Part shown: one piece after another, positions 1 through 64,000 of the stretch
Layout: the number at the start of each line of letters is the position of its first letter
Numbering within the stretch: position 1 is the stretch's first letter
DNA from: Thauera sp. JM12B12
GTDB lineage: Bacteria; Pseudomonadota; Gammaproteobacteria; Burkholderiales; Rhodocyclaceae
DNA length: 64,000 bases
Assembly (NCBI RefSeq): GCF_039614725.1
Contig: NZ_CP154859.1
Coordinates: 2,666,001 to 2,730,000 of the forward strand
Direction of reading: 5' to 3'
Translations under genes and position numbers: made by a program
The notes under the pieces: generated by a model
The model's database searches: none
The model's input: the letters and a program-made list of their open reading frames with translations, nothing else
What the model was told of the DNA's origin: nothing

Positions 1-546
1 CTCACCGGCGTGCTCGCCACGCTCGCCCTCGTCACTGCCAGCCATGCCGCGACCTACGAGCAGGTCATTCCCGAGCGCAGCCGGATCGGCTTCGGCTTCC
101 AGCAGATGGGCGTGGCGATGGAGGGCAGCTTCCGTCGCTTCGCGAGCCAGCTCAAGTTCGACCCCGCGGCGCCCGCAGACGCGCACGCCACGATCGAGGT
201 CGAGCTCGCCAGCGTCGACACCGGCAGCGTCGAGGGCGACGAGGAAGTCGCGCGCAAGACCTGGTTCAACACCAGCGATTTCCCGGTCGCGCGCTTCGAG
301 TCGAGCGCGGTCAAGGCCCTCGGCGACGAGCGCTACGAGGTCGCTGGAAAACTGACGATCAAGGGCACGACACGGGACGTCGTCGTCCCGGCGCGCTTCA
401 CCACCGAGGGCGACGTCGGCGTATTCGAAGGCGAACTGGGCATCAGGCGTGGCGACTTCTCGATCGGCGAAGGCGCCTGGCGTGCCTTCGACGTCGTCGC
501 CAACGAGGTCGTGATCAGGTTCCGCATCGCGGCCGCGCCGCGCTGA
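1..546 (+). CDS. YceI-family periplasmic protein, 5' end outside the window
   Basis: The reading frame is open from base 1. The first residues (LTGVLATLALVTASHAA) look like the hydrophobic core and cleavage site of a Sec signal peptide, so the true start is most likely just upstream; GTG at 10 is only the first start codon visible. The mature part starts YEQVIPERSRIGF and carries the YceI lipocalin-like pattern, with a conserved KTWFNTSDFPVARFES block and a later GKLTIKGTTRDVVVPARF block. YceI proteins are small periplasmic beta-barrels that bind isoprenoid-type lipids; the ligand here is unknown. A second YceI gene follows 102 bases downstream on the same strand, suggesting a tandem pair. 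Confidence 0.85.
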   Translation, partial: LTGVLATLALVTASHAATYEQVIPERSRIGFGFQQMGVAMEGSFRRFASQLKFDPAAPADAHATIEVELASVDTGSVEGDEEVARKTWFNTSDFPVARFESSAVKALGDERYEVAGKLTIKGTTRDVVVPARFTTEGDVGVFEGELGIRRGDFSIGEGAWRAFDVVANEVVIRFRIAAAPR

Positions 547-648
547 GGCACTCCCCGCTCCGCGCGCAATCCTCCCTGACTCCCCGCAAGGCACTGCATA
601 ACCCAACCCCAACCCCAACTCACTCCCAATCGAAAGAGGATCCTCAGC

Positions 649-1230
649 ATGAATCGTCTCCACGCCCTCGCCGCCAGCCTCCTGGTCTCCGCCGCCGCAG
701 CCAGCCCTGCCCTGGCCGCACCCGAAACCTACACGGTCGATGGCACCCACACCTTCCCGCGCTTCTCCTACAGCCATTTCGGCCTGTCCACCCAGCTGTC
801 CAAGTTCGACAAGACGACGGGCACCGTCACCCTGGACAAGGCTGCCCGCAGCGGCGCGGCCGACATCACCATCGACATGAGCTCGGTGAACACCGGCTAT
901 GCCACCTTCAACGAGCACATTCAGGGCGAGGACTTCCTCGACACCGCCAAGTACCCGACGGCCACGTTCAAGTCGACCCAGGTCCGCTTCGAGGGCGACA
1001 AGCCGGTCGAGATCGATGGCAACCTGACCATCAAGGGCGTGACCAAGCCGGTGACGCTGAAGGTGACCAACTTCAAGAACATGCCGCACCCCATGCTGAA
1101 GAAGGACGCCATCGGCGCCGACGCCACCACGGTGATCAAGCGCAGCGAGTTCAACGCCGGCAAGTACGCGCCCAACGTGGGCGACGAAGTGACGATCAGC
1201 ATCGCGCTCGAAGCGATCGCCGCGCAGTGA
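649..1230 (+). CDS. YceI-family periplasmic protein
   Basis: This is a 193-residue protein with a clear Sec signal peptide (MNRLHALAASLL, cleavage near ALA at residue 23). The YceI fold signatures are DGTHTFPRFSYSHFGLS near the start, a DFLDTAKYPTATFKST block near residue 100 and GNLTIKGVTKPVTL after it. An AGAGGA ribosome-binding site precedes the ATG. It resembles the upstream YceI protein in domain but is divergent in sequence, so the pair is probably an old duplication. The expected role is lipid or isoprenoid binding in the periplasm; nothing in the sequence fixes the ligand. A strong hairpin follows the stop codon. Confidence 0.88.
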   Translation: MNRLHALAASLLVSAAAASPALAAPETYTVDGTHTFPRFSYSHFGLSTQLSKFDKTTGTVTLDKAARSGAADITIDMSSVNTGYATFNEHIQGEDFLDTAKYPTATFKSTQVRFEGDKPVEIDGNLTIKGVTKPVTLKVTNFKNMPHPMLKKDAIGADATTVIKRSEFNAGKYAPNVGDEVTISIALEAIAAQ

Positions 1231-1239
1231 CGCGAGCGC

Positions 1240-1267
1240 GCGACGCCTCCCCGCCGGGAGGCGTCGC
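1240..1267 (+). terminator. GC-rich hairpin after the YceI pair
   Basis: A perfect 12-bp stem (GCGACGCCTCCC with GGGAGGCGTCGC) around a CGCC loop lies 9 bases after the YceI stop. There is no T-run, so it is either a weak intrinsic terminator or an mRNA 3'-end stabiliser. Confidence 0.55.
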
Positions 1268-1308
1268 GCCAGCGGCGCGCGGTACGAGCGACCGGAGCCG
1301 CCTGCCGC

Positions 1309-1314
1309 TATAAT
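1309..1314 (+). promoter_or_regulatory. Candidate -10 element for prfB
   Basis: A consensus TATAAT hexamer lies 35 bases before the prfB ATG. No good -35 hexamer is seen at the usual spacing, so the promoter call rests on the -10 alone. Confidence 0.35.
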
Positions 1315-1348
1315 GCGCGGTTTCCCAGATTCAGCCGGAGCCGCACCC

Positions 1349-2453
1349 ATGGAAGCCGAACGCCAGAACGCCATCGCCGAAAAACTCGCCGACCTCGCCG
1401 CCCGCGGTCGCGAACTACGGAGGTATCTTTGACTACGATGTGAAAGCATCGAAGCTCGAAGAAGTCAATCGCGCGCTCGAAGACCCGGCGGTCTGGAACA
1501 ACGCCGAACGCGCGCAGGAGCTCGGCAAGGAGAAGCGCCAGCTCGAGGACGTGGTGCTGACGCTGCAGCAGATCGACGCGCAGTCGCGCGACCTCAAGGA
1601 TCTGTTCGAGCTCGCCGAAGCCGAGGACGACGACGACACCTTCGAGGCGGTCGAGGCCGACCTCGGCGACCTGCAGGCCGAAGTCGAGAAGCTCGAGTTC
1701 CGCCGCATGTTCAGCAACCCGATGGACCCCAACAACTGCTTCATCGAGATCCAGGCCGGCGCCGGCGGCACCGAGGCCCAGGACTGGGCGGGCATGCTCG
1801 AGCGCATGTACCTGCGCTACGGCGAGAAGAAAGGCTTCAGCGTCGAGCTGATGGAAGAGACCGAGGGCGAAGTCGCCGGCATCAAGAACTGCACGATCAA
1901 GCTCTCCGGCGAGTACGCCTACGGCTACCTGCGCACCGAGACCGGCATCCACCGCCTGGTGCGCAAGTCGCCGTTCGACTCCAACGCCCGCCGCCACACC
2001 AGCTTCACCTCGGTGTTCGTGTATCCGGAGGTCGATGACTCGATCGAGATCGAGATCAACCCCGCCGACCTGCGCATCGACACCTACCGCGCCTCGGGCG
2101 CCGGCGGCCAGCACATCAACAAGACCGACTCGGCGGTGCGGATCACGCACGAGCCCACCGGCATCGTCGTGCAGTGCCAGAACGACCGCTCGCAGCACAA
2201 GAACAAGGCCGAGGCCATGTCGATGCTGAAGGCGCGCCTGTACGAGGCGGAGCTGCGCAAGCGCCAGTCCGAGCAGCAGAAGCTGGAAGACTCCAAGAGC
2301 GACATCGGCTGGGGCCACCAGATCCGCAGCTACGTGCTCGACCAGTCGCGCATCAAGGATCTGCGTACCAGCTACGAGGTCGGCAACACCCAGGCCGTGC
2401 TCGACGGGGACCTGGACGACTTCATCGCGGCGAGCCTGAAGCAGGGCGTCTGA
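1349..2453 (+). CDS. prfB: Peptide chain release factor 2 (programmed +1 frameshift)
   Basis: RF2 recognises UGA and UAA stop codons and triggers peptide release. The gene is split: ATG at 1349 opens 27 codons ending in CTT at 1427, an in-frame TGA lies at 1430-1432, and the protein continues in the +1 frame from GAC at 1431 to the stop at 2453. An internal Shine-Dalgarno-like CGGAGGT lies just before the slippery CTT-TGA-C, the classic autoregulatory RF2 frameshift site. The joined product is 367 residues, the normal RF2 length. The UGA-reading SPF tripeptide is present in [10 protein letters not shown] and the catalytic GGQ in [13 protein letters not shown]. Reading only from the GTG at 1440 would lose the real N-terminus. 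Confidence 0.97.
1421..1433 (+). promoter_or_regulatory. RF2 +1 recoding site
   Basis: An SD-like AGGAGG-type stretch (CGGAGGT, from 1418) sits three bases before CTT TGA C. Pausing at the in-frame TGA lets the ribosome slip +1 when RF2 is scarce, so RF2 controls its own synthesis. All elements of the known bacterial prfB site are visible. Confidence 0.93.
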
Positions 2454-2481
2454 GCTCGCCACCGGCCCGCCTCGAGCCATC

Positions 2482-2655
2482 ATTCGCGGGCAAGCCCGCT
2501 CCCACGGAAATCGCCGCGGCTTTGTGGGGGTTTGCCCGCGAATGCTCGCGCCAAGTTCTTGGGAGCAAGGTCCTGTGGGATCGGACTTGCCCGCCAACGC
2601 CCTCTCCAAGCTCGTGGGCGCGACTATCTGTGGGAGCGGGCTCGCCCGCGAAACT
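2482..2655. repeat. Cluster of four REP-like palindromes
   Basis: Intergenic DNA between prfB and the next gene holds repeated palindromic units related to GCGGGCAAGCCCGCTCCCAC: 2482-2507 forward, 2524-2544 inverted, a degenerate copy at about 2574-2597 and another at 2630-2653. Forward and inverted copies are paired, as in BIME arrays. The same unit recurs at 5945-6015 and inside sufD at about 40713-40815. No RAYT transposase gene is in the window. Confidence 0.85.
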
Positions 2656-2686
2656 GCGGTTCGGCGACCGCGAGATCCGATGATCG

Positions 2687-3958
2687 ATGACTGACCCCTT
2701 CCTCTCCGACTTCCTCGCCGCGGGCGTCGATGCCGATGAGGTGCCCGAGCTCGCGGCGCTCGCCTCGGCGCGCCCGCTGCTCGACGCCTTCATCACGCTG
2801 TTCCGCGGCACCGAGGCCGAGGTGCTGATGCGCCTGCTGGTGCTGCGCGAGATCGGCCGCGAGGCCGACTCGCCGCGCTGGTCGCCCGAGGCCCTGCGCG
2901 CGCGCTTCACCTATCTCGACCCGGTCAAGCTCGAGACGGTGCTGAAGCGCCTGCGCGACAACGCGCTGCTGGCGATCGGCGAGGACGGCCACTATGCGCT
3001 CTCCGACATCGGCCGCAACGCGGTGGCGGCGATCGCGATGCTGCTGCGCTTCGGCGAGGAAGAGGACGCCGAGCTCGGCTTTCTCACCGCCCAGCTCGCC
3101 GGCCTGCAGGCGGTGGGCAGCATCACGCCGGAAGCCCTCGGCCACCTGCTGTCCAAGCTCAACGACCTGACCTGGCACTTCGAGGAGGCGATCGCCTCGG
3201 GCTCCGAGTTCCGCATCCTCGACGCCCGCCGCCGGCTGTCGGCCAACGGACGCTGGCTCGAGCGCGGCACCGACATCCTCAACACGCTGCTCGCCGATCC
3301 CGAGGTCGACTTCGACATCGCCCGCATCGCGCAGCGCATCGGCCTGGCGCAATCGCGCCTGGCACGGGTGGACGCCGCCTTCCAGCGCGCGCTGAACAAG
3401 ATCGAGTCGCAGCGGGTGACGCTGGGCGCCTCCGGGATCTCGTCCTCGGACGTCTCCGCCTGGCTGCGCAGCCTCGATGCACCAACGCTGGCCGGACTCG
3501 CCGTCGATGCCTTCGCCGCCGTGCCCGAACTCGCGCTGCTGGCGGGCGGCCACGAGCTGCTCGATCGCGCCGAAAGCCAGCTCGAGGGCGAAGCCGCGGC
3601 CGCCGCGGTGGACGCGAGCCTGCCGCCCCCCGACGCCGCCGGGGCGGACGTCACGCTGCAGGCGGAGGACCTGCGCCTGCTCGAGCACCTCATCCACCGC
3701 CTCGAAGCCCTGCCCGCGCCACAGCCGCTGCAGAACGTGGTGGCCGGCGGCGGATTCGCGCCGGCGAGCTACCGCCTGTCGCTGCTCGCCCTGCTGGCCG
3801 ACGGCGCCGAGGCCGGCCCCGAGGACGGCCCGGTCGGCAGCCTGATGCGCCTGCCGATGGACGTCACGTTCGGCGACACCCTGACACCGGTCGGCGAAGA
3901 CGAGATCGCCGCGATCACGCTCGGCGAAGTCCGCCCGCGCGCGGCTGCGCGGGCCTGA
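2687..3958 (+). CDS. Kleisin-like subunit of an SMC-type complex (MksF/JetA-like)
   Basis: This 423-residue protein has no signal peptide or membrane segment. Residues about 40-120 form a winged-helix-like region (VLMRLLVLREIGR, LETVLKRLRDNALLAIGEDGHYALSDIGRNAV), followed by a long helical, acidic middle and a C-terminal region near DVTLQAEDLRLLEHLIHRLEAL. That layout, the length, and the two partner genes (a 236-residue winged-helix protein 21 bases downstream and an SMC-like ATPase at 6134) fit the MksF kleisin of MksBEF condensins, or JetA of Wadjet. The family call is inferred from architecture and neighbourhood, not from a recognised signature; DNA organisation is the expected role. The start was chosen as the first ATG after the REP array; no strong ribosome-binding site is visible. 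Confidence 0.6.
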   Translation: MTDPFLSDFLAAGVDADEVPELAALASARPLLDAFITLFRGTEAEVLMRLLVLREIGREADSPRWSPEALRARFTYLDPVKLETVLKRLRDNALLAIGEDGHYALSDIGRNAVAAIAMLLRFGEEEDAELGFLTAQLAGLQAVGSITPEALGHLLSKLNDLTWHFEEAIASGSEFRILDARRRLSANGRWLERGTDILNTLLADPEVDFDIARIAQRIGLAQSRLARVDAAFQRALNKIESQRVTLGASGISSSDVSAWLRSLDAPTLAGLAVDAFAAVPELALLAGGHELLDRAESQLEGEAAAAAVDASLPPPDAAGADVTLQAEDLRLLEHLIHRLEALPAPQPLQNVVAGGGFAPASYRLSLLALLADGAEAGPEDGPVGSLMRLPMDVTFGDTLTPVGEDEIAAITLGEVRPRAAARA

Positions 3959-3979
3959 GCCTGCCACCCGGACCCCTTC

Positions 3980-4690
3980 ATGGAACACGAACTCAAGACC
4001 CTCACCGCCCGCCTGCTCGCGCAGCGCTGGCTGCCGCGCAACGACAAGCTGGTGCGACGCGCGCTGGTGGACGAGACCTTCCGCTTCGAACTCGACCGGC
4101 GGCTGGCCGATGTCGGCCTGCGTCTGCTCGACAATCCCTACGCCGCCCATGTCGGCGTCGCACTCGAAGCCGAGCTCGCCGAGCCCGTGTTCGGTGCCGG
4201 CCGCGAATACGCCGCCAGCAACCTGGGCCTCACCCGCGACGAGATCGCCTTGCTGGTGATCCTCTGGGCGCTGATCGTGCTGCCCAAGCGCGAACGCCAG
4301 GTCACCCGCCGCGAGCTCGCCGACGACGGCCAGAGCGACCTCTTCGGCGGCGCCGACAAGCCGGTCGGCCACGGCGAGTCGGTGTCGGGCGCGCTCACCG
4401 AGGCCTCCCTGATCGCCGACTTCGGCCCGCGCCTGGGCGGGCGCACGAAAGTCCGCAACTTCATGCTCGGCAAGCTCGCCCGCCTCGGCTTCATCGAGCG
4501 CCGCAACGGCCTGATCAGCGAAGGCCCGCTGCTCGACCTCGCGCTCGACTACCGCGTGATGGCCGACCGCATCATCCACGGCACGCTCGGCGAGGTGCTC
4601 GCCGCCGCCGGTCACGCGCTGCCCGAGGGCAATGCCTTCGACCTTGCAGACGTGCTCCCCGACGAGGACCCTCCCGCGGAGGACGCGTGA
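3980..4690 (+). CDS. KITE-like winged-helix subunit (MksE/JetB-like)
   Basis: This is a 236-residue soluble protein. It opens with a helical arm (ARLLAQRWLPRNDKLVRRALVDE) and continues with a block like the DUF4194/MksE family (LRLLDNPYAAHVGVAL, then TRDEIALLVILWALIVLPKRE). A second winged helix follows near residues 155-180 (KVRNFMLGKLARLGFIERRNGLISEGPLLDLAL). The C-terminus is strongly acidic. It starts 21 bases after the kleisin-like gene, so the two are surely co-transcribed. KITE subunits bridge a kleisin to SMC heads, which fits the nearby SMC-like ATPase. Family membership is judged by eye. Confidence 0.6.
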   Translation: MEHELKTLTARLLAQRWLPRNDKLVRRALVDETFRFELDRRLADVGLRLLDNPYAAHVGVALEAELAEPVFGAGREYAASNLGLTRDEIALLVILWALIVLPKRERQVTRRELADDGQSDLFGGADKPVGHGESVSGALTEASLIADFGPRLGGRTKVRNFMLGKLARLGFIERRNGLISEGPLLDLALDYRVMADRIIHGTLGEVLAAAGHALPEGNAFDLADVLPDEDPPAEDA

Positions 4691-4695
4691 CCGCA

Positions 4696-4770
4696 CCGCT
4701 CCCACAGCATCGGCTCCCGCAAAGTCGGCTCCCTCAACTTCGGCTCCCGCAGCACCGGCTCCCGCAGCGG
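4696..4770. repeat. Five tandem 15-bp repeats
   Basis: Five head-to-tail copies of a 15-base unit with core CGGCTCCCGCA start at 4696, 4711, 4726, 4741 and 4756; the first and third are the most diverged. They fill the gap between the KITE-like gene and trmA. The unit resembles half of the local REP element (GCTCCCAC) and may be degraded REP material or polymerase-slippage DNA. Confidence 0.8.
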
Positions 4771-4823
4771 CCCTTGCCTCTGAAGGGCCACTCAGCATTT
4801 CCGTCACAAGATCCCGCTAATTC

Positions 4824-5930
4824 ATGCCCCTGCCCATCATCGACCCCGCCCGCTACGAGGACCAGCTCGCCGCCAAGCTCGCACGTTACCGCGCCGACTT
4901 CGCTGAATTCGAGCTGCCCGAGCCCGCGCTCTTCCGCTCGGCGCCGCTGCACTATCGCCTGCGCGCCGAGTTCCGCCTGTGGCACCAGGACGGCCGCATC
5001 GACTATGCGATGTTCGACAGCGCGGACCCGAAGCAGCCGATCCTGCTCGACACCTTCCCCGCCGCCGCCGAACCGATCGCCACCCTGATGCCGCGCCTGC
5101 GCGACGCGCTCCAGGCGAGCGAGCCGCTGCGGCGCAAGATCTTCCAGGTCGAGTTCCTCGCCACCCTGAGCGGCGAGTGCCTGGTCAGCCTGGTCTACCA
5201 CCGCCCGCTCGACGAGGCCTGGGAAGCCGCCGCGCGCGCGCTCGCCGCCGCGCTCGACATCCAGGTCATCGGCCGCAGCCGCAAGCAGAAGATCGTGTTC
5301 GAGCGCGACTGGGTGCAGGAGGCGCTCGAGGTCGATGGCCAGCGCCTGCGCTACCAGCAGTTCGAAGGCAGCTTCACCCAGCCCAACGGCGGCGTGAACC
5401 AGCACATGCTCAGCTGGGCGCGCGCGCAGGCGAAGGCGGTCGGCGCCGGCCCGCAAGGCGCGGGCGACCTGCTCGAGCTGTACTGCGGCAACGGCAACTT
5501 CACCGTGGCGCTGGCGCCGCTGTTCGGCCGCGTGCTCGCCACCGAGATGAGCAAGACCTCGGTGCGCGCCGCCCACACCAACCTCGCCGACAACGGCGTG
5601 GGCAACGTCACCATGGTGCGCATGGCGAGCGAGGAGATCAGCGACGCGCTCGCCGGCGGCCGCGAGTACCGCCGCATGGCGGGCGTCGACCTGGCCGGCT
5701 ATCGCTTCACCACGCTCTTCGTCGACCCGCCGCGCGCCGGCCTCGACGAGGGCACGATCGCGCTGGCGAAGGGCTTCGACAACATCCTCTACATCTCCTG
5801 CAACCCCGAGACCCTGCGCGCCAACGTCGCCGCGCTGGCGGAGACGCACCGCATCGCGGCCGCGGCGGCCTTCGACCAGTTCCCCTACACCCACCACCTC
5901 GAGTGCGGGCTGCTGCTACAGAAGCGATGA
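4824..5930 (+). CDS. trmA: tRNA (uracil-5-)-methyltransferase TrmA
   Basis: TrmA makes m5U54 (ribothymidine) in the T-loop of tRNA using S-adenosylmethionine. The 368-residue length matches the family. Visible signatures are SAM motif I LLELYCGNGNFTVALA, the substrate motif LFVDPPRAGLD, the catalytic cysteine in ILYISCNPETL and the C-terminal FPYTHHLECGLLL with the general-base glutamate. The family TrmA/RlmC/RlmD is certain; TrmA is favoured over the rRNA enzymes because the short N-terminus lacks the RlmD TRAM domain and iron-sulfur cysteines. It sits between the KITE-like and SMC-like genes on the same strand, an odd place for a housekeeping tRNA enzyme. Confidence 0.93.
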   Translation: MPLPIIDPARYEDQLAAKLARYRADFAEFELPEPALFRSAPLHYRLRAEFRLWHQDGRIDYAMFDSADPKQPILLDTFPAAAEPIATLMPRLRDALQASEPLRRKIFQVEFLATLSGECLVSLVYHRPLDEAWEAAARALAAALDIQVIGRSRKQKIVFERDWVQEALEVDGQRLRYQQFEGSFTQPNGGVNQHMLSWARAQAKAVGAGPQGAGDLLELYCGNGNFTVALAPLFGRVLATEMSKTSVRAAHTNLADNGVGNVTMVRMASEEISDALAGGREYRRMAGVDLAGYRFTTLFVDPPRAGLDEGTIALAKGFDNILYISCNPETLRANVAALAETHRIAAAAAFDQFPYTHHLECGLLLQKR

Positions 5931-5944
5931 CGATGAAAACCTCC

Positions 5945-6015
5945 CGTGGGAGCGGGCTTGCCCGCGAACTTTGCCTGCTTGGCCGCTGTATTCGCGGGCA
6001 AGCCCGCTCCCACGG
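5945..6015. repeat. Inverted pair of REP-like elements
   Basis: GTGGGAGCGGGCTTGCCCGC at 5946-5965 is mirrored by GCGGGCAAGCCCGCTCCCAC at 5994-6013, giving a facing pair separated by about 20 bases, the typical BIME arrangement. It lies between trmA and the SMC-like gene and could form a long hairpin that limits read-through or protects the trmA mRNA end. Confidence 0.88.
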
Positions 6016-6133
6016 CTACTCAAGCACCATCGCCTACCTGCACTCACAGAGCCGTTCTCACGCCAGCTTCTGCACCAGCGCCCACAGCAGCAGGACATCG
6101 CCATCGGGTGCCACCCGTCAAGACTGATACCCC

Positions 6134-8926
6134 ATGTTCCACATCAAGACCCTCGAGCTCGTCCATTGGGACTTCTGGCGACGCTTCTCGCTGCCGCTGG
6201 ACGCGCAGATCATCACCATCGTCGGCCCCAACGGCTCGGGCAAGACCACGCTGCTCGACGCCCTGCGCACCCTCTTTGCGCTGCGCTGCTCGGGCAAGCG
6301 CGACTTCCGCCGCTACGTGCGCCGCGCCGAGCGCAGCTTCGCGTGGATCCGCGCGGTGGTCGCCAACCAGCCCGGGCACAGCGGCAAGCGGCCGTTCTTT
6401 CCCTGCCTCGCCGACGAGGTCACCCTCGCCTGCCGCATCCGCAAGGCCGGCGGCGACTGGATCCGCGACTACACCATCGTCGACGGCAACCTGCCGATCG
6501 AGGCGCTCGAACAGACCAGCGACTGGATCGGCCTGCGCGACTACCAGAACCGCCTGGCCTGGGGCGGGCTGACGCCGGCGATCACCAAGGTGCTGGCGCT
6601 GGAACAGGGCGACACCGACAAGCTGTGCGAATACTCGCCCAAGGCGCTGCTCGAGCTGGTGTTCGACGTCTTCGGCGACAAGGAGGTGCTGGACAACTAC
6701 CAGGCTGCGCGCGAGGAGCAGAAGTCGGCCGAGCGTGAGCTCGGCGAGCTCGGCATCGACCTCGACCGCCTGAAGACGCAGGCCGAGGAGAAGAAGGCCG
6801 AGGCCAATCGCTTCCTCGAGTGGAAGCAGCTCGCCGACGAGGCCCAGGCACTGGAAGCCGAGATCGTGCCGCGGCTGGAGATCGCCGAACTCGAGCGCGA
6901 GATCGCCGGCGAGCGCGAGGCGCTGCAGCGCGTCGGTAGCGAGCGCGCCGAGAAGCTCGTCGAGCAGCGCGAGTCGCGCCAGCGCCTGGACGCGGTGCGC
7001 GCCGAGCAGGCGCGCGCACAGGCCGAGCGCAAGCGCCTGAAGGACGCCGATGCCGCCACCGAGCAGCACTACCTCGCCGCCCACGATCGCGTGCGCGACC
7101 TCGACAAGCTGCTCGAGGAACGCGACATGCTGCGCGCCCAGCTCGCCAGCGAGCATGGCGCCGATGCGCTCGCACTGGAAAAGGAGCACGAGGAGGCCGA
7201 CGCGGCGCTGGCCAGCCTGCGCCGCAGGGAACGCGAGCTGCTCGCCGCCTTCGAGGAGAAGACCGAAACGCTGCGCGGCGAGCGCAACCGCGCCGGCCCG
7301 CCGGGCGATGGCGAAGTGGCGCGCTTCCGCGTCAAGCTCACTGCAGACGGGATCGCACACAAGAGCCTCGCCGAGGTGGTCGAGGTCACCGACCCCGCCT
7401 GGCAGGCCGCGCTCGAGGCCATCCTGCGTCCCTACCGCCACCTGATCCTGCTCGAGCGCGAAGCCGACCGCCACGCCGCATGGGCGCTCGGCGAGCGCGA
7501 GCGCTTCCGCCACTTCATCGTGCCCGAGCGCGAGAGCGCCCCGCCGCCGCGACCGATGAGCCTGGCCGAGGTGGTGGAGTTCAGCGCCCCGGTGCCGCGC
7601 TGGCTCTCCGATCTGCTCAACCGCATCCGCCGCGTCGACAATGCCGAGGCCGCGCGCGAGCTGCCGCGCGAGCAGGAGTGGATCACCCGCGACGGCTACC
7701 ACCGCGAGCGCCGCGGTGCCCGCCACCTCGGCCGGCCGCAGGAATTTCACTTCGGCGAGCTCGCCCGCCAGTCGCGCATCGCCGCGCTGCAGGAGGAGAT
7801 CGTCGGCCTCGACAAGCAGCTCCAGGCCCTGCGCCCCAAGCTGGATGCGGCCGCTGCCCGGCTCACCCTGATCCGCCAGCGCCTGCTCGGCCTGCAGTCG
7901 GCGCAGCTGCTCGCCGCCAAGGCCGAGACCTACGCCAGCGCCGAGACCGAGCTGCCCGCCGCGCGCAAGGCGCTCACCGAGGCGATCGCCGAGCGCAGCG
8001 AGACGCGCGGCGAGATGGACCGCCTCGCCGAAAAGCTCAACGGCATCCAGATCGAGCTCGACCGCCGCAACCGCGAGCTCAAGGCCATCGAGCTGCGCCT
8101 GGCCGACATCGCGCGCGAACACGGCCCGCGCCGCCACGCCCAGGCCGAACGCATCATGAAGCTGCGCCGCCGCCGGCGCGGCATGCCGCCGCACTGGCTG
8201 GACACCGGCGAGCTCGCCCTGCTCGCCGACAAGTACGGCGACGCCCGCGGCGCCCGCCTGCAGCTCGAGCGCCTGCGCCGCCATCTCGACGAGGGCGACT
8301 GGATCACCGACCCCGCGGTGCTGGTCGTGCGCGACCGGCTCGCCGCCGAGGTCGCGCTGCGCGAGCGCGACTATCTCAACCGTCAGGGCTACTGCACCAC
8401 CGCGCGCCTGCACACCGACAACGCGCGCGCCGCCTACATCGCCAAGCTGCGCGCCACCGTGCGCCAGTACGCGAAGAACCTGAAGGCGCTCGGCGAGCTC
8501 GCCAACGTCAGCGTGGACTGCCCCACCCCGCACCTGGACAACGACGACCTCGCGCTCGCCCAGGCCGGGCTCGAGGTGCGCTTCGACTTCGACCGCAAGG
8601 GCGCGGTGGGCTTGAACGACGGCGAGGCCTCCGGCGGCCAGCAGGTCATGAAGTCGCTGATCCTGCTCATCGGCCTGCTGATGGACGAGTCCCGCCCGGG
8701 CGGCTTCGTGTTCATCGACGAGCCCTTCGCCCACCTGGACGTCGCCAACATCGACCGCGTCGGCACCTTCCTGCGCGCCACCCGCGCGCAGTACCTGATC
8801 ACCACCCCGGTCACCCACAACGCCAATGTCTTCGCGCCGGCGCAGCTGACGCTGGTGACACGCAAGAAGCAGCCGGGCAGCGACTGGGCACCGCCGATCG
8901 GGGTGCTGCAGCGGGCGGTGGACTAA
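6134..8926 (+). CDS. SMC-like ATPase (MksB/JetC-like)
   Basis: This is a 930-residue ATPase. Walker A GPNGSGKTT is at residues 31-39. Long coiled coils (E/R/A/L-rich) cover about 190-390 and 590-740. Between them is a hinge-like domain (HKSLAEVVEVTDPAWQAALE, then WITRDGYHRERRGARH). The C-terminal head has the ABC signature ASGGQQ at 832-837 and Walker B FVFIDEP at 858-864, followed by a D-loop HLD. Head-coil-hinge-coil-head is the SMC architecture, and the size suits MksB rather than canonical SMC (about 1150) or MukB (about 1480). The partners are the kleisin-like and KITE-like genes at 2687-4690. No MksG/JetD TOPRIM nuclease is found nearby, which argues for chromosome organisation over plasmid defence. 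An RecN- or SbcC-like function is the main alternative. Confidence 0.75.
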   Translation: MFHIKTLELVHWDFWRRFSLPLDAQIITIVGPNGSGKTTLLDALRTLFALRCSGKRDFRRYVRRAERSFAWIRAVVANQPGHSGKRPFFPCLADEVTLACRIRKAGGDWIRDYTIVDGNLPIEALEQTSDWIGLRDYQNRLAWGGLTPAITKVLALEQGDTDKLCEYSPKALLELVFDVFGDKEVLDNYQAAREEQKSAERELGELGIDLDRLKTQAEEKKAEANRFLEWKQLADEAQALEAEIVPRLEIAELEREIAGEREALQRVGSERAEKLVEQRESRQRLDAVRAEQARAQAERKRLKDADAATEQHYLAAHDRVRDLDKLLEERDMLRAQLASEHGADALALEKEHEEADAALASLRRRERELLAAFEEKTETLRGERNRAGPPGDGEVARFRVKLTADGIAHKSLAEVVEVTDPAWQAALEAILRPYRHLILLEREADRHAAWALGERERFRHFIVPERESAPPPRPMSLAEVVEFSAPVPRWLSDLLNRIRRVDNAEAARELPREQEWITRDGYHRERRGARHLGRPQEFHFGELARQSRIAALQEEIVGLDKQLQALRPKLDAAAARLTLIRQRLLGLQSAQLLAAKAETYASAETELPAARKALTEAIAERSETRGEMDRLAEKLNGIQIELDRRNRELKAIELRLADIAREHGPRRHAQAERIMKLRRRRRGMPPHWLDTGELALLADKYGDARGARLQLERLRRHLDEGDWITDPAVLVVRDRLAAEVALRERDYLNRQGYCTTARLHTDNARAAYIAKLRATVRQYAKNLKALGELANVSVDCPTPHLDNDDLALAQAGLEVRFDFDRKGAVGLNDGEASGGQQVMKSLILLIGLLMDESRPGGFVFIDEPFAHLDVANIDRVGTFLRATRAQYLITTPVTHNANVFAPAQLTLVTRKKQPGSDWAPPIGVLQRAVD

Positions 8927-8959
8927 GACGGCGCTGAGGGCGTCCGCAATGCCGCGCCC

Positions 8960-10756
8960 TCAGCGCTCCAGCAACGCCTCTGCCGGGGCGCCAACGCGCA
9001 CGTTGCCCCAATGGCGGCCGTTGACCATGATCGGCATGGCGATGTCGCACAGCACCTCGCCGGTGTCGCGCAGGTAGGTCTGCAGCAGCATCGGCTCGGT
9101 GTTGCGCGCGGCGCGCAACTCGGGCGGACGCTCGAACTTGCGGCAGGTGCGGTTGCCGACCAGATCCTTTTCGGGGTGGCCGGTGAGCGGCTTCGAGAAT
9201 CGGGTGTTGTGCGCCGACAGATAGCTGTCCGCATTCACCGCGACCGCGAACACCGCGCCCCCGGCGCGCTCCAGGCTCTCGTCGAGGATGCGCTGGCAGC
9301 GCCGGGTGAATTCATCACCCCAGGCGACCTTGAACTTGGGCGGATTGGTGCCGCCGACCGGCCGGTAATTGCGGTCGAACACGTCGACGCGCCCCTCGGC
9401 CATCGCGCACAGCTCGGCCTGGACGCGATCACGGAAGACGCGGGTCTCGTTCACCAGACGGTCGAAGGCGCCCGTGCCGATCTTGAAGCGCGACACCAGC
9501 TCCTGCACCGCCTCGGTGGATTTGGTGAGGTCGAGCGTGCGCCGCTCGCAGTCGTCCATCTGCTGCGCGACCGAGGCCGAGAGCTCATGGATCTCGCTGA
9601 CATTCGCGTGCACGTGGGCGTTGGTCTCGGTCAGCGAGTCCATGCCGACCGCGATCTGGGTGAGCTGGCCGCCGGTGCGCTCGAACTCGCCGACCATGTG
9701 CTCGAACTGGCTGGCCGAGCGCGTCACCACATCGCGCGTCTGCTCGACGTCGCCGTTGATGACCTCGTTCTCGGCGCGGGTCTCGCCGACCAGCTCGAGC
9801 ATGCCGTTGATGTTGCCGACGATCTCCTGCGTGGCCTGGTTGACGCGCTCGGCGAGCTTGCGCACCTCGTCGGCCACGACCGCGAAGCCGCGCCCCGCCT
9901 CGCCCGCGCGCGCGGCCTCGATGGCGGCGTTGAGCGCGAGCAGATTGGTCTGGTCGGCGATCTCGCGGATCAGCGCGGCGATCTGCTTGACGCTCTCCGA
10001 GCGCTGCGACAGGTCGTCCACCGTGTGATTGAAGCGCTGCAGCTTCTCGCTCACCGCGTTGATCTTGGCCGCAATGTGCTGCACCTCGGCGAGCGATTCG
10101 CGCGCGATGTCGAGGTTACGCAGCGTCGAGGCGTCGATCTCGCGCGCATTGGACGAAACCTCGCCAATCGCCGCCGTTGACCGGGTGCTGGCCTCGAACA
10201 CGGTCTCGGTCATCTCGCCCTGCTGGCGGGCATCCTGGGCCGAGCGCTCCACCCCGAGCTTCACCTGAACCGCCTCGCGCGCGATGCTCACGCTCATCGT
10301 ACGCACCTTGCCGATGATCTCGCGCATCTTCGCTGCAAAGCGGTTGTAACCCGCCGCGAGCTCGCGTAGTTCGTCATGGGTGGTGAGCGGGAGGTCGCGC
10401 GAGAAGTCGCCCTCGCCGCGGGCGATCTCGTCGAAGATCCCGGTGATGACGCGGATCGGTCGCACGATCAGGTGGCGCAGGTAAAGGATGTGCCCGAGCA
10501 TCATCGCGAGCGCGAGCGCGGACAGTGCGAGCATTGCGTACAGCCCCGCGTCGAAGGCCGCCGCCACCGCAACGAGGGTCTCGGGTGCGACCGTGCCCGC
10601 CCTCAACGCGGATTCGATCTCCGCGCGCTGGCTGTAGCCGATGCCCAGATAGCCCAGATTGACCACGAATAGCAGCAGGAAGCTGAAGAGTTTCCTGGTG
10701 AGCGAGTTCCAGAAGGTGCGCTCGATGTACTCGTAGAGAGTCCCTGCGGTGCTCAT
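8960..10756 (-). CDS. Methyl-accepting chemotaxis protein with C-terminal sensor region
   Basis: This is a 598-residue chemoreceptor. A first membrane helix lies near residues 18-37 ([19 protein letters not shown]), then only a short loop and a second helix ([19 protein letters not shown]). A HAMP-like segment with [13 protein letters not shown] follows. The highly conserved signalling hairpin tip is present ([20 protein letters not shown], then [17 protein letters not shown]). About 120 residues after the coiled coil form an extra domain ([16 protein letters not shown] ... [11 protein letters not shown]) that looks like a PAS/Cache-type sensor. Because the periplasmic loop is so short, ligand sensing is probably done by this cytoplasmic C-terminal domain. 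Start: ATG at 10756, just before [15 protein letters not shown]; the longer upstream frame has no family features. Confidence 0.9.
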
Positions 10757-10988
10757 GGGATATTCCAATTTGACGATAAGCTCGATGATTCTATCGGTCC
10801 CCACACTGGGGACTTTAGGATTTCGGCGCGGCGGCACCTGTCCGCGCCTGACCCGCGAGTGCACCTGCAGCGCACCGGTCGCCAGTGCGGCGGCAATTGC
10901 CCCGCCCTGCCGGCCCTGCCACAATTACGCCTTTCGCGCCGGCGCCACGCTGCCGCGCTCCCCTTTCCTTCGCATCGAACATCGAGCC

Positions 10989-12524
<1,536 letters not shown>

Positions 12525-12590
12525 TCGGACCTGCCGCCCGGCGGTGGCTGGAAGCCGTCGCTGCCGGCGGTCGGGCGGACCTCTCAGGCC

Positions 12591-14531
12591 ATGCCACTCG
12601 TCCCCGCACGCCTCGAACACGACGCCGACGGCGTGCTTTATTCGAGCGCGTTCGGGGATTTCTATCACGCGCGTGACGACGCCCTCGGCCAGCCCCACCA
12701 CGTCTTCCTGGGCGGAAACGGACTGCCCGGTCGCTGGCAGGCGCGCGAGCACTTCACCATCGTCGAGACCGGCTTCGGCGCCGGCCTCAACTTCCTCACC
12801 ACCTGGGCCGCGTGGCGCGCCGACCCGCAGCGCAGCGCGCGGCTGCACTTCGTCTCGGTCGAACTGCACCCCTTCACGGTCGCGGACCTTGTCAGCATCC
12901 ACGCGCGCTGGCCGCAATTCGCCGCGCTCGCCGACGAGTTGCACGCACAGTGGCCGGTACTCACTCCCGGACTGCATCGCCTCAACCTCGATCATGGCCG
13001 CGTCACGCTGACGCTCTACCTCGGCGAAGCGGCCGAGGGCCTCGCGCAGCTGGTCACGCGCGCCGACGCCTTCTATCTCGACGGCTTCGCACCCGCGAAG
13101 AACGCCGACCTGTGGTCGGCGCGTGTCTTTCACCTGCTCGCCCGCCTCGCGGCCCCGGGCGCGACGCTGGCAACCTGGTCGGTGGCGGGCAGCGTGCGCG
13201 AGGGCCTGCGCCACGCCGGCTTCGCGGTCGAGAAGGCCCCGGGCTTCGCCGGCAAATGGCAGATGCTGCGCGGCGGCCTCGAGCGCGCGCCCTCCGCCGG
13301 CACCACCGCGCCGGCGCACGCCGGGGCACGTCATGCGCTGATCATCGGCGCGGGCATTGCCGGGTGCACGCTCGCAGAGCGCCTGACGGAGCGCGGCTGG
13401 AGCGTGGATCTGGTCGACGAAGCGCCGGTCTGCGCCCAGGGCGCGTCGGGGAACCTTGCCGGCGTGATGCGTCCGCTGCCCAGTCTCGACGACAACCGCA
13501 TGAGCAGGCTCACGCGCGCGGGCAGCCTCCATGGCTGGCGCAACATCGCGCGCCTGCGCAGGCGCGGTCTCGAGCTACGGGCCGAGGCCTGCGGGGTGCT
13601 GCATCTCGGCCGCGACGCCCGACAGGAAGAGAAGATGCGCGCGGTGGTCGAGCGGCTGGCGCTTCCCGCAGCGCACCTCGCCTACGTCGATGCGGACACC
13701 GCAGCTGCGATCGCCGGCTGCGCCGTCGCCAGCGGCGGCTGGTGGTTTGCGGACAGCGGCTGGGTGCAGCCGCCCAGCCTGTGCGCCGCCAGCCTGGCCG
13801 CGGCCGGCGCGCGATTGCGCGTCCACTTCGGCCGCCGCGTGGCCCGCCTCGAGCCCGGCGTCGACGCATGGCGCGCGCTCGACGCGGACGGCAGGCAGAT
13901 CGCCGAAGCGCCCGTCGCCATCCTCGCCGCTGGCACCGGCGTGCGCGATCTTGCCTTGGCGCATGCGCTTCCGGTGCTCAGCGCGCGCGGCCAGGTCACC
14001 CACCTGCCCGCGGCCGCCGGCAGCGCGCCGCGTGTCGTGGTCTGTCGCGGCGGCTACGTCAGCCCGGCGGTCGACGGCCTGCGCTGTGCGGGCGCCACCT
14101 TCGCGGTCGATGACGACGACAACGGCCTGCGCATGGCCGACCACCTGGACAACCTCGCCAAGCTGGAGGCGATGCTGCCGGGCTTCGCCGCCCACCTCGA
14201 CGCCAACTGCCTGGATGGCCGGGTGGGTTTTCGCCCGGCCTCGCCCGACCGCCTGCCGATGGTGGGCGCGCTGCCCGCTGCGGCCGCCACCGGCGCCCTC
14301 ACCGCCAAGGGCGACATCGGCGCCCGCCTCGCCACGCTGCCGCGCGCGCCTGGCCTGTACGCGCTCTCCGGCTATGGCGCGCGCGGGCTGGTGTGGGCGG
14401 CGCTCGCCGCCGAGTGGCTCGCCAGCCGGCTCGAGGGCGAGCCGCTGCCGCTGACCCGCGACCTCGGCGAGGCCATCGACCCGGCGCGTTTCCTGCTGCG
14501 CCCACCGCCCGGCGGACGCATAGAAGAATGA
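12591..14531 (+). CDS. mnmC: Bifunctional tRNA U34 modification protein MnmC
   Basis: MnmC finishes mnm5(s2)U at the wobble position of certain tRNAs. The C-terminal FAD-dependent oxidoreductase removes the carboxymethyl group of cmnm5U, and the N-terminal domain adds a methyl group from SAM. The 646-residue protein shows both parts: the methyltransferase motif IVETGFGAGLNFLTTW near residue 60 with YLDGFAPAKNADLWS near 165, and the Rossmann FAD motif LIIGAGIAGCTLAERL near 250. A C-terminal LYALSGYGARGLVWA block typical of DAO-type oxidases ends the enzyme. Its stop codon overlaps the start of the downstream histidine kinase (ATGA). Confidence 0.95.
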   Translation: MPLVPARLEHDADGVLYSSAFGDFYHARDDALGQPHHVFLGGNGLPGRWQAREHFTIVETGFGAGLNFLTTWAAWRADPQRSARLHFVSVELHPFTVADLVSIHARWPQFAALADELHAQWPVLTPGLHRLNLDHGRVTLTLYLGEAAEGLAQLVTRADAFYLDGFAPAKNADLWSARVFHLLARLAAPGATLATWSVAGSVREGLRHAGFAVEKAPGFAGKWQMLRGGLERAPSAGTTAPAHAGARHALIIGAGIAGCTLAERLTERGWSVDLVDEAPVCAQGASGNLAGVMRPLPSLDDNRMSRLTRAGSLHGWRNIARLRRRGLELRAEACGVLHLGRDARQEEKMRAVVERLALPAAHLAYVDADTAAAIAGCAVASGGWWFADSGWVQPPSLCAASLAAAGARLRVHFGRRVARLEPGVDAWRALDADGRQIAEAPVAILAAGTGVRDLALAHALPVLSARGQVTHLPAAAGSAPRVVVCRGGYVSPAVDGLRCAGATFAVDDDDNGLRMADHLDNLAKLEAMLPGFAAHLDANCLDGRVGFRPASPDRLPMVGALPAAAATGALTAKGDIGARLATLPRAPGLYALSGYGARGLVWAALAAEWLASRLEGEPLPLTRDLGEAIDPARFLLRPPPGGRIEE

Positions 14532-15733
14532 AGCAACGCCAGATCGACGCCCTGCGCGCCGCACTCGACAGTGCGAAGTTCCGCCTCGAAGCCACCCAGG
14601 ATCTCGCCCGCGTCGGCGACTGGGAGCTCGAACGCCACAGCGGCCGCATGCACTGGTCGCGCCAGCTGTTCCGCCTGTTCGAGCGCCCGGACGCGCTCGG
14701 CGTGCCCGACATCAACGAGGCGCTGAGCTACTACAGCCCCGAATCGCTCGAGCGCACGCGCGACCTCTTCTGGCAGGCGATCGACACCGGCAAGCGCTGC
14801 GCGCTCGAACAGGAGGTCGTACTGCCCTCGGGCCAGCGCCGTCGCCATGTCACCGTGATCGTTCCGGTCAGCAACGGCCAGGGTGAGGTGTACAAGCTCT
14901 ATGGCACCGTGCAGGACATCAGCGAGCGGCGGGAACTGGAAGCCGAGCGCCTCGAGCACCTTGCCCGCCTGGAAAAGCTTTCCGCCCACCTGGTCGCGAT
15001 CGAGGAGCGCGAGCGTCGCGAACTCGCCAGCGCCCTGCACGACCGCGCAAGCCCGAACCTCGCCGCACTGCGGATCCTGTTCGCGAACCTGGTCGAGGCG
15101 CTGCCTGCGGACGTGCGCGTCGAGGTCGAGCCGATGCTCGACGACGCCTCGGCCCTGCTCGCCGACACCACCGCGGGCATCCGCGAGATCTGTACCAACC
15201 TGCGTCCCGCCACCCTCGACTACGCCGGCCTCGAGCCCGCGCTGCGCGAGTACGCCGAGCAGTTCCGCGCACGCACCGGCCTCGAGGTGGCGATCGAAGT
15301 CGCCCCCGGCGCCGATGCGCGTACGCTGCCCCTCGCACTGCAGACACTGTGCTTCCGGCTGGTGAAGGAGGCGCTCACCAACTGCGCCAAGCACGCGTGC
15401 GCGGGTGGCGTACGCATCCGGGTCGCGCGTGACGCGGAATCCATCCACCTGTGCATCGCCGACGATGGCGTGGGCTTCGAACTGTCGCGCCTGGGTGAGG
15501 CGGGCAGCGTACCCGGGCTCGGCCTGATCACCATGCGCGAGCGCGTCGAGCTCGCCGGCGGCCGCTTCGTGCTACGCACCCATCCGGGCGACGGCACCGA
15601 GATCGAGGCGACGCTGCCCATCCCCGCAGCGGAGGCGCCCCCTCCCGGCGAGGCGCCGGCCAGCCCGCCTCCTGCCGCCGAGCGCGCGCACCGCGGCCTG
15701 CACCGCCGCGGTACGCAGGAGGGCCCGGGATGA
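14528..15733 (+). CDS. Soluble PAS-domain sensor histidine kinase (NarX/HisKA_3 type)
   Basis: This 401-residue kinase has no membrane helix. A PAS_3-like domain covers about residues 28-132 (GDWELERHSGRMHWS ... LYGTVQDISERRE). Next comes a HisKA_3 dimerisation helix with the phospho-acceptor His171 in ERERRELASALHDR. The HATPase domain has the N-box LVKEALTNCAKHA and G-box DDGVGFEL and GLGLITMRERV. After the His, SPNLAAL replaces the usual G-x-x-L pattern, a small deviation. The last 40 residues are Pro/Ala-rich and disordered. Its ATG overlaps the mnmC stop, and its own stop overlaps the start of the response regulator (both ATGA), so the three proteins are translationally coupled. The signal is unknown; a cytoplasmic or redox cue is likely. 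Confidence 0.9.
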   Translation: MKQRQIDALRAALDSAKFRLEATQDLARVGDWELERHSGRMHWSRQLFRLFERPDALGVPDINEALSYYSPESLERTRDLFWQAIDTGKRCALEQEVVLPSGQRRRHVTVIVPVSNGQGEVYKLYGTVQDISERRELEAERLEHLARLEKLSAHLVAIEERERRELASALHDRASPNLAALRILFANLVEALPADVRVEVEPMLDDASALLADTTAGIREICTNLRPATLDYAGLEPALREYAEQFRARTGLEVAIEVAPGADARTLPLALQTLCFRLVKEALTNCAKHACAGGVRIRVARDAESIHLCIADDGVGFELSRLGEAGSVPGLGLITMRERVELAGGRFVLRTHPGDGTEIEATLPIPAAEAPPPGEAPASPPPAAERAHRGLHRRGTQEGPG

Positions 15734-16398
15734 GCCTGCGGATCGTGCTTGCAGACGACCACCAGATGTTCCGCCATGCCCTGCGCGCCCTGCTCGCGCG
15801 CGAACCCGATCTCGAGGTGGTCGCCGAGGCCTCGACCGGCGACGAAGTGCTGGCGATCGCCGCCGCACAGGCGGTCGACCTCGTCTGCATGGATATCGCC
15901 ATGCCGGGCATGGACGGCATCGAGGCCACCCGCCGGCTGCTCGCCCGCCACCCGGGCGTGCGCGTGATCGGGCTGTCAGCCTTCGCCGACCGTCAGTTCG
16001 TCATCGACCTGCTCGATGCCGGCGCGCGCGGCTACATCACCAAGGCGGAGGCCGGTGAGGAACTGCTGCGCGCCATCCATACGGTGCGCGAGGGGCGCAC
16101 CTACCTGTGCCCGGACGTCGCCGCCACCGTAGCCAACGCCCTGCGCGACCGCGGCCCGCTCTACGCCGCCGCGCCGCGCCTGACCACACGCGAGCGCCAG
16201 GTGCTGCAGCTCATCGCCGAGGGCCTGACCTCGGCGCAGATCGGCGACCGCCTGCACATCGCGGCCTCGACGGTGGAGGTGCACCGCCGCAACCTGATGC
16301 GCAAGCTCGACCTGCACAATGTGGCCGAACTCACCCGCTACGCGATCACGCAGGGGATCAGCCCGACCACCCTGCCCGGTGATCCGGGCGGCGCCTGA
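15730..16398 (+). CDS. NarL/FixJ-family response regulator
   Basis: A 222-residue regulator. The receiver domain has the acidic pair D9/D10, phospho-acceptor Asp55 in VCMDIAMPGMDG, a conserved Ser/Ala switch (LSAFA) and Lys105 in GYITKAEAG. The LuxR-type HTH is at about residues 150-210 (LTTRERQVLQLIAEGLTSAQ, then STVEVHRRNLMRKLDLHN). It overlaps the kinase gene by ATGA, so it is its cognate partner. A perfect 7-2-7 palindrome of NarL-site geometry lies immediately downstream (16421-16436), before the phasin gene, a plausible target. Confidence 0.93.
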   Translation: MSLRIVLADDHQMFRHALRALLAREPDLEVVAEASTGDEVLAIAAAQAVDLVCMDIAMPGMDGIEATRRLLARHPGVRVIGLSAFADRQFVIDLLDAGARGYITKAEAGEELLRAIHTVREGRTYLCPDVAATVANALRDRGPLYAAAPRLTTRERQVLQLIAEGLTSAQIGDRLHIAASTVEVHRRNLMRKLDLHNVAELTRYAITQGISPTTLPGDPGGA

Positions 16399-16417
16399 AT
16401 CCTCCGCGCGCGCTGCC

Positions 16418-16439
16418 GCCTACCGGTAAACCGGTAGGC
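16418..16439. promoter_or_regulatory. Perfect palindrome, possible response-regulator operator
   Basis: GCCTACCGG-TAAA-CCGGTAGGC forms 9-bp arms. Read as heptamers it is TACCGGT-AA-ACCGGTA (16421-16436), exactly the 7-2-7 spacing of NarL-family sites, although bases 5 and 6 of each heptamer differ from the E. coli consensus TACYYMT. It lies about 100 bases before the phasin ATG. A possible promoter follows, with -10 TAACAT at 16484-16489. No T-run follows, so it is not a standard terminator. Confidence 0.5.
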
Positions 16440-16534
16440 AAAACACGGCGAACACGGTATGTGCCCGTTCCGGGCCGTCGCTTAACATTCCGAGTTCGAG
16501 ACATTCCCACGGCATCCTTTGCGGAGACCCTGCC

Positions 16535-16975
16535 ATGACGACACATCCTGCCTACCTGAAGCTCGCCGAGACCGCCCATAGCAACATCGAGCAGCTGCAG
16601 GCCTACGCCCTGATCGGGCTCGACGCCTCGGAAAAGCTGCTCGCCCTCAACTTCGGCGCAGCGCGTGCGTTGTGCGATTCGGTCGTGTCCGCACCGACCG
16701 GGTTTGCCGGTACCGACCTGCACGAAACCCTTGCGAAGCAGGTCGCCGCCCAGAGCCGCGGTCTCGAGGAGCTCGGCGACTACCTGCGCCGCATCACCGA
16801 GGTCTGCGCCGAAGCGCAGAGCGACATGGTCGAACATGGCAACCGCCATCTCGAGCAGGTCCAGACCTCGATGAACGCGTTGCTGGAGGAAGCCCGCAAG
16901 CTCGCCCCCGCGGCCACGCTCGAGTTGAACGCCGAGCCCGCGGCGCGCGGCCGCGCAACACGCAAGGCTGCCTGA
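16535..16975 (+). CDS. Phasin-family protein
   Basis: Phasins coat polyhydroxyalkanoate granules and influence their size and number. The 146-residue protein is almost all helix, without signal peptide or cysteine-rich motif, and shows the phasin pattern: an N-terminal amphipathic stretch (YLKLAETAHSNIEQLQAYALIGLDASEKLLALNF, quoted only as its positions 6-39 pattern), central LAKQVAAQSRGLEELGDYLR, and a C-terminal Ala/Arg/Lys-rich tail (GRATRKAA) like PhaP1 proteins. A good ribosome-binding site (GGAGA) precedes the ATG. It stands alone between two transcription signals, so it has its own promoter. Confidence 0.85.
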   Translation: MTTHPAYLKLAETAHSNIEQLQAYALIGLDASEKLLALNFGAARALCDSVVSAPTGFAGTDLHETLAKQVAAQSRGLEELGDYLRRITEVCAEAQSDMVEHGNRHLEQVQTSMNALLEEARKLAPAATLELNAEPAARGRATRKAA

Positions 16976-16992
16976 CGCCGCACGGCGCCCCA

Positions 16993-17030
16993 AAGCAATA
17001 AGCCCCGGCCTCGCCCGGGGCTTATTGCTT
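16993..17030. terminator. Bidirectional intrinsic terminator between phasin gene and gltX
   Basis: A perfect 16-bp stem (AAGCAATAAGCCCCGG with CCGGGGCTTATTGCTT) around a six-base loop lies between the convergent phasin gene and gltX. The A/T-rich outer part of the stem provides a weak U-rich tail for both directions. Confidence 0.85.
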
Positions 17031-17068
17031 CATCGGAGCGCGCGGCTCGAAAGTCGCGACTCCACGGT

Positions 17069-18475
17069 TCAAAGGTGCCGATCGAGCCGTGCGAGCACCC
17101 GCTCGCGTCCGAGCACCTCGAGCACCGCGTCGATCGCCGGCGTCTGCGGCACGCCGAGCACCGCGACCCGCAGCGGGATCGCCACCTGCGGCATCTTCAG
17201 GCCATGTTCGGCCATGGTTTCCTTGATCGCCTGGCTGAGCGCAGCCTTGTTCCAGTCGACCACCGCAAGTCGGGCGCGCAGGCTCGCGAGCGCGGCCCTG
17301 GCGACGTCGGTGAGGTGCTGACCGATCACCTCGGGGGCCGGATGCACGTCGGCGACGAACAGCTCGGCCGAGTCGGCGAGTTCGTTGAGGTTGGCGACGC
17401 GGTCCTTGTAGAGCGCCACCACCGCCTCGAGCGTGACGCCGGTCTCGGGGTTGACCTCGCGGCGGGCGAGCCGGCTGGCAACCTGCGACGCCAGGAAGGC
17501 ATCGTCGGCCTTCTTGATGTACTGGGCATTGAGCCAGTTGAGCTTTTCGGTGTTGAACTGCGCCGCCGAGGGCGTGATGTGGTCGAGGTCGAACCACTCG
17601 ACGAACTGCTGGCGGCCGAAGACTTCGTCGTCGCCGTGGCTCCAGCCCAGGCGCGCGAGGTAGTTGATGACCGCATCCGGCAGGTAGCCATCCTCGTCGT
17701 ACTGCATCACGCTCACCGCGCCGTGGCGCTTGGAGAGCTTGGTGCCGTCGTCGCCGAGGATCATCGACAGGTGGGCGTACAGCGGCACCTCGGCGCCGAG
17801 CGCCTGCAGCACGTTGATCTGGCGCGGGGTGTTGTTCACATGGTCGTCCCCGCGGATGACGTGGGTGATGCCCATGTCCCAGTCGTCCACCACCACGCAG
17901 AAGTTGTAGGTCGGCGTGCCGTCGGCGCGGGCGATGATGAAGTCGTCCATCTCGGCGTTGGCGATCTCGATGCGGCCCTTCACCAGGTCGTCCCAGGCCA
18001 CCACGCCCTCGGCCGGATTGCGAAAGCGCACCACCGGCTGCACGCCCGCGGGCGGCGGCGGCAGGGTCTTGCCGGCCTCGGGGCGCCAGCGTCCGTCGTA
18101 GCGCGGCTTCTCGCCGCGGGCGCGCTGCGCCTCGCGGATAGCGTCGAGCTCTTCGGGCGACATGTAGCAGTGGTAGGCGGTGCCCGCGGCCAGCATCTGG
18201 CCGATGACCGCCTTGTACCGGTCCATGCGCTGCATCTGGTAGAACGGCCCCTCGTCGTGCTCGAGGCCCAGCCAGTGCATGCCGTCGAGGATGGCCTGCA
18301 CCGCTTCGGGCGTGGAACGGGCGACGTCGGTGTCCTCGATGCGCAGGATGAAGCTGCCGCCGTGGCGGCGGGCGAAGGCCCACGAGAACAGCGCGGTGCG
18401 CGCGCCACCGATGTGGAGATAGCCGGTCGGGCTGGGAGCGAAGCGGGTGCGGACGGGACGGGGAGCGGAAGTCAT
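17069..18475 (-). CDS. gltX: Glutamyl-tRNA synthetase
   Basis: GltX charges tRNA-Glu. The 468-residue length is normal. The class I signatures are [19 protein letters not shown] (HIGH-type motif) at the start and [11 protein letters not shown] (KMSKS-type) near residue 245. The start is placed at ATG 18475 so that the protein opens [18 protein letters not shown]; the frame upstream adds 15 unrelated residues. It lies 67 bases after the ABC transporter ATPase gene on the same strand and may be read from that operon. Confidence 0.96.
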
Positions 18476-18542
18476 CGTTGCATTCAGTGGTGTTTCGTTC
18501 GTTTGGATACGGGGTGGCACGGGGGCGGGCGCGGAGGGCGAC

Positions 18543-19337
18543 TCAGCCCAGCAGCAGCGCGTCGTCGTCGATCTCTTCGCCGCGGACCTTCTCGAACATG
18601 TCGAGCAGGTGATGCACGTCCAGCCCCTCGCGCTCCTTGCCGGACACGTCCAGCACGACGCGGCCCTGGTGCAGCATCACGGTGCGCTGGCCGACGTCGA
18701 GCGCCTGGCGCATCGAGTGGGTGACCATCATCGTGGTGAGCTTGTGCTCGGCGACGATGCGCACGGTGAGCTCGAGCACGAAGGCCGCGGTGCGCGGGTC
18801 GAGCGCGGCGGTGTGCTCGTCGAGCAGCAGCAGGCGCGAGGGCTGCAGCGCCGCCATCAGCAGGCTCACCGCCTGGCGCTGGCCGCCCGAGAGCAGGCCA
18901 ATGCGATCGGACAGGCGGTTCTCCAGGCCCAGGCCCAGCGTCGATAGCTGGGCGCGGAACTCCTCGCGCAGCGCGGGCTTGACCGCGAAGGAGAAGCCGC
19001 GCCGCTCGCCGCGCATCTTGGCCAGCGCCATGTTCTCCTCGATGGTGAGGTCCTCGCAGGTCCCGGCGAGCGGGTCCTGGAACACGCGGGCGACGTGGCG
19101 CGCGCGCACCCACACCGGCTGGCGCGTCATGTCGATGCCGTCGATCTCGATCGTGCCGCTGTCGACCCGCTGCTCGCCGGAGACGGCGTTCAGGAAGGTC
19201 GACTTGCCGGCGCCGTTGGAGCCGATCACGGTGACGAACTGCCCGCTCGGGATCTCGAGCGACATGCCGCGCAGGGCCTGGGTCTCGATCGGCGTGCCGG
19301 GGTTGAAGGTCAGGCGCAGCTCATTGGCTTTCAACAT
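18543..19337 (-). CDS. ABC transporter ATP-binding protein
   Basis: A 264-residue ATPase. Walker A is GSNGAGKST near residue 39, signature [15 protein letters not shown] near 149, Walker [14 protein letters not shown] near 170, and the switch histidine in [11 protein letters not shown] near 206. The Q-loop reads [20 protein letters not shown]. It lies one base after the permease gene and with the substrate-binding gene forms a complete uptake system of the PF04392 (TrpXYZ-like) type. The Q-loop wording and the unusual binding protein support that family. The substrate is not certain from sequence; aromatic amino acids or related compounds are possible. Confidence 0.9.
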
Positions 19338-19338
19338 C

Positions 19339-20229
19339 TCAGTTCCCCTTCTTTCCGGACCAGTGGGCGCGCAGTTTGGGCACCACCAGGGCGACCGTCA
19401 CCAGCACCGCGGTGACGAGGTTGAGGTCCTGCGCCTGCAGGCCGATGAAGTCCGAGTTGAGCGCGAGCGCGATGAAGAAGCGATAGACGATGGCACCGAC
19501 GATGACCGCGATCGTCGCCAGGTAGAGCTTGCGCGAGGGCAGCAGGCTCTCGCCGACGATCACCGCCGCAAGGCCGATGACGATGGTGCCCACGCCCATC
19601 GAGATGTCCGCCCCGCCCTGGGTCTGCGCGAACAGCGCGCCCGCCAGGCCGACCAGCGCGTTCGACAGCGCCATGCCGGCCAGCACCGCCAGCCCGGTGT
19701 TGACGCCCTGCGCCCGCGCCATGCGCGCGTTCGAGCCGGTGGCGCGGATCGCCAGCCCGCTCTGGGTGGAGAAATAGGCATCGAGCGCGAGCTTGACCGC
19801 CAGCACCACGAAGATCAGCAGCAACGGGCGGAACACGTAGTCGGCGAGCGCCTCGGGCTGCAGCAGGTTGAAGACCGTCGGCTCGGTGATCAGCGGCACG
19901 TTGGGCTTGCCCATGATGCGCAGGTTGATCGAGTAGAGCGCGATCATCATCAGGATGCTCGCGAGCAGATCCATGATCTTGAGGCTGACGTTGAGCCAGC
20001 CGGTGATCAGGCCGGCGACCGCGCCGGCGAGCGTCGCCACGACGGTCGCGGTGAAGGGATCGTAGCCGGCGGCGATCATGGTCGCGGCGACCGCACCGCC
20101 GAGCGGGAAGCTGCCGTCCACGGTGAGGTCGGGAAAGCGCAGCAGGCGGAAGGAGATGTACACGCCGAGGGCGACGAGGCTGAAGATCAGCCCGATCTCG
20201 AGCGCCCCGAGCAGGGTGTAGAGGGACAT
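19339..20229 (-). CDS. ABC transporter permease
   Basis: A 296-residue membrane protein with about eight to nine hydrophobic helices and a branched-chain-permease-like core. Motifs include LGVYISFRLLRFPDLTVDGS and the cytoplasmic coupling helix region RATGSNARMARAQGVNTGLA. It ends next to the ATPase gene and follows the binding-protein gene after a 99-base gap that holds a hairpin. It is the pore subunit of the same uptake system. Confidence 0.9.
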   Translation of the reverse strand: MSLYTLLGALEIGLIFSLVALGVYISFRLLRFPDLTVDGSFPLGGAVAATMIAAGYDPFTATVVATLAGAVAGLITGWLNVSLKIMDLLASILMMIALYSINLRIMGKPNVPLITEPTVFNLLQPEALADYVFRPLLLIFVVLAVKLALDAYFSTQSGLAIRATGSNARMARAQGVNTGLAVLAGMALSNALVGLAGALFAQTQGGADISMGVGTIVIGLAAVIVGESLLPSRKLYLATIAVIVGAIVYRFFIALALNSDFIGLQAQDLNLVTAVLVTVALVVPKLRAHWSGKKGN

Positions 20230-20256
20230 GGGAAATACCGTTGCGGAGAAAACGAC

Positions 20257-20282
20257 GCGGGCGCTCCGAAAGGAGCACCCGC
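20257..20282 (-). promoter_or_regulatory. Intercistronic hairpin between binding protein and permease genes
   Basis: Arms GCGGGCGCTCC and GGAGCACCCGC pair over 11 bases with one wobble around a GAAA (TTTC on the transcribed strand) loop. Such a hairpin right after a binding-protein gene often stabilises that part of the mRNA or partly stops transcription, so that more binding protein than permease is made. There is no clear T-run. Confidence 0.5.
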
Positions 20283-20328
20283 GGCGATCGGAGCGAACCG
20301 GCCGGCGATGGGCCCGGCCGGGCCGCGC

Positions 20329-21300
20329 TTACTGGACGACCTTGGAGGCGTCCTTGATGAGCGCTTCGGACAGGGTGACGCCCTGCTTCTGCGCTGCACC
20401 CGGGTTCACGTGCAGGGACAGGTTGTTGCTGGTCTCGGAGGCGATGTCGCCCGGCTTCTCGCCCTTGAGGATGCGCACGACCATCTGCCCGGTCTGCACG
20501 CCGATCGCCTTGTAGTCCATGCCATAGGCGGCGACCGCGCCACGCGCCACGCTGTCGGTATCGGCAGCCACGAGCGGGATCTTGGCGTCCATGCCGACCT
20601 TGACCAGGGCCTCGTAGGCCGACACCACGTTGTTGTCGGTGCTGGTGTAGAACACGTCGACCTTGTCGATCAGGCTGCGCGCGGCCGAGCCCACGTCAAC
20701 CGAGCGCGGCGCGGCGGCGTCGACCAGGGTCATGCCGTGCTTGGGGAGCAGCGTGCGCATCTGCTCGAGCACCACCACCGAGTTCGCCTCGCCGGGGTTG
20801 AAGACCATGCCGACGCGCTTGGCGTTGGGCGCGACGCGCTTGATCAGCTCGATCTGCTTGTCGAGTTCGAGCGCATCGGAGACGCCGGTGACGTTGGTGC
20901 CCGAGGGCGCCATCGAAGGCACCAGCTTGGCCGCGACCGGGTCGGTCACCGCCGAGAAAACCAGCGGGATGTCCTTGGTCGCCGCGGCAACCGCCTGCGC
21001 CGAGGGGGTGGCGATGGCGACGATCACGTCGGACCTGTCGCCGACGAACTTGCGCGCGATCTGCGCCGCGGTGCCAGTGTTGCCCTGGGCGCTCTGGTAC
21101 TGCCACTTCAGGTTCTTGCCGTCCTCGTAGCCGGCGGCGGCGAGCGCCTCCTTGACGCCATCCCGGACCGCGTCGAGCGCCGGATGTTCGACGATCGCGG
21201 TGATCGCCACCGATTTCTGCTCCGCATGCACCGGGCTGGCCATCGCGAAAGCCAGGGCGAGCGCACCGAACAGCACCTTGCGGGACTTGCTGAAGGACAT
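20329..21300 (-). CDS. ABC transporter substrate-binding protein (PF04392 type)
   Basis: A 323-residue periplasmic binding protein with signal peptide (MSFSKSRKVLFGALALAFAM, cleavage near VHA). The mature part KSVAITAIVEHPALDAVRDG and the later NPGEANSVVVLEQMR and VFYTSTDNNVVSAYEALV blocks are typical of the TrpX/PF04392 group, which look like Leu/Ile/Val-binding folds. It is first in a three-gene operon with permease and ATPase. Its start lies 189 bases from dnaE2, which is transcribed the other way. Confidence 0.88.
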   Translation of the reverse strand: MSFSKSRKVLFGALALAFAMASPVHAEQKSVAITAIVEHPALDAVRDGVKEALAAAGYEDGKNLKWQYQSAQGNTGTAAQIARKFVGDRSDVIVAIATPSAQAVAAATKDIPLVFSAVTDPVAAKLVPSMAPSGTNVTGVSDALELDKQIELIKRVAPNAKRVGMVFNPGEANSVVVLEQMRTLLPKHGMTLVDAAAPRSVDVGSAARSLIDKVDVFYTSTDNNVVSAYEALVKVGMDAKIPLVAADTDSVARGAVAAYGMDYKAIGVQTGQMVVRILKGEKPGDIASETSNNLSLHVNPGAAQKQGVTLSEALIKDASKVVQ

Positions 21301-21454
21301 GAAGGTCTCCTATCGGCCATGCGGGCCGGACAGTTTTTTACGCGCACGATCGACGACCGCGCGGATCGGAAAAGCAGGAAGACCGAGAGTTTAACAGCGC
21401 GCCCGGCTCATGCGATTGCGGTGGACCCGAAGCAGGAAAGGACGAGCGCCCATA

Positions 21455-21483
21455 TTGCCTGCAAGACTGTATTTTTTTACAGT
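21455..21483 (+). promoter_or_regulatory. dnaE2 promoter with -35, -10 and no leader
   Basis: TTGCCT (21455-21460) and TACAGT (21478-21483) are spaced by 17 bases; each matches four of six consensus bases. The expected first transcribed base falls at or next to the A of the dnaE2 ATG at 21490, leaving no room for a ribosome-binding site, so the transcript is predicted to be leaderless. Confidence 0.6.
21467..21482. promoter_or_regulatory. LexA (SOS) box
   Basis: CTGTATTTTTTTACAG matches the proteobacterial LexA consensus CTGT-N8-ACAG. It covers the spacer and -10 of the dnaE2 promoter and ends seven bases before the start codon, so bound LexA would block transcription directly. Confidence 0.9.
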
Positions 21484-21489
21484 TACCGC

Positions 21490-24400
21490 ATGACCATCCC
21501 CTATGCCGAACTCCACTGCCTCAGCAACTTCAGCTTCCAGCGCGGCGCCTCCCACCCCGAGGAGCTCGTCACGCAGGCGGCCGCGTTCGGCTACAGCGCG
21601 ATCGCGCTCACCGACGAATGCTCGCTTGCCGGCGTGGTGCGCGCCCATCGCGCCCTGCAGGCCCTGCCGGCCGACCGCCCGCAGCTGATCATCGGCAGCG
21701 AACTCGCGCTCGAGGATGGTCCTCGCATCGTGCTGCTCGCCACCGACCGCTGCGGCTACGGCCAGCTGTCGCGGCTGATCACCCGGGCCCGCCGCGCCGC
21801 CGACAAGGGCAGCTACCGCCTCACCCGGGCGATGATCGACGACGCCTGCGACCTGCCGCTGCCGTCCGCCGCCCCCGGCGAGGCTGCCGACGGCCTGGAC
21901 GGCTGCCTGGCCCTGCTGATTCCGCCCGCGAGCTTCCCGCCCCGTGCCGGACTCGAGACCGCGGCGGCGGCCCTGCAGGTCGAGGCCGAATGGCTCGCGC
22001 AGCGTTTCCCGGGCCGCGCCTGGATGGCGGTGACGGTGCGGCTCGACGGCCGCGACCGCGCCCGCATCACCTGGCTGCGCCGCGTCGCCCGCGCCGCGGG
22101 CATACCGGCCGTGGCCGCCAGCGGCGCGCTGATGCACGCCGCCGAACGCCGCCCGCTCGCCGACGTGATGAGCGCGCTGCGCCTGCACTGCAGCGTGGCC
22201 GAGGCCGGGCTGGCGCTCGCCGCCAATGCCGAGCAGCGCCTGCACGCGCGCGACACCCTCGCCCGCCGCTACCCGCCCGCCCTGCTCGCCGAGACCCTGG
22301 TCGTCGCCCAACGCTGCAGCTTTTCGCTGGACGAGCTGCGCTACGAGTACCCCGCCGAGCTCGTCCCCGAGGGCGAAACCCCGGCGCGCTGGCTGCGCCG
22401 GCTGGTCGAGGGCGGGCTGGCGTGGCGTTACGGCCAGGCGGAGCCGAGCCACGCCGGAAGCGGCGACACCCCACCGCCACGCATTGCCGCCCCCGCCCGC
22501 AGCACGACCCCGCCCCGCGCGGCCGACGACCCCGCGCCGCCCACGGTGCGCGCGCAGATCGAGCACGAGCTCGCGCTGATCGCCGAGCTCGGCTACGAGC
22601 CCTACTTCCTCACCGTGCACGACATCGTCCGCTTCGCCCGCGAGGCCGGCATCCTGTGCCAGGGCCGCGGCTCGGCGGCGAACTCGGTGGTGTGCTGGGC
22701 GCTCGGCATCACCGAGGTCGATCCACGGCTCGGCATCATGCTGGTCGAGCGCTTCATCTCGCGCGAGCGCAACGAACCGCCCGACATCGACGTCGACTTC
22801 GAGCACGACCGCCGCGAGGAGGTCATCCAGTACATCTACCGCAAGTACGGCCGCGAGCGCGCCGCGCTCGCCGCCACGGTGATCAGCTACCGCGCGCGCA
22901 GCGCGCTGCGCGACGTCGGCCGCGCGCTCGGCCTGGACGAGGCGCAGATCGAGCGCCTCACCCGCGAGCACCACTGGTTCGACGGCCGCCGCATCCTGCC
23001 CGAACGCCTCGCCGAGGCCGGGCTCGACCCCGCCAGCCCGGTCACCCAGCGCCTGGTCGCGCTCACCGAAGAGCTGATCGGCTTTCCGCGCCATCTGTCG
23101 CAGCACGTCGGCGGTTTCGTCATCGCGCGCGGCCGGCTCGACGAGCTGGTGCCGGTCGAGAACGCCGCCATGCCCGAGCGCACCGTGATCCAGTGGGACA
23201 AGGACGACCTCGACGCGGTCGGTCTGATGAAGATCGACGTGCTCGCGCTCGGCATGCTGTCGGCGCTGCGCCGCGGCCTCGCCCTGGTGTCGGCCTGGCG
23301 CGGGCGGGCGCTGACGCTGGCGACGATCCCGCGCGAGCGACCGCAGGTGTACGCGATGCTGTCACGCGCGGATTCGATCGGCGTGTTCCAGGTCGAATCG
23401 CGCGCGCAGATGACCATGCTGCCGCGCTTGAAGCCGCGCCGCTTCTACGACCTGGTGGTGGAAGTCGCCATCGTGCGCCCCGGCCCGATCCAGGGCGGCA
23501 TGGTCCATCCCTACCTGCAGGCGCGCGAGCGCGTGGCGCGCGGCGAAGACCCGATGGAAGGGCTGCGCGAGGAGATCCGCGGCGTGCTCGCGCGCACGCT
23601 CGGGGTGCCGATCTTCCAGGAGCAGGTGATGCAGCTCGCGGTGGTGGCTGCGGGCTTCACCGGCGGCGAGGCCGACCAGCTGCGCCGCGCGATGGGCGCC
23701 TGGCGGCGCAAGGGCGAGCTCGAGCGCTACCGCCAGAAGCTGCTCGACGGGCTGGCGAAGAACCGCTACGACCCCGACTTCGCCCAGCGCCTGTGCCAGC
23801 AGATCGAGGGCTTCGGCAGCTACGGCTTTCCCGAATCCCACGCCGCCAGCTTCGCGCTGCTGGTGTATGCCTCGGCCTGGCTGAAGTGCTTCGAGCCCGC
23901 CGCCTTCCTCGCCGCCCTGCTCAACAGCCAGCCGATGGGCTTCTATTCGCCTTCGCAACTGATCCAGGACGCACGCCGGCATGGGGTGGAGGTGCGGGCG
24001 GCGGATGTGACCGTGAGCGAATGGGATTGCACGCTGGAGCCGACCGCCCAACATACGACCGATCCGCCCCCCGCGCCCCCGGGCACGCCATCAGCACAGC
24101 CAGCGCCCTGTCCACCACTGGCAGCACACACCCATCCGGCGAGCAGCCCCGGCGCGCCGGACGCGAACGCGTCGCCTGTACGCCCGCAGCCCGCGGTGCG
24201 CCTCGGCCTGCGCATGATCCGCGGCCTCGCCCATGACGCCGCCGTACGCATCGCCGAGGCCCGCCGCGCACGCGCCTTCAGCGACGTGCAGGACCTCGCC
24301 GCACGCGCCCGGCTCGACGCCGGCGACCTGCGCACGCTGGCCGCCGGCGGCGCGCTCGCCACGCTCGCCGGCCATCGCCGCCAGGCGCTGTGGCAGGCGA

Positions 24401-24894
24401 GCGGCGCCACGCCCCTGCCCGGTCTGCTCGCCGACGCCCCCGGCGGCGACGTCGCCGCCGCACTCGAAGCGCCCGCCGAGACCGAAGACCTGCTCGCCGA
24501 CTACGCCCGCCTCGGCTTCACCCTCGGCCGCCACCCGCTGTCCTTCGTGCGCGTCCAGCTCGCCCGACTGCGCTTTCTCACCGCCGCCGACATCGCCCTC
24601 GCCCCCGACCGCATGCTCGCCCGCGGCGCCGGCCTGGTCACCTGCCGCCAGCGCCCGGGCACCGCCAAGGGCACGCTGTTCGTGACCCTGGAGGACGAGA
24701 CCGGCCTCACCAACGTCATCGTCCGCCCCGAGCTCTTCGAGCAGCAGCGCCGCATCCTGCTCGGCGCGCGGCTGATGGGCGTGTTCGGCCAGATCAGCCG
24801 CCAGGGCCGCGTCGTGCATCTGGTGGCGAACCGCGTGGTGGACCATTCCGCGCTGCTGGGCGAACTGGCCGCTCGCAGCCGGGACTTTCACTGA
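21490..24894 (+). CDS. dnaE2: Error-prone DNA polymerase III alpha subunit DnaE2
   Basis: DnaE2 carries out SOS-induced mutagenic translesion synthesis, normally with ImuB. The 1134-residue protein starts with the canonical YAELHCLSNFSFQRGASHPEEL PHP domain. It has the polymerase catalytic region (GRGSAANSVVCWALGIT, then ERNEPPDIDVDFEHDRREEV, supplying active-site aspartates) and the DnaE helix motif (GFPESHAASFALLVYASAWL), and ends with an OB fold (TLFVTLEDETGLTNVIVRPE). It is somewhat long because of two Pro/Ala-rich inserts, near residues 318-345 and 855-900. The long upstream extension of the frame lies antisense to the ABC operon and is not coding. The start is fixed by family conservation and the adjacent promoter. 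imuA and imuB are absent here. Confidence 0.95.
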   Translation: MTIPYAELHCLSNFSFQRGASHPEELVTQAAAFGYSAIALTDECSLAGVVRAHRALQALPADRPQLIIGSELALEDGPRIVLLATDRCGYGQLSRLITRARRAADKGSYRLTRAMIDDACDLPLPSAAPGEAADGLDGCLALLIPPASFPPRAGLETAAAALQVEAEWLAQRFPGRAWMAVTVRLDGRDRARITWLRRVARAAGIPAVAASGALMHAAERRPLADVMSALRLHCSVAEAGLALAANAEQRLHARDTLARRYPPALLAETLVVAQRCSFSLDELRYEYPAELVPEGETPARWLRRLVEGGLAWRYGQAEPSHAGSGDTPPPRIAAPARSTTPPRAADDPAPPTVRAQIEHELALIAELGYEPYFLTVHDIVRFAREAGILCQGRGSAANSVVCWALGITEVDPRLGIMLVERFISRERNEPPDIDVDFEHDRREEVIQYIYRKYGRERAALAATVISYRARSALRDVGRALGLDEAQIERLTREHHWFDGRRILPERLAEAGLDPASPVTQRLVALTEELIGFPRHLSQHVGGFVIARGRLDELVPVENAAMPERTVIQWDKDDLDAVGLMKIDVLALGMLSALRRGLALVSAWRGRALTLATIPRERPQVYAMLSRADSIGVFQVESRAQMTMLPRLKPRRFYDLVVEVAIVRPGPIQGGMVHPYLQARERVARGEDPMEGLREEIRGVLARTLGVPIFQEQVMQLAVVAAGFTGGEADQLRRAMGAWRRKGELERYRQKLLDGLAKNRYDPDFAQRLCQQIEGFGSYGFPESHAASFALLVYASAWLKCFEPAAFLAALLNSQPMGFYSPSQLIQDARRHGVEVRAADVTVSEWDCTLEPTAQHTTDPPPAPPGTPSAQPAPCPPLAAHTHPASSPGAPDANASPVRPQPAVRLGLRMIRGLAHDAAVRIAEARRARAFSDVQDLAARARLDAGDLRTLAAGGALATLAGHRRQALWQASGATPLPGLLADAPGGDVAAALEAPAETEDLLADYARLGFTLGRHPLSFVRVQLARLRFLTAADIALAPDRMLARGAGLVTCRQRPGTAKGTLFVTLEDETGLTNVIVRPELFEQQRRILLGARLMGVFGQISRQGRVVHLVANRVVDHSALLGELAARSRDFH

Positions 24895-24983
24895 ACGACG
24901 TGCCTGAGCAGCACCCATCAACACCCCCTGCGGGTCGGTGCTATCTTTGCTGCGTGCATCACCTGTTCGAGGAGTAAGCCCCC

Positions 24984-25232
24984 ATGAACGACCGCTGCAT
25001 CGACGACCCCTTCGGCCTCAAGGAACGGCCCGGTGTGTACGACACCGGCACCGGCGCGATCAAGACCATCGAATCGAACCCCGGCATTCCCGGCATCGAG
25101 CGCGTGATCATCCGCAGCTACTGCGGCCGCATCCAGGACAACCGGGTCTTCTTCCGCCTCAGCGCCGATCGCAGCCGGGAATTCGCCACGCTCGCCGAGG
25201 CCTTCGCCGCACGCAAGGTGCACCTGACCTGA
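24984..25232 (+). CDS. Small conserved-looking protein of unknown function
   Basis: An 82-residue soluble protein, preceded by a strong GAGGAGT ribosome-binding site. It is Ile/Arg-rich with no membrane segment; the segment IPGIERVIIRSYCGRIQDNR carries its single internal cysteine pattern, and another cysteine is at residue 5. I do not recognise a family. It lies 89 bases after dnaE2 on the same strand without an obvious terminator between them, so SOS co-induction is possible. Codon usage matches its neighbours, supporting a real gene. Confidence 0.7.
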   Translation: MNDRCIDDPFGLKERPGVYDTGTGAIKTIESNPGIPGIERVIIRSYCGRIQDNRVFFRLSADRSREFATLAEAFAARKVHLT

Positions 25233-25328
25233 AGCGCGACGGGGGTCTGCTAGGCGCCCGCGCTCAGCACATTCCCCGACCATCGCCCCTGTTCATCTGC
25301 CCTGGTTCGCGGCCCTGGTCGCCGGCTC

Positions 25329-25712
25329 TCAACCCCTGCCCGGCGCAGCCTTCAGCGCGGCGACCGCCAGCACCAGCCAGCCCACCAGCAGCATCACCCC
25401 ACCGAGCGGCGTCACCAGGCCGATGCCCTTGGTACCCGCGAGCGTGAGCAGGTACAGGCTGCCGGAAAAGCACACCGAACCCGCGACGAACAGCCCGCCC
25501 GCCACCGTCGCCAGCCGCCCCAGCCGGCCGGATCCCGCCAGCCCGAGCGCAACCAGCGCGAGCGCGTGATACATCTGATAGCGCACCCCGGTCTCGAACA
25601 CCGCCAGCATCTCCGCGCTCAGCACGGCACGCAGGCTGTGCGCGCCGAAGGCCCCCAGTGCCACCGCAATCGCGGCGGACAGGGCGCCGATCAGAAGCAA
25701 TCCTCGGTTCAT
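25329..25712 (-). CDS. DUF423-family membrane protein (YgdD-like)
   Basis: A 127-residue inner-membrane protein with four hydrophobic helices. The family pattern is visible: LIGALSAAIAVALGAFGAHSLR at the N-terminus (conserved GAFGAH), TGVRYQMYHALALV, then FVAGSVCFSGSLYLL and GLVTPLGGVMLLVGW. The function is unknown in the family. It is transcribed behind acpH with a 50-base gap. Confidence 0.93.
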   Translation of the reverse strand: MNRGLLLIGALSAAIAVALGAFGAHSLRAVLSAEMLAVFETGVRYQMYHALALVALGLAGSGRLGRLATVAGGLFVAGSVCFSGSLYLLTLAGTKGIGLVTPLGGVMLLVGWLVLAVAALKAAPGRG

Positions 25713-25762
25713 ACGTCTTCAATCCCGTGTTCGTGCGCCGGGCGCAGGCGCGTCGATAGCGC

Positions 25763-26347
25763 TCATCGCGTGGCCAGCCAGTCGGCCACGAAGCGCTGCG
25801 CGTCCGGCAGCCAGGCGCGAAAATCACCCTCGAAACCTTCCGCCGCAGCGACAAGATCCGCCTCGCCACCCGCCAGCGGATTGGGCTTGCGCGCGCGGCG
25901 CGCCATGCGTGCGAGGACGTCGGCGATGCCCTCGAGCCGGCCATAGGACTGCAGCCAGTCCTCGGTCGCCATCAGGTCGAGCGCGAGGTGCGCCGAGTCC
26001 GGCAGGTGATGGCGTCGCTCCGCGATCTGCCGATAGACGCGTGCGCAGTAGCCCCCAAGCTCATCCGCGTGATAGCGCGCCCAGTCACGCGCGAGGAGGT
26101 GGTCGTAGAAGATGTCGACCAGCACCCCGGCGTAGCGCCTGCGCGCGGGCGAGATCCGCGACCGGCTGGCGCAGAACGCCGGATGCGTCTCGGCGAAGAC
26201 ATCGATCGCGCGATGCAGGGCCACGCCGCGCGCCAGGTCTTGCGGCAAACCAGCGGGCAGCGGCCCCTTGATCCAGTCCCCCACCACCCCGCCGACGACG
26301 AGCGCGGGGGCGTCACCCGCGAGCAGCGCGTGGGCGAGGAAGTTCAC
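25763..26347 (-). CDS. acpH: Acyl carrier protein phosphodiesterase
   Basis: AcpH removes the 4'-phosphopantetheine arm from acyl carrier protein. The 194-residue length matches. Family features are MNFLAHALLAGDAPALVVGG, the metal-binding VALHRAIDVFAETHP, and YAGVLVDIFYDHLLARDW with its D and H residues (HD-like fold). It starts with GTG, which overlaps the stop of the upstream MFS gene (GTGA), indicating translational coupling. Confidence 0.92.
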   Translation of the reverse strand: MNFLAHALLAGDAPALVVGGVVGDWIKGPLPAGLPQDLARGVALHRAIDVFAETHPAFCASRSRISPARRRYAGVLVDIFYDHLLARDWARYHADELGGYCARVYRQIAERRHHLPDSAHLALDLMATEDWLQSYGRLEGIADVLARMARRARKPNPLAGGEADLVAAAEGFEGDFRAWLPDAQRFVADWLATR

Positions 26348-27522
26348 CCGGCCTGCCCCGCGTCACGGCGCTGGCGCAGCACCAGCCAGACGAGCGCCGC
26401 ACCAGTGAGGCCGACCGGCAGCAGCGAGCCGACGTTGAGCAGCGTCCAGCCCTGGGTCGTCACCAGCGCGCCGGAGGCGAACGAGGTCAGCGCCATCACC
26501 GCGAACACGACGAAGTTGATCGCCGCCTGCGCCTTGTCCTTTTCTTCCGGCCGGTAGGCCTGCATGGCGAGCGTGGTGGCGCCGGTGAACAGGAAGTTCC
26601 AGCCCACGCCGAGCAGGAAGAGGCCGATCAGGAACTGGTGCAGGTCCTGTCCCGAAAGCGCCACCGCGATGCAGGCCAGGTTGAGCACCACGCCCATCCC
26701 CATGATCTGCAGCACGCCGAAGCGCTTGATGAGGTGCCCGGTAAAGAAGCCCGGCGCGAACATGCCGATCACGTGCCACTCGAGGACCAGCGCGGCGTCC
26801 GAGAACGGCATGCCGCACACGTCCATGGCGAGCGGCGTTGCCGCCATCAGCAGATTCATCACGCCATAGCCCATCGCTGCACCCAGCGTGGACACGATGA
26901 ACACCGGCTGGCGCATGATCTCGGCCAGCGGCCGGCCGGCGTCCACCCCTGCGGCCTTCGCCGGCGCGGCAGGAAAGCGGATGCCCGCCATCACCGCCAT
27001 CGACGCCAGCGCCACCACCGCGAGCGCGAGGTAGGAGCCGAGGAAAGGCGTGCCGAGCACCTCGCGGGTGTGGTTGGCCAGGTTGGGGCCGATCACCGCG
27101 CCGATCAGGCCGCCCGCCAGCACCAGCGACACGGCCTTCTCACGAAACGATGTCGGCGCCAGCTCGCCGGCGGCAAAGCGGTAGAGCTGGCCGTTGGCGC
27201 TGTAGTAGCCGGCGATCACCGTGCCCGCCACCAGCAGCCAGAAGCTGCCAATCGACAGCGCGAAGGCGCACAGCAGCGCGGTGAGCAGCGCCACCACCAG
27301 GCCGAGCTGGAACGACACCTGACGCCCCCAGCGCTGCTGGGTGCGCGCCACCAGGCCGGTCGACAGCGCACCGCCCACCACGTAGCCCATCACCGGCAGG
27401 GTCGCCATCCAGCCGGCGGGCGCAAGGCTCAAGCCCACCAGGCCGTTGATGGCGATGAAGACCACGTTGTTGGTCAGGAACAGGCCCTGGGCGATGGCGA
27501 GCAGCCAGAGGTTCTTCTTCAT
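26344..27522 (-). CDS. MFS transporter
   Basis: A 392-residue carrier with 12 predicted membrane helices. MFS landmarks are the N-terminal helix LAIAQGLFLTNNVVFIAING and the loop 2-3 region VARTQQRWGRQVSFQLG. The C-terminal half begins near PVFIVSTLGAAMGYGVMNLL. It resembles the YwoG/riboflavin-like uncharacterised MFS group; I cannot assign a substrate. The start is taken at ATG 27522 rather than the TTG two codons earlier. It is the first gene of a three-gene minus-strand unit with acpH and the DUF423 gene. Confidence 0.88.
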   Translation of the reverse strand: MKKNLWLLAIAQGLFLTNNVVFIAINGLVGLSLAPAGWMATLPVMGYVVGGALSTGLVARTQQRWGRQVSFQLGLVVALLTALLCAFALSIGSFWLLVAGTVIAGYYSANGQLYRFAAGELAPTSFREKAVSLVLAGGLIGAVIGPNLANHTREVLGTPFLGSYLALAVVALASMAVMAGIRFPAAPAKAAGVDAGRPLAEIMRQPVFIVSTLGAAMGYGVMNLLMAATPLAMDVCGMPFSDAALVLEWHVIGMFAPGFFTGHLIKRFGVLQIMGMGVVLNLACIAVALSGQDLHQFLIGLFLLGVGWNFLFTGATTLAMQAYRPEEKDKAQAAINFVVFAVMALTSFASGALVTTQGWTLLNVGSLLPVGLTGAALVWLVLRQRRDAGQAG

Positions 27523-27611
27523 AAGCAAACGCTTTTGCGGGAACGAGGCCGGAATCTACTCCGAAACGCGGCGCGCGTCCCGCGCGCATCGGCGGACCCG
27601 CCCGCCAGGGC

Positions 27612-28928
27612 TCACGCGTGCAGCGCGTTGAGCTGGCGGGCGATGATGTCGTGGTTGAGCCACAGCACCGGGCCGGCAGGCGCCGCGGAGCCGTTGAAGA
27701 TCAGCGCCCCGCTGGCCTCGAGCACCAGGGTGCTGAGCAGGTCGGTGATCAGCGCCTTGCGATCCTTGTGCATGCCCACGATGTCCTCCGAGGTGCCGAT
27801 CTGGATGTCGGCCTGCTCCGGGCTGTTGGGCATCGGCCAGGCGGCGAAGTCGCGGTAGCGCTGCATGACCGCGCTGCCGTGGAAGGCGGCGAGCTTGTCC
27901 AGCACGTCCTGCAACGTGAAACCATCGGCGAGCAGCGCCTGGCAGGCCTGCCACTGCGACTCGGCCCAGGCCCCGCCGCCTTCCTTCCTCAGCGCCTCGA
28001 GCAGCGAGATCAGCGGCAGCTCGACGCCGGCGAACACGTCGGTGGAGTTGGTGCGGATCTCGGGGCAGTTGTACACCGTGGCCTTGACGCCCTGCTCCCA
28101 GGCTGCCTGGGCGATGCGCTCGAGCCGCATCTTGGCGTAGCCCTGGGTGTAGTTGGTATAGGTCTGCCACTGGTAGCGGCCGTCGATCAGGATCTCGGTG
28201 CCGTGGTAGCCGTAGGCGGTGTAGCGCACCTGACCGCCGCCGGCCTCGATGCGCGCGCGCAGCGCGGCACTGCCCTCGATCAGGTGGCCGAAGGTGTTGG
28301 CCGACACCTCGTCGAAGTTCTGCAGGATGAGCTTGCCGAGGTCGCTGTCGAGCAGGGTCTGCGAGGACATGAAGCGGTCGCCGCGGCCCTTGTAGATGCG
28401 GTTGGCGATCACCATGAACACCTTGGCCTTGGGGATGCCACCCGCCATGGTGTGGGCGAAGAACACGTTGCGCCCGGCGCCGATCATGCCCTCGAGCTGC
28501 GCCATGACCTCGGCCACGCCCGTGCGGAAGCGCTCGGTGCCGATGGCGCGGCACGTGTCGATGTGGGCCCAGTCGAGCGTGCCCGACTCCCAGGTCTTGA
28601 GCGTGAGTTCGTTGAGCAGGTCGGTCGGCGTGGGCTCGCCGGCCGGGGCGTCGAGGTCGAAGCCCGCCATCAGCGGCACGTTGATGATCCTGCCGCCGAG
28701 GTTGGCCTCGGCCGCCGCCAGTTCGTCCGCGTCGAGCGGGCGCAGGGCGTTGTTGTCGTCACGGCGCCCGACCGTGATGCCGACGATGTCCATGCCCGCC
28801 TTGCGCGCCTGGTCGACCAGGCCGCTGGCGTAGCCGCGGCCGAAGAGCTCGCCGAAGAGCACGAAGACGTCGCCCTTGCGAAAGAGGCTGGATTGGGGGA
28901 GTTGGGTCAGCGCATGGGTGGTGTTCAT
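27612..28928 (-). CDS. FabMG-type enoyl-ACP reductase family protein
   Basis: A 438-residue protein with no signal peptide. It has an N-terminal nucleotide-binding-looking region (SLFRKGDVFVLFGELFGRGY, then GLVDQARKAGMDIVGITVGRR) and several strongly patterned blocks (NVFFAHTMAGGIPKAKVFM, YTAYGYHGTEILIDGRYQWQ, KATVYNCPEIRTNSTDVFAG). I recall these blocks from proteins annotated as the FabMG family of enoyl-ACP reductases, but from memory only. If right, it would reduce enoyl-ACP in fatty-acid synthesis. ATG 28928 is used because it gives MNTTHALTQLPQSSLF; no good ribosome-binding site is visible. Confidence 0.6.
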   Translation of the reverse strand: MNTTHALTQLPQSSLFRKGDVFVLFGELFGRGYASGLVDQARKAGMDIVGITVGRRDDNNALRPLDADELAAAEANLGGRIINVPLMAGFDLDAPAGEPTPTDLLNELTLKTWESGTLDWAHIDTCRAIGTERFRTGVAEVMAQLEGMIGAGRNVFFAHTMAGGIPKAKVFMVIANRIYKGRGDRFMSSQTLLDSDLGKLILQNFDEVSANTFGHLIEGSAALRARIEAGGGQVRYTAYGYHGTEILIDGRYQWQTYTNYTQGYAKMRLERIAQAAWEQGVKATVYNCPEIRTNSTDVFAGVELPLISLLEALRKEGGGAWAESQWQACQALLADGFTLQDVLDKLAAFHGSAVMQRYRDFAAWPMPNSPEQADIQIGTSEDIVGMHKDRKALITDLLSTLVLEASGALIFNGSAAPAGPVLWLNHDIIARQLNALHA

Positions 28929-29119
28929 GTCGTTACCGGGAAGGATGAGAGATATTCGGTGGGGCATTCGCGCGCCTTGCAGCGGCGCCGAATGCAGTCG
29001 CGTGCGCGGATTCTAGCCGGAGCCGCACAACCCACGAAGTTTTCGGGCGCGGCGCCGGCCCGCGCGCGAGCATCCCGTGATGGCCGCCGCAATGGCAGCC
29101 CGGGGCGCTGCGGCCCGGA

Positions 29120-30310
29120 TCAGCCGACCTGGCAGGCCAGGCCCTTGAGGTATTCGCCTTCCGGCACTGCGAGCCCGATCGGGTGATCGGGCGCCGCGGA
29201 CAGCCGGTAGAGGATGCGTGCATCGTCGCCGGCGTCGATCGCCGCGCCGGCGACGATCTTCTGGAAGAGCTCCTGGCCGATGCCGCCCGAGCACGAGTAG
29301 GTCATCAGGATGCCGCCCGGGTTGAGCAGACGGAAGCCGAAGAGATTGATGTCCTTGTAGGCGCGCGCGGCGCGATCCGCATGCGCGGCCGAGGGCGCGA
29401 ACTTGGGCGGGTCGAGCACGATGAGGTCGAACTTGCGGCCTTCGTCCTTCAGCGCGCGCAGCGCCTTGAACACGTCCGCCTCCTGCCAGTCGGCGCGGCC
29501 GGCGTCGAGCTGCGGGTTGAGCGCCAGATTGCGCCGCGCCGATGCCAGCGCCGGGCCGGAGGAGTCGATCGACAGGACCGACGCCGCGCCGCCTGCGAGC
29601 GCCTGCAGCGAGAAGCCGCCGGTGTAGCAGAAGCAGTTGAGCACTGCACGCCCGGCCGCAAGCTGGCCGGTCAGCAGGCGATTGTCGCGCTGGTCGAGGT
29701 AGAAGCCGGTCTTGTGTCCGCCCTCGACGTCCACCTCCATGCGCACGCCGTTCTCGACGATGGCGAGCCCGCCCGCGGGCAGTTCGCCATGCACGCAGCC
29801 GGTGCGCGACTCCAGACCTTCGAGCGCGCGCACCTCCGAATCCGAGCGTTCGTACACCGCCGTGCAGCCGGTGGCCTGCACCAGGCCGGCGACGATGGCC
29901 TCGCGCCACTTGTCCGCGCCCGCGCTGGTGAGTTGCAGCACCACCACGTCACCGTAGCGGTCGGCGATCACGCCCGGCAGGCCGTCGGATTCGCCATGGA
30001 TCAGGCGCACGCCCTCCTGCCCGCGCAGCGCCGGGATCGCCGCCCTCCGCGCCACCGACGCCGCCACCGCGCGCTTGAAGAAGGCATGGTCGATCGCTGC
30101 CTCGGCATCGAAGCACCACACCCGCGCGCGGATCTGCGATTGCGGCGACCACGCCGCCCGCGCCAGCGCCTTGCCGTCGGCGCTCAGCACCGTGACCGTG
30201 TCGCCGGGTCGCGCGCGCCCCTCCAGCCGCTCGACCGAGCCGGCGAAGATCCAGGGGTGGCGGCGGAACAGCGAGCGTTCCTTGCCGGGGTGAAGGACGA
30301 GTTGGGCCAT
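29120..30310 (-). CDS. rlmI: 23S rRNA (cytosine1962-C5)-methyltransferase RlmI
   Basis: RlmI makes m5C1962 in 23S rRNA. The 396-residue protein has an N-terminal PUA domain (LVLHPGKERSLFRRHPWIFAGSVE, residues 4-27), a central EEHGI-like region, the SAM motif LNCFCYTGGFSLQALAGG near residue 223, the substrate motif LIVLDPPKFAPS and the late catalytic-cysteine-type motif MTYSCSGGIGQELF. Length and motif order match RlmI/RlmK-type enzymes. Confidence 0.92.
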   Translation of the reverse strand: MAQLVLHPGKERSLFRRHPWIFAGSVERLEGRARPGDTVTVLSADGKALARAAWSPQSQIRARVWCFDAEAAIDHAFFKRAVAASVARRAAIPALRGQEGVRLIHGESDGLPGVIADRYGDVVVLQLTSAGADKWREAIVAGLVQATGCTAVYERSDSEVRALEGLESRTGCVHGELPAGGLAIVENGVRMEVDVEGGHKTGFYLDQRDNRLLTGQLAAGRAVLNCFCYTGGFSLQALAGGAASVLSIDSSGPALASARRNLALNPQLDAGRADWQEADVFKALRALKDEGRKFDLIVLDPPKFAPSAAHADRAARAYKDINLFGFRLLNPGGILMTYSCSGGIGQELFQKIVAGAAIDAGDDARILYRLSAAPDHPIGLAVPEGEYLKGLACQVG

Positions 30311-30461
30311 GGGGTTCCGGGCTTCAGCGTGGTGAGTCAGGCCGCGGAGTGTAACGGCTGAAGCTCAAGGAGCCCAAGAATGCGGGGCCGGGCGGCCGGC
30401 GCACGCGACCGTCCCCCCGCAGCCTCCTGCGGGCCACCCGTGAGGTACGCGCGCGAGCCGC

Positions 30462-31904
30462 TCACGCTCCGACCGCCTGCTTCAGCCTCGCGACCGCGCC
30501 CGCGACGGCGTTCTCGTCCAGATTCCCGTAGCCAAGCACGAGCCCATTGCAGCGCGCCGGCGGCCGCGCGTATGCGGACAGGGCGCGCGCACCCAGCCCG
30601 AGCCGCGCCGCGCGCTCCGCCACCGCCCTGTCGTCGATCTCGGCGGGCAGCCACATCACCAGATGGAGCCCGGCTTCGCCGCCCGAGAGCGCCACGCGCT
30701 CTCCGAAGGCCTCTTCCAAAGCGGAGCGCAGGCGCGCCTGGCGGGTGCTGTAGCGCGCACGCATGCGCCGCATGTGCGTCGTGTAGTGACCGCGCTCGAT
30801 GAAATCGGCCAGTGCGCGCTGCTCGATACCCTGGCCGGCGCGTGTGGCGAGCGCCGCGGCGTGGATGAAGGGTCCTGCGATCGCGCGCGGCAGGACCAGG
30901 TAGCCCAGCCGCAGGCCCGGGTAGAGGGTCTTGCTGAAGGTGCCGACATAGACCACCGGGGCGTCCGGCTGCAGTCCGAACAACGCGGGCGGCGCCGCCC
31001 CGGCGCGGCGGAACTCGCTGTCGTAGTCGTCCTCGACGATCCAGGCGCCCGACTCGCGCGCGCGCTCGAGCAATGCGAGCCGGCGCGGCAGCGACATCAC
31101 CCGCCCGGTGGGGTACTGGTGCGAGGGCGTGGCCATGATCAGGCGCGGCGGGGCGCAACGCCAGTCCTCGGCGGAGGGCGCCAGCCCCTGAACATCCACC
31201 GCCACGTCGCGCACCTGCAGGCCGGCGAGGCCGAAGGCCACGCGGGCGGCCAGATAGCCCGGGTTCTCGACCCACACCGTGTCACCGTGGTCGGCGAGCA
31301 GACGAGCGCACAGGTCGAGCGCCGCCTGCGTGCCGCCGGTGATCAGGATCTGCCCGGCGTCCACCGCCAGGCCGCGCACGCCCGTCAGATGGGCTGCGAG
31401 CGCCGTGCGCAGCGACGGGTCGCCGCCGTGGGCGGCGTAGCCAAGCTGTCGCCAGCCGGCGTCCCGCCACGCACGCTCGATGCAGGCGCGCCAGCTGCGG
31501 AATGGGAAGGCACCGAAATCCGGCACGCCGGGCGAGAACGGCAGGGCCTCGGCATCGCGCGCCGGCTCGCGCTGCAGCGCTGCGGCAGCGCGCACGGACA
31601 AGCCCGGCGGCGCTTCCGGTACCGCGGAAGGCCGCGGCGAGGCAGCCCGTGCCGCGGGCAGTCGCGCCACGCGCGTGCCCTGGCGGTCGGCGACCAGGCA
31701 GCCCTCCGCGACGAGCTGCGCGTAGGCGAACAGCACCGTATTGCGTGCAATGCCCAGCGTCGCCGCGAGGCTGCGGCTCGCGGGCAGGCGCATGTCGCCC
31801 GGCAGCCGGCCGGACAGGATCGCCTCGCGCAGACGCAAGTAGAGCAGGCGCTGGCGCGGCATGGCATCGGGCAGGGGCGGGGCAAGCAGCCAGTCGAGCG
31901 CCAT
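30462..31904 (-). CDS. MocR/PdxR-type regulator (GntR HTH fused to aminotransferase domain)
   Basis: A 480-residue regulator. An N-terminal GntR winged helix (RLREAILSGRLPGDMRLPAS, then LGIARNTVLFAYAQLVAEGC) is fused to a fold-type I aminotransferase domain. The PLP-binding lysine is in YVGTFSKTLYPGLRLGYL, and the phosphate and Asp contacts are around WIVEDDYDSEFR. MocR proteins sense PLP or amino-acid-derived ligands and often control the gene divergent to them, here the flavin-binding protein at 31998. The shared 93-base gap is the likely control region. Confidence 0.93.
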   Translation of the reverse strand: MALDWLLAPPLPDAMPRQRLLYLRLREAILSGRLPGDMRLPASRSLAATLGIARNTVLFAYAQLVAEGCLVADRQGTRVARLPAARAASPRPSAVPEAPPGLSVRAAAALQREPARDAEALPFSPGVPDFGAFPFRSWRACIERAWRDAGWRQLGYAAHGGDPSLRTALAAHLTGVRGLAVDAGQILITGGTQAALDLCARLLADHGDTVWVENPGYLAARVAFGLAGLQVRDVAVDVQGLAPSAEDWRCAPPRLIMATPSHQYPTGRVMSLPRRLALLERARESGAWIVEDDYDSEFRRAGAAPPALFGLQPDAPVVYVGTFSKTLYPGLRLGYLVLPRAIAGPFIHAAALATRAGQGIEQRALADFIERGHYTTHMRRMRARYSTRQARLRSALEEAFGERVALSGGEAGLHLVMWLPAEIDDRAVAERAARLGLGARALSAYARPPARCNGLVLGYGNLDENAVAGAVARLKQAVGA

Positions 31905-31997
31905 CGTGGCTCCATAGAGGCAGGTTTTCGTGGTGCTACGAAAGGTACCATCACCGGTCTAGGATCGCTCCATCGCAACCTCCGGAGCCACTGCACC
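31905..31997. promoter_or_regulatory. Divergent control region between MocR gene and NimA-like gene
   Basis: The 93-base gap holds a GGTACC palindrome at 31944-31949 flanked by GGTG (31932-31935) and CACC (31952-31955), a possible MocR operator. TAGGAT (31960-31965) could be the -10 for the rightward gene. The match to any known MocR site is weak. Confidence 0.35.
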
Positions 31998-32648
31998 ATG
32001 CCCTCCTCCACCGCCCCATCCGCGCGCACCCGCGTCCGCCGACTGCCCGAGCGCGCGCAGTACGACGCCGACACCGTCGCCGCAATCGTGGATGCCGCGA
32101 TGATCTGCACCGTCGCCTTCCAGATCGACGGCGTGGTCCATGCCATCCCCACCCTCCACTGGCGCGAGGGCGAGCACCTCTACATCCATGGCGCCAAGGC
32201 CTCGCGCATGCTGACGGCGCTGACCGCCGGCGAGGCCTGCGTGACGATCGCGCTCGCCGATGGTCTCGTGCTGGCGCGCTCGGCGATGCATCACTCGATG
32301 AACTACCGCTCGGTGGTGATCTATGGCCGCTTCGAGCCGGTGACCGAACCCGCGCACAAGCTCGGCAGCCTGCGCGCCTTCATAGAGGGCCTCTACCCCG
32401 GCCGCTGGGACAGGCTGCGCCCGATCAGCGACAAGGAACTCAACGCCACCGCCCTGCTGCGGATCGCGCTCGACGAGGCCTCGGCCAAGGTGCGCGACTG
32501 GGGCGTGAAGGACGACGCGGAGGACCTGGGCTGGCCGGTGTGGGCGGGTGTGATCCCGCTGCGTACGGTGCAGGGCGAGCCGCTCACGGAAGCCGACAGC
32601 GTGCTCGCCGAGGTGCCGCCGACCCGCTTTGCCCCTCCACCGCGATGA
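31998..32648 (+). CDS. Pyridoxamine 5'-phosphate oxidase-like flavin-binding protein (NimA-like)
   Basis: A 216-residue protein with a split-barrel FMN-binding fold: RVRRLPERAQYDADTVAAIV leads to the barrel strand ICTVAFQIDGVVHAIPTLHW, followed by LYIHGAKASRML and a later VVIYGRFEPVTEP. This is the pattern of NimA/FMN-binding pyridoxamine phosphate oxidase relatives. The ATG at 31998 was chosen because the family-like sequence begins shortly after. It is divergent from a MocR regulator, consistent with vitamin B6 or flavin-linked control. The substrate is unknown. Confidence 0.85.
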   Translation: MPSSTAPSARTRVRRLPERAQYDADTVAAIVDAAMICTVAFQIDGVVHAIPTLHWREGEHLYIHGAKASRMLTALTAGEACVTIALADGLVLARSAMHHSMNYRSVVIYGRFEPVTEPAHKLGSLRAFIEGLYPGRWDRLRPISDKELNATALLRIALDEASAKVRDWGVKDDAEDLGWPVWAGVIPLRTVQGEPLTEADSVLAEVPPTRFAPPPR

Positions 32649-32749
32649 AGCGCGGTCGCGCGCGCGGTGGCAGGCCCGTCCGCCATTTCGCCATCGCGCC
32701 CGCGCTGGCTATACTCCCCCGCACTTTCACCGCAGGGGAGACCTGACCC

Positions 32750-34036
32750 ATGAAGCTCGAAACCATCGCCGTGCACGGCGGCTACTCGCCCGATCCGACC
32801 ACCAAGGCGGTCGCGGTGCCGATCTACCAGACCACCTCGTACGCCTTCGACGACACCCAGCACGGCGCGGACCTCTTCGACCTCAAGGTGCAGGGCAACA
32901 TCTACACCCGCATCATGAACCCGACCACCGCGGTGCTCGAGCAGCGCGTGGCCGAACTGGAAGGCGGCATCGGTGCGCTCGCCGTGGCCTCGGGCATGTC
33001 GGCGATCACCTACGCGATCCAGACCATCGCCGAAGCCGGCGACAACATCGTCTCGGCCTCCACGCTGTACGGCGGCACCTACAACCTGTTCGCCCACACC
33101 CTGCCGCAGTTCGGCATCGAGGTGCGCTTCGCCGACTACCGCGACCCGGACAGCTTCGCCGCGTTGATCGACGCGCGCACCAAGGCGATCTTCTGCGAAT
33201 CGGTCGGCAACCCGCTGGGCAACGTCACCGACATCGGTCGCCTCGCCGAGATCGCGCACAAGGCCGGCGTGCCGCTGATCGTGGACAACACCGTGCCCTC
33301 GCCCTATCTGTGCCGTCCCTTCGAGCACGGCGCCGACATCGTGGTGCACGCGCTCACCAAGTACCTCGGCGGCCACGGCAACTCGATCGGCGGCGTGATC
33401 GTCGATTCGGGCAAGTTCCCCTGGGCCGAGCACAAGGCGCGCTTCAAGCGCCTGAACGAGCCCGACGTGTCCTACCACGGCGTGGTCTATACCGAAGCGC
33501 TCGGCGCCGCGGCCTTCATCGGTCGCGCGCGCGTGGTGCCGCTGCGCAACACCGGCGCGGCGATCTCGCCCTTCAACAGCTTCCTGATCCTGCAGGGCAT
33601 CGAGACCCTGGCGCTGCGCATGGACCGCATCTGCACCAACACGATCAAGGTCGCCGAGTACCTGAAGCAGCACGCCAAGGTCGAGTGGGTGAACTACGCC
33701 GGCCTGCCCGACCACGCCGACCATGGCCTGGTGCAGAAGTACATGGGTGGGCGCGCCTCGGGCATCCTGTCGTTCGGGGTGAAAGGGAATGGAAGCGGGG
33801 GCGGCCTCGAAGCCGGCGGCCGCTTCCAGGACGCGCTGAAGCTGATCACCCGCCTGGTGAATATCGGTGACGCCAAGTCGCTCGCCTGCCACCCGGCCTC
33901 GACCACCCACCGCCAGCTGTCGCCGGCCGAACTCGCCAAGGCCGGCGTGTCGCCCGACATGGTGCGGCTGTCGATCGGCATCGAGCACATCGACGACATC
34001 ATCGCCGACCTGGAGCAGGCCCTGGCTGCGGTTTGA
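32750..34036 (+). CDS. metY: O-acetylhomoserine sulfhydrylase (PLP enzyme)
   Basis: This enzyme makes homocysteine from O-acetylhomoserine and sulfide, in the direct sulfhydrylation route to methionine. The 428-residue protein shows the Cys/Met-metabolism PLP family: TIAVHGGYSPDPTTKAVAVP at the start, ALAVASGMSAITYAI, LIVDNTVPSPYLCRPFEHGA, and the Schiff-base lysine in VVHALTKYLGGHGNSIGG near residue 205. The long insertions typical of MetY, rather than MetB/MetC, are present near 230-330. A GGGGAGA ribosome-binding site precedes the ATG. Confidence 0.93.
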   Translation: MKLETIAVHGGYSPDPTTKAVAVPIYQTTSYAFDDTQHGADLFDLKVQGNIYTRIMNPTTAVLEQRVAELEGGIGALAVASGMSAITYAIQTIAEAGDNIVSASTLYGGTYNLFAHTLPQFGIEVRFADYRDPDSFAALIDARTKAIFCESVGNPLGNVTDIGRLAEIAHKAGVPLIVDNTVPSPYLCRPFEHGADIVVHALTKYLGGHGNSIGGVIVDSGKFPWAEHKARFKRLNEPDVSYHGVVYTEALGAAAFIGRARVVPLRNTGAAISPFNSFLILQGIETLALRMDRICTNTIKVAEYLKQHAKVEWVNYAGLPDHADHGLVQKYMGGRASGILSFGVKGNGSGGGLEAGGRFQDALKLITRLVNIGDAKSLACHPASTTHRQLSPAELAKAGVSPDMVRLSIGIEHIDDIIADLEQALAAV

Positions 34037-34061
34037 TCAGGTAGACCGGGCAGCTGAACGG

Positions 34062-34117
34062 GGCAGATTGGGACTTCGCGGGGGACTCGTAGTCTGTCCC
34101 CCGCAAGTCCATCTGCC
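34062..34117. repeat. Long imperfect inverted repeat after metY
   Basis: The left arm (GGCAGAT at 34062, GGACTT at 34071, GCGGGGGAC ending 34086) pairs with the right arm (GTCCCCCGC from 34096, AAGTCC, ATCTGCC ending 34117), with one bulged C and a two-base mismatch, around a nine-base loop. It is the most structured intergenic element in this part and marks the boundary to the AT-richer patch. It may be the metY terminator or the remnant of a small palindromic mobile element. Confidence 0.7.
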
Positions 34118-34160
34118 TTGCCAATCCGCCCCCTGAAGGCACTTCGCAATGGGATTACTG

Positions 34161-34553
34161 ATGAAAGTTCGTAACTGCATTGTCTCGCTCTTTTGCGCCA
34201 CCTTTGTGGCAAGTTGCGCAACCGTCGAGACAGCAAGCAATGTTGTGCCCGCTCAAGATCAAGTTTTTGAACATCCTTACAACAAAGTCTATAGCCGCTC
34301 GATAAGCACTCTGATGGATTTGAAGTGGCAGGTATCGCACTCAGATAAGAAAGAGGGACTTATTCAAGCGCGGACCCCTATGACCATATGGACTGCAGGC
34401 GACCTCGTTACCGTCCATGTCTTTCAAGAATCCGATAGCCAAACCCGCGTTGAAGTAACTTCAGCATCGGCACAGCAATATGACTGGGGCAAGAACAAAG
34501 AGAATATAAGCAAATTTTATTTTCAGCTGTCAGAAAAACTGAAATCAGAATAA
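34161..34553 (+). CDS. Small putative lipoprotein of unknown function
   Basis: A 130-residue protein from ATG 34161 (an ATG four codons earlier is also possible). The N-terminus MKVRNCIVSLFCATFVASC with lipobox VASC at 16-19 predicts a lipid-anchored envelope protein. The rest has alternating polar and hydrophobic stretches (TLMDLKWQVSHSDKKEGLIQ, VEVTSASAQQYDWGK), like small DUF-type periplasmic lipoproteins. Base and codon use are clearly AT-richer than all neighbours (many AAA, ATA, TTT and AAT codons), a sign of horizontal acquisition. The family is not recognised. Confidence 0.7.
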   Translation: MKVRNCIVSLFCATFVASCATVETASNVVPAQDQVFEHPYNKVYSRSISTLMDLKWQVSHSDKKEGLIQARTPMTIWTAGDLVTVHVFQESDSQTRVEVTSASAQQYDWGKNKENISKFYFQLSEKLKSE

Positions 34554-34634
34554 GGGTGTGGCGAACGGAATGTGGGAACGGGACAGGAGACAGACCACGA
34601 TTATCCGCACCCGCAGGAACCCCGGCATTGCGCC

Positions 34635-34665
34635 AATGATTGCACTAAATTAAAGTGCAATCATT
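34635..34665. promoter_or_regulatory. 12-bp perfect inverted repeat before the toxin-antitoxin genes
   Basis: AATGATTGCACT and AGTGCAATCATT are perfect 12-base arms around seven AT-rich bases, ending 24 bases before the antitoxin ATG. Ribbon-helix-helix antitoxins of the FitA/VapB type usually bind such repeats to repress their own operon. Confidence 0.75.
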
Positions 34666-34689
34666 CCCATCGGCTCGAGGCTTTGCAAC

Positions 34690-34947
34690 ATGCCGTCCAT
34701 CACCGTACGAAACATTCCTGACGAGGTGCATCGCGCCATCCGCATCCGTGCTGCGATGCACGGCCGCAGCGCCGAAGCTGAGGTACGCGACATTCTCGAA
34801 CAAGCGGCCAAGCCCGAGGGACGCGTGAAGCTCGGCACGCTGCTGGCGTCGATCGCCCGCGAAGCGGGGGGGCTGAGCGACGAGGAAATCGCCCTCTTCG
34901 ACAGCGCGCGTGACAAGACCCCGGCCCAGCCGATGCGCTTTGAATGA
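34690..34947 (+). CDS. FitA/VapB-type ribbon-helix-helix antitoxin
   Basis: An 85-residue antitoxin. The N-terminal half is a ribbon-helix-helix DNA-binding domain (PSITVRNIPDEVHRAIRIRA followed by HGRSAEAEVRDILEQA), as in FitA and plasmid-stability proteins. The C-terminal half (LSDEEIALFDSARDKTPAQP) is the flexible part that would wrap the toxin. The gene overlaps the PIN toxin gene by ATGA, and a perfect operator-like inverted repeat lies upstream, the standard autoregulated layout. Confidence 0.92.
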   Translation: MPSITVRNIPDEVHRAIRIRAAMHGRSAEAEVRDILEQAAKPEGRVKLGTLLASIAREAGGLSDEEIALFDSARDKTPAQPMRFE

Positions 34948-35363
34948 TCATCGTCGACACGAACGTCCTGTCGGAGCTGTGGCGGGTCGCGCCCAATCGC
35001 AAAGTCTTAGCCTGGATGGACGCCCAGGTCGTGGAAACCCTCTTTCTGTCCGCCATTACCGTCGCCGAGTTGCGCTTTGGGCTGGCAGCGATGCCCCAGG
35101 GCAAACGCCGCATGATCTACCAGGAGCGCCTGGAACGCGAAGTGCTGCCGGCATTCGCCGGGCGCGTTCTACCCTTCGACCTGGACGCCTCGAAAGCCTA
35201 CGGTGAGCTGATGGCACGGGCACGGGCCGCAGGTCTTGCGATCGGCAACGCGGACGGCTATATCGCGGCCACCGCCGCCGCGCGCGGGCTGATGGTCGCC
35301 ACGCGCGATACGAGCCCGTTCAAGGCGGCTGGCCTGGCAGTCATCGACCCCTGGGCGCATTGA
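34944..35363 (+). CDS. FitB/VapC-type PIN-domain toxin
   Basis: A 139-residue PIN-domain ribonuclease. The acidic metal-binding residues are visible: Asp5 in MIIVDTNVLSEL, Glu in ITVAELRFGLAAMP near residue 40, and the late aspartates in AIGNADGYIAATAAARGLMVATRD near residues 100-120. VapC/FitB toxins cleave tRNA or rRNA and are neutralised by the upstream antitoxin, whose gene it overlaps. The core residues are intact, so it is probably functional. The pair sits between metY and dtd near the AT-rich lipoprotein gene. Confidence 0.93.
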   Translation: MIIVDTNVLSELWRVAPNRKVLAWMDAQVVETLFLSAITVAELRFGLAAMPQGKRRMIYQERLEREVLPAFAGRVLPFDLDASKAYGELMARARAAGLAIGNADGYIAATAAARGLMVATRDTSPFKAAGLAVIDPWAH

Positions 35364-35405
35364 AGGACTCGCAACGCGCCTCGCCCCCTCTTGTAAGGAT
35401 CTCCG

Positions 35406-35855
35406 ATGCTCGCAGTACTGCAGCGCGTCTCCGAAGCACGCGTGATTGTCGACGGCGAGACCATCGGCGAGATCGGCCGCGGTCTGCTTGCGCTCGTGTG
35501 CGCCGAGCGCGGCGACACGCCCGCCGAAGCCGACAAGCTGCTCGCCAAGATCCTCAAGCTGCGCATCTTTGGCGACGAAGCCGGGAAGATGAACCGCTCG
35601 GTGCAGGACCTTGGCGGCGGCCTGCTGATCGTCAGTCAGTTCACCCTGGCCGCCGACACCACGGGCGGCAATCGTCCGAGCTTCACCAACGCCGCCGACC
35701 CGCAAAGCGGAAAGATGCTTTACGAGCATCTGGTCGAGCGCGCGCGCGCAGCACACCCCGTGGTGCAGACCGGCCGCTTCGCCGCCGACATGAAGGTGCA
35801 GCTCATCAACGACGGCCCGGTCACCTTGCCGCTTCGCGTCGCACCCGCGATCTGA
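35406..35855 (+). CDS. dtd: D-aminoacyl-tRNA deacylase
   Basis: Dtd hydrolyses D-aminoacyl-tRNAs and glycyl-tRNA-Ala, proofreading chirality. The 149-residue length matches. The catalytic SQFTLAADT motif (usually SQFTL) with downstream GNRPSF, and the cross-subunit Gly-cis-Pro motif NDGPVT near residue 139, are both present, along with the opening [18 protein letters not shown]. It is 42 bases after the PIN toxin gene but functionally unrelated. Confidence 0.96.
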
Positions 35856-35936
35856 ACGCCCCATGCGCGGCACCCTGCCCAACCGGTGCGGCAATGCATA
35901 CATAATCTCCGCTCCCCCCACCAGGAGACCCCTGCG

Positions 35937-36542
35937 ATGAAGCTCTACATCAAGCCCGGCGCCTGCTCGCTGTCGCCCCACATCGTGCTCGAGGAGTCCG
36001 GACTCGACTACGAGACCGAGACCGTCGATCTCAAGACCAAGCGCACCACGAGCGGCGAGGACTTCAACCAGATCAATGCAAAGGGCTATGTGCCCGCCTT
36101 GCTGCTCGACAGCGGCGCGCTGCTGACCGAGGGACCCGCGATCGTGCAGTACATCGCCGACCGGGTACCGGCGAAGAAACTCGCCCCTGCCAACGGCACC
36201 ATCGAACGCTACCAGCTGCAGGCCTGGCTCAACTTCATCGCCACCGAGCTCCACAAGTCGTGCAGCCCCTTCTTCAACCCCGCATCGGGCGACGATCTGA
36301 AGAAGAGCGCCGGCGCCAACCTCGAACGCCGTCTGGCTTACGTCGATGAACAGCTCGCCGGCAGATCCCATCTGCTCGGCGAGGACTTCAGCGTCGCCGA
36401 CGCCTACCTCTACACCGTGCTGAGCTGGATGCCCTTCATCAAGATCGACCTGTCCAAGTGGGCCAGGATCTCCGCCTTCGTCCAGCGGGTCTCCGCCCGC
36501 CCGGCCGTGCAGGCGGTGTTGAAGGCCGAGCGCCTGGGCTGA
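35937..36542 (+). CDS. Glutathione S-transferase
   Basis: A 201-residue GST of beta-class type. The N-terminal thioredoxin-like half has MKLYIKPGACSLSPHIVLEE with the beta-class Cys10 and Ser, followed by GYVPALLLDSGALLTEGPAI with the cis-Pro and ES-type glutathione-binding pattern. The helical C-terminal half ends in FSVADAYLYTVLSWM. The ATG at 35937 was chosen by the family start. It likely conjugates glutathione to electrophiles, as in the PhGST/GstA group. Confidence 0.92.
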   Translation: MKLYIKPGACSLSPHIVLEESGLDYETETVDLKTKRTTSGEDFNQINAKGYVPALLLDSGALLTEGPAIVQYIADRVPAKKLAPANGTIERYQLQAWLNFIATELHKSCSPFFNPASGDDLKKSAGANLERRLAYVDEQLAGRSHLLGEDFSVADAYLYTVLSWMPFIKIDLSKWARISAFVQRVSARPAVQAVLKAERLG

Positions 36543-36572
36543 CCCGGGCCCGCACCGCGTCGCCGCCCGTCA

Positions 36573-37124
36573 TCAGGCCCGCGGCGCGGTGCCGAAGAAG
36601 CGATCCCAGAAGCGGCTCAAGGTGCCGAACCCGAGGCGTGCGTCGCGGTCATGGTGAAAGCCGTGCAGGCTGCGCAAGCGCCGGATCCAGTGCCCGCCGC
36701 CCTCGCCATGCAGGCGCCGGTGCACCGCCTGCTGGGCGATCTCGCCCGCGAGCAGGCCGATCGAGACCGCAGCGCCGAGCGCCAGGTTGCGCAGCAGCAG
36801 GCTCGGCAGCACGAGCATGGCGAGCGCGAGCGGGACGCTGAACGCGAGCGGGATCCGGATCGGTTGATCCGGCATCAGGTGGTGCTCGGCATGCCAGGCG
36901 CGGAATGGCTCCACACCGTGCAGCAGGAAGCGGTGAAGCAGGTATTCGAGCAGGGTCCACGCCGTCAGGCCCGCCACCATCATCACGACCGCGAGCCACG
37001 CCGGCAGACCGGTTTCCGCCAGCACCGCGAGCGCGAGCGCGCCGCCCACCGCGGACACCAGCAAGGAGGCCGGAAACGCCAGCGCCCAGGCACCAGAGCG
37101 CGCTTCAGCCACGGCGCGCTCCAC
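36573..37124 (-). CDS. Fatty acid hydroxylase / sterol desaturase family membrane protein
   Basis: A membrane protein with four hydrophobic segments and the di-iron histidine clusters of this family: HRFLLH, HAEHH, HRRLH and HGFHH, in order. Such enzymes add a hydroxyl group to lipid or carotenoid chains. The start is uncertain: ATG codons at 37259 and 37202 would add an Arg-rich tail lying entirely inside the neighbouring small gene, so the GTG at 37124 (183 residues) was chosen, giving a 20-base overlap. The substrate is unknown. Confidence 0.8.
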   Translation of the reverse strand: MERAVAEARSGAWALAFPASLLVSAVGGALALAVLAETGLPAWLAVVMMVAGLTAWTLLEYLLHRFLLHGVEPFRAWHAEHHLMPDQPIRIPLAFSVPLALAMLVLPSLLLRNLALGAAVSIGLLAGEIAQQAVHRRLHGEGGGHWIRRLRSLHGFHHDRDARLGFGTLSRFWDRFFGTAPRA

Positions 37125-37422
37125 GGGTCGGATCGGCCCCCAGCTCGGTTCGCTCTCGCGGCGTGCCCGCCTCCGCCTCATTCGGCGCGCGCCCGCGGCC
37201 ATCCGCTGCGCCAGCGCCGGGCGTGCCCATCTCCAAGCAGCCCTCGACCTGCCAGGCATACATGAGACCGGACTCCGAGAAGCTCAGCCCGGTCTCCTCG
37301 TCCCGCCACCACCCCAGGCCATGCGGCTCACGGCCCTCGAAGCGCCAGCAGCGCAGTTCGCCGCTGCACAAGCGAATCCTGTAACGCCCACCCACCCGCA
37401 GTTCGTCCACGCTTTCCGTCAT
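37105..37422 (-). CDS. Small protein of unknown function upstream of the hydroxylase
   Basis: A 105-residue soluble protein preceded by a very good GGAGGT ribosome-binding site nine bases before ATG 37422. The first 65 residues are compact and well patterned (MTESVDELRVGGRYRIRLCS, then GLGWWRDEETGLSFSESGL), while the tail is Gly/Arg/Glu-rich and disordered. I do not recognise a family. It overlaps the following hydroxylase gene, so they are probably co-expressed. Confidence 0.65.
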   Translation of the reverse strand: MTESVDELRVGGRYRIRLCSGELRCWRFEGREPHGLGWWRDEETGLSFSESGLMYAWQVEGCLEMGTPGAGAADGRGRAPNEAEAGTPRERTELGADPTRGARRG

Positions 37423-37557
37423 TGCCCCACCTCCGTCGGTCGACCGCGCGGCCGCCCGCGATGCAACGCTTTCATCATAGTCGCTGACGCGCACCTGGCC
37501 GGCACCCATCGCCAGCAGGGCTGGCACGCAGCCAACCGGAACCTTCTCCGGCATGCC

Positions 37558-37590
37558 TTGACTATACAGTACCGATTTAGTACTTTTAAT
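37558..37590 (+). promoter_or_regulatory. suf operon promoter region with Rrf2-type inverted repeat
   Basis: A consensus-like -35 TTGACT (37558-37563) is followed by the perfect dyad AGTAC-N7-GTACT (37568-37584), then AT-rich DNA with TACTTT (17-base spacing) or TTTAAT as possible -10. The dyad lies where a repressor would block RNA polymerase, so autoregulation by the Rrf2 protein encoded 31 bases downstream is likely. Confidence 0.6.
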
Positions 37591-37620
37591 GCACTTCAAC
37601 CGGACAGCAGACAGGCGATC

Positions 37621-38172
37621 ATGCTGCGCATAAGCAAACTCACCGACTATGGCACCCTGATCCTGGCCCACATGGCCGGGCTGCCGGGCCGGCTGCACAG
37701 CGCGGCAGAACTGGCCGAGGCGCTCGGGCTGGGGCTGCCGACGGTCAGCAAGGTGCTCAAGACCCTCGGCCGCCATGCACTGGTGAGCAGCCAGCGCGGC
37801 GCGCACGGCGGCTACGTGCTCACCCGCGCGGCCGAGCAGATCACCGTCGCCGACATCATCGACGCGCTCGAAGACCAGCCCTTCGGCCTCACCGAGTGCA
37901 GCGCAAGCGCTGGCGTGTGCAGCATGGAAAGCGACTGCCGAATCCGCGACAACTGGCTGCGCATCAACACCGTGGTCCGCCAGGCGCTGCAGTCCGTCAC
38001 GGTTGCCGACATGGTGCACCCGGACGAGCCCTCACCCCTCGCGCGCGGGCTCGTGTCGAATGAACCCGCTTCCCATCGCATGCACGGCCCCGCCCGCCTG
38101 GGCAGCCGCGCAGCCGCAGCCTCACTCGCTGCCTGCATCCCGACGCCCCGCGCAGACGACCAGGAGATCTGA
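37621..38172 (+). CDS. Rrf2-family SUF operon regulator
   Basis: A 183-residue Rrf2/IscR-type transcription factor. The winged-helix domain is [20 protein letters not shown], with recognition region [20 protein letters not shown]. Three cysteines cluster at about residues 92-107 ([15 protein letters not shown]), the expected iron-sulfur ligand region, so it probably senses cluster status. A Ser/Ala/His-rich extension follows. It is the first gene of the suf operon, two bases before sufB, and probably represses it. Confidence 0.92.
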
Positions 38173-38174
38173 CG

Positions 38175-39659
<1,485 letters not shown>

Positions 39660-39679
39660 GGACCTACAGGAGAATCAAG

Positions 39680-40458
<779 letters not shown>

Positions 40459-40462
<4 letters not shown>

Positions 40463-41898
40463 GCGCGATCGACTTCTGGGTCGCCCGCCAGCGTGAGGAC
40501 GCGGCCGGCCTGCCGGGCGCGCAGCTGCCCTGGCTCGCCCGCCTGCGCGCGGAGGCGATCGCCCGCTTCGCCGACGAAGGCTGGCCGACGACGCGGCGCG
40601 AGAACTGGCGCCACACCTCGCTCGCCTTCATGGCGCAGCAGTCGCTGGCGGCCGAGGCGGGCGACAAGCCCGAGGCGGTGCTGGCGCGGCTGCGCAAAAA
40701 TTATCGCGCGGCCATTCGCGGGCAAGCCAGCTCCCACGGGGCGGGCAGCACCCTTGGCGGCGGGCCCGGCTCCCACGGGGCGGAGGGCGCTGTGGGAGCG
40801 GGCTTGCCCGCGAATGCTGCGGCCTTCGCCCCGCAGGACCTCGACCGCTGGCTGGTCTTCGTCGATGGCAGGTTCGCCCCCGCGCTGTCCGCGATCGGCG
40901 GACTGCCGGGCGGCGCGAAGATCGGTAGCCTGGCCGATGCGCTGAAGCAGACCCCGGATGCGGTGGAGGCCGCGTTCGGCTCCGCCACCGACGGCGAGAC
41001 GCCGCAGGCCCTCAACGCCGCCGTGGCCACCGACGGCGCGTGGATCCACCTCAGCCGCGGCGTTGCCGTGGAGCAGCCGATCCACCTCGTCTTCATCGGC
41101 GCCACCGCCGCGGACCGCCACCTGCGCAACCTCGTCGTCGCCGAGGCCGGCGCGCAGGCGACCATCGTCGAGCATTACCCCGCCGGCGCCGCCGGCAGCA
41201 CGCTCACCACCGCCGTCACCCGCGTGCTCGCCGCGCAGGACAGCCACGTGACGCACCTCAAGCTGCAGCAGGAGGCGCCCGAAGCCATCCACCTGGCGAC
41301 GATCGCGGCCGAGCAGGCGCGCGGCGCGGTGTTCGCCTCGCACTCGCTGTCCTTCGGCGCCCGCCTGGCGCGCAACGACATCCGCACCCGGCTCGACGGC
41401 GAAGGGGCCGAGACGCTGCTCAACGGTCTCTACCACGCCGACGGCCGCCGCCACGTCGACCACCACACCCGCATCGACCACGCCCGCCCGCAGGGCACCA
41501 GCCGCGAGTTCTACCGCGGCCTGCTCGACGGCAACGCACGCGGCGTGTTCACCGGCCGCATCCTGGTCGCCCAGGACGCGCAGCGCACCGACGCCATGCA
41601 GCGCTGCGACAACCTGCTGCTGTCCCGGCTGGCCGAGGCCGACGCCCGCCCCGAGCTCGAGATCTACGCCGACGACGTCAAGTGCGCCCACGGCGCCACC
41701 GTCGGCCAGCTCGACGAGGACGCCCTCTTCTACCTGCGCAGTCGCGGGATCGATACGGCGCATGCGCGCCAGCTGCTGACCTACGCCTTCGCCGCCGAGG
41801 TCCTCGAGCGCATCGCCCACGCCCCACTGCGCGCGCTCGGCCGCGCCGCGCTGCTCGAACGCCTGCCGGGCGGCAACCGGATGGAGGAATTGCTGTGA
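40459..41898 (+). CDS. sufD: Fe-S assembly subunit SufD, with REP insertion
   Basis: SufD pairs with SufB in the SufBC2D complex. The N-terminal helical domain (DEGWPTTRRENWRHTSLAFM) and the C-terminal beta-helix part (HVDHHTRIDHARPQGTSREF, DDVKCAHGATVGQLDEDALF, with the key CAHGAT histidine and cysteine) are clear. At 479 residues it is about 35 longer than expected: residues about 85-119 are encoded by REP-like DNA inserted in frame (40713-40815) without any stop. The insert lies in the linker before DRWLVFVDG, probably a surface loop, so the protein may still work. It overlaps sufC (ATGA) and sufS (GTGA). Confidence 0.95.
40713..40815. repeat. REP-like elements inside the sufD coding sequence
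   Basis: A forward unit (40713-40739, one base changed from the consensus), a partial unit near 40761-40779 and an inverted unit (GTGGGAGCGGGCTTGCCCGC from 40792) form a BIME-like block. The same unit is intergenic at 2482-2655 and 5945-6015. Here it is translated as a Gly/Ala/Ser/Pro-rich insert. Confidence 0.9.
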
Positions 41899-43166
41899 AC
41901 GCGCCTCGCGACACCGGGGTGGAGACGCCCATCCTCGACCTCGCCACCGACTTCCCGATCCTGTCGCGCCCGGTGCATGGCCGGCGCCTGGCCTACCTCG
42001 ACAACGGCGCCACCACGCAGAAGCCGGCGGCGGTGATCGAGGCCGAGGCGCGCTTCTACCGCGAGTCCAACGCCAACATCCACCGCGGCGTGCACTGGCT
42101 GTCGCAGCATGCCACCGAGCTCTACGACGACGCGCGCGCCACCGTGCAGCGCTTCATCAACGCCGCCAGCGCCGACGAGATCGTGTTCACCCGCGGCACC
42201 ACCGAGGCGATCAACCTGGTGGCGCAGAGCTGGGGCCGGCCACGGCTCACCGCCGGCGACGAGATTCTGCTGAGCACGATGGAGCACCACTCCAACATCG
42301 TGCCCTGGCAGCTCATGTGCGAGCAGACCGGCGCGGTGCTCAAGGTGATCCCGGTGCAGGACGACGGCGAGCTCGACATGGCGGCCTTCGAGGGCCTGCT
42401 CGGCGAGCGCACCCGGCTGCTGGCGATCACCCATGTGTCGAACGCGCTCGGCACGGTCAACCCGGTGACCGAGATGACGCGGCGCGCACACGAGGTCGGC
42501 GCGCTGGTGCTGGTCGACGGCGCCCAGGCGGTCGCCCATCAGGCCGTGGACGTGCAGGCGATCGGCTGCGACTTCTACGCCTTCTCCGGCCACAAGCTCT
42601 ACGGCCCCACCGGCATCGGCGCGCTCTACGGCCGTGCCGAGCTGTTGCGCCACATGCCGCCCTGGCAGGGCGGCGGCGACATGATCCGCACCGTGGCCTT
42701 CGACAAGACCACCTTCGCCCCGCCGCCGCAGCGCTTCGAGGCCGGCACGCCCAACATCGCCGGCGCGATCGGGCTGGCGGCGGCGATCGACTACGTGAGC
42801 GGCGTCGGCATGGACCGCATCCACGCCCACGAGCAGGCCCTGCTCGAGTACGGCACCCGTGCGCTGCAGGACATCCCCGGCGTGCGCCTGGTCGGCACCG
42901 CACGCGAGAAAGCCGGCATCCTGTCCTTCCTGGTCGAGGGCATCCACCCGCACGACCTCGGCACCATTCTCGATGCCGAAGGCGTGGCGATCCGCGCCGG
43001 CCATCACTGCGCGATGCCGCTGATGACGCGCTTCGGCATCCCCGGCACCGCGCGCGCCTCACTCGCGCTGTACAACGGCTGCGCCGACCTCGACGCGCTG
43101 GTCGCGGCCATCCACAAGGCACAGGCGCTGTTCGGCACCCGCCGCAGCGCAGGGAGGCGCCCATGA
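41895..43166 (+). CDS. sufS: Cysteine desulfurase SufS
   Basis: SufS takes sulfur from cysteine for Fe-S assembly. The 423-residue PLP enzyme shows DNGATTQKPAAVIEAEARFY, the PLP lysine in FYAFSGHKLYGPTGIGALYG, and the active-site Cys in RAGHHCAMPLMTRFGIPGTA. It starts with GTG at 41895 overlapping the sufD stop; a strong GGAGG lies at 41883-41887, seven bases upstream. This is the class II (SufS/CsdA) desulfurase. The neighbouring sufU would receive the sulfur. Confidence 0.96.
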   Translation: MNAPRDTGVETPILDLATDFPILSRPVHGRRLAYLDNGATTQKPAAVIEAEARFYRESNANIHRGVHWLSQHATELYDDARATVQRFINAASADEIVFTRGTTEAINLVAQSWGRPRLTAGDEILLSTMEHHSNIVPWQLMCEQTGAVLKVIPVQDDGELDMAAFEGLLGERTRLLAITHVSNALGTVNPVTEMTRRAHEVGALVLVDGAQAVAHQAVDVQAIGCDFYAFSGHKLYGPTGIGALYGRAELLRHMPPWQGGGDMIRTVAFDKTTFAPPPQRFEAGTPNIAGAIGLAAAIDYVSGVGMDRIHAHEQALLEYGTRALQDIPGVRLVGTAREKAGILSFLVEGIHPHDLGTILDAEGVAIRAGHHCAMPLMTRFGIPGTARASLALYNGCADLDALVAAIHKAQALFGTRRSAGRRP

Positions 43167-43627
43167 GCGACATGCAGGATTCGCTGCGCGAGCTGTACCA
43201 GGAGGTGATCTTCGATCACAACCGCAACCCGCGTAACTACCGCCCGCTGCCGGCCGCGAGCCACCACGCCGACGGCCACAACCCGCTCTGCGGCGACCAG
43301 CTCACGGTCTATCTGCAGGTCGAGGACGGCATCGTGCGCGAGGCGAGCTTCGTCGGCCACGGCTGCGCGATCTCCACCGCCTCGGCCTCGCTGATGACCG
43401 AGGCGGTCAAGGGCAGGCCGGTCGCGGAGGTCGAGGCGCTGTTCCGCGACGTGCACGCGCTGCTGACCGGCACGCGCGACGAGGCCGCGCCGGCGCGCGA
43501 CTTCGGCAAGCTGCAGGTGTTGGCCGGGGTGAAGGAATTCCCGGTGCGGGTGAAGTGCGCCACGCTCGCCTGGCACACCCTGCACAACGCGCTCACCGGC
43601 GCGCACGAGACCGCGCACACCGAATAG
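43163..43627 (+). CDS. sufU: SUF system sulfur-transfer protein SufU
   Basis: A 154-residue NifU/IscU-like protein. The cysteines are in the expected places: NPLCGD near 43, GHGCAIS near 68 and VKCATLAWHTL near 135, which with Asp45 form the zinc/sulfur site. The family opening ELYQEVIFDHNRNPRNYRPL is present, and an insert around residues 95-120 separates SufU from IscU. SufU replaces SufE as partner of SufS in many bacteria. It overlaps sufS by ATGA. Confidence 0.95.
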   Translation: MSDMQDSLRELYQEVIFDHNRNPRNYRPLPAASHHADGHNPLCGDQLTVYLQVEDGIVREASFVGHGCAISTASASLMTEAVKGRPVAEVEALFRDVHALLTGTRDEAAPARDFGKLQVLAGVKEFPVRVKCATLAWHTLHNALTGAHETAHTE

Positions 43628-43662
43628 CCCCCCCGACACCCCGCCACCGAGGAGAAACCACC

Positions 43663-44232
43663 ATGGGCGACCGCTACGGCGAAACCGAATCCCGCGTGCT
43701 GCAGCGCGACTGCGCGGCGGTGAGCGTGCCCTGGGGCCGGCCGGAGACGCTGGAAGAAGGCAGCTACGCGCTCGTCACCCAGCGCCTGGGCGGCTCGATC
43801 ACCGTGATGAGCGGCGGCAACCTGTACCGCATCGACGAACGCAACGCCGACGCGCTCGGCCTCGAGCCGCAGCCGCTCCCGCCGCCGCCCGCGGCCGAGG
43901 ACGGCGCGCCCACGGCCGAGGGCGTCGAGCGCGCAGCCTGGGACCAGCTCGCCACCTGCTACGACCCCGAGATCCCGATCGACATCGTCAATCTCGGCCT
44001 GGTCTATGCCTGCACCGCCGAACCCGCCACCGACGGCCGCTTCCGGCTGGCGGTGAACATGACCCTGACCGCCCCCGGCTGCGGCATGGGCACGCTGATC
44101 GCCGACGAGGCGCGCGAGAAGCTGCTCGGCATCCCCGGCGTCGCCGAAGCCGAGGTGAAGCTGGTGTGGGATCCGCCCTGGAGCCGCGAGCTGATGAGCG
44201 AGGCGGCCCGCCTCGAGATGGGCATGCTGTAA
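43663..44232 (+). CDS. sufT: Fe-S assembly factor SufT (DUF59/MIP18)
   Basis: A 189-residue protein. The N-terminal half is specific to SufT (LEEGSYALVTQRLGGSITVM), and the C-terminal half is the DUF59 domain (CYDPEIPIDIVNLGLVYAC, then MTLTAPGCGMGTLIADEARE with the reactive Cys and WDPPWSRELMSEAAR at the end). SufT helps mature certain Fe-S proteins. It is the last gene of the suf operon, 35 bases after sufU, with a GAGGAGA ribosome-binding site. No sufA or sufE is linked. Confidence 0.95.
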   Translation: MGDRYGETESRVLQRDCAAVSVPWGRPETLEEGSYALVTQRLGGSITVMSGGNLYRIDERNADALGLEPQPLPPPPAAEDGAPTAEGVERAAWDQLATCYDPEIPIDIVNLGLVYACTAEPATDGRFRLAVNMTLTAPGCGMGTLIADEAREKLLGIPGVAEAEVKLVWDPPWSRELMSEAARLEMGML

Positions 44233-44373
44233 GCGCCCGCCGCAGCGCCGACGTTTTCTTGTCCTCGCTCAAGTGCGGCGTCGGGCGCACCCGCTAATCT
44301 CGCGAGCAGTCCCGCCGCACGCGACGTTTCGACTCTGGCCCATCGCTCGCATCCACCCCTCCCGGACCCGACC

Positions 44374-44892
44374 ATGCTCCGCCTGCTCCCGCTCCTGCTC
44401 GCCACCGCGGCCCTCACCGCCCATGCTGCCCCCACCCCGGCGAGCCCGCCGGTCCGCCTGCACGGCCTGTGGCTCATGAACACCGGGCCGGCGGGCGAGG
44501 CGGCCAAGGTCTCCAGCTTCCACCTCTGCGTCGGCAAGCAGGGCACCGACGACGTGCTCGCCTACCCGGGCAGCCCGCTCGCCAACTGCCGCGAGCAGCA
44601 GTGGAGCAAGGACGCCCACTACACCTACTACCGCGCGGTGTGCGATGCGCGCGGCAGCAACGCACAGGTCGAAGCGCGCTTCGCCGGCGACTTCCAGTAC
44701 AACTTCCACGGCGAGGTCACCACGACCTACTCGCCCGCGCTCGAAGGCCAGACCGTGGCGAAGCGCGAGATCGACGGCCGCCGGCTGTCGCCCTGCCGCG
44801 CCGAAACACCCGAGGGCAAGTTCCTGGTGAAGGGCCAGGAGGGGGTCGGCAACCTGAACCTCGGCGAGCCGATCCGCCAGCCCGCACGCTGA
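44374..44892 (+). CDS. DUF3617-like secreted protein
   Basis: A 172-residue protein with a Sec signal peptide (MLRLLPLLLATAALTAHAA). The mature part begins with LHGLWLMNTGP, and SSFHLCVGKQGTDDVLAY and NCREQQWSKDAHYTYYRAVCD supply four cysteines that could form disulfides. The layout and the GLW start suggest the DUF3617 family of periplasmic proteins, whose function is unknown. It is the only gene on its strand between sufT and the convergent TIR gene. Confidence 0.75.
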   Translation: MLRLLPLLLATAALTAHAAPTPASPPVRLHGLWLMNTGPAGEAAKVSSFHLCVGKQGTDDVLAYPGSPLANCREQQWSKDAHYTYYRAVCDARGSNAQVEARFAGDFQYNFHGEVTTTYSPALEGQTVAKREIDGRRLSPCRAETPEGKFLVKGQEGVGNLNLGEPIRQPAR

Positions 44893-44912
44893 GCCCGTAC
44901 CCTGAGGCTGCG

Positions 44913-44950
44913 CGCCGGGGCCGGGGGCGATCACCGCCCCGGCCCCGGCG
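44913..44950. terminator. Strong bidirectional hairpin between convergent genes
   Basis: CGCCGGGGCCGGGGGCG (44913-44929) pairs with CGCCCCGGCCCCGGCG (44935-44950) with one bulged G. It exactly fills the gap between the DUF3617-like and TIR genes and would stop polymerases from both sides, though without T-runs. Confidence 0.7.
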
Positions 44951-46018
44951 TCATTGCTTGGTCGCCGTGGCGGCGCATTCGACGTAGCCGTCGCGCGCCT
45001 GCGGCTGCCGGCACCAGGTCTGCATGCGCGCGGCGTAGGGGTCGGTGCCGAAGGCGCGCACGATGCGGAGGATGCGGTCCGCCTCCGCCTGCGATGCCGC
45101 GGCGGCGATGCTGGCGAAATAGCCGTTGCGGAAATACACCCCCGCATCCTTCACGCCCTGCGCGGCCGCACGGTCGATCTCGTCGCGCGCGGCCGCGAGC
45201 GTCCGGTCGCTGCCGAACACCACGCCGTAGGCCGGCAGCGCCGGTGCGGACGGCGCCATGTTCCCGCTCGTGAGCTTGGGCGTCTTCGCGCTCGGCACAT
45301 CGGGGACGGTCGCGTTCGCGACCAGGGAGGGGTCGGGCCCCGGCGGCGCGGGCCACAGCGCCACGAGCGCGGCCGCAAGGACAAGCACCACCGCGCCACC
45401 GATGACGGCGAGCCGCGTCCGGCTGCCGGCCGGGTGCTCCGCCGTGCGCGAAGGTGGCTCGGCCTGTGCGGCGGCGGGCGGCGGCACGGGCGACGCGCGC
45501 GCCGCGGATGCGGACGAAGCGGCAGCCGGCGCGCCCGCGACAGGCGCCGGCCGCGCCGCTTCGCCCAGCACCTTGGCCAGCACCTCGACGAGCCGGTTGA
45601 CGTCGGCATTGAAGCGCGTGTTGCTGAGCTCGATCGCGTTGCGCCACGCCAGCCCGCGCAGCGGCTCGGGCAGTTCGGCCTCTTCAGGCATCGGCGTGCC
45701 GTCGAGCAGCACCGGGATGACGCGGATCTTGCGTACGAGCGCGGCCGCGATCTCAATGCGCACGAAGTCGCGCTCTTCGTCGAGCCGCGTTCCGCCCTCC
45801 GGGCGCGGCGCCAGCCAGCGCGCGCCGATGAGCACCAGCAGCACCTCGCACTGGCCCACCGCGTCGCGGATCACCTCGTCGAAGGGCAGGCCGGGCTCGA
45901 TCGCGTCCACGTCCATGAACACGCGCTCGGGGGAGAAGCGCTCGGTCAGCTCCTCGTAGATCGCGCGCGCATAGCCCGCCGCGTCGTCACGCCGGTAGCT
46001 GATGAAAACATTGCCCAT
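44951..46018 (-). CDS. TIR-domain protein with membrane anchor and periplasmic C-terminal domain
   Basis: A 355-residue protein with an unusual layout. Residues 1-150 are a TIR domain (NVFISYRRDDAAGYARAIYE, DVDAIEPGLPFDEVIRDAVG), with candidate catalytic Glu89 in RDFVRIEIAAAL, so NADase activity is possible. A Pro/Ala-rich linker (155-200) leads to one membrane helix (203-222, LAVIGGAVVLVLAAALVALW). The C-terminal part (about 260-350) carries a SPOR-like pattern, GVYFRNGYFASIAAAASQAE and AFGTDPYAARMQTWCRQ, with two cysteines that could form a disulfide. The TIR part faces the cytoplasm. ATG 46018 follows a GGAGGA site. It follows the DUF748 gene on the same strand but after a terminator. Confidence 0.85.
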   Translation of the reverse strand: MGNVFISYRRDDAAGYARAIYEELTERFSPERVFMDVDAIEPGLPFDEVIRDAVGQCEVLLVLIGARWLAPRPEGGTRLDEERDFVRIEIAAALVRKIRVIPVLLDGTPMPEEAELPEPLRGLAWRNAIELSNTRFNADVNRLVEVLAKVLGEAARPAPVAGAPAAASSASAARASPVPPPAAAQAEPPSRTAEHPAGSRTRLAVIGGAVVLVLAAALVALWPAPPGPDPSLVANATVPDVPSAKTPKLTSGNMAPSAPALPAYGVVFGSDRTLAAARDEIDRAAAQGVKDAGVYFRNGYFASIAAAASQAEADRILRIVRAFGTDPYAARMQTWCRQPQARDGYVECAATATKQ

Positions 46019-46084
46019 GGCTGCGTCCTCCCCGCGCACGGTGGTGATGGCCTGCACGGTTCAATCATAGTCGCCGAAAACACG

Positions 46085-46104
46085 ACGGGGGCCGCAGCCC
46101 CCGT
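46085..46104 (-). terminator. Intrinsic terminator after the DUF748 gene
   Basis: On the minus strand ACGGGGGC-TGCG-GCCCCCGT forms an eight-base stem followed by CGTGTTTTC. It lies 25 bases after the DUF748 stop and upstream of the TIR gene. Confidence 0.7.
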
Positions 46105-46128
46105 GGATGACGCAGCGTCCGGCCCCGC

Positions 46129-49100
46129 TCAGCGCAGCGAGAACTGCACCTGCCCGCCCTCGCCGAGCGGCTCCACCTTGGGCTCGAGCACGAACACACG
46201 CTCGCCAGGGACAGCGCCTTCGCCAACCAGCCATTCGCGCACCGCCTGCGCACGCTGCTGGGCGAGCGCGCGCAGCTCGGCCTCGCCGACGACGACGTTG
46301 GCGCGCATCAGCGCCTCCATCTCGGGCACGGGGAGGTCCTTGGTGAGACCGATCAGGTTGCGCGGCTTCTTGAAGTCGGCCGCCTTGTAGGCCTTCTCGA
46401 GGAGCACGGAATACTCCTCCGCGCTCACTTCGACGTCCTCGAGCGAAGGCGCCTCCTGGCCACGAGCGATCATCGCCTTGAGCTTCTGCGCGCGCACCGC
46501 GTTGTCGAGGCCGGTCTGGCGCAGGCCATCGACATCGGTCGCCGGGTCGGCGCGGCCGATGACGTCGAGCTTGAGCGCGGGGCGGTCGATGAGCGCCTTG
46601 GCAAGGGTCTCGAGCTTTTCCTGCTGGGCTTCGCCGGGCCGCGCCACACCGGGCGCGAGCGCGAGTTGGGAGAGCTCCTCGCCACCGCCGAGCGCCGATC
46701 CGAGCAACGCGAAGGGCGAGGTGATCGCCTTGCCGATGAGGTTGAACAGCATCTTCACCACCAGCCCGAAAACGCTGAACTCGGGGTCGTCGAGCGTGCC
46801 GGTGACCGGCAGGTGCAGGTCGATCTCGCCACGACTGTTCTTGAGCAGCGACACCGCGAGCTGCACCGGCAGGTTCACCGCGTCCGGGCTGTCGACCTTG
46901 TCGCCGAAGGTCAGCTGGTCGAGGAAGATCTGGTTGGTCGCGGTGAGCTTGCGGTCCTCGATCTTGTAGTTGAGCTCGGCCGACAGCTTCCCCTTGGCGA
47001 TGCCGTAGCCGACGTATTTGCCCGAGTAGCTCGACAACCCGGTGAGCTCGAAGTCCTTCACCTTGGCCAGGATGTCGAGGTGCGCATCCTGGCGGAAGGG
47101 GTTGAGCTCGCCGGTGATGCCGAGCGGCGCGGTCTTGTCCACCTTGCCCTCGACCTCGAGCCTGGCGATGGTGTCCGGCGCCGTGGAAAAGCCCGTGAGC
47201 GTGCCCGCGAGGTCGGTGAGGTTGGCGTCGTAGTTGGGACGGATGAAACGGTCGCTGAAGGCGACATTGCCGCGCTTGATCTCCACCCGGTCGATGCGGA
47301 TCGGCGGCGGAGGCGCACTCGGCGGAGCGAGCTCGGCCGTGCGCTGCCCCTCGGCGCGCGGCGCAGCCTGTACCGGGTCGTCGCCGGCCAGAGGCGTGGA
47401 AGCCGCTGCAGCCCGCGCTGCGGGCGGCTTCTCGTCGCCGCTGACACCGCCGATCTCGCGGATGTTGAGACGCCCCTGGTCATCCAGGATCAGCCGCGTA
47501 TAGAAGTCGTCCAGCGCCACCCGCTTGATGCCGAGCGAGAACGGCTCGAGGCGCGCATCGATGCCCCCCACCCGCAGACTGCGCCAACGCAGGAAGTCGG
47601 TGGCGTTGAGACGATCGACCGAGGCGAAGTTGCCCACCGCCACGTCACCATTGAAGCGTGCCAGCACTCGCCCGCTCCGCCCGGCCTGCAGGTTGAGCCG
47701 GCCCTGGGTGGTGAGGTTGCCGCGCGAGATCGCGATCTTGGTCTGCTCGAGCACGTAGGGCTGCAGCGGCAGCAGGTCGACGTTGCGCAGGTCCAGCCGC
47801 AGGTCGGCCTTCAGCGGCTCGAGCGTGAGCGGGCCCGAGGCGGAGACCTTGCCGCGCTGGTTGAAACGCGAGTCGAGCTTGAACTGCAGCGTGCTGCCCT
47901 TGGCGGTGGAGAACCCATCGACCTCGAAGTCGATGGCATCGACCGTCGTCACCACCGGCCGGCCCACGCTGCGGTCCTCCAGACGTACCGACGCCGTCTT
48001 CAGCGCCAGCTTGTCGACCGCGACCTCCCAGGCCCGACCGGCCCCGTCCTGAGCCGCCCCGGATCGGGCCGCGGGCGACGCGGGCGGCACCAGGGCATTC
48101 ACCAGGTCGAAGCTGCCGTCCTTGAGGCGCACCGCCGACACCGCGGCACCCTTCAGGTCCAGCCCGCGCAAGCGCACGCTGCGCCCGGCGAGGTCCACCA
48201 CCGCGACGCTGACGTCGAGCTCGGGGACCTTGATCGCCGGCGCCTTCGCACCCTTGAGCTTCAGGGCGAAGTTGCGCAGCGTGAGCGTCTCGGCTCCGAG
48301 CTCGATCTTCGGCTCGCCCTTCTCGCCGAGGGTGACGCGGTACTGCACGCCCCCACTGAGCGCACCGTCGCTGATCGTGCCACCCGGCAGCGCCTGCGCC
48401 AGGTAGGGCGCATAGCGCGCGAGCTGGATGGTCTCGAACTGCAGGTTGCCCGCGAACTGGAATGGCGACAGGCGCAGCACGTCCTCATGGACGAATTTCT
48501 CGCCGGCGTCGCTCACATAGTCGAGCCGGATCTCGGCGGGGAGTTCACCGACACTGGCAAGGTCGCGCATGTCGAGATTGATCGCCTCGATCCGCGCACG
48601 GAAGGGTTCGGCGAGCGAGCGGTCCTCGAAGCGGACAACGCCGTCGCGGATGCGCGTGAGCGCGAGCAGGAAGTCGGGGGCTGCGGGCGCGGGCGTGGCG
48701 GCCCCGCCGTCCGCGGCCTGCGGCGCCGCTGCGGTGGCCGCAGGCGCCTTCCCGGCGTCGCCCTTCCCGGCGTCGCCCTTCGCGGCAGCCTTTGCCGCGG
48801 GCGGAGGCAACAGGTCGAGCACGTTCAACCGCCCGTCCTTGCCCATCACCAGGTCGACCTCGGGCTGGGCGAGGCGCAGACGGGTGAAGTGCCAGCGCCC
48901 GACCAGCGGCTGGACGTCGGCGAACTCGAGCTCGAGCTCGGCGACCGACGCCACCGGCGCACCGCCGCGGTCCTGCACCACGAGCTGGTCTATCTGCAAC
49001 GGACCGCGCAGCGCCACCATCGGAGGCCCGTCGACCGGCTGGCTGAAGGACAGCTCCAGGTTGGTGGTGAGCAGTGCCGACGGCAGCTTGAAGCGCGGCT

Positions 49101-49854
49101 CGACCGGCAGGTAGGCCATCCAGGGCGCGAGGTCGAACTGCTTGAGCGCGACGTCGAGGATGGTCTCGTGCGTCTCGGCAAAGGGCTTGGTGCGGGCGCT
49201 GAGCAACAGCGGATCGCCATTGAGCTTCGCGCTCAGCGCCGGCTGGACGAAGACATCGACCCGCACCGGAAGATTGGAGATGAAGGGCACGCCAAGCCCG
49301 ATCTCGCTGAGCGTGTGGGTGAGGCCGCGCGGCTTGTCCTCGACGACGACCTCGCCGTCGCTGATGCGGATGTTGCCCACCGAGAACGGCAGCGGCGCCG
49401 CATCGTCCGCGGGCGTGTCGCCACCCATGGCCTGGAGGCGGTCGACAACATCGCTCCAGTTGTGGCGACCATCGGCCTCGAGCGCCAGCTTCACCCGCGG
49501 CCGCTCGAGGGCGAGCTCGTGCAGCACCACACCCTTGCGCACGATCGATTCGAGTTCCAGGTTTGCGCGCAGGGCGTCGAAGGCGAGCGCCTCGCCGCTG
49601 CCGCCCGCCTCCATCACCCGCAGACCACCCACCTCCGCGGTGAGCCGGAAGGGATTGATCAGCACGCGCTCGATGCTGACTTGGCGACCGAGCAGTTCGC
49701 TCAGGTGAAGCTGCGCGTAGTGCCGCGCCACCGGCGGCGTGGCGAGATACGCCACGGCCGACAGCGCCAGCAGCGTCCCCGCGGTCCACAGTGCCCGACG
49801 GACCCCCTTGCGCCGCGGCGGCAGCGTGGTCGAGTCGGTCGTGGTATCAGTCAT
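46129..49854 (-). CDS. DUF748-domain (AsmA-like) envelope protein
   Basis: A 1241-residue protein with one N-terminal membrane helix (residues about 20-42, RALWTAGTLLALSAVAYLAT) followed by a very long beta-rich periplasmic part of AsmA/DUF748 type: QVSIERVLINPFRLTAEVGG at the start and YDANLTDLAGTLTGFSTAPD and LDILAKVKDFELTGLSSYSG later. Near the end LKLDVIGRADPATDVDGLRQ resembles an OmpA-like segment. AsmA-like proteins bridge inner and outer membranes and move phospholipids. Two disordered Pro/Ala/Lys stretches lie near residues 360-400 and 790-830. Confidence 0.88.
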   Translation of the reverse strand: MTDTTTDSTTLPPRRKGVRRALWTAGTLLALSAVAYLATPPVARHYAQLHLSELLGRQVSIERVLINPFRLTAEVGGLRVMEAGGSGEALAFDALRANLELESIVRKGVVLHELALERPRVKLALEADGRHNWSDVVDRLQAMGGDTPADDAAPLPFSVGNIRISDGEVVVEDKPRGLTHTLSEIGLGVPFISNLPVRVDVFVQPALSAKLNGDPLLLSARTKPFAETHETILDVALKQFDLAPWMAYLPVEPRFKLPSALLTTNLELSFSQPVDGPPMVALRGPLQIDQLVVQDRGGAPVASVAELELEFADVQPLVGRWHFTRLRLAQPEVDLVMGKDGRLNVLDLLPPPAAKAAAKGDAGKGDAGKAPAATAAAPQAADGGAATPAPAAPDFLLALTRIRDGVVRFEDRSLAEPFRARIEAINLDMRDLASVGELPAEIRLDYVSDAGEKFVHEDVLRLSPFQFAGNLQFETIQLARYAPYLAQALPGGTISDGALSGGVQYRVTLGEKGEPKIELGAETLTLRNFALKLKGAKAPAIKVPELDVSVAVVDLAGRSVRLRGLDLKGAAVSAVRLKDGSFDLVNALVPPASPAARSGAAQDGAGRAWEVAVDKLALKTASVRLEDRSVGRPVVTTVDAIDFEVDGFSTAKGSTLQFKLDSRFNQRGKVSASGPLTLEPLKADLRLDLRNVDLLPLQPYVLEQTKIAISRGNLTTQGRLNLQAGRSGRVLARFNGDVAVGNFASVDRLNATDFLRWRSLRVGGIDARLEPFSLGIKRVALDDFYTRLILDDQGRLNIREIGGVSGDEKPPAARAAAASTPLAGDDPVQAAPRAEGQRTAELAPPSAPPPPIRIDRVEIKRGNVAFSDRFIRPNYDANLTDLAGTLTGFSTAPDTIARLEVEGKVDKTAPLGITGELNPFRQDAHLDILAKVKDFELTGLSSYSGKYVGYGIAKGKLSAELNYKIEDRKLTATNQIFLDQLTFGDKVDSPDAVNLPVQLAVSLLKNSRGEIDLHLPVTGTLDDPEFSVFGLVVKMLFNLIGKAITSPFALLGSALGGGEELSQLALAPGVARPGEAQQEKLETLAKALIDRPALKLDVIGRADPATDVDGLRQTGLDNAVRAQKLKAMIARGQEAPSLEDVEVSAEEYSVLLEKAYKAADFKKPRNLIGLTKDLPVPEMEALMRANVVVGEAELRALAQQRAQAVREWLVGEGAVPGERVFVLEPKVEPLGEGGQVQFSLR

Positions 49855-49992
49855 AAGACACTCCAGCGAGATGATTCATTCTTGTTGTTCCGATCAGCTC
49901 ATGCGCATCGGCCCGGCGCATGAAGCCTTGGATTGTCGCATTGCGGCATAGGGCGTATTCTGCGCCGCTTTCCACGCACAGGTAAGCACGCG

Positions 49993-51246
49993 ATGCCTGC
50001 CTCCACGCCCGCCGCGCCGCCGAACGGCCGCCATTTCGATGTCGTCATCATCGGCGCCGGCGCAGCCGGCATGATGTGCGCCGCCACCGCCGGTCAGCGC
50101 GGGCGCAGCGTGCTGCTGATCGACCACGCCACCAAGCTCGCGGAGAAGATCCGCATCTCCGGCGGCGGGCGCTGCAACTTCACCAACCGGCGCGTCGGCC
50201 CCGAGCACTACCTCAGCCTCAACCCGCACTTCGTGCGCTCGGCACTGTCGCGCTACACGGCGCGCGATTTTATAGATCTCGTGCAGCGCCACGGCATCGA
50301 TTTCCACGAAAGGGATTGGGGCCAGCTCTTTTGCGACGACTCGGCGCAACGGATCATCGACATGCTGCGCGCCGAATGCGCGGAGGGTGGCGTCGAATGG
50401 GCGATGCCGGCCAGCGTGCAGCAGATCCGTCGCCGCCCCACCGCGGGCGCCCCCGCCGACACCCACGAGCGCTTCGCCGTCGAGACCGACCGCGGGCATT
50501 TCGGAGCCTCCAGCCTGGTGGTCGCCACCGGCGGCCTGGCGATCCCCAAGATCGGCGCCACGCCCTTCGGTTACCGCATCGCCGAGCAGTTCGGCATCCC
50601 GGTCGTGCCGCCCCGCCCCGCACTGGTGCCGCTCACGCTGCCCCCCGAGACGCTGGCGCGCCTGGCACCGCTGGCGGGGATATCACTCGAGGTCGAAGCA
50701 CACTGCCGCGGCCCGGCATTCCGCGAGGCGGCTCTGGTCACCCATCGCGGCCTCTCCGGTCCCTCGATCCTGCAGGTATCGAGCTACTGGCAGGCCCAGG
50801 CCTACCGCGACGAGGACTGGGAGCCGGTGAGCCTGGACCTGCTGCCGGGCGTCGATGCCGAAGCCTGGCTGCTGGAGCATGCGCACGACCGCAGCCTGCT
50901 CGCCAACCTGCTCGCCGAGCGCCTGCCGCGGCGCTTTGCCCAGGCGTGGTGCGAGCTGCACGGATGGACGAAGCCGATCAACCAGTTCCGCCATGCCGAG
51001 CTGCGCGCGATCGCCGCCAGCCTCGCCGACTGGCGCCTCGTGCCTGCGGGCACGCAGGGCTACGCCAAGGCCGAGGTCACCCTGGGCGGCGTCGACACCC
51101 ACGCCCTGTCGTCGAAGACGATGGAAGCGCGCACGGTGCCGGGGCTGCATTTCATCGGCGAGGTGATGGACGTCACCGGCCATCTGGGCGGCTACAACTT
51201 CCAGTGGGCGTGGTCCTCGGGCGTGGCCTGTGGACTTGCGGTCTGA
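49993..51246 (+). CDS. HI0933/BaiN-family flavoprotein
   Basis: A 417-residue FAD protein. The dinucleotide motif FDVVIIGAGAAGMMCAATAG starts near residue 16 and is followed by KIRISGGGRCNFTNRRVGPE, the hallmark GGGRCN block. The C-terminal FIGEVMDVTGHLGGYNFQWA completes the HI0933-like (YhiN/BaiN) signature. Members are predicted oxidoreductases; some act on bile acids, but the substrate here is unknown. ATG 49993 was chosen to give the usual short N-terminus. Confidence 0.93.
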   Translation: MPASTPAAPPNGRHFDVVIIGAGAAGMMCAATAGQRGRSVLLIDHATKLAEKIRISGGGRCNFTNRRVGPEHYLSLNPHFVRSALSRYTARDFIDLVQRHGIDFHERDWGQLFCDDSAQRIIDMLRAECAEGGVEWAMPASVQQIRRRPTAGAPADTHERFAVETDRGHFGASSLVVATGGLAIPKIGATPFGYRIAEQFGIPVVPPRPALVPLTLPPETLARLAPLAGISLEVEAHCRGPAFREAALVTHRGLSGPSILQVSSYWQAQAYRDEDWEPVSLDLLPGVDAEAWLLEHAHDRSLLANLLAERLPRRFAQAWCELHGWTKPINQFRHAELRAIAASLADWRLVPAGTQGYAKAEVTLGGVDTHALSSKTMEARTVPGLHFIGEVMDVTGHLGGYNFQWAWSSGVACGLAV

Positions 51247-51273
51247 ACAGCGGCGCGCGCCCCTCGCGCTCGC

Positions 51274-52515
51274 TCACCCCTGGGGAGGGCGCGCCCGCGC
51301 ACCGTGCAGCAGGGGCAGCAAGCCGAGCAGCTGCAGCACGATCAGGCCTGCGAAGCTCAGCTGCAGGGCAGTCGCCATCTCGTGGCCATGCGCGCGCAGC
51401 ACGTCGAGCGCGTGCCCCATCCCCCACTGCACGACGAAGGCCCCGGCGAAGGCCATCAGGTTGATCGCCGTGCTGACGCGGCCGAACAGCGCCGGCGCGA
51501 AGGATCGCGAAGCGGCGAGGTAGCTCTGCGAGTTGACCGCGGAGAACATGCCGAACAGGAACCACAGCAGCAGCAGCGGCCCCTGCGACAGCAGGATCGC
51601 GGTCTGCACCAGCAGCAGCGCGACGTAACCGCCGCGCAGCAGGCTCAGCGGCTCGATGCCGCGGCGAGCCAGCCTCACCCCGAGCAGACCGATCGACAGC
51701 TGCCCGGCAAGGCTGCCGAGGTTGAGCACGACGAGCATGCCTGCGGCCTGCCCCAGGTCCAGGCCGTTCACGTTCATCAGCCACGGCACCGCCCACAGGC
51801 TCTGCAAGGCCATGAAGCCGCCGACGAAGGTGGCCGACGACGCGGCGAAGCGGAGGAAGGCGGGCGAGGCATAGATCCCGCCGAGCACCCTCAGCGCATC
51901 GCCGAACCTGCCGCGCGGCCCGGTGGACACCACCTCGGGCAGGCTGCGCCAGAGCGTCACGGAAGCCGCAAGCGCCACCCCGGCGATGATCCAGAACGCC
52001 CCCCGCCAACCGAGCACCGGCAAGGCGGCCTCGAGCGGGGCGCTCGCCGTCAGGGCGCCAAGTGCCCCCGCCGCCATGATGAAGCCGGTCATCGAGCTCT
52101 GGCGGTCGCGCGGAAACCAGAGCGCAAAGCCCTTCAGCGCCGCCATCAGGCAGGCCGACACGCCGAGGCCGATGAGGGCCCGCCCGGCGCCGAGCATCTG
52201 CAGGCTGTCACCGAGGGCGAACATGACCGCCCCGACCGCGGTCACCAGCAGCAGCAGGGACTCGACGCGCCGTGGCCCGAAACGGTCGAGTGCGATCCCG
52301 ACCGGAATCTGCGCGAGCCCGAAGGCGAGGAAGTAGGTGCTGGTGAGCAGCCCCAGGCTCGCCGCCGACAGGCCGAGTTCGGCGGTGAGCGCGGGCGAGA
52401 TCACGGCATTGACCGTGCGCAGCAGGTAGGACAGGAAGTAGCCGAGCGCGAACGGCAGAAAGATCCGCCCCCAGCGGCTGGGCATCGCGCTCGCTTGCAT
52501 GCGGGATGTATCCAT
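51274..52515 (-). CDS. MFS transporter
   Basis: A 413-residue carrier with 12 predicted helices. Its first helices read FLPFALGYFLSYLLRTVNAV, and the loop after helix 2 carries GIALDRFGPRRVE, the MFS signature. The half-site in TASAPLEAALPVLGWRGAFW marks helix 5. It resembles the nitrate/cyanate or hexuronate group only in general. The start could be ATG 52515 or 52500; the longer frame upstream has an odd Arg-rich tail. Its promoter region is shared with the FNR-box hemerythrin operon. Confidence 0.85.
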   Translation of the reverse strand: MDTSRMQASAMPSRWGRIFLPFALGYFLSYLLRTVNAVISPALTAELGLSAASLGLLTSTYFLAFGLAQIPVGIALDRFGPRRVESLLLLVTAVGAVMFALGDSLQMLGAGRALIGLGVSACLMAALKGFALWFPRDRQSSMTGFIMAAGALGALTASAPLEAALPVLGWRGAFWIIAGVALAASVTLWRSLPEVVSTGPRGRFGDALRVLGGIYASPAFLRFAASSATFVGGFMALQSLWAVPWLMNVNGLDLGQAAGMLVVLNLGSLAGQLSIGLLGVRLARRGIEPLSLLRGGYVALLLVQTAILLSQGPLLLLWFLFGMFSAVNSQSYLAASRSFAPALFGRVSTAINLMAFAGAFVVQWGMGHALDVLRAHGHEMATALQLSFAGLIVLQLLGLLPLLHGARARPPQG

Positions 52516-52610
52516 CGCGACCAAAACCGCATTGTGCCTGCGCTTTCGCCGCGCGGGCCAGCCACAGCGTCGCGCAGGCGGCTGCGCAGTTGTCATGCAG
52601 AACGGTCGAC

Positions 52611-52624
52611 TTGACTCTTATCAA
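52611..52624 (+). promoter_or_regulatory. FNR/ANR/DNR-type operator
   Basis: TTGACTCTTATCAA matches TTGAT-N4-ATCAA at nine of ten positions. Its centre is 62 bases before the hemerythrin ATG; an activator bound at the usual -41.5 position would start RNA about 21 bases before the ATG. It points to induction at low oxygen or by nitric oxide. Confidence 0.75.
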
Positions 52625-52679
52625 TGCCGCTGGGACGCGCACGCGGAAAATGCGTCGGACGACTTGCCCGGAGCGCAGC

Positions 52680-53135
52680 ATGACCTCGATCGCCGAACTG
52701 ATGACGCACGACCACCGCAGCTGCGACCACGATTTCGCTCGGGCGGAAACCCTCGCCAACAAGAGGGACTGGAGCGCGGCGAGCGCGGCGCTGGAAGCCT
52801 TCGCCGCCGGGCTCGAGGCCCACTTCCAGGCCGAGGAGGAAGACCTTTTCCCGCGCTTCGAAGCCGCCACCGGCATGACCCACGGGCCCACCCAGGTCAT
52901 GCGCGGCGAACATGCCGAGATGCGCGCGTCCATCGAACAGATGCGCGCGGCACTCGCCAGTCGCGATCTCGACGAGTTCGCCGGCGAAGCCGAGACCCTG
53001 CTCATCCTCATGCAGCAGCACAACATGAAGGAAGAGAACATCCTGTACCCGATGTGCGACATGCACCTCGGCGACCAGCGCGCCACGCTGGTCGACACCC
53101 TCGCCCATCGCCTTGCACCGGAGCACGCAGCATGA
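52680..53135 (+). CDS. Hemerythrin-domain protein
   Basis: A 151-residue four-helix protein of the hemerythrin HHE family. Iron-ligand candidates are His10 or His12 in MTHDHRSCDHD, His48 and Glu52 in HFQAEEEDLFP, His78 in GEHAEMR and His114/Glu118 in QQHNMKEENILYPMCD. Such proteins bind a di-iron centre and are linked to oxygen, nitric oxide or iron-sulfur repair. The ATG at 52680 follows a GGAGC-type site and gives the family start. It is the first gene of a three-gene operon under an FNR-like box. Confidence 0.92.
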   Translation: MTSIAELMTHDHRSCDHDFARAETLANKRDWSAASAALEAFAAGLEAHFQAEEEDLFPRFEAATGMTHGPTQVMRGEHAEMRASIEQMRAALASRDLDEFAGEAETLLILMQQHNMKEENILYPMCDMHLGDQRATLVDTLAHRLAPEHAA

Positions 53136-53350
53136 CCAACCCGACTGTCGACGCCCGCGGCCTGGAGCCGCCCGAACCCTTCGAGCGCGCCATGGAGGCC
53201 CTCGCCGACCTTGCGCCGGGCGGCGCCTTCACGCTGCTGCTCGACCGCATGCCGCATCCGCTGCTGCGCATCCTCGAGCGCGACGGCTACCGTCACGAGA
53301 CCGGCATCCGCGACGACGGCGCGGTCGAGATCCGCATCTCTCGTCCATGA
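53132..53350 (+). CDS. DUF2249-family protein
   Basis: A 72-residue protein that opens VDARGLEPPEPFERAMEAL and ends with DGYRHETGIRDDGAVEIRIS, the DUF2249 pattern (TusA-like fold, often beside hemerythrin domains in denitrifiers). The function is unknown. It overlaps both the hemerythrin gene and the next membrane protein gene by ATGA, so all three are tightly coupled. Confidence 0.88.
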   Translation: MTNPTVDARGLEPPEPFERAMEALADLAPGGAFTLLLDRMPHPLLRILERDGYRHETGIRDDGAVEIRISRP

Positions 53351-54618
53351 GCAGCGCGAATCCCGGCCTGGCCTACGAAGACACTCCGCCTCTCTCCGCC
53401 CCGCTGCGCTTCTTCCTGACCGCCCCGCTGTTCGGGCTGGTCGCGGGGCTGGTGCTGCTGTTCGACGGTGAACTGCTGGTCTCGCGGTGGACGCCGGGCG
53501 CCCTCGCCGTGGTGCACCTGTTCGCCGCCGGCTTCATGCTGCAGGTGATGCTCGGAGCCCTTCTGCAGATCCTGCCGGTGGTCGCCGGTGCCGCCTTTCC
53601 CGCGCCGCTGCGCATCGCCGGGATCACCCACGTGCTGCTCGGCGCGGGCGCGGCGAGCCTGGCCTTCGGGCTCGGGGTCGGTGCTCCCGGCGCCATTGTC
53701 GGTGGTGGGGCGCTGCTCGCCTGCGGCCTCGTCATCTTCCTGGTCGCAAGCCTGATCGGCCTCACCCGGGCCGCCCCCGCACAGGGCGCAAGCCGAACCC
53801 CGCGCGACCTGCGCCTGGCGCTTGCCGCGCTCGGCCTCACCACCGTGCTCGGCATCGTGCTTGCGGTCGCGCTCGGCGGCGGAGTCGCCCTGCCCGTGGC
53901 GCTGCCCACGCTCGTCGACCTCCATGCGATCTGGGCGTGGCTGGGCTGGGGCGGACTGCTTCTGGCCGCGACCAGCTGGGTGGTAGTCCCGATGTTCCAG
54001 ATCACACCGGCCTATCCCGCACGCTTCACCCGCTTCTGGGCCCCGGGCACGCTCGCCGTGCTCTTGGCGTGGTCACTGAGCCTGATCGCCGGGCTGAACG
54101 CGCTCACCCTCGTCCTCTCGGCGCTGCTGCTCGCGGCCGCCGCAGGCTATGCCCTGCAGACGCTCAAGCTGCAACGCAACTCGCGCCGCACCACCCCGGA
54201 CGCCCCCTTCCGCGCCTTCCGCCTGTCGATGCTGGCGATGCTCGGCAGCCTCGCCGCGCTCCTCGTCTCGATGGTCCACGACGCACCGCAGTGGCCCGTG
54301 CTCGCGGGCGTGCTCGTGTTTCACGGGACCTTCGCCGGCTCCATCAGCGCCATGCTCTACAAGATCGTTCCGTTCCTGACCTGGCTCAACCTCACCCAGT
54401 CCAGGATTCGCGCACCCAACATGAAGAAGCTCCTTCCCGACCCGCCCATCCGCAATCAGCTGCGCCTGCACGCCGCCGCGCTGGCCGCACTCGTCGCCGC
54501 CGTCGCAGCGCCGGCCGCCGCCCCGCTCGCAGGCCTTCTCGTCGCTGCCGAATTCGCCTGGCTGCTCGCGAACCTGCTCCGCGCCGTACGCGCATGGCAT
54601 CAGGCGGCGCAGGCGTGA
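53347..54618 (+). CDS. Polytopic membrane protein in the FNR-box operon
   Basis: A 423-residue protein with about 11-12 hydrophobic helices. Conserved-looking histidines lie in VVHLFAAGFMLQVMLG (about residue 56), LVDLHAIWAWLGWGGLLLAA (about residue 190) and LVFHGTFAGSISAMLYKIVP (about 325). The general shape recalls NnrS or heme-copper oxidase subunit I relatives, and these histidines could bind heme, but I cannot place it in a named family. It is translationally coupled to the DUF2249 gene. A role in oxygen or nitric oxide handling is inferred only from the operon. Confidence 0.75.
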   Translation: MSSANPGLAYEDTPPLSAPLRFFLTAPLFGLVAGLVLLFDGELLVSRWTPGALAVVHLFAAGFMLQVMLGALLQILPVVAGAAFPAPLRIAGITHVLLGAGAASLAFGLGVGAPGAIVGGGALLACGLVIFLVASLIGLTRAAPAQGASRTPRDLRLALAALGLTTVLGIVLAVALGGGVALPVALPTLVDLHAIWAWLGWGGLLLAATSWVVVPMFQITPAYPARFTRFWAPGTLAVLLAWSLSLIAGLNALTLVLSALLLAAAAGYALQTLKLQRNSRRTTPDAPFRAFRLSMLAMLGSLAALLVSMVHDAPQWPVLAGVLVFHGTFAGSISAMLYKIVPFLTWLNLTQSRIRAPNMKKLLPDPPIRNQLRLHAAALAALVAAVAAPAAAPLAGLLVAAEFAWLLANLLRAVRAWHQAAQA

Positions 54619-54636
54619 AAAACCCGTCAAATCCGT

Positions 54637-54665
54637 TTGACGCGGCAAAAAGGACTCTGTATAGT
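54637..54665 (+). promoter_or_regulatory. tRNA operon promoter
   Basis: TTGACG (54637-54642), a 17-base spacer and TATAGT (54660-54665) form a near-consensus sigma-70 promoter ten bases before tRNA-Pro. A perfect dyad CGTCAAA-TCCG-TTTGACG (54625-54642) overlaps the -35. Confidence 0.85.
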
Positions 54666-54675
54666 TCGCGGCTCT

Positions 54676-54752
54676 CGGGGTGTAGCGCAGTCCGGTAGCG
54701 CGCTTGCTTTGGGAGCAAGATGTCGGGGGTTCGAATCCCTCCACCCCGACCA
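54676..54752 (+). tRNA. tRNA-Pro (anticodon TGG)
   Basis: A 77-base cloverleaf with encoded CCA. The acceptor stem is CGGGGTG/CACCCCG, the D arm AGCGCAGTCCGGTAGCGC, the anticodon stem CTTGC/GCAAG with loop TTTGGGA, and the T arm GGGGGTTCGAATCCCTC. Anticodon TGG reads proline codons. Confidence 0.97.
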
Positions 54753-54779
54753 GCTCACCCCCCGGATGCCCGTAGGAAT

Positions 54780-54856
54780 CTGCCCGTAGCTCAATTGGAT
54801 AGAGCACCGGCCTTCTAAGCCGGGGGTTGCAGGTTCGATCCCTGCCGGGCAGGCCA
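54780..54856 (+). tRNA. tRNA-Arg (anticodon TCT)
   Basis: A 77-base tRNA with encoded CCA. The acceptor stem CTGCCCG/CGGGCAG is followed by G and CCA; the anticodon loop is CTTCTAA with TCT; the T arm is TGCAGGTTCGATCCCTGC. It reads AGA/AGG arginine codons, rare in this GC-rich genome. Confidence 0.97.
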
Positions 54857-54897
54857 GGACAGTTTTCAGGGTTTCGGTGTTGCCGGGACTCAGCAGT

Positions 54898-54974
54898 GGC
54901 GGCATTAGCTCAGTTGGTAGAGCGTTGGATTGTGGCTCCAAAGGTCACCGGTTCGAAACCGGTATGTCGCCCCA
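54898..54974 (+). tRNA. tRNA-His (anticodon GTG)
   Basis: A 77-base tRNA with the histidine-specific extra G at -1 opposite C73. The acceptor stem GCGGCAT/ATGTCGC has one G-U pair, anticodon stem TTGGA/TCCAA has loop TTGTGGC, and CCA is encoded. The third tRNA of the cluster, 41 bases after tRNA-Arg. Confidence 0.97.
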
Positions 54975-55043
54975 AAAAATCAATGACTTAGCGCATATTC
55001 AGCACGGCGCAAAAAGTCACAGTAAGCGTATAGTAAGCAGACG

Positions 55044-55068
55044 AACCCACCCCGAGCGGTGGGTTTTT
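55044..55068 (+). terminator. Intrinsic terminator of the tRNA operon
   Basis: AACCCACC and GGTGGGTT pair around a six-base loop, followed directly by a T-run (55064-55068). It lies 70 bases after tRNA-His. The 180 bases after it up to the yaiI stop hold nothing recognisable. Confidence 0.88.
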
Positions 55069-55247
55069 CGTTTCTTGCACGCCTCGCGCGCTGCCGTGTA
55101 TGCGCAACGGACGCTCGTCCACCGAAGCGCTGAACATCCCCGTCGCGAGCCCGTCCAGGCGTCTGCACGCTGATCGGAACACGCTACTGCGACGTGGCCT
55201 GCAGCGCGGCCGAGCACACGCCCGCCGCATGCATCGCCCAACGCCAT

Positions 55248-55727
55248 TCATCGACCGCCAGCGGTCTTGTTCGCTGCGCCCTTGCCTGCCGAGCGCAGCA
55301 GCCGGTCGAGCCGGTTCGCGAAGGCCTGGCGGTCCGCGGCGCTGAAGGGTGGCGGTCCGCCGGTGTCGACGCCGGTGCTGCGCAGGGTGTCCATGAAGTT
55401 GCGCATGTCGAGCAGCTCGCGGATGTTCTCCTTGCCGAAGAGCTCCCCCTTGGGCGACAGCGCGTGGGCATCGCGCGCGACGACGTCCGCGGCGAGCGGA
55501 ATGTCGGCCGTGACGACCAGGTCGCCTGCCTGCACATGGGCCGCGATGTACTTGTCCGCCTCATCGAAGCCGCCGGGCACCTGGATCATGCGGACATGGG
55601 GGGACGCGGGCACGCGCAGGTACTGGTTCGCGACCAGCGTGAGCGGTCCCCCGGTACGCTCCGCCGCGCGGAACAGGATGTCCTTGATGACGCCGGGGCA
55701 GGCGTCGGCATCGACCCAGATGTGCAT
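55248..55727 (-). CDS. yaiI: YaiI/YqxD-family protein (DUF188)
   Basis: A 159-residue protein that begins [20 protein letters not shown], the DUF188 signature with acidic PIN-like residues, followed by [20 protein letters not shown] and the conserved [20 protein letters not shown] block. The fold is PIN-like and a nuclease role is suspected but unproven. ATG 55727 is fixed by the family start; the longer frame is unlike it. Confidence 0.93.
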
Positions 55728-55904
55728 GTGCGGGCGCTCATGAGGTAGCGGCGCGGAGCCAGGCGCGCCTGCGGTGCAAGGATGCGGCGTGACCGAAGCC
55801 GCCGCCCGGGCGCAGATCATACGCCCCATCCCGCGCGCCGGGCGGCCGAATGGGGGCGGGCCCGCCCGCCACGGCATCATGCCCCCGGGGTCAGCGTCCC
55901 CGTC

Positions 55905-58900
55905 TCATCGCCCCGCCTCCGTCTCGTCGCCGCGGATGCGGAAGAAGCTCGCATACAGCAGCGGCACCACGACAAGGGTCAGCCCGGTGGCGAAGATGAG
56001 GCCGAACATGATCGTCACCGCCATGCTGCGGAAGAAGGGATCGATCAGCAGCGGCGCCACCCCCAGCACCGTCGTCGCGGCGCCGAGAAACACCGGCCGC
56101 GCCCGGCTCGCCGAGGCATCCAGCACCGCGAGGATGCGGGGCTTGCCTTCGCGGATCTCGACGTCGATCTGGTCCACCAGCACGATCGCGTTCTTGATCA
56201 GCATGCCGGTCAGGCTCAGGAAGCCGAGGATCGCCATGAACTCGAAGGGCGCCTGGAACAGCAGCAGCCCGACCGCCACGCCAACCACCGCCAGCGGCAC
56301 GGTGAGCCAGATCACCGCGGTCTGGCGCAGGCCGTTGAACATCACGATCACCGCCACCACCATGGCCGCAAAGCCGAAGGGCGCCGCCGCGGCCAGGCCG
56401 GCGTTGGCCTCGGCCGCGGCCTTGTGCTCGCCGTGCCACTCGAGCACGTAGCCCGGCGGCAGCGCGATGGCCTCGATCTGCGGGCGCAGGCGCTCGAACA
56501 GGGGCGCCGACAGCTGCCCGGCGGGCGGGTCGCACTGCGCCTTGATGGTCGGGAAGCGGTTCTCGCGCCGGATCAGCGCGTCTTCCCACACCGTGTCGAC
56601 GCGCTCGACGAACTGGCTCACCGGCACGTACTTGCCCGCCGTCGCGCTGAAGACCTGGGCGTTGCCAAGCTCCTCGACGCCGCCGCGCTCGTCCTCCGGC
56701 GCACGCGCGAGGATGGGGAGCAGGCGATCATGCTCGCGATACACGCCGATCTGCTGGCCGACGTAGGTGCGCTCGAGCGCGGCGGCGATGTCCGAGGGCA
56801 GCACGCCGGCGCGCTGTGCGGCCTCGACCGAGAAGCGCGGGCGCACCACCGCCACCGCCTGGCGCCAGTCATCCTGGATCGCCACCGCCTCGGGGTCGGA
56901 GGCCATGATCGCCTTGGCCTCCTCCGCCAGCCGGCGCAGCACCGCTGGGTCGGGGCCGCGGAAGGCGGCTTCGATCTTCTTGCCGCCGCCGCGGCCGAGC
57001 ATGAACTTCCACACCTTGACGCTGGCCTGCGGGAAGGCGGCCTCGAGCGCGGGCTGCAGGCGTTCGATGAGGCCGACGATGTCCTCGAAGCGCGCGACAT
57101 CGACGAGCAGCTGGCCGTAGGCCGGGTTCGGGTCTTCCGGGCTGTAGGTCAGCATGAAGCGCAGCCCGCCCTGGCCGATGAAGCTGGTCACATGGCGCAC
57201 GCCGGGCGCCGCACGCACCGTGGCCTCGGCCTCGGCGACCACGGCGGCGGTGGCGCGGATGTCGGTCCCTTGCGGCAGCGCCAGGTCGACCACGAACTGC
57301 GGCCGCGCCGAATCGGGCATGAAGCCGGGCGGCACATGACCGAAAGCGACCACGCCAGCGGCAAGCAGCCCGACCAGCACCGCGCCGCTGAGCCTGCGGT
57401 GGCCCAGCACGCCCTGCAGCAGGCGGCGATAGGCGCGCAGCACTCGGCCTTCCTGCACGTCCGCCTCCACCTTCACCTTCAGGAAGGCGGCGCACAGCAG
57501 CGGCGTCAGCGTGATCGCGAACAGCCACGACAGCAGCATCGAATACAGGATCACCCAGAACAGCGAGCCGGCGTATTCCCCCATGTCGGTGGGCGACAGG
57601 CCGATCGCGCTGAAGGCGAGGATGCCGACCACGGTGCCGCCGAGCAGCGGCCACACCGTCGCGCGCACCACCGCCCCCGCAGCCGGCGCCACCGCCTCGC
57701 CCTTGCGCAGCCGCACCAGGATGCCGTCGGTGACCACGATCGCGTTGTCGACCAGCATGCCGAGCGCGATGATCAGCGCGCCGAGCGAGATGCGCTGCAT
57801 CGCGATGCCGTCCATCCACATGGCGATCAGCGTGCCGGCCACGGTCAGCACCAGCACCGCACCGATGATCAGCCCGCTGCGCAGGCCCATGAAGAGCAGC
57901 AGGACCACGACCACGATCGCCACCGCGGCGACCAGGTTGTCGACGAAGCTCGCCACGGCCGCGCGCACCGAATCCGACTGGAAGGACACCACGTTCAGCT
58001 CCATGCCTACTGGACGCTGGCCTTCGAGCTCGGCGAGGCGACGCTTGACCGCATCGCCCATCTCCACCACGTTGCCGCCGAGCACGTTGGAGATGCCCAG
58101 CCCGATCGCCGCCTCGCCGTCGTGGCGCATCAGCACCGCAGGCGGATCGACGTACTCGCGACGGATGTCGGCGACGTCGCGCAGGCGCAGCAGGCCGCTC
58201 GCGGCGTCGCCCGCCACCACCAGCTCGCCGAGCGCCTCGACCGAAACGACGCCGTCCGCGGGCTGGATCTGCAGCCGCAGCGGGCCGGCGTCGACGGCGC
58301 CGGCGGGCGCGAGCAGGTTCTGCGCGCGCAGCGAGGCGTAGATGCGCTCGAGCGGCACGCCGAGCTGGGCGGCGCGCGCGCTCGACACCTCGACGTAGAT
58401 CGCCTCCTTGCGCTCGCCCAGCAGCGCCACCCGCGCCACGCCAGGCACCAGCACCAGCTCGCGGCGCAGGAAGTCGACGTAGTCGTACATCTGGCGCGGG
58501 CTGTAGCCCTCGCCGGTGACGGCGTAGAAGAGCGCGAAGACGTCGCCGAAATCGCTCTTCACCACCGGCTCGGCGGCGCCCGGCGGCAGCGCGCGCGCCG
58601 CGTCGGCGATCTTGCTGCGCAGCTTGTTCCAGACCTGGTCGAGCTCGGCCTGGCTGCGCGAGAAGGCGAGCTTGGCCTCGATCTTCACCAGCGACTCGCC
58701 GGCACGCGACACCGAGGTGATCTCCTCGACCTCCTGCATCTGCTGCACCGCGCCCTCGATGCGGTCGGTGATCTCCTCGGCGACCTGCGCCGGCGAGGCG
58801 CCCGGATAGGCGGTGACGACCACCGCCTGGCGGATGACGAACTCGGGGTCCTCGAAGCGGCCAAGGCGCTCGTAGGCCAGCCAGCCCCCCGCCAGCACCA

Positions 58901-58958
58901 GCAGCGTGGCCACCCAGGCAACGACGGACTTGCGGATCGTGTATTCGGCGATGTTCAT
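55905..58958 (-). CDS. RND-family efflux pump inner-membrane permease
   Basis: A 1017-residue permease of AcrB/HAE-type RND layout, with 12 helices and two large periplasmic loops. Landmarks include MNIAEYTIRKSVVAWVATLL at the start, the periplasmic AYPGASPAQVAEEITDRIEG, and the helix-4 proton-relay DNAIVVTDGILVRLRKGEAV region. The second half mirrors this with FLSLTGMLIKNAIVLVDQID. ATG 58958 lies 13 bases after the adaptor gene. It belongs with the lipoprotein adaptor; no outer-membrane channel gene or regulator is in view. Sequence flavour is closer to the multidrug/solvent group than to heavy-metal pumps. Confidence 0.95.
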   Translation of the reverse strand: MNIAEYTIRKSVVAWVATLLVLAGGWLAYERLGRFEDPEFVIRQAVVVTAYPGASPAQVAEEITDRIEGAVQQMQEVEEITSVSRAGESLVKIEAKLAFSRSQAELDQVWNKLRSKIADAARALPPGAAEPVVKSDFGDVFALFYAVTGEGYSPRQMYDYVDFLRRELVLVPGVARVALLGERKEAIYVEVSSARAAQLGVPLERIYASLRAQNLLAPAGAVDAGPLRLQIQPADGVVSVEALGELVVAGDAASGLLRLRDVADIRREYVDPPAVLMRHDGEAAIGLGISNVLGGNVVEMGDAVKRRLAELEGQRPVGMELNVVSFQSDSVRAAVASFVDNLVAAVAIVVVVLLLFMGLRSGLIIGAVLVLTVAGTLIAMWMDGIAMQRISLGALIIALGMLVDNAIVVTDGILVRLRKGEAVAPAAGAVVRATVWPLLGGTVVGILAFSAIGLSPTDMGEYAGSLFWVILYSMLLSWLFAITLTPLLCAAFLKVKVEADVQEGRVLRAYRRLLQGVLGHRRLSGAVLVGLLAAGVVAFGHVPPGFMPDSARPQFVVDLALPQGTDIRATAAVVAEAEATVRAAPGVRHVTSFIGQGGLRFMLTYSPEDPNPAYGQLLVDVARFEDIVGLIERLQPALEAAFPQASVKVWKFMLGRGGGKKIEAAFRGPDPAVLRRLAEEAKAIMASDPEAVAIQDDWRQAVAVVRPRFSVEAAQRAGVLPSDIAAALERTYVGQQIGVYREHDRLLPILARAPEDERGGVEELGNAQVFSATAGKYVPVSQFVERVDTVWEDALIRRENRFPTIKAQCDPPAGQLSAPLFERLRPQIEAIALPPGYVLEWHGEHKAAAEANAGLAAAAPFGFAAMVVAVIVMFNGLRQTAVIWLTVPLAVVGVAVGLLLFQAPFEFMAILGFLSLTGMLIKNAIVLVDQIDVEIREGKPRILAVLDASASRARPVFLGAATTVLGVAPLLIDPFFRSMAVTIMFGLIFATGLTLVVVPLLYASFFRIRGDETEAGR

Positions 58959-58971
58959 CGGCGCCCCCGGC

Positions 58972-60060
58972 TCAGCGGGGCTCGAGCGGGCGGACCAGCA
59001 TGCCCTCGCGCAGCGCGCCGGCCCCTGCGCCGACGATGCGCTCGCCCGCCACCAGGCCGGACGCCACGACGATTTCGGCACCCAGGATGGCACCGGTGCG
59101 GACCGGCCGACGCGCGACCCTTCCCGCCTCGCTGACCACCCACACGCCCGGCTGGCCCTGCGCATCGGCGGCGACGGCAGTGAGCGGGATGGTGATCTCC
59201 GCGTTCGCCGCGGCCGCTCCACCGTCCGTGCCGGTATTGGCCGGCTCGACGCTGACCGCCATTCCCGGCAGCAGGTTCACGCCCACCGGCACCGCGCGCA
59301 CCGCGAGCACCACCACATAGGTCTGCGTCAGCGGATCGGCCTCGGCGGAGAAGGACCTGAGCGCCAGCGCCAGCGCCTGCCCAGGCGCGACGCGGTCGCC
59401 TTCCAGATACGCGACCGCGCCCTGCTGCGGCCGCATGCTGCGCACCAGGCGCTCGGGCACGTTCACCACCACCTCGAGCGCGCGCAGGTCCTGCAGTTCG
59501 GCGATCGGCTGCTTGGCCTGCACGTTGGTGAAGGGCTCGATGCGGCGGCGGGTGATCACGCCCGCGAAGGGTGCCTTGATCACGGTGTCGGCGAGGTCGC
59601 GCTCGGCAGCGGCGAGATTCGTGCGGGCGAGCTCCAGGCGGGCGCGGCGGTCGTCGACCTCGGCGCGGGCGACGGCCTGCTCCATATCCCACAGGCGCTG
59701 GTAGCGCGCGAGGTCGTTCCGCGCACGCTCGAACTCGGCGCGCGAGGCCTCCAGGCGCGAGCGATAGATGCGGTCGTCCAGGCGCGCGACGACCTCCCCG
59801 GCCCTCACCCCGCGCCCCTCCTCCAGGCTGAAGGTATCGACGAAGCCAGGCACGTCGAACGATAGCTCGGCACGCCTGGCGGCACGCACCCGCCCGGGCA
59901 GGCGCAAGGCCTCGCGCGCGGCAGCCTCGCCCACGGTGACGATCAGCGCCGGACGCACTGCCTCCACCGTTGCAACGGGCGCCGGCGGCTCGCTGCACCC
60001 GGCGAGCGGAATGCCGAGCGCAACGATGATCAGGATGGAGGCAAGGCTGGTCGTGCGCAT
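58972..60060 (-). CDS. RND periplasmic adaptor lipoprotein
   Basis: A 362-residue membrane-fusion protein with a lipoprotein signal (MRTTSLASILIIVALGIPLA then GC at the lipobox, PLAGC). The lipoyl and barrel parts include RLPGRVRAARRAELSFDVPG, and a short alpha-hairpin spans about residues 105-160 (RLEASRAEFERARNDLARYQ). A conserved FAGVITRRRIEPFTNVQAKQ follows. ATG 60060 is used so the signal is intact. It sits just before the RND permease, giving a standard adaptor-permease pair. Confidence 0.95.
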   Translation of the reverse strand: MRTTSLASILIIVALGIPLAGCSEPPAPVATVEAVRPALIVTVGEAAAREALRLPGRVRAARRAELSFDVPGFVDTFSLEEGRGVRAGEVVARLDDRIYRSRLEASRAEFERARNDLARYQRLWDMEQAVARAEVDDRRARLELARTNLAAAERDLADTVIKAPFAGVITRRRIEPFTNVQAKQPIAELQDLRALEVVVNVPERLVRSMRPQQGAVAYLEGDRVAPGQALALALRSFSAEADPLTQTYVVVLAVRAVPVGVNLLPGMAVSVEPANTGTDGGAAAANAEITIPLTAVAADAQGQPGVWVVSEAGRVARRPVRTGAILGAEIVVASGLVAGERIVGAGAGALREGMLVRPLEPR

Positions 60061-60139
60061 GTATTCATTCCCTTCGTATGCGGAGCGCTGGCGCGCCGGC
60101 GCCCAAAGCACTCCGGTCCGGCGCCGCCCTCGTCCGCCT

Positions 60140-60832
60140 TCAACGCATCACGCTCGCGCCATGGCGTCTGAGCAGCGACAGGCACAGCAGGACGACGAAC
60201 GAGAACACCACCATGCCGCCCGCCAGCCAGTGCGCCTGCGCATACTCCATTGCCTCGACGTGGCCGTAGATCTGGGTGGACACCACGCGGGTCTTGCCCG
60301 GGATGTTGCCGCCGATCATCAGCACGACGCCGAACTCCCCGACCGTGTGCGCAAAGCTGAGGATGGCGGCGGTGAGCAGCCCGGGGCGCGCCAGCGGCAG
60401 GGCGACGCTGAAGAAGGCGTCGAGCGGGCTCGCGCGCAAGGTGGCGGCAGCCTCGAGCGGCCGCGCCCCGATCGACTCGAAGGCGTGCTGGATCGGCTGC
60501 ACCGCGAAGGGCAGCGAGAAGATGATCGAGCCGATCAGCAAGCCGGTGAAGGTGAAGGACAGGGTGCCCCAGCCCAGGGACTGGGTGAGCTGCCCGAGCG
60601 CCCCCTCGGGCCCCATCAGCACGAGCAGGTAGAAGCCGAGCACGGTCGGCGGCAGCACCAGGGGCAAGGTCACCACCGCGCTGACCGGCGCCCGCCAGCG
60701 CGAACGCGTCTGCGACAACCACCACGCCAGCGGCGTCGCGATCAGCAACAGCAGCACGGTGGTCAGCGTCGCCAGCTCGAGGGTGAGCCGGATGGCTTGC
60801 CAGGCGAATTCATCGAGCATCGCCACGCTCAC
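60140..60832 (-). CDS. modB: Molybdate ABC transporter permease ModB
   Basis: A 230-residue permease with five or six hydrophobic helices and the EAA coupling loop [20 protein letters not shown] followed by [35 protein letters not shown]. These are ModB features. It starts with GTG overlapping the modA stop (GTGA). No modC ATPase follows; the next gene is the RND adaptor 79 bases away, so the energy subunit must be elsewhere. Confidence 0.93.
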
Positions 60833-61572
60833 AGGCCGTAGCCGTAGGCGCGGATGACGGCCTTCGCCGCCTCACCCTGCAGATAGCGCATCAGCTCGGA
60901 CGCGGCCGGATTGTCCTTGCCCCTGGCGAGGATGAGCGCGTCCTGGCGGATCGGCGCGTAGAGATCCTCCGGAACCACCCAGGCCGAGCCCTCGGTGACG
61001 CGCCCATCCACGAACACCTGGGACAGCGCCACGAAGCCAAGCGGCGCATTCCGGGTGGCGACGAACTGGTACGCCTGGCCGATGCTTTCCCCCTGGACGA
61101 ACTTGCCGCGCAGCGCTTCCGCCAGCCCGAGCTCGCGCAGGACCTGCATGGCGGCAGCGCCATAGGGCGCGAGCTTGGGGTCGGCAAGCGCGATGCGCTC
61201 GAAGGAGGCCGCGCGCAAGACCTCGCCCCGGTCGTCGACCAGGTCCGCCTGCCTGCTCCACAGCACGAGCTTGCCGATGGCGTAGGTGAAGCGCGTCCCC
61301 GCCACACCCAGGCCTTCGCGTTCCAGGCGCGCCGGGGTCTCGTCGTCGGCCGCGAGCAGCACCTCGAAGGGCGCGCCATTCCTGATCTGCGCATAGAACT
61401 TGCCCGTCCCGCCAAAGGACAGCGCGAGCTTGTGGCCGGTCTCGTGCTCGAAGGCCGCGGCGATCTTCTGCATCGGTGCAGCGAAGTTCGCAGCCACGGC
61501 CACGCTGAGCTCGGCCGCCTGCACGGCACCGGTGAGCGACAGGCTGAGCAATACCAGGGCGGTGGATTTCAT
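60829..61572 (-). CDS. modA: Molybdate-binding periplasmic protein ModA
   Basis: A 247-residue binding protein with Sec signal ([20 protein letters not shown]). The mature [40 protein letters not shown] and [16 protein letters not shown] blocks are ModA-like. It delivers molybdate (or tungstate) to ModB; molybdenum is needed for nitrate reductase and other enzymes. ATG 61572 was chosen by signal peptide; the long upstream frame is antisense noise. Confidence 0.93.
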
Positions 61573-61664
61573 CGACAGGGCTCGGTATCGAACGCGGGAG
61601 GCACAAGTATAAGAGCGCAGGACCGAACGCGGCGCGCGGCGGGAGCGGAGGATCCGCGGCGGGC

Positions 61665-61703
61665 ACCGCGATGATGCAGCGCGCCAGCGCTGTGCATCGC
61701 GGT
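61665..61703. repeat. Long imperfect palindrome between modA and the cytosine genes
   Basis: ACCGCGATGATGCAGCGC (61665-61682) and GCGCTGTGCATCGCGGT (61687-61703) are near-perfect arms around GCCA. It lies in the 285-base divergent gap between modA and codB and is a candidate operator or hairpin for either side. No other signal is clear in this gap. Confidence 0.6.
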
Positions 61704-61857
61704 GGTGCGCAAGCCTGGCGCACGCAGCCCGCGCATTGTTCACCGTGCACACCCGTGATCGTTCGCTCTGAAACGCCAACACGGCCAGAACGCGGTTTGC
61801 CGGGATGGCATGAGGTTTGCAGTAAGGAGACACCTGCCACTTTCCGGAGTCACCCTC

Positions 61858-62558
61858 ATGTCCCACGCACCCGACCTCGATCATGACTACCCCCTCAGCG
61901 AGGTGCCGCCCGGCGCCCGCAAGGGGCTGCTGTCCACCTCCATCCTGCTGTTCGGCTTTACCTTCTTCACCGCGACCATGTTCGCGGGAGGAAAGATGGG
62001 CATGGCCTTCGACTTCAAGACCCTGATCTGGGCCGCGATCGCCGGCAACCTGCTGCTCGGGCTTTACGCCGCAGTGCTCGGGCTGATTGCCTGCCGCAGT
62101 GGTCTCAACTCGGTCCTGATGGGACGCTTCTGCTTCGGCGAGCACGGCAGCAAGCTCTCCGACTTCCTGCTCGGCTTCACCCAGATCGGCTGGTATGCCT
62201 GGGGCACGGCGACCATCGCGCCGGCGTCGGCACGCTGCTTGCCATCGGCGGGATGTACGACATGCTCATTCCCTTTCTGATCCTGCTCGGCTCGATCATT
62301 CCCCCGATCGGTGGCGTGATCATGGCCGACTTCTTCTACGCGCATCGCGGTGCCTACCCGCGCCTCGCGGAGACCGCGCTGCCGCGGTTCAACCGGGTCG
62401 GCCTTGGCGCATACGCGCTGGGCGCGCTGTCGGCCTACTTATCGCCGTGGGTCGCACCGCTGGTCGGCATCGCGGTGGCGGCCTCGAGCTACGTGTTGCT
62501 GTTCGAACTGCAGCGCGCCCGCCACACCCGTCAGCGACTGAGCGCAGCCGAGGCATGA
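61858..62558 (+). pseudogene. codB: Cytosine permease (codB) with large internal deletion
   Basis: The N-terminal part from ATG 61858 (PLSEVPPGARKGLLSTSILL, then GNLLLGLYAAVLGLIACRSG and FTQIGWYAWGTATIA) is a clear cytosine/purine permease opening, covering about the first 120 residues. Near 62218-62226 the frame changes and the sequence jumps to the C-terminal part (GTLLAIGG, MYDMLIPFLILLGSIIPPIG then GVIMADFFYAHRGAYPR), which in E. coli CodB begins near residue 310. Roughly 190 residues are missing and the two halves are in different frames, so the permease is non-functional. The C-terminal remnant stop overlaps the PucR gene start (ATGA), showing the former operon. Confidence 0.9.
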
Positions 62559-63811
62559 GCCTGAGCGTGCGCGAGATCCTGCAGCTCCCCCGGCTCCAGG
62601 CCCTGCGCCTGCGCGCCGGGGGAGCGGGTGTGCAGCGCAGCGTGCGCTGGCCCTACCTCGCGCAGGATGCATCGATCGCCGAATGGGTGCGGGGCGGCGA
62701 GCTGGTGTTCGTCACCGGGATCAACACGCCACATGACGAGGGCGACCTGCTGCGCAGGGTTCGCGAAGCGCACGCAAGCGATTGCGCCGGACTGGTCATC
62801 CTGACCGGCCCCCTCTACATCCAACGCATCCCCGACCGCGTCCTTGCCGAGGCCGACCGCCTCGGCCTGCCCCTGATCGAGCAGCCCTACGCACTGCCGC
62901 TGGTGGAGGTCACGGAGGCCATCGGTTCGGCGCTGGTCCAGGCGCAGATGCTCGGACAGTCGCGCCAGCAGCTCGTCAAGCACCTGCTCGAGGGTGACAT
63001 CGCAGACGCCACCGTGCTCGAGCAGCGCGCGCAGGCGCTCGGGCTCGAATTCGGCGGCATGCATCGTGTGCTGGTACTGCAAGCAACCGGCAGTGCGGCG
63101 CTGAAGGACAGCCTCGGCGCGGAACAGGCAGAGCGCCGGCTGCAGACCTTGCGTGCCAGCGTCTCGACTGTGCTCGAGCGCTGTCTCGAAACGCTGGGCG
63201 CCTCGCTACCGGTGCTCAGCCAGGGCGAGCAGTGGATCGCCCTGCTGCCCATCGACACGGCCTCCTTGACGGGGGTCGGACGCATGCGCACGACCCTTGA
63301 GACCCTGATCGCGAACCTGACCGCCGAAGCCGCTCCGCTTCGCCTGTACGGCGGACTGGGCGCACCCTGCCCACACCCGGGCGAGCTTCCGCGCGGATTG
63401 GGCGAGGCCCGCCACGCGCTGGCCGTGGCCCTGGCATTGCCAGAGCGCCCGGGCCTGTGCTGCTTCGAGGAGCTCGGGGTAATTGAACTGCTGACTGCAA
63501 TCCGCGACCGCAGCCTGCTCGAGCGCTTCGTCACCAACACGCTCGGCGCGTTGATGCAGCATGACAAGGCGCACAACAGGGCCCTCATCGAGACCCTGGA
63601 GGCCTGGATCCAGAGCAACGGCAACCTCGTCGCCGCGGCGAGCAGCCTCGGCGTGCATCGCAACACCCTGAACCATCGAATGCACCAGATCGAGACCCTG
63701 GGCGGACTCGATCTTGCCCAAGCACAACAGCGCCTGAACATTGCCATCGCGCTGATGATCCGACGACTCTCACCCCACTCGCCCGCCAAGAACACGAGGA
63801 ACTCCGCATGA
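62555..63811 (+). CDS. PucR-family transcriptional regulator
   Basis: A 418-residue regulator. The N-terminal PucR domain begins [20 protein letters not shown] and continues through [21 protein letters not shown] central GGDEF-like/CdaR-type region follows, and a C-terminal HTH_30 domain ([20 protein letters not shown] then [13 protein letters not shown]) binds DNA. PucR proteins commonly control purine or pyrimidine catabolism. It lies between codB and codA with ATGA overlaps on both sides, so it probably regulates cytosine use. Confidence 0.92.
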
Positions 63812-64000
63812 ACCATTTCTACAATGCCCGCCTGCGCGGCCGTGAAGGCCTGTACACCCTGCGCTGGGCCGACGGCTGCATCAGCGCGATCGAGCCGCAG
63901 TCGACCACCCTGAGGCCTGAAGTCGCAGGCAGTGACGGGCTCGACGCCGCCGGACGGCTGGTCATCCCGCCACTGGTCGAACCCCACATCCACCTCGACG
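63808..64000 (+). CDS. codA: Cytosine deaminase-like amidohydrolase, 3' end outside the window
   Basis: Only the first 64 residues are present. It begins [20 protein letters not shown] and reaches the metal-binding motif VEPHIHLD typical of the amidohydrolase superfamily. Together with codB remains and a PucR gene, cytosine deaminase (cytosine to uracil) is the best call. Its ATG overlaps the PucR stop. An isocytosine or related pyrimidine deaminase is the alternative. Confidence 0.8.

Follow-up and report, generated by a model that had tools for sequence, protein, structure and literature searches.

A divergent kleisin-KITE-SMC gene set with an optional JetD-like gene in Thauera and its relatives

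Here, we describe a three-gene set of Thauera sp. JM12B12 that, on the reading we favor as fairly likely, encodes a divergent complex of the JetABC/MksBEF type for which a JetD nuclease is optional, with no nuclease in this genome, with trmA as a later passenger, and with a most likely role as a second condensin beside Smc-ScpAB. The set lies within a 64,000-nucleotide stretch of contig NZ_CP154859.1 (hereafter, the window). The JetD-like fourth gene found in some relatives is new here.

Layout of the locus

The locus as first described, a three-gene set between prfB and lysS with trmA inside it, is confirmed. Its genes are open reading frames of exactly the 423, 236, and 930 residues given in the initial annotation; ORFs and a repeat scan place trmA, REP elements, and tandem repeats between the KITE-like and SMC-like genes, as had been noted; and the gene coordinates put the end of prfB (2453) 8.5 kb from the start of lysS (10989), with a chemoreceptor gene filling the remainder of the gap. 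The features are:

1440..2453, + strand: prfB, flanking the conserved address on the upstream side (the trio has prfB upstream in 65 of 80 named loci)
2483-2505, 2575-2597, 2630-2652: further REP-like copies
2687..3958, + strand: kleisin-like subunit (MukF/JetA fold), 423 aa; ORF of exact length and predicted fold
3980..4690, + strand: KITE-like subunit (JetB/MukE fold), 236 aa; ORF of exact length and predicted fold
4698..4768, + strand: tandem repeat with a 15-base unit, between KITE and trmA
4824..5930, + strand: trmA, a lineage-specific insert separating KITE from SMC and not regarded as a subunit; TIGR02143 match
5944..6015, no strand: two REP-like elements in inverted orientation between trmA and SMC
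6134..8926, + strand: SMC ATPase subunit, 930 aa; ORF with Pfam SMC_N and SMC_hinge above cut-offs
6224..6250, + strand: Walker A GPNGSGKTT of the SMC (residues 31-39), invariant across 27 aligned members
7358..7663, + strand: SMC hinge domain region (residues 409-510), Pfam PF06470 match
8630..8722, + strand: ABC signature SGGQQ (833-837) and Walker B FVFIDE (858-863) of the SMC, invariant across 27 aligned members
8960..10924, - strand: chemoreceptor (MCP) gene, Pfam MCPsignal 123.7 bits and HAMP, in the spot taken by the JetD-like gene in several relatives
10989..12524, + strand: lysS, downstream flank (same-strand lysS lies downstream of the SMC gene, within the fetched stretch, in 38 of 80 named loci)

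The suggestion that prfB and lysS are former neighbors fits as well, the two being 24-45 nt apart in 7 of 39 trio-less relatives. The REP-like palindromic element occurs in 7 copies in the window at up to 3 mismatches (mean of 0 in 100 shuffles), 5 of which are near the locus, at 2483, 2575, 2630, 5946, and 5991.

While trmA is a clear equivalog match to TIGR02143 (490.5 bits, cut-off 334.65), it was found in only 10 of the 100 stretches searched, nine from the genus Thauera and one from a Rhodocyclaceae MAG, and the nine trmA-bearing loci present in the SMC tree form a single clade. Elsewhere, the KITE-SMC junction holds a racemase, an MFS transporter, a sigma/FecR pair with a TonB receptor, a PIN protein, or no gene. 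The idea that a tRNA methylase had been captured into the complex is not supported: because trmA is confined to Thauera-type genomes and unrelated genes occupy the same junction in other lineages, we reject it as a functional partner. It arrived later as a passenger, inserted locally in Thauera-type genomes.

The three predicted subunits

The SMC subunit has the full set of ATPase motifs (Walker A, ABC signature, and Walker B) together with a hinge, as expected of a KITE-type SMC. It exceeds the Pfam cut-offs for SMC_N (56.6 bits, cut-off 40) and SMC_hinge (24.0 bits, cut-off 22.5), and the hinge is matched at E<=1 in 23 of the 27 aligned members. The head motifs seen initially are intact here and, as Walker A, SGGQQ, and DEPFAHLD, in 88/88 long SMC frames checked. 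This count and the SMC tree leave aside 11 of 99 matches that are shorter than 850 aa, owing to contig ends, an insertion (L041/L113), or shortened genes (L117 and L092, the latter from a MAG and without residues 473-759). By family model, the window SMC is neither MukB (PF04310, 15.3 bits, cut-off 23) nor canonical Smc (TIGR02168, 123.5 bits with the best stretch at residues 187-678, cut-off 567). In hhalign comparisons the lineage matched canonical Smc at E 3.1e-13 and JetC at E 2.7e-10, and in a comparison with five Smc and five JetC sequences its heads scored a mean of 17-22 bits (N-head) and 3-14 bits (C-head) against the two groups, vs 5-9 bits and below 0, respectively, for JetC against Smc.

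The absence of a kleisin or KITE fold would have counted against the original proposal; the folds predicted are MukF-like for the 423-residue protein (best match MukF) and JetB/MukE-like for the 236-residue protein, whose whole-protein match to JetB scores above unrelated folds. The structure models are of moderate confidence (pLDDT 70-72; kleisin pTM 0.37), parts of the kleisin match MarR-type and helical-repeat folds nearly as well as MukF, and the VIA-align fold rows rule out no fold. At the sequence level, none of the kleisins and KITEs scanned reached a family cut-off in Pfam or PADLOC, nor did the window's own proteins in NCBIfam. JetA/DUF3375 was not matched by any scanned kleisin; DUF4194 was matched by 1 of 19 KITEs (E 0.085) and JetB1 by 1 of 38 (E 0.031), with the L181 KITE reaching 17.6 bits against a DUF4194 cut-off of 32.7; and at E<=10 none of 19 KITEs gave a match to the MksE family PF21980. 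As both proteins fall under these cut-offs, surveys that require JetA and JetB models would be likely to miss such systems. Public databases name one homologous kleisin DUF3375 and several homologous KITEs DUF4194. Comparisons of the kleisin, KITE, and fourth-gene profiles with true JetA, JetB, and JetD alignments were not significant, the alignments being shallow, and PDB sequence searches with the kleisin, KITE, and JetD-like profiles gave no meaningful match.

Taken with the computed folds and motifs, the three genes would encode a single SMC complex of the MukBEF/MksBEF/JetABC build, in which the kleisin should dimerize through its N-terminal part and join a KITE dimer and the hinged ATPase.

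Recurrence of the trio and its fourth gene

Independent occurrence of the three genes would have spoken against a common complex, and we find them together: of the 80 named related loci, 73 have kleisin, KITE, and SMC with order and strand conserved, and 6 of the remaining 7 start at most 470 nt from a contig edge; in an order sample, the arrangement is kept at 40 of 42 loci. Two loci of genus g601 (L256, L257) have 4.9 and 3.8 kb downstream of KITE, in which no SMC match was found, and for one SMC gene (L042) kleisin and KITE were not found within 10-kb flanks. The recurrence of the three genes across many genera is beyond chance. In L181 and L182 they overlap by 1-8 nt, with starts chosen mechanically.

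Trio presence is patchy and less regular than that of a core condensin. It was found in 18 of 61 family genomes, once 4 of the 22 with an SMC match (G012, G025, G032, G046) were dropped for short P-loop matches only (<=22.3 bits), and its distribution takes at least 8 changes on a prfB tree of 56/61 genomes. Canonical Smc and ScpB are each above cut-off in 60/61, the window's genome included in both cases; therefore, the trio is additional, and we reject the possibility that it replaces Smc-ScpAB. Where present, it sits at fixed chromosomal addresses, and SMC distances correlate with those of prfB (65 loci, r=0.82; 0/1000 permutations as high). No trio was found in phage records, no close relative in viral contigs, and only 2 of 72,556 plasmid records matched the SMC at E<=1e-30, each with 39-40% identity. 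A plasmid-borne relative in Variovorax RA8 adjoins an IS1071. A class-wide SMC profile search, scoring three or fewer candidates per genome, returned 0/273 other genomes at E<=1e-10, and KITE searches, one of which had 2 of 8 matches (G073, G360) dropped as weak and partial, returned relatives from within the order and the class, partly in genomes other than those of the SMC search.

The reported lack of an MksG/JetD nuclease holds not only for the window, in which a new JetD-like profile found none, but for the whole 4.17-Mb genome, searched with that profile and JetD_C PF09983. Some relatives do carry a fourth gene, in most cases directly 3' of the SMC gene, whose product matches JetD models, JetD being the nuclease of Wadjet: at E<=1, all 14 proteins hit three PADLOC JetD1 models (best E 2.9e-15) and 12 hit DUF2399, and E282, LPG..P, DPDP.G, and KGEQE are invariant. 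Alignment with true JetD is not significant, yet the E, GYP, and DxDxxG motifs line up. In the family sample, 5 of the 18 trio genomes and none of the 43 others have the gene; in the order sample, 8 of 40 trio loci do. Among close relatives, Thauera linaloolentis (L023) and a Thauera-like MAG (L020) carry it at the same address as the JetD-free window, and Zoogloea has versions with and without it.

JetD presence requires at least 10 changes on the SMC tree (a quick tree with long-branch warnings, on which the state was left open for the 8 of 88 rows with less than about 2 kb downstream) and at least 10 also on a second tree, and the label is weakly clustered on the former (10 changes vs a shuffled mean of 12.3). 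Strict vertical loss alone is not accepted because the L020 JetD is incongruent with its SMC: the JetDs of L020 and L023 differ at 47% of positions and their SMCs at 13%. No JetD-linked residues suggestive of a docking site stood out in kleisin, KITE, or SMC, the largest frequency difference being 0.45 in a column gapped in the window.

Relation to known SMC systems and likely role

Because relatives carry the JetD-like gene, the system is best regarded as Wadjet-like with an optional nuclease; of the initial proposal of a divergent chromosomal condensin, the divergent lineage stands, "condensin" is too simple, and a chromosomal role remains a matter of probability. Like Wadjet (JetABCD, or MksBEFG), the trio has the gene order kleisin, KITE, SMC, a KITE fold closest to JetB, and, in some loci, a downstream gene with Toprim-type motifs that JetD models recognize. 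Unlike Wadjet, its kleisin and KITE belong to neither the JetA nor the JetB sequence family by the models used, its SMC is 930 aa vs 1130-1225 aa for five aligned JetC (starts chosen mechanically) and has an SMC_hinge match, the Toprim nuclease subunit is absent from the window's genome and most relatives examined, and the address is fixed on the chromosome. Pseudomonas aeruginosa MksBEF without MksG offers a further parallel, as likewise a nuclease-free set of MukBEF build alongside Smc-ScpAB; passages in the literature describe this coexistence (PMC7022226) and a likely loss of JetD (PMC10586767). The trio differs in lacking a match to the MksE family, in forming, on the family models used, its own sequence lineage, and in having JetD-bearing and JetD-free versions in close relatives at one address. 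The kleisin model best matches MukF and the KITE also matches MukE, but no MukB-family SMC replaces Smc-ScpAB here, the match to MukB being 15 bits and below cut-off. Head and hinge similarity link the SMC to Smc-ScpAB, but it falls short of the canonical Smc cut-off, its partners have predicted MukF- and JetB-like folds, and the genome encodes canonical Smc and ScpB at other loci.

The window trio is probably an auxiliary chromosomal condensin. Without a nuclease, its motor would most likely hydrolyze ATP, load on chromosomal DNA, and extrude loops as a second condensin beside Smc-ScpAB, while the same motor in a lineage with a downstream JetD-like Toprim nuclease would, by precedent, act as a plasmid-cutting Wadjet system.

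Rather unlikely, in our view, is that the nuclease-free trio still serves defense or plasmid control, extruding and silencing or destabilizing plasmids uncut or using an effector encoded elsewhere. The patchy, defense-like distribution across genera, the JetD-bearing relatives, and the plasmid-borne relative next to IS1071 would fit such a role, as would a passage reporting that Corynebacterium glutamicum MksBEFG plays no part in folding the chromosome and appears to act on plasmids of low copy number (PMC7022226). Housekeeping addresses, general congruence with prfB, and a near-total lack of matches in the searched phage, viral, and plasmid collections are, however, unlike a mobile defense island, and an unsystematic look turned up no further gene that constantly accompanies the trio when the nuclease is absent.

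We consider it improbable that the trio is the decaying remnant of a Wadjet that lost its nuclease. JetD is missing in most members and changes often on either tree, one copy (L036) has an in-frame stop, two SMC genes are shortened, and the trio is interrupted here by trmA, repeats, and REP elements; against this, dN/dS is 0.009-0.28 over 15 hand-picked pairs of JetD-less loci, and Walker A, SGGQQ, and DEPFAHLD are intact in 67/67 JetD-less long SMC frames. Nuclease-free trios look maintained, under purifying selection. Least probable is that a MarR-like regulator, a winged-helix protein, and a repair ATPase merely share a neighborhood, as the MarR-like kleisin N-domain and the splitting of the set by trmA might suggest, given the gene order conserved over many families, the overlapping genes of L181 and L182, the KITE match to JetB, and the fourth gene tied to the set.

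Returning to the reading of a complex with an optional nuclease, a 2023 review treats as unresolved both where Wadjet came from and how it relates to other SMC complexes, and speculates about a defense-system past for MukBEF and MksBEF (PMC10586767). A locus without the nuclease is a good place to study conversion between a defense machine and a chromosome organizer, and since JetD-bearing and JetD-free versions occur in close relatives at the same address, the step between plasmid cutting and chromosome organization is directly testable. More tentatively, the trio may represent an unrecognized SMC lineage between Smc-ScpAB and Wadjet/MukBEF, spread over many families of the order, in which an anti-plasmid machine became a condensin many times through nuclease loss or regain. 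Were this possibility borne out, the conversion between anti-plasmid system and condensin would be observable in sister species.

The trio, its address and its neighbours

The genome is a single 4.17 Mb contig, of which the window covers C1:2666001-2730000. Consistent with the initial annotation, ORF reading recovered frames of exactly 423, 236 and 930 aa in the prfB-lysS interval, each on the + strand, with trmA between the second (KITE) and third (SMC) trio genes; sequence checks likewise bore out the tandem repeat and the REP-like elements described near the trio. Two more REP-like elements flank an 18-base tandem repeat at window positions 40715-40814, distant from the trio locus.

We examined gene order in 80 named loci, those listed out of 91 found. 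The order kleisin-KITE-SMC is complete on one strand in 73 of the 80, and six of the seven incomplete loci start <470 nt from a contig edge; L042 (Pseudothauera nasutitermitis) has the SMC gene alone of the trio, despite a 0.86 Mb contig. Upstream prfB is present in 65/80, with 13 of the other 15 starting at a contig edge (the exceptions are L042 and L056), and lysS lies downstream on the same strand, inside the retrieved stretch, in 38/80. Across the order-wide sample, the KITE profile matched 46/300 genomes and 25/135 genera, and 40 of 42 retrieved loci carry the full trio in a single gene order. Two loci of genus g601, L256 with kleisin and KITE genes and L257 with a KITE gene (genomes G978 and G945), gave no SMC match in the 4.9 and 3.8 kb, respectively, downstream of KITE. 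With starts chosen mechanically, adjacent genes overlap by 1-8 nt in L181 and L182. A second trio address, <4 kb from obgE, was found in 27/42 order-sample loci and in L181 (the names obgE and proB are our own reading of the sequences). Trio presence is clustered on the prfB tree (8 changes versus a shuffled mean of 14.9; 0/500 as low), and SMC distances rise with prfB distances (r=0.82 across 65 loci).

The closest SMC relatives of the window are from Thauera, with 94% identity to L014 in the SMC tree data. trmA was found in 10/100 stretches searched, every one Thauera-type, and the nine trmA-bearing loci present in the SMC tree group in a single clade with L016, itself lacking trmA. Elsewhere the same KITE-SMC junction holds a racemase, an MFS transporter, a sigma/FecR plus TonB receptor pair, a PIN-domain protein or no gene; the junction is tolerant of insertions. 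Among the 39 trio-less family genomes, lysS follows prfB within the retrieved stretch in 25, and the prfB-lysS gap is 24-45 nt in 7/39.

Other neighbours recur. Three Thauera-type loci (L022 160-1467, L023 8091-9593, L024 8353-9591) encode mutually similar 400-500-aa proteins between KITE and SMC, possibly a mobile element; the L022 and L024 copies had no Pfam match. In Zoogloea, Methyloversatilis and Cognatazoarcus loci, prfB and the kleisin gene are separated by a gene for a conserved 412-425-aa protein with a hydrophobic start (L045 6669-7946, L055 6692-7936, L041 2774-4045, L047 6720-7958), of which the L045 copy had no Pfam match. A diguanylate cyclase gene recurs between SMC and lysS in JetD-free Zoogloea, Denitromonas-type and Uliginosibacterium-type loci, called as GGDEF by Pfam in L055 (12881-13984) and L052 (12807-13988) and by BLAST similarity in L073 (12956-14062) and L077 (12892-13965).

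The optional JetD-like gene

In L182, L029 and L046, a gene of ~420 aa follows the SMC gene. A profile built from these three matched 22 rows (17 of them long) in 20 loci, some being second copies of one genome, with no match in the window. In the 17 loci with both genes, SMC and JetD match edges are 14-63 nt apart in 12, 341-956 nt in four and 5.5 kb in one. Each of the 14 aligned JetD-like proteins hits three PADLOC JetD1 models at E<=1 (lowest E 2.9e-15), 12 match DUF2399 at E<=1, and two match JetD_C weakly. Invariant positions in the alignment include E282, LPG..P, DPDP.G and KGEQE, which resemble the residue E and the motifs GAGYGW, GDIDTHG and LEQE in the family's true JetD. Such acidic residues form a Toprim metal site in JetD and Topo VI, according to PMC10586767, and may form one in the JetD-like protein.

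The JetD-like gene occurs in 5/61 family genomes, all among the 18 with the trio (chance ~0.0014 by hand arithmetic, if genomes are independent), and in 8/40 order-sample trio loci. In Zoogloea, SMC and lysS are 2.54-2.55 kb apart with JetD (3 loci) versus 1.30-1.41 kb without (9 loci), a difference matching the gene in size. Close to its start, the JetD-like gene of L036 (Pseudothauera lacus D20; 13242-14735) is broken by an in-frame stop codon, and it is possibly in decay.

On the 88-row SMC tree, a quick search with SH-aLRT only and with long-branch warnings, the JetD label requires no fewer than 10 changes, of which well-supported branches force 8 (shuffled mean 12.3); on a 64-row order-wide tree it requires 10, all forced (shuffled mean ~14.5). 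JetD distances track SMC distances (r=0.76 across 13 loci and 0.86 once L182 is excluded; 0/1000 permutations as high). In L020, however, JetD has been exchanged or replaced, making it likely that the gene's history includes gains besides losses. Where JetD state was scorable, 27/27 obgE-address loci are JetD-free, as are 9/18 at other addresses, the loci being related and the comparison not an independent test.

Integrity and mobility

Nuclease-free trios are on the whole maintained: dN/dS was 0.009-0.28 in 15 JetD-free pairs that we picked (Nei-Gojobori; trio genes common to both members), and SMC motifs are intact in 67/67 JetD-free long SMC frames. The two shortened SMC genes, one JetD-free and one with JetD, both come from MAGs. 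The frame of L092 (Methyloversatilis; 1729-3750) lacks residues 473-759, an internal deletion or assembly fault. In L117 (G045:C12; 2123-3092), SMC matches are limited to the two head parts (residues 1-112 and 725-930), each in its own frame, without hinge and arms, next to a JetD-like gene; the SMC gene is either decayed or misassembled.

The phage search gave 0 matches in 50,697 records at E<=1e-10, and none of the viral contigs was confirmed to carry a trio relative. Two Variovorax plasmids among 72,556 plasmid records carry SMC pieces of 39-40% identity. One of the two, L209 (Variovorax sp. RA8 plasmid; 6010-10673), is a plasmid-borne relative: IS1071 adjoins its SMC piece, whose end a JetD-like gene overlaps, followed by the exonuclease VII genes xseA and xseB.

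Place among SMC complexes and proposed role

Because canonical Smc (above cut-off) and ScpB are each present in 60/61 family genomes, with an Smc fragment on a contig in the genome below cut-off, the trio represents an additional complex. DUF4194 systems are uncommon in the family sample (5/61), two genomes (G013, G024) having both such a system and the trio; the family-sample search found none in the window's genome. In head-profile comparisons with only five Smc and five JetC sequences, the trio SMC falls between the two groups, and hhalign places it somewhat closer to Smc than to JetC. In the largely open-access literature searched, titles and abstract openings among the matches listed yielded no description of the trio lineage. 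A 2011 MksBEF paper reportedly grouped diverse MksB families, which may include some trio proteins.

The genes, motifs, folds, linkage, optional JetD-like gene and purifying selection are computed. We infer that kleisin, KITE and SMC would assemble as in MukBEF and Wadjet, in which two SMC motors are joined via the kleisin N-termini (PMC10586767; PMC10512200), and that the trio would carry out ATP-driven loop extrusion. MksG is described as the nuclease of MksBEFG (PMC10123090) and, as a precedent against a chromosomal role, the C. glutamicum complex is reported to act on plasmids, not chromosome folding (PMC7022226). In the window, the trio would act without cutting and would therefore probably organise the chromosome, as reported for P. 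aeruginosa MksBEF (PMC10586767).
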